A stretch of DNA of 9,439 nt from a bacterium. GTDB lineage: Bacteria; CSSED10-310; JAJRTK01. Position 1 is the stretch's first letter; every line of letters starts with the position of its first letter. Of the stretch, positions 1 through 9,439 are shown piece after piece. The stretch is from contig JAJRTK010000025.1 of the NCBI GenBank assembly GCA_024278345.1, positions 1-9,439 of the forward strand, given 5' to 3'. Made by a program: the position numbers and the translations under genes. The notes below the pieces were generated by a model. It searched no databases, was not told the DNA's origin, and saw only the letters and a program-made list of their open reading frames with translations.

Positions 1-1
1 G

Positions 2-646
2 GTTTTCGACGAGGGGCAAAAACCTCAGGAACCCGAGGTTCACCAAGGTGCCGGCCAAGAAGAGAGTCTCCAAGGGGGAGGTGCGGTCCAAGAAGAGAGT
101 CTCCAGGGAGGCGCATCCGGGGGAGGTGCCGGCCAAGAAGAGAGTCTCCAGGGAGACGCATCCGGGGGAGGTGCCGGCCAAGAAGAGAGTCTCCAAGGGG
201 GAGGTGCGGTCCAAGAAGAGAGTCTCCAGGGAGACGCATCCGGGGGAGGTGCCGTCCAAGAAGAGAGTCTCCAGGAAGAGGCCCCGGACGTGGATATGGC
301 AGGGGAGATTGATCTCAATGGATGGCCTAGCCAAAAGCCCCTCACCGCCGAGACCCAAGCCTCGGCTTCGGGATCTTCCCCGGTTGCGATGCCCGCGGAG
401 GCCCCGGACGAGGGACCCCCCCGACCCCCGGCGGGCAGCCTCCCTGAAGATAACGTATCCCGGCAAGACAAGGATGCCGTGGTGCAAGCTCTTCAAAAAG
501 CCGGCCGGCCGATGAGTGGATATGAAATCGCCGAGGCTACGGGAATTGCACCCTGGTGGCGTCTCAAGGATATCTTGGCCGCCCTCAAGGCGGAGCAGCG
601 GGTCACCCAGGATCCAGACGGACTTTTTTCCCTTTCCACGATCTAA
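2..646 (+). CDS. C-terminal part of a repeat-containing protein with a winged-helix-like domain (5' end outside window)
   Basis: The frame is open from the window's left edge to the TAA at 644-646, giving 214 visible residues, so this is the 3' part of a longer gene. An internal ATG at 290 is unlikely to be the start because the same frame continues upstream through an in-frame repeat. Visible residues 16-91 are tandem copies of GAxQEESLQGG or GAxQEESLQGDASGG, acidic and glutamine/glycine-rich and probably disordered. A Pro/Ala/Glu-rich linker follows. The last ~55 residues look like a winged helix: a helix at KDAVVQALQKAG, a turn-helix at MSGYEIAEATGI, a likely recognition helix starting PWWRLKDILAALK, and a short beta wing ending DGLFSLSTI. 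DNA or nucleoprotein binding is inferred from this fold only. I do not recognise the family, and the N-terminal domain is not visible. Confidence 0.8.
   Translation, partial: VFDEGQKPQEPEVHQGAGQEESLQGGGAVQEESLQGGASGGGAGQEESLQGDASGGGAGQEESLQGGGAVQEESLQGDASGGGAVQEESLQEEAPDVDMAGEIDLNGWPSQKPLTAETQASASGSSPVAMPAEAPDEGPPRPPAGSLPEDNVSRQDKDAVVQALQKAGRPMSGYEIAEATGIAPWWRLKDILAALKAEQRVTQDPDGLFSLSTI
47..274 (+). repeat. In-frame tandem repeat, alternating 33-bp and 45-bp units
   Basis: A core word CAAGAAGAGAGTCTCCA occurs six times, starting at 56, 89, 134, 179, 212 and 257. The spacings are 33, 45, 45, 33 and 45 bp. In protein these are units of 11, 15, 15, 11, 15 and a partial unit of about 9 residues. 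The 15-residue form adds ASGG or DASGG to the 11-residue form. All unit lengths are multiples of three, so copy-number change would keep the reading frame. Near-identity at the DNA level points to recent expansion or conversion. Confidence 0.93.
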
Positions 647-680
647 GACTCCGGGAGAATGAAGGCTTCGGGGAGGCGGG

Positions 681-749
681 ATGAAAAGCTGCATCCTCTG
701 TCCGGTCCAAAGGTGCGCGAAAACGGCCAAGCTGATGTTTTTTCTTTGA
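681..749 (+). CDS. Candidate 22-residue cysteine-containing small protein
   Basis: An ATG at 681 directly follows a purine-rich GGGGAGGCGGG stretch (GGAGG at 672-676, spacing about 4 nt, slightly short). It opens a 22-codon frame ending in TGA at 747-749. The peptide begins MKSCILCPVQRCAKTAK and ends in a hydrophobic LMFFL. Cysteines at 4, 7 and 12 give a CxxC-x4-C pattern that could bind metal or form disulfides. It lies between the winged-helix gene and waaA, on the same strand. It is too short for composition to separate gene from chance. The support is the Shine-Dalgarno-like sequence and the cysteine spacing only. It could equally be an untranslated leader of waaA. Confidence 0.3.
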   Translation: MKSCILCPVQRCAKTAKLMFFL

Positions 750-845
750 GTTGAGTCCGCTCCCGTCACCGGCCATCCGTCCGCCGCCACTCGCCTATCA
801 TCACCATTGAACTGGAAAACTAACCCAAGGCGGGAGCCGCCCCAC

Positions 846-2195
846 ATGCCAGACACTCCATCTGCTTTCCAAGGCTGGATCAGGGAGCTCCTTTTTTTCG
901 GATACCGCCTGTTGACCACCAGTGTCGTTTTTCTGGGCATTCTGGCTTTCCCGCTGGTGGCACTTTGCCGCCGCCGTTGGTTGGTGGGCCTGGCGGAACG
1001 GTTGGGAGGTTTGAACAGGTCGAAGGGGCCTGAAAAGAACGGCTCCAGCGGAGTTTGGATCCATGCAGCGTCGGTGGGAGAAGTCCGGTTGGCTCTGCCC
1101 GTCATTGCCGCACTGCGCCAAAGTGGTTGGAGGGTGCGCCTTTCCACGACGACGGTTACCGGCAGGGATTTGGCCCGAAAGCTTGTCCCGGAGGCGCGGC
1201 CATTCCTTGCGCCCATCGACCATCCAATCTTTGTTGGCAGGGCTTTTCGACGGCTGGCGCCAAAGGTCTTGCTTTTGGTGGAAACCGAGCTCTGGCCGGA
1301 GCTCTTGCGAAGAGCGTTTCGAGGTGGGGTTCCCGTGCTCCTGGTCAACGGGCGTATTTCCCACGAAAGCTTTGGCCGCTACCTCCGGTGGAGGCCGCTT
1401 TTTTCTCCCCTTTTGGCCGGACTGCGAGGAGTGCTCCCGCGGAGCCGCGAAGACTGGGACCGGCTGCAAAGGCTCGGGTGCCGTTCGGAGTCTCTTGTGG
1501 CCATGGGAGATCTGAAAGGTGCCTCCCTTTCCAGCCCCAGGAAACGGCCTCTCCGAAAGGCGCCCCCATGGGTGCTGGTGGCGGGAAGTCTTCACCAGAG
1601 CGAGTGGGAAGCATGGCTGCGCCTTCTCCGAATTCTGGAGGGTGAGCCGCTTTTCCACGTCCTTGTTCCGCGCCACATGGACCGCCTGGATCACCTCCTG
1701 TCGCGCCTTGAAGAGGATGGCTGGCCTGTCCGCCTCTGGTCCTCCATGGGCTCCGAATTTCCCGATCCAGAGGCTGGAAAGGTTCTGCTTGTGGATACCG
1801 TGGGCGATCTGGAATCCCTGTACCAGTGGGGGGATATCGCTTTTGTCGGCGGAAGCCTTCTCTCTATCGGTGGCCACAATCTGTTGGAGCCGGCTATTGC
1901 CGGGAGGCCGGTTCTGTTTGGGAAGGGTATAGCCAATCAAAAAGAAGCCGCAGCCGATCTTTTGGAGGCCGGAGGTGGCCGGATGGTGGAGAACGTGGAG
2001 GAGTTGGCCGATCTCATCAGGAGATGGCTCCGCCAGCCGGAACGGTTGGAGCAGGTGGGTTCCCTTGCGCGGAAGGTTGCCATGGCCTCAAGGAGCGAAG
2101 GCGCCACTCTTGTGGAGAAATTGTCGCGCTCCCTCATGGAGCCCATCGCCCTTGACCCCTTCTCCATGCCCCAAAAGCCTCTTTCGGGCCAATAA
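846..2195 (+). CDS. waaA: 3-deoxy-D-manno-octulosonic acid (Kdo) transferase
   Basis: WaaA transfers Kdo from CMP-Kdo to the lipid A precursor at the cytoplasmic face of the inner membrane, the first step of LPS core assembly. The 449-residue product is close to the family's usual ~425. Residues ~18-41 form a hydrophobic N-terminal anchor. ERLGG (51-55) carries the glutamate that acts as catalytic base in studied WaaA enzymes. WIHAASVGEV (71-80), ETELWP (147-151 region), GDLK (221-224), VAGSLH (245-250), VPRH (274-277) and the donor-site block FVGGSLLSIGGHNLLEPA (333-350) are all typical. I chose ATG 846 over the in-frame TTG at 807 because GGGAG at 832-836 lies 9 nt upstream and the extra 13 residues are charged and unlike the family. 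Whether it adds one Kdo or more cannot be read from sequence. The gene stands alone on this strand and converges on rfbB. Confidence 0.96.
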   Translation: MPDTPSAFQGWIRELLFFGYRLLTTSVVFLGILAFPLVALCRRRWLVGLAERLGGLNRSKGPEKNGSSGVWIHAASVGEVRLALPVIAALRQSGWRVRLSTTTVTGRDLARKLVPEARPFLAPIDHPIFVGRAFRRLAPKVLLLVETELWPELLRRAFRGGVPVLLVNGRISHESFGRYLRWRPLFSPLLAGLRGVLPRSREDWDRLQRLGCRSESLVAMGDLKGASLSSPRKRPLRKAPPWVLVAGSLHQSEWEAWLRLLRILEGEPLFHVLVPRHMDRLDHLLSRLEEDGWPVRLWSSMGSEFPDPEAGKVLLVDTVGDLESLYQWGDIAFVGGSLLSIGGHNLLEPAIAGRPVLFGKGIANQKEAAADLLEAGGGRMVENVEELADLIRRWLRQPERLEQVGSLARKVAMASRSEGATLVEKLSRSLMEPIALDPFSMPQKPLSGQ

Positions 2196-2220
2196 ATATT
2201 GGAGCGAACCGTGCGGACAG

Positions 2221-2240
2221 CGGCGGTCGGCCGACCGCCG
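2221..2240. other. Perfect 20-bp palindrome between convergent genes
   Basis: CGGCGGTCGGCCGACCGCCG equals its own reverse complement, with no central gap. It lies in the 166-bp space between the stop codons of waaA (2195) and rfbB (2362). No T-run follows it on either strand, so it is not a standard intrinsic terminator. It could be a Rho-independent-like pause, a transcription buffer between convergent genes, or a binding site for a dimeric protein. A smaller dyad, CCAATA-AA-TATTGG (2189-2202), overlaps the waaA stop. Confidence 0.6.
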
Positions 2241-2361
2241 ATGGGAGCGGCCTCAAAGCAAAAGTATCAAACTTTGCTGAAAAACTTGGCTTACCGTGGG
2301 CCATGCCTTTCAGGGTGGCGAACCGAAAAACCGCTTTTGGGGGGAGGACTGGCCGTGGGAG

Positions 2362-3381
2362 TCAGCTTGTCTCACGGTTGTTGTAGTGGAGCTCGTAAAA
2401 GCGCTTGAATTCGGAGTCTCTTTCCCTGATGCGGAGCCACCAGTCGCGATGTTCCTGATACCAGTGGCAGGTTTTGGCCAGGCCTTCCTCGAAGGTGACG
2501 CTAGGCTTGAAACCCATGGCACGGATCTTCTTGTCGTCCACAGCGTAGCGCCGATCATGGGCGGGCCGGTCTTTCACGGGGGTAATGAGGCTTTTGGGCT
2601 TCTCAAGGAGATCGAGGATCCCGTGGGTGACTTGCACGTTGTTCCGTTCCTGGCCTCCGCCGACGTTGTAGATTCCTCCCGACTCCCCTTTTTCCAGAAC
2701 GAGATCGATAGCTCGGCAGTGGTCTTCCACGTAAATCCAGTCCCGGACGTTTCCTCCGTCGCCGTAGAGCGGGAGAGATCGTTCGGTCAGGGCGTTGGTG
2801 ATGAAGAGGGGAATGAGTTTTTCCGGGTATTGGTAAGGCCCGTAGTTATTCGTGCAGCGAGTGATGACGACGTCCAGGCCATGGGTTTTGTGATAGGCGA
2901 GGGCAATGAGATCACCGCCGGCCTTGCTGGCCGCATAGGGAGAGCTGGGGTTGAGGGGCGCTTCCTCGTTGGCGGATCCCTGCTCGATGGAGCCGTAGAC
3001 TTCGTCGGTGGAGACCTGGAGGAATCTTTTGATCCCGTTCTTTCTGGCCTCTTCCATGAGGATGTAGGTTCCCAGCACATCGGTATTGATGAAGTCCGTG
3101 GCGCCGTAGATGGAGCGATCCACGTGGGTCTCGGCAGCGAAATTGACCACGGCATCGACGCCCTGGAGAGCTTCCCCCGACGCCTTGGGGTCTCGGATAT
3201 CCCCTTGGATGAAGCAAAACCCTGGATCGTTTTCCCACTTGGCAAGATTCGAGCGGTTGCCGGCATAGGTGAGCTTGTCAAGAACCGTGATTCTCGAAGG
3301 CGGAGTTTCCTTGCCAAAGAGATAATGAACGAAATTGCTTCCGATGAAGCCGGCGCCGCCGGCCACGAGCACGTGCCGCAT
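2362..3381 (-). CDS. rfbB: dTDP-glucose 4,6-dehydratase
   Basis: RfbB (RmlB) converts dTDP-glucose to dTDP-4-keto-6-deoxyglucose, the branch-point intermediate for dTDP-L-rhamnose and other deoxysugars. It is a cytoplasmic, NAD-dependent extended-SDR homodimer. The 339-residue length matches the family. Visible motifs are the Rossmann GGAGFIGS (8-15), the catalytic TDE triad (T125-D126-E127), YxxxK (Y149, K153), NNYGPYQYPEKLIP (178-191), RDWIYVEDH (213-221) and the nucleotide-binding DRPAHDRRY (271-279). An AGGGAGA sequence sits about 7 nt before ATG 3381. It starts 33 bp after the lptD stop on the same strand, so it is probably co-transcribed. The partners rfbA, rfbC and rfbD are not in the window, so the final sugar cannot be named. 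Confidence 0.97.
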   Translation of the reverse strand: MRHVLVAGGAGFIGSNFVHYLFGKETPPSRITVLDKLTYAGNRSNLAKWENDPGFCFIQGDIRDPKASGEALQGVDAVVNFAAETHVDRSIYGATDFINTDVLGTYILMEEARKNGIKRFLQVSTDEVYGSIEQGSANEEAPLNPSSPYAASKAGGDLIALAYHKTHGLDVVITRCTNNYGPYQYPEKLIPLFITNALTERSLPLYGDGGNVRDWIYVEDHCRAIDLVLEKGESGGIYNVGGGQERNNVQVTHGILDLLEKPKSLITPVKDRPAHDRRYAVDDKKIRAMGFKPSVTFEEGLAKTCHWYQEHRDWWLRIRERDSEFKRFYELHYNNRETS

Positions 3382-3414
3382 ATCAGGTCTCCCTTGGAGT
3401 CACACGGATTGATG

Positions 3415-5868
3415 TCAGAGTCTGCTGGAGCTTCCAAAGCCAGCAAGGTTGTTGAATCTGATGGAAAAGCTTAGAGAGTAACTCTTGGTTGTTTCCGCAT
3501 CCGCGGCCAACCCTAGCTTCCTTTCGAAAAAGCCCCCGCCAAAGCTGAGGCCCCAGCATTGCGTGCTGTAGAAAAGATCGAGTTTGCTGTCGGCGATGAG
3601 GCCGTCGAGAATGTTGTAGGTTCCTCGGAGCCGGCTTGCCCAGCGCTGGGAAAGACGGAAGGTGGTGTCCAGGCTCGCGGTGTGCCGGGTCACGTCATCG
3701 GTGGAAATGCTCACGGTGCGAAAATAGTCGACCGCCAAGTTCCACCGGGCTTGGCCGAGGCGAACGTTGCCGCTGAAGTTCCGCAAGATGGTCTCCTTGG
3801 GATCGAATTGTGCTCTCACGGTACTGGAGAATCCAGGGGCGGGAAAAAGCTGGAGCGTCGTTTCGATGTTGCCCAGCGGCTGGAGGCTTGGACTTTTCTC
3901 CCGCTCCTCGGCCCGGAGGAAACGGTAAGTCTGGCGAAAATCAAGGCGAGCGATTTCCTTGGCCGTGGTTTGGCCGCGCCATTTGTAGAGGAGCACGTTG
4001 CTGAGACCATACGTCACCAGATGGCTGGAATTCCCCAGGAGATCGATGGAGGGATCGCCCATTTGCGGCACCAGGGCTTCGTCGATATAGGGGGAATACT
4101 GGTACCGAACCGTGGGCTCGATGAGGTGCTTGAGCTTGCCGTCTGGCTTGCTGGACACGCCGTAGATTCGGTAAAAACTTGGCCCCGTCATGGCAATCCG
4201 GACGCGGTACAGGTGGCGGAAAAGCCCTGACCCAACGGGTTTGATGAAGGTCCCAGGTCCAGATTCGGCCAGAATCGGCTCTTCCGCCAGGGTGGCGAAA
4301 GTATCGGAGGAAAATCGGGTGTCTACCGTTTTTCGCTGGCTGTACCAGGTTTCCAGGAAGGAAAGGGAAGGTTCGATGGAGAGGCCTGGCAGGGTGAGAG
4401 TCCCCTGGAGCGTCGGAACAAAGTGGACGCGGAACGTCGAGAGATCCACAAGCTCTTTTTCGCCATCGATGGTGGTAAAATCGTCCCGGCGGCGGACCCG
4501 TTCCACCGAAAAGTTTTCGATCCGGAATTTGAGGGCCTGCCCAAGGATCTCCCAAGGCGAGCCACTGGTGTAAACGAAACTCGGAAGCTTTTGGGTGAGC
4601 GACTCGTCTCCACCGAATCCCTGCCGGGCCGAAAGAAGCAGGCGGAGGCTCTGGCTCCCCCAACGCTTGAGAACGTTGACCTCATTCTTCAGAAACCTCA
4701 GCGAACGGGCTTGGATGTTCGTGTTGACATCGTCCACGAGCTTCTCATTCTGGTACTGGAGCTGTGCCCGGGAATCGATACCGTAAGGAAACTTGTGGTT
4801 GAGCTGGGCTGTCAGCCGCCAGATGCTGGCCGCTGGTTGTCCATGGCTTCCCGAGCCCAAGACCCGCTGGTTGAGGATCTCGATCTCATTGACCCGGTCC
4901 TTGGGCGAGACCACGAACCGCAGCTGACCGGAAAAATCCACGCGACCGGCCATTAAACCCCGCACACCGAAGGTGGCATCCATCCAGCGGGCGATGGCCC
5001 AGAAGAACGAAATCTCTAGATTCGTCCCATAGATCCTGTCGGCGCCGAAACGGGGAGGCAGAAAACCCGTCCTTCGCCCGCCGCCGCTGATGGGCTGCAC
5101 CCAGTAAGGCAGATAGAAGAGCGGAATTCCCCAGGCCTGGAAACGAACTCCCCTGAAGTAAATGGCCTTGTCCACGTGGACCAGCGCCTCCCGGGCATGG
5201 AGCTTCCAACCTCGCCCAGGCCGATGGCAGGAGGTGAAGCTCCCCCGCTCGATATAGTACCGATCTTGGCCGGTCTTGGGGTGGCGTGACAGCTTTTCGA
5301 TGACGGCGGCCTCGACGATGAGGGACGGGAAGAGCACGCCCCGGGCCTGCTCCAGGCGTGCCCGCTTCGTTTCGAGGTTGAACCAGGCACGATTGGCTGA
5401 CAGCACGTCCTTGCCCACAAGCAAAAGGACCGAGCCTTCGGCCTCGATTCTGCCCGATTCCCTGTAGTAGACTACGTGATCGGCCGTCAGCTTGAAATCG
5501 GGTCCCTTTTGGATCTCCACGGCGCCTTCAAGGATGTAGGTCTGGCTCTCCTGATCGAAATCCTGGATCCGTGACTTGATGATCACATCCTCTTTGCCTG
5601 TTTCCAGGCGCCGGAGAGCGTTTTCACGTTCCGCCATGGACTGCCGGCTCACGAGATCCGGCGATAGGCTCCCCAGTCCCTGGGCCTCCACCAGGGAAGC
5701 CATCATCGGAAAGGCCAATAAGGATAGGACCAGAGCTCCGAGGATCGGGAAAAACGCCTTGACCCTGCCCTCGCGGTGAGGATCTTCTGAAAACCGCCGA
5801 TTCTCTCTTGGGTTGGCTTCCGCTCCCGCCGCCTGCCATCCGGCCGACGTCGGTCGCCCTCTCTTCAC
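3415..5868 (-). CDS. lptD: LPS-assembly protein LptD (outer-membrane LPS translocon), start uncertain
   Basis: LptD is the outer-membrane beta-barrel that, with LptE, inserts LPS into the outer leaflet. A signal peptide is visible (hydrophobic run at residues ~38-54, AEAQG-type end). It is followed by an OstA/LptA-like jellyroll (roughly 60-250; LTADHVVYYRESGRIEAEG, FTSCHRPGRGWKL) and the barrel entry motif GFLPPRFGADRIYGTNLEISFFWAIA. A long barrel domain follows, with HLIEPTVRYQYSP and a C-terminal STQCWGLSFGGGF. The mature part has only two cysteines, C214 and C771 in this numbering, which suits one long-range disulfide. The start is the weak point. The natural signal-peptide start would be codon 5763, but it reads GTC. 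I give the nearest legal upstream start, GTG 5868 (817 residues). ATG 5886 and ATG 6036 are alternatives; the latter forms an ATGA overlap with the upstream stop and gives 873 residues. No candidate has a clear ribosome binding site. Confidence 0.93.
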   Translation of the reverse strand: MKRGRPTSAGWQAAGAEANPRENRRFSEDPHREGRVKAFFPILGALVLSLLAFPMMASLVEAQGLGSLSPDLVSRQSMAERENALRRLETGKEDVIIKSRIQDFDQESQTYILEGAVEIQKGPDFKLTADHVVYYRESGRIEAEGSVLLLVGKDVLSANRAWFNLETKRARLEQARGVLFPSLIVEAAVIEKLSRHPKTGQDRYYIERGSFTSCHRPGRGWKLHAREALVHVDKAIYFRGVRFQAWGIPLFYLPYWVQPISGGGRRTGFLPPRFGADRIYGTNLEISFFWAIARWMDATFGVRGLMAGRVDFSGQLRFVVSPKDRVNEIEILNQRVLGSGSHGQPAASIWRLTAQLNHKFPYGIDSRAQLQYQNEKLVDDVNTNIQARSLRFLKNEVNVLKRWGSQSLRLLLSARQGFGGDESLTQKLPSFVYTSGSPWEILGQALKFRIENFSVERVRRRDDFTTIDGEKELVDLSTFRVHFVPTLQGTLTLPGLSIEPSLSFLETWYSQRKTVDTRFSSDTFATLAEEPILAESGPGTFIKPVGSGLFRHLYRVRIAMTGPSFYRIYGVSSKPDGKLKHLIEPTVRYQYSPYIDEALVPQMGDPSIDLLGNSSHLVTYGLSNVLLYKWRGQTTAKEIARLDFRQTYRFLRAEEREKSPSLQPLGNIETTLQLFPAPGFSSTVRAQFDPKETILRNFSGNVRLGQARWNLAVDYFRTVSISTDDVTRHTASLDTTFRLSQRWASRLRGTYNILDGLIADSKLDLFYSTQCWGLSFGGGFFERKLGLAADAETTKSYSLSFSIRFNNLAGFGSSSRL

Positions 5869-6032
5869 CGCCGGGCGCCCGCCCATACCCGCAACCGGAG
5901 ATCGCCGAAAACACCGGCGCTGCCGCGACCGGAGGGATCGGGACGGTGGAAGGGATGGGCGAGACCCGGCCCAACCTGCCGCACCGGCGGAGAGCGGCTC
6001 CCCTGCCGAGGGAAGATTTCGATTTTCGTGGC
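5869..6032. other. Gap or N-terminal extension between the NFACT gene and lptD
   Basis: On the minus strand the lptD frame stays open back to the ATG at 6036, so this stretch could encode a long Arg/Pro/Ser/Gly-rich extension. It could also be untranslated spacer. The translation looks like GC-rich noncoding sequence rather than a folded domain. A second open minus frame shows a lipobox-like AISGCGYG, but it runs deep into lptD and is not accepted as a gene. I see no clear promoter or terminator. Confidence 0.4.
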
Positions 6033-7727
6033 TCATGCCATCCGCCGTGCCAGAAGGGTTTCGATCCAATCGGGCTCCATGCGCACCGCGATGTTTTTCT
6101 CCCCGCTGAAGGTGACGCGCCCGGCGGGACCACCACGGATGGCGCGAACCTGGTGGCGGTGGCAATAGGCCACCTGCACCGTGCGGTCAGCGGCTGCCTT
6201 CGAGTGAACCGCCGCCAAAGCCGCCGCCTCCAGAATCGCCCGAGGCGGCGGTTCTTTCCGCCCCTGGCGCCGCAGGACCACATGCGAGCCAGGATAGTCC
6301 CGTGCATGGAACCACAGATCTTTCGCCTTGGCCAACTTGAAGGTCAGGAGATGGTTTCCTTTGGCATGGCGGCCCACGAGAATCTCCAGTCCGTCGGTGG
6401 ATCGATAGGCGGCAACGCCCGCGGGAATCCTTCGCTGGGAGGCTGCCGTCCAGCCCGCTTCCTTGGATCGAACCTTCCCTATTGCAGCCGATATCGCCTC
6501 GAGATCCCCCGCCACCTCAAGCCCGGCCCGCGCCGTTTCCAGCTCCGCCCGCCGCCTGGAGACCTTCTCGAAGTGCCGCCGAGATCCCACACGGATCTGT
6601 TCCAGCCGCCGAGCCCGGGCGAACAAACGATCCAGGTTCCCCGCTGGTTTCAAGGCAGGGTCCAATTTTATCGTCACGTCACCGCTTCCGTCGAACGCGG
6701 TGCAAACCAACCGGTCTTGACCTCGGCGGGACCGGTGGAGGTTTGCGGCCAGAAGCTCTGCCTGACGCCGGACGAAAGGGGCCTCGGCACCCGCCAGCAT
6801 TTGCTCCCGCAGCCGCTCTTCCAGGCGCGCGATCTTCTTGATTTCCCGCCGGATCGCCCCTTCGATCTCCCCCCTTTGGCGTGCGAGAGCCAGCACTTTT
6901 TCCCGCCGAAGATAGACTTCTTCAGCCGCCTCCGAAAAGGATCGCGGGAGCCCGCTTTCGGCCTTCTGGGAGAGCAGCGTCTCGGGTACTGCCGTCAAAA
7001 ACTCCTTCTTTCCCGTGGGAAACGGAACGAGCCGACCCGGTTCCTCGCCCCGTCGAAGAACCTCCCGAAGCCCGTCGGCCACGCTCCATCCACCTCTCTG
7101 AAACAGCTCGCCCCAGGTCCGAGCTGTCCATGGGGAGATGGGCGAAAAAAAACGTGCCAGCCCCGAGGCGTCACAGGGATTTTCCGCCAGGAGCTCCCAC
7201 CGGTCCACCGCACCAACGCCAAGCTCTTGGCCCTTGGCCCGCGGCGGAGGCCTATAAGAGCTTCCCACCTCCAACTTCCGAACGCGGCTCATCTTGCCGG
7301 AAACGGGCCGGGCGACGCAGAGGATCGCTCCATCCATGCGCGTCAGCACTAGATTCGTCAAACGCCCGGTCATTTCCAGGTGGAGCTTCATTCGCCCGGA
7401 GAACCGCTCGGACTCCAGCGTCACAAGGCGGTCCAGCCTCGGCTGCCTCAAATCAAGAACCCGCGTTCCAGCCAGGTGAAGATCGAAGGCGTGTGCCAGT
7501 CCTCTTCTGACCTTCCGGCCCCCAATTTTTCGGGTCCAGAAAAGGGCGGGGTTCTCTCGGTCCAGGGAAATGAACAGACCCCCCTTTTCCCCCGTGAAAC
7601 GAAACAAAAGAGCCCTTGGCTTCCCCGTTTCCCAGGGAAGTACTGCTTGCTGTACCGCGCTGAGACTGCCATTTTTCAGCAGGTCGGCAAGCTCCGGCAC
7701 CAAGCCTCGATAAAAAAAAGCATCCAC
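6033..7727 (-). CDS. NFACT-family ribosome quality-control protein (RqcH/Rqc2-like, DUF814)
   Basis: NFACT proteins (Rqc2/Tae2, bacterial RqcH) bind stalled 50S subunits and tRNA and add C-terminal alanine tails to stuck nascent chains. The 564-residue product has the full layout. NFACT-N opens VDAFFYRGLVPEL; a coiled coil falls at about 264-405, interrupted by the conserved patch FDGSGDVTIKLDPALKPAGN (345-364). NFACT-R (DUF814) follows with VGRHAKGNHLLTFKLAKAKD (451-470), LWFHARDYPGSHVVLR (471-486) and ALAAVHSKA (503-511). D99-R100 within QPRLDRLV matches the Asp-Arg pair needed for tRNA binding and tailing in Bacillus RqcH, which suggests an active enzyme. The GTG at 7727 was chosen because family members begin with M-D followed by an E-L pair; no strong Shine-Dalgarno precedes it. 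Its TGA overlaps an ATG (ATGA, 6033-6036) in the lptD frame. Confidence 0.93.
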   Translation of the reverse strand: MDAFFYRGLVPELADLLKNGSLSAVQQAVLPWETGKPRALLFRFTGEKGGLFISLDRENPALFWTRKIGGRKVRRGLAHAFDLHLAGTRVLDLRQPRLDRLVTLESERFSGRMKLHLEMTGRLTNLVLTRMDGAILCVARPVSGKMSRVRKLEVGSSYRPPPRAKGQELGVGAVDRWELLAENPCDASGLARFFSPISPWTARTWGELFQRGGWSVADGLREVLRRGEEPGRLVPFPTGKKEFLTAVPETLLSQKAESGLPRSFSEAAEEVYLRREKVLALARQRGEIEGAIRREIKKIARLEERLREQMLAGAEAPFVRRQAELLAANLHRSRRGQDRLVCTAFDGSGDVTIKLDPALKPAGNLDRLFARARRLEQIRVGSRRHFEKVSRRRAELETARAGLEVAGDLEAISAAIGKVRSKEAGWTAASQRRIPAGVAAYRSTDGLEILVGRHAKGNHLLTFKLAKAKDLWFHARDYPGSHVVLRRQGRKEPPPRAILEAAALAAVHSKAAADRTVQVAYCHRHQVRAIRGGPAGRVTFSGEKNIAVRMEPDWIETLLARRMA

Positions 7728-7834
7728 GGTCGTTTCTGTTTCAGGAGTTGCGGGGGATTTGGTGGTAACACGCCCTTCGGGGAAAAAGCAAGGAGCGAGG
7801 GCGATGAGGGGCTCCTATCGGCACGGGTATCCAC

Positions 7835-7878
7835 GTAACGTTCATGGAGACCAATCGGACCACCCCGGAAGCATGAAA
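7835..7878 (+). repeat. Direct repeat, copy A (44 bp)
   Basis: This copy reads GTAACGTTCATGGAGAC, then CAATC, then GGACCACCCCGGAAGCATGA plus AA. Copy B at 8099-8137 matches it exactly apart from lacking the 5-bp CAATC. The two copies are 264 bp apart in the same orientation. It begins inside the left arm of the 12-bp inverted repeat GGGTATCCACGT (7825-7836). Confidence 0.88.
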
Positions 7879-7907
7879 AAAAGACGCGGGGCCGAGCGCA
7901 GCGAGAC

Positions 7908-7924
7908 GCGGCCCAAAGGGCCGC
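7908..7924. other. Hairpin GCGGCCC-AAA-GGGCCGC
   Basis: A perfect 7-bp GC stem with an AAA loop. It is preceded by GCCGAGCGCAGCGAGACGC, a wording common in bacterial intergenic hairpin repeats. No T-run follows on either strand, so it is not a typical intrinsic terminator. It has the same form as the hairpin at 9409-9425 (7-bp stem, AAA loop). Confidence 0.7.
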
Positions 7925-7943
7925 AACCAGAGTCCCCGGATGA

Positions 7944-8021
7944 CCTTCGAGTCACGCAAACGTGACCCGCCGAGTAACGCACGGCGTTACCCGCCGAGTA
8001 ACGCGAGGCGTTGCCCGAAGG
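7944..8021. repeat. Three tandem hairpins on a 24-bp period, enclosed by an outer stem
   Basis: Units of 24 bp lie at 7941-7964 (degenerate), 7965-7988 and 7989-8012. Each contributes a hairpin. The stems are GTCACG/CGTGAC with loop CAAA (7951-7966), GTAACGC/GCGTTAC with loop ACG (7974-7990), and GTAACGC/GCGTTGC with loop GAG and one G-U pair (7998-8014). Identical CCGCCGA linkers (7967-7973, 7991-7997) separate them. CCTTCG (7944-7949) can pair with CGAAGG (8016-8021), closing the array into a cloverleaf-like fold. The third stem position is C-G in arm 1 and A-T in arms 2 and 3, a compensatory change. The function is unknown: it could be a structured RNA, a mobile repeat, or a protein-binding array. 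Confidence 0.75.
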
Positions 8022-8083
8022 CCAGAAATTCCCCGAACCGAAGGTCGTAAACCGCGCTTACGGCACAAAGACAAATCTCGATG

Positions 8084-8099
8084 GCGTGTACTTTCACGG
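8084..8099 (+). repeat. GCGTGTACTTTCAYGG word, copy 1
   Basis: Exact match with C at the variable position. The other copies are at 8211-8226 (C) and 8246-8261 (T). The inner GTGTACTTTCAC is an imperfect dyad (GTG-N6-CAC). This copy runs directly into copy B of the 39-bp repeat. Confidence 0.8.
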
Positions 8100-8137
8100 T
8101 AACGTTCATGGAGACGGACCACCCCGGAAGCATGAAA
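8099..8137 (+). repeat. Direct repeat, copy B (39 bp)
   Basis: Matches 7835-7878 base for base apart from missing the 5-bp CAATC. It follows immediately after the first GCGTGTACTTTCAYGG word, whereas copy A is preceded by GGGTATCCAC instead. So the modules are shuffled between copies. Confidence 0.88.
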
Positions 8138-8185
8138 GGCAGGACGCCGCGGCCTCCGATGTTTTAGCCCCCCAATCTTTTCGCG

Positions 8186-8205
8186 TGGAGGCCTTCCGGC
8201 CTCCA
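8186..8205. other. Hairpin TGGAGGCC-TTCC-GGCCTCCA
   Basis: A perfect 8-bp stem with a 4-nt loop, extendable outward by a G-T pair and further C-G and G-C pairs to about 11 bp (8183-8208). No T-run adjoins it. It sits just before the second GCGTGTACTTTCAYGG word. Confidence 0.7.
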
Positions 8206-8210
8206 TGCCG

Positions 8211-8226
8211 GCGTGTACTTTCACGG
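8211..8226 (+). repeat. GCGTGTACTTTCAYGG word, copy 2
   Basis: Identical to copy 1 over 16 bp, and it follows the hairpin at 8186-8205 closely. Copy 3 starts 35 bp later. Confidence 0.8.
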
Positions 8227-8245
8227 CAAGACAGATGTCTGCTTT

Positions 8246-8261
8246 GCGTGTACTTTCATGG
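8246..8261 (+). repeat. GCGTGTACTTTCAYGG word, copy 3
   Basis: Same 16-bp word with T in place of C at the variable position. It is followed at 8263-8274 by ACGTGGATACCC, the reverse complement of 7825-7836, which closes the repeat-rich block. Confidence 0.8.
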
Positions 8262-8451
8262 CACGTGGATACCCCGTTGGTTTAGTAGCTTCTGGAGTTC
8301 CTGCCCTAATCGGAGAGCACGACCAGATTCCGCGGGGTGATCGGTGGCAACCGAGGAAGGAGACCTTCGATCTGTTAAATTCGTGGCTATTATTTGGTAA
8401 AGGAATGTTGAATATAAAAAATTCCCTAGATTGGCTTGGGGAGTCGAAAAG

Positions 8452-8755
8452 ATGATGCGAGGGCGTGACGGGTCTGGAACTGGGGCGGCTTTCTTGTTTG
8501 GAGTGGGGGCTCGCGGGGGGGGGGGTACAACACTTTCGTTCCGGCGCCGCCAGGTGTTTTGCCTCCGGGAGTTTCGCGTCCTGAGCGTTTGAGGTTCCGG
8601 CCATCGTTCGAGCCGATAGGGGAGAGTTGTCTTCTCCGGGAGTCCCGGGATGTAGGATTCATAGTGGGGGCGCCCGTTGGGAAGGCAAGGGAAGCGGTAG
8701 GATCGGCGAAGGGAGAGAGTGTCTGGACTCCGGGCTGGGGCGCCGGGGATTGCCG
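8452..8755. other. Leader-like region with a G11 tract and no firm gene
   Basis: GGGGAG at 8438-8443 lies 8 nt before ATG-ATG at 8452/8455, opening a 46-codon frame that ends at TGA 8590-8592. The peptide is Gly/Arg-rich and crosses a run of eleven Gs at 8515-8525. I do not accept it as a gene without more evidence. From 8593 to 8755 the frame of the next gene is open but gives a low-complexity, non-conserved-looking translation, so I treat it as untranslated. The G11 run sits about 230 bp before the chosen start of the 8756 gene. Confidence 0.5.
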
Positions 8756-9373
8756 GTGGTCCGGCGTGGGGCTGGAGTTCTGGCCGCGTTCTTTTTTCTT
8801 TCCGTGAGTCTCGGTGTTGGGCTGTTTGGGGTGGGGGAGGCCGTTGCGGGAGTCCAGACCCTCGACGGGGTCGTTTTGCTCCAGGGCCAGACCGATCACT
8901 TGGGTACGTTGATCACCCTCGAATCGCTCCAGCCGCCAAGCCCTTTGCCGGCATGGTCGCTTGATTGGCTCTTCTGGTGCGTTGCGGCAGTGGTCCTGGC
9001 CGTGGCGCTGCGCCGCCGGAAGGGAAGATGGGTTGCGGCTCTGCTCCTGGTGGTCGCAGTGGTGGCCCTTGGAGCCGCACTCCAGGGAACGTCTGATTCG
9101 GCTGGCGCCTATCGGCTCGTTCCCGCCGGCGGGGAGTTCGAGGCCGGGACTTACAGGCTGGACTTCTTTCACGACGGGTATATCCGGGAAACGCGCTTCG
9201 TCGTCCTGGAGGAGGCCGCTGGGTCGTCGTTGTCGCTCTCCACGGTGGTCCTGGAGCCTCTCGTGGCCATTGAGGGCGAGGAGACCGTTCCGCCGCCATC
9301 CCAGGTGCCTGGGCTGGGTATCAACGCAAGGCGGGACACGCACCAAAGAAACGACGCGGAGCGTCGTACATGA
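8756..9373 (+). CDS. Exported or membrane protein with a split carboxypeptidase-regulatory-like domain
   Basis: From GTG 8756 the product has 205 residues. VRRGAGVLAAFFFLSVSLGVGLF followed by AVAG (29-32) looks like a Sec signal peptide. GVVLLQGQTDHLGTLITLE (38-56) resembles the first strands of CarboxypepD_reg-type domains, where VTLQGRTDHSG-like wording is common. The expected second half appears only at 112-166: TSDSAGAYRL, AGTYRLDFFHDGYI and SLSLSTVVLEP. Between them lie two hydrophobic segments (about 69-85 and 92-109) joined by the basic loop RRRKGR. A beta domain split by a membrane hairpin is my inference. GGGGA at 8744-8748 supports the start; an in-frame TTG at 8750 is nearly as good and TTG 8627 is possible. 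The last ~15 residues (ARRDTHQRNDAERRT) read through a DNA hairpin and may be a recent extension. The function is unknown. Confidence 0.72.
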   Translation: MVRRGAGVLAAFFFLSVSLGVGLFGVGEAVAGVQTLDGVVLLQGQTDHLGTLITLESLQPPSPLPAWSLDWLFWCVAAVVLAVALRRRKGRWVAALLLVVAVVALGAALQGTSDSAGAYRLVPAGGEFEAGTYRLDFFHDGYIRETRFVVLEEAAGSSLSLSTVVLEPLVAIEGEETVPPPSQVPGLGINARRDTHQRNDAERRT

Positions 9374-9425
9374 ATGTGGGTCCAGGGAGTGATCGCTCCC
9401 TGGTGGGTGCAGGGCAAAGCCCTGC
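9351..9425. repeat. Cluster of three hairpins at and after the gene's 3' end
   Basis: Hairpin 1 is ACGACGC-GGA-GCGTCGT (9351-9367), inside the last codons of the 8756 gene. Hairpin 2 pairs CCAGGGAG (9382-9389) with CTCCCTGG (9396-9403) across TGATCG. Hairpin 3 is GCAGGGC-AAA-GCCCTGC (9409-9425). The wording of hairpins 2 and 3 resembles a double-hairpin intergenic repeat that I recall from many Gram-negative genomes, including Deltaproteobacteria. No T-run follows within the window, but transcription attenuation is possible. Confidence 0.75.
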
Positions 9426-9439
9426 CAGGGGACCGGGGA

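Follow-up and report, generated by a model that had tools for sequence, protein, structure and literature searches.

The window, i.e. the whole stretch of 9,439 nucleotides that was analysed, contains at 7944-8021 a compact array of hairpins between two divergent open reading frames, namely a gene of the NFACT family (6033-7727, minus strand) and an ORF on the plus strand. The locus raises the question whether these hairpins represent a structured RNA whose pairing is maintained, as the original prediction had suggested in describing a cloverleaf with compensatory changes, or whether they belong to something else. We assign a probability of about 0.88 to the reading that the array is an internal palindromic module, variable in copy number, of a high-copy, non-autonomous, MITE-like repeat family, in which F1 elements are mobilised in trans and F2 and F3 elements are nested. 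The original prediction as a whole is partly supported by our results; its reading as a cloverleaf RNA is not supported.

The description of the array itself could be confirmed from the sequence and by TRF. The hexamers CCTTCG (7944-7949) and CGAAGG (8016-8021) flank three palindromic units of 22-24 bp which start at 7948, 7971 and 7995, and TRF reports a 24-bp period with 3.0 copies and 82% matches at 7948-8017. Both the change from C-G to A-T and the G-U wobble are present within the three units of the window. Folded as RNA, the plus strand reaches −37.1 kcal/mol (z −4.3; none of 200 shuffles was equally good) and forms three hairpins with an outer stem. The minus strand reaches −53.7 kcal/mol (z −7.1) as a single long hairpin. 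The claim of a fold more stable than shuffled sequence is therefore correct for both strands, while the three-hairpin cloverleaf shape is obtained for the plus strand and not for the minus strand. The much better fold of the minus strand is partly due to an A-C mismatch (CGAG/CCCG) that occurs in every unit and becomes a G-U pair there. If the minus strand is the one that folds, the cloverleaf is not the preferred shape. No Rfam family was matched in the window.

Whether the pairing is maintained can be judged from related units elsewhere in the genome (6.06 Mb in 550 contigs). Among 123 distinct unit occurrences, selected with an arm pattern that did not constrain the two variable pairs, mismatches being counted on either strand, the pair named as compensatory is C-G in 62 cases and an A/G mismatch in 54, and only 6 units carry A-T. 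The frequent mismatch means that the GTAACG arm usually faces CGTGAC, which is unpaired at the named position. The outer hexamer stem is fully paired in 4 out of 126 arrays, and the number of units varies: 71 of these arrays contain one unit, 33 contain two, 15 three and 4 four, with a maximum of seven. These run lengths may include a number of symmetric arrays once per strand; a stricter unit pattern missed units ending in CCCT and gave shorter runs. The claim that the pairing of the cloverleaf is maintained is not supported by these counts.

At the level of the single unit the picture is different. In 38 distinct unit variants, which are closely related paralogues representing few lineages, 85.8% of the cells are paired compared to 81.7% in column shuffles, and the covariation score is 0.175 compared to 0.105, an excess that is destroyed if the partners are slid against each other. 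Pairs with changes on both sides show no excess (3 versus 2.5 in column shuffles). Covariation above shuffles is thus seen within the unit, whereas few units show the named A-T change and few arrays retain the outer stem. The pairing excess supports palindromic units, as expected of a palindrome family, and does not single out RNA over DNA; some selection may act on the palindromes. Imperfect DNA palindromes are known to become perfect when one arm serves as template for the other in replication, and this would produce the same pairing pattern. A general caution follows from this comparison: three tandem units are too few for calling changes between them compensatory.

Copies at other loci, which the original prediction proposed to look for, are numerous within the genome itself. 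A search with positions 7900-8060 gave at least 55 matches with E ≤ 0.001 (40 of 271 candidates were scored). At the matching loci, further palindromic modules surround the arrays, and inverted copies of the 22-mer GGTATCCACGCAAGGCGGGACA often mark the boundaries. This terminal repeat of the family termed F1 has 421 matches genome-wide with up to three mismatches (203 forward, 218 reverse), and the reversed control pattern has none in the same genome. In a sample of 80 contig stretches (0.89 Mb) picked for carrying copies we counted 36 inverted pairs of F1 ends, nearly all of them 166-360 bp apart. The termini read GGGTATCCACG(C/T)AA(G/A)GCGGGACA, and the true end is GGGTATCC, since an 8-bp duplication starts one base outside of the 22-mer. 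The 8-bp flanks are identical in 10 of the 31 pairs with flanks and differ by at most one mismatch in 14, compared to expectations of 0.3 and 0.45, respectively, from shuffled pairings. This duplication is specific for its length: exact repeats of 5, 6, 7 and 10 bp did not occur, and those of 9 bp occurred twice.

The F1 interior consists of repeated palindromic modules and has no coding capacity, and a canonical element folds over its full length, the termini being perfectly paired (z −7.7). Solo copies and copies truncated at contig ends are frequent. With terminal inverted repeats, target duplication, small size, lack of a protein and high copy number, F1 shows the features by which MITEs are recognized, and on structural grounds it is a MITE-like non-autonomous transposon.

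Two further types of elements explain the arrangement in the window. F2 elements extend from ACACTCATGGAGACC to GTACTTTCACGG over about 161-167 bp and are mostly flanked by TA; several copies interrupt an F1 terminal repeat precisely at the TA, in the order TGTCCCGCCT-TA-F2-TA-CGTGGATACCC (L115, L132, L163, L174). F3 elements combine F2-like ends with palindromic modules of the F1 type. In the window the order is GGGTATCCACG-TA-F3-TA-F2-CA-CGTGGATACCC, with the array inside F3 (Table 1). The array is followed by F2 also on contigs C347 and C362, and contig C58 is similar. The ends of the window copy match the F1 terminal repeat over about 12 bp only, and the 8-bp target duplication seen at other F1 copies is absent around 7825-8274, as expected of a rearranged composite. 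What had been regarded as the most structured unexplained element of the window is accounted for by its membership in a mobile repeat family.

Table 1. Features of the repeat elements located in the window.
Feature	Position	Strand	Basis
Palindromic units, tandem, n = 3	7948..8017	+	TRF 24 bp × 3.0; related units at over 50 further loci
Outer pairing CCTTCG/CGAAGG	7944..8021	+	present here; 6/6 pairs in only 4/126 arrays
Composite MITE-like repeat, whole element	7825..8274		12-bp perfect inverted ends GGGTATCCACGT/ACGTGGATACCC; BLAST coverage of the whole interval by copies from other contigs plus the element itself
Outer half of F1 terminal repeat + TA (GGGTATCCACG-TA)	7825..7837	+	421 matches of the 22-bp repeat; F2-type ends in its TA elsewhere
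F3 element ACGTTCATGGAGACC ... GGCGTGTACTTTCACGG, TA-flanked, holds the array	7838..8099	+	array-plus-tail order repeated on C58, C347, C362
F2 element ACGTTCATGGAGAC...GCGTGTACTTTCATGG, directly after F3, shared TA	8102..8261	+	canonical 161-167-bp F2 copies elsewhere
Right end, outer half of F1 terminal repeat (CGTGGATACCC)	8264..8274	-	inverted repeat
Second F1 copy, cut by the contig end	9316..9439	+	GGGTATCAACGCAAGGCGGGACA, then palindromic modules

A mechanism consistent with these observations can be outlined. F1 elements would be inserted by a transposase acting in trans, which duplicates 8 bp of the target, and between their ends hairpin modules would be exchanged, among them the 24-bp unit repeated one to seven times. 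Arrays may grow by slippage or unequal exchange. The TA-flanked F2 and F3 elements would land in the TA of the F1 ends, exchanging modules with them, and the window copy is such a composite, with F3 and F2 between two halves of F1 ends. A more far-reaching idea, which we consider unlikely, is that the arrays are functional parts tuning the element or its neighbours, e.g. by a unit number that sets adjacent expression as in boxB or by serving as a protein-binding or single-stranded substrate in transposition, and that two unrelated transposition systems (8-bp and TA) swap them within one genome.

The search for an autonomous partner covered IS256, IS1595, PF01609 and Y1 transposases in the assembly and gave none with ends matching F1. 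No IS256 was found, IS1595 is represented by two partial copies with different ends, and the sole Y1 match of the genome lies below the family cut-off; all contigs seen were longer than 3 kb, so that the assembly may have lost a short insertion sequence by collapse. The IS1595-type fragments (L195, L196) have their own end GGCTCTATATGCGATCCAGGGATC, and at L082:10998-11114, where a contig ends, an F1 element is interrupted by this end sequence. The start of contig C373 (L197:1-265) carries a C-terminal DDE_Tnp_1 fragment (PF01609) followed by F1 copies, with ends that do not match. A non-repeat interior beside some F1 ends (C80, C96) was considered as a transposase and rejected, as it is a group II intron. 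The 3′ ends of such introns (Rfam RF00029, 49.6-58 bits) adjoin hairpin modules of the repeats at L079:21-99 (the same place as L175:21-99) and L167:1864-1942, and similar junctions were matched on about a dozen further contigs. Class C group II introns insert next to hairpins, and the junctions look like insertions of this kind. A third dispersed motif, GGGACCTATCAAATC, is found near repeats (L093:3740, L114:13235 and the L173 flank) and may be another repeat family.

Outside of its own genome the repeat is hardly traceable. The F1 terminal pattern is absent from all seven phylum mates and from 137 further genomes (144 in total), a DNA search in 40 relatives gave no homologue beyond one 27-bp match, and in plasmids, phages and viral contigs the element was not found at the sensitivities used.

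The genomic context has a bearing on the other explanations. Only 27% of the repeat bases lie within long ORFs, compared to 79% of all DNA, and the genes neighbouring the repeats are arranged in tandem in 27 cases, convergently in 12 and divergently in 10, which is close to background; this context was derived with a rough ORF picker rather than a gene caller. The intergenic position of the hairpins would agree with a selected role at gene ends, as intrinsic terminators or another form of transcription punctuation. This explanation is hardly credible, as the repeats are not clearly enriched where genes converge, the ORFs on either side of the window copy are divergent, and the single terminator-like site at 7700-8750 (8196-8211, with 1.4 expected) is located outside of the array. 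An 11-G run occurs downstream of the repeat in intergenic sequence (8515-8525). At the other end of the window, the ORF at 2-646 contains repeats of 45, 78 and 123 bp at 46-279 (97% matches for the 123-bp period) and encodes a repetitive protein without a Pfam match.

A structured RNA under selection for pairing, be it a cloverleaf or another multi-hairpin form acting as small RNA, mRNA leader or stability element, could account for the fold of both strands and for the covariation that is lost on sliding the partners. We nevertheless regard it as very unlikely: the better-folding minus strand does not form the cloverleaf, the named pair is mostly C-G or mismatched, neither outer stem nor unit number is conserved, an Rfam family is missing in the window, gene contexts follow the background, and homologous loci were not found in the other species searched. 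Extragenic palindromes of the REP/BIME type, spread by a RAYT (Y1) transposase, would likewise be high-copy, intergenic and mosaic with variable tandem arrays. REPs are moved by Y1/RAYT proteins, and neither REPs nor Y1 elements are known for long inverted terminal repeats or for duplicating 8 bp of the target. Both are present here, and together with the weak Y1 match this renders a REP/BIME origin highly improbable. The most plausible reading makes the three hairpins a component of a selfish repeat family and not a new cloverleaf RNA.

Read as part of such a family, the structured intergenic element is one piece of a genome-wide load of mobile repeats, which comprises at least 421 copies of the terminal repeat over 6 Mb and was met in none of the other genomes searched. 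Many contigs end within these repeats, which helps to explain the fragmentation of the assembly into 550 contigs. TA-flanked elements nested cleanly in the terminal repeat of another family provide a useful case for the exchange of modules between non-autonomous elements.

Among known systems, REPs are palindromes of 20-40 bp (PMC3733652, PMC3116915), and REP/BIME/REPIN elements have in common with the present family that extragenic palindromes form mosaics and tandem arrays. Correia/NEMIS and other bacterial MITEs are described as shorter than 200 bp, A+T-rich and mostly having TA at their ends (PMC2229807). They share with F1 the small size, the lack of a protein, terminal inverted repeats, target duplication, a stem-loop fold and a mainly intergenic location, and their TA ends resemble the TA-flanked F2 and F3. 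F1 differs in being mostly about 200-360 bp long and visibly G+C-rich, in its 8-bp duplication and in its mosaic interior. BOX elements of Streptococcus pneumoniae are built from tandem boxB units, whose number differs between copies, with a module at either end; they occur in high copy and are MITE-like (PMC3049150). The plan of end module, array and end module, the high copy number, the stable predicted folds and the MITE-like features appear to be common to both, whereas the F1 ends are 22-bp terminal inverted repeats with an 8-bp duplication, and the interior contains several different palindromic modules in a G+C-rich host. Judged by architecture, the pneumococcal BOX with its boxB arrays would be the closest analogue.
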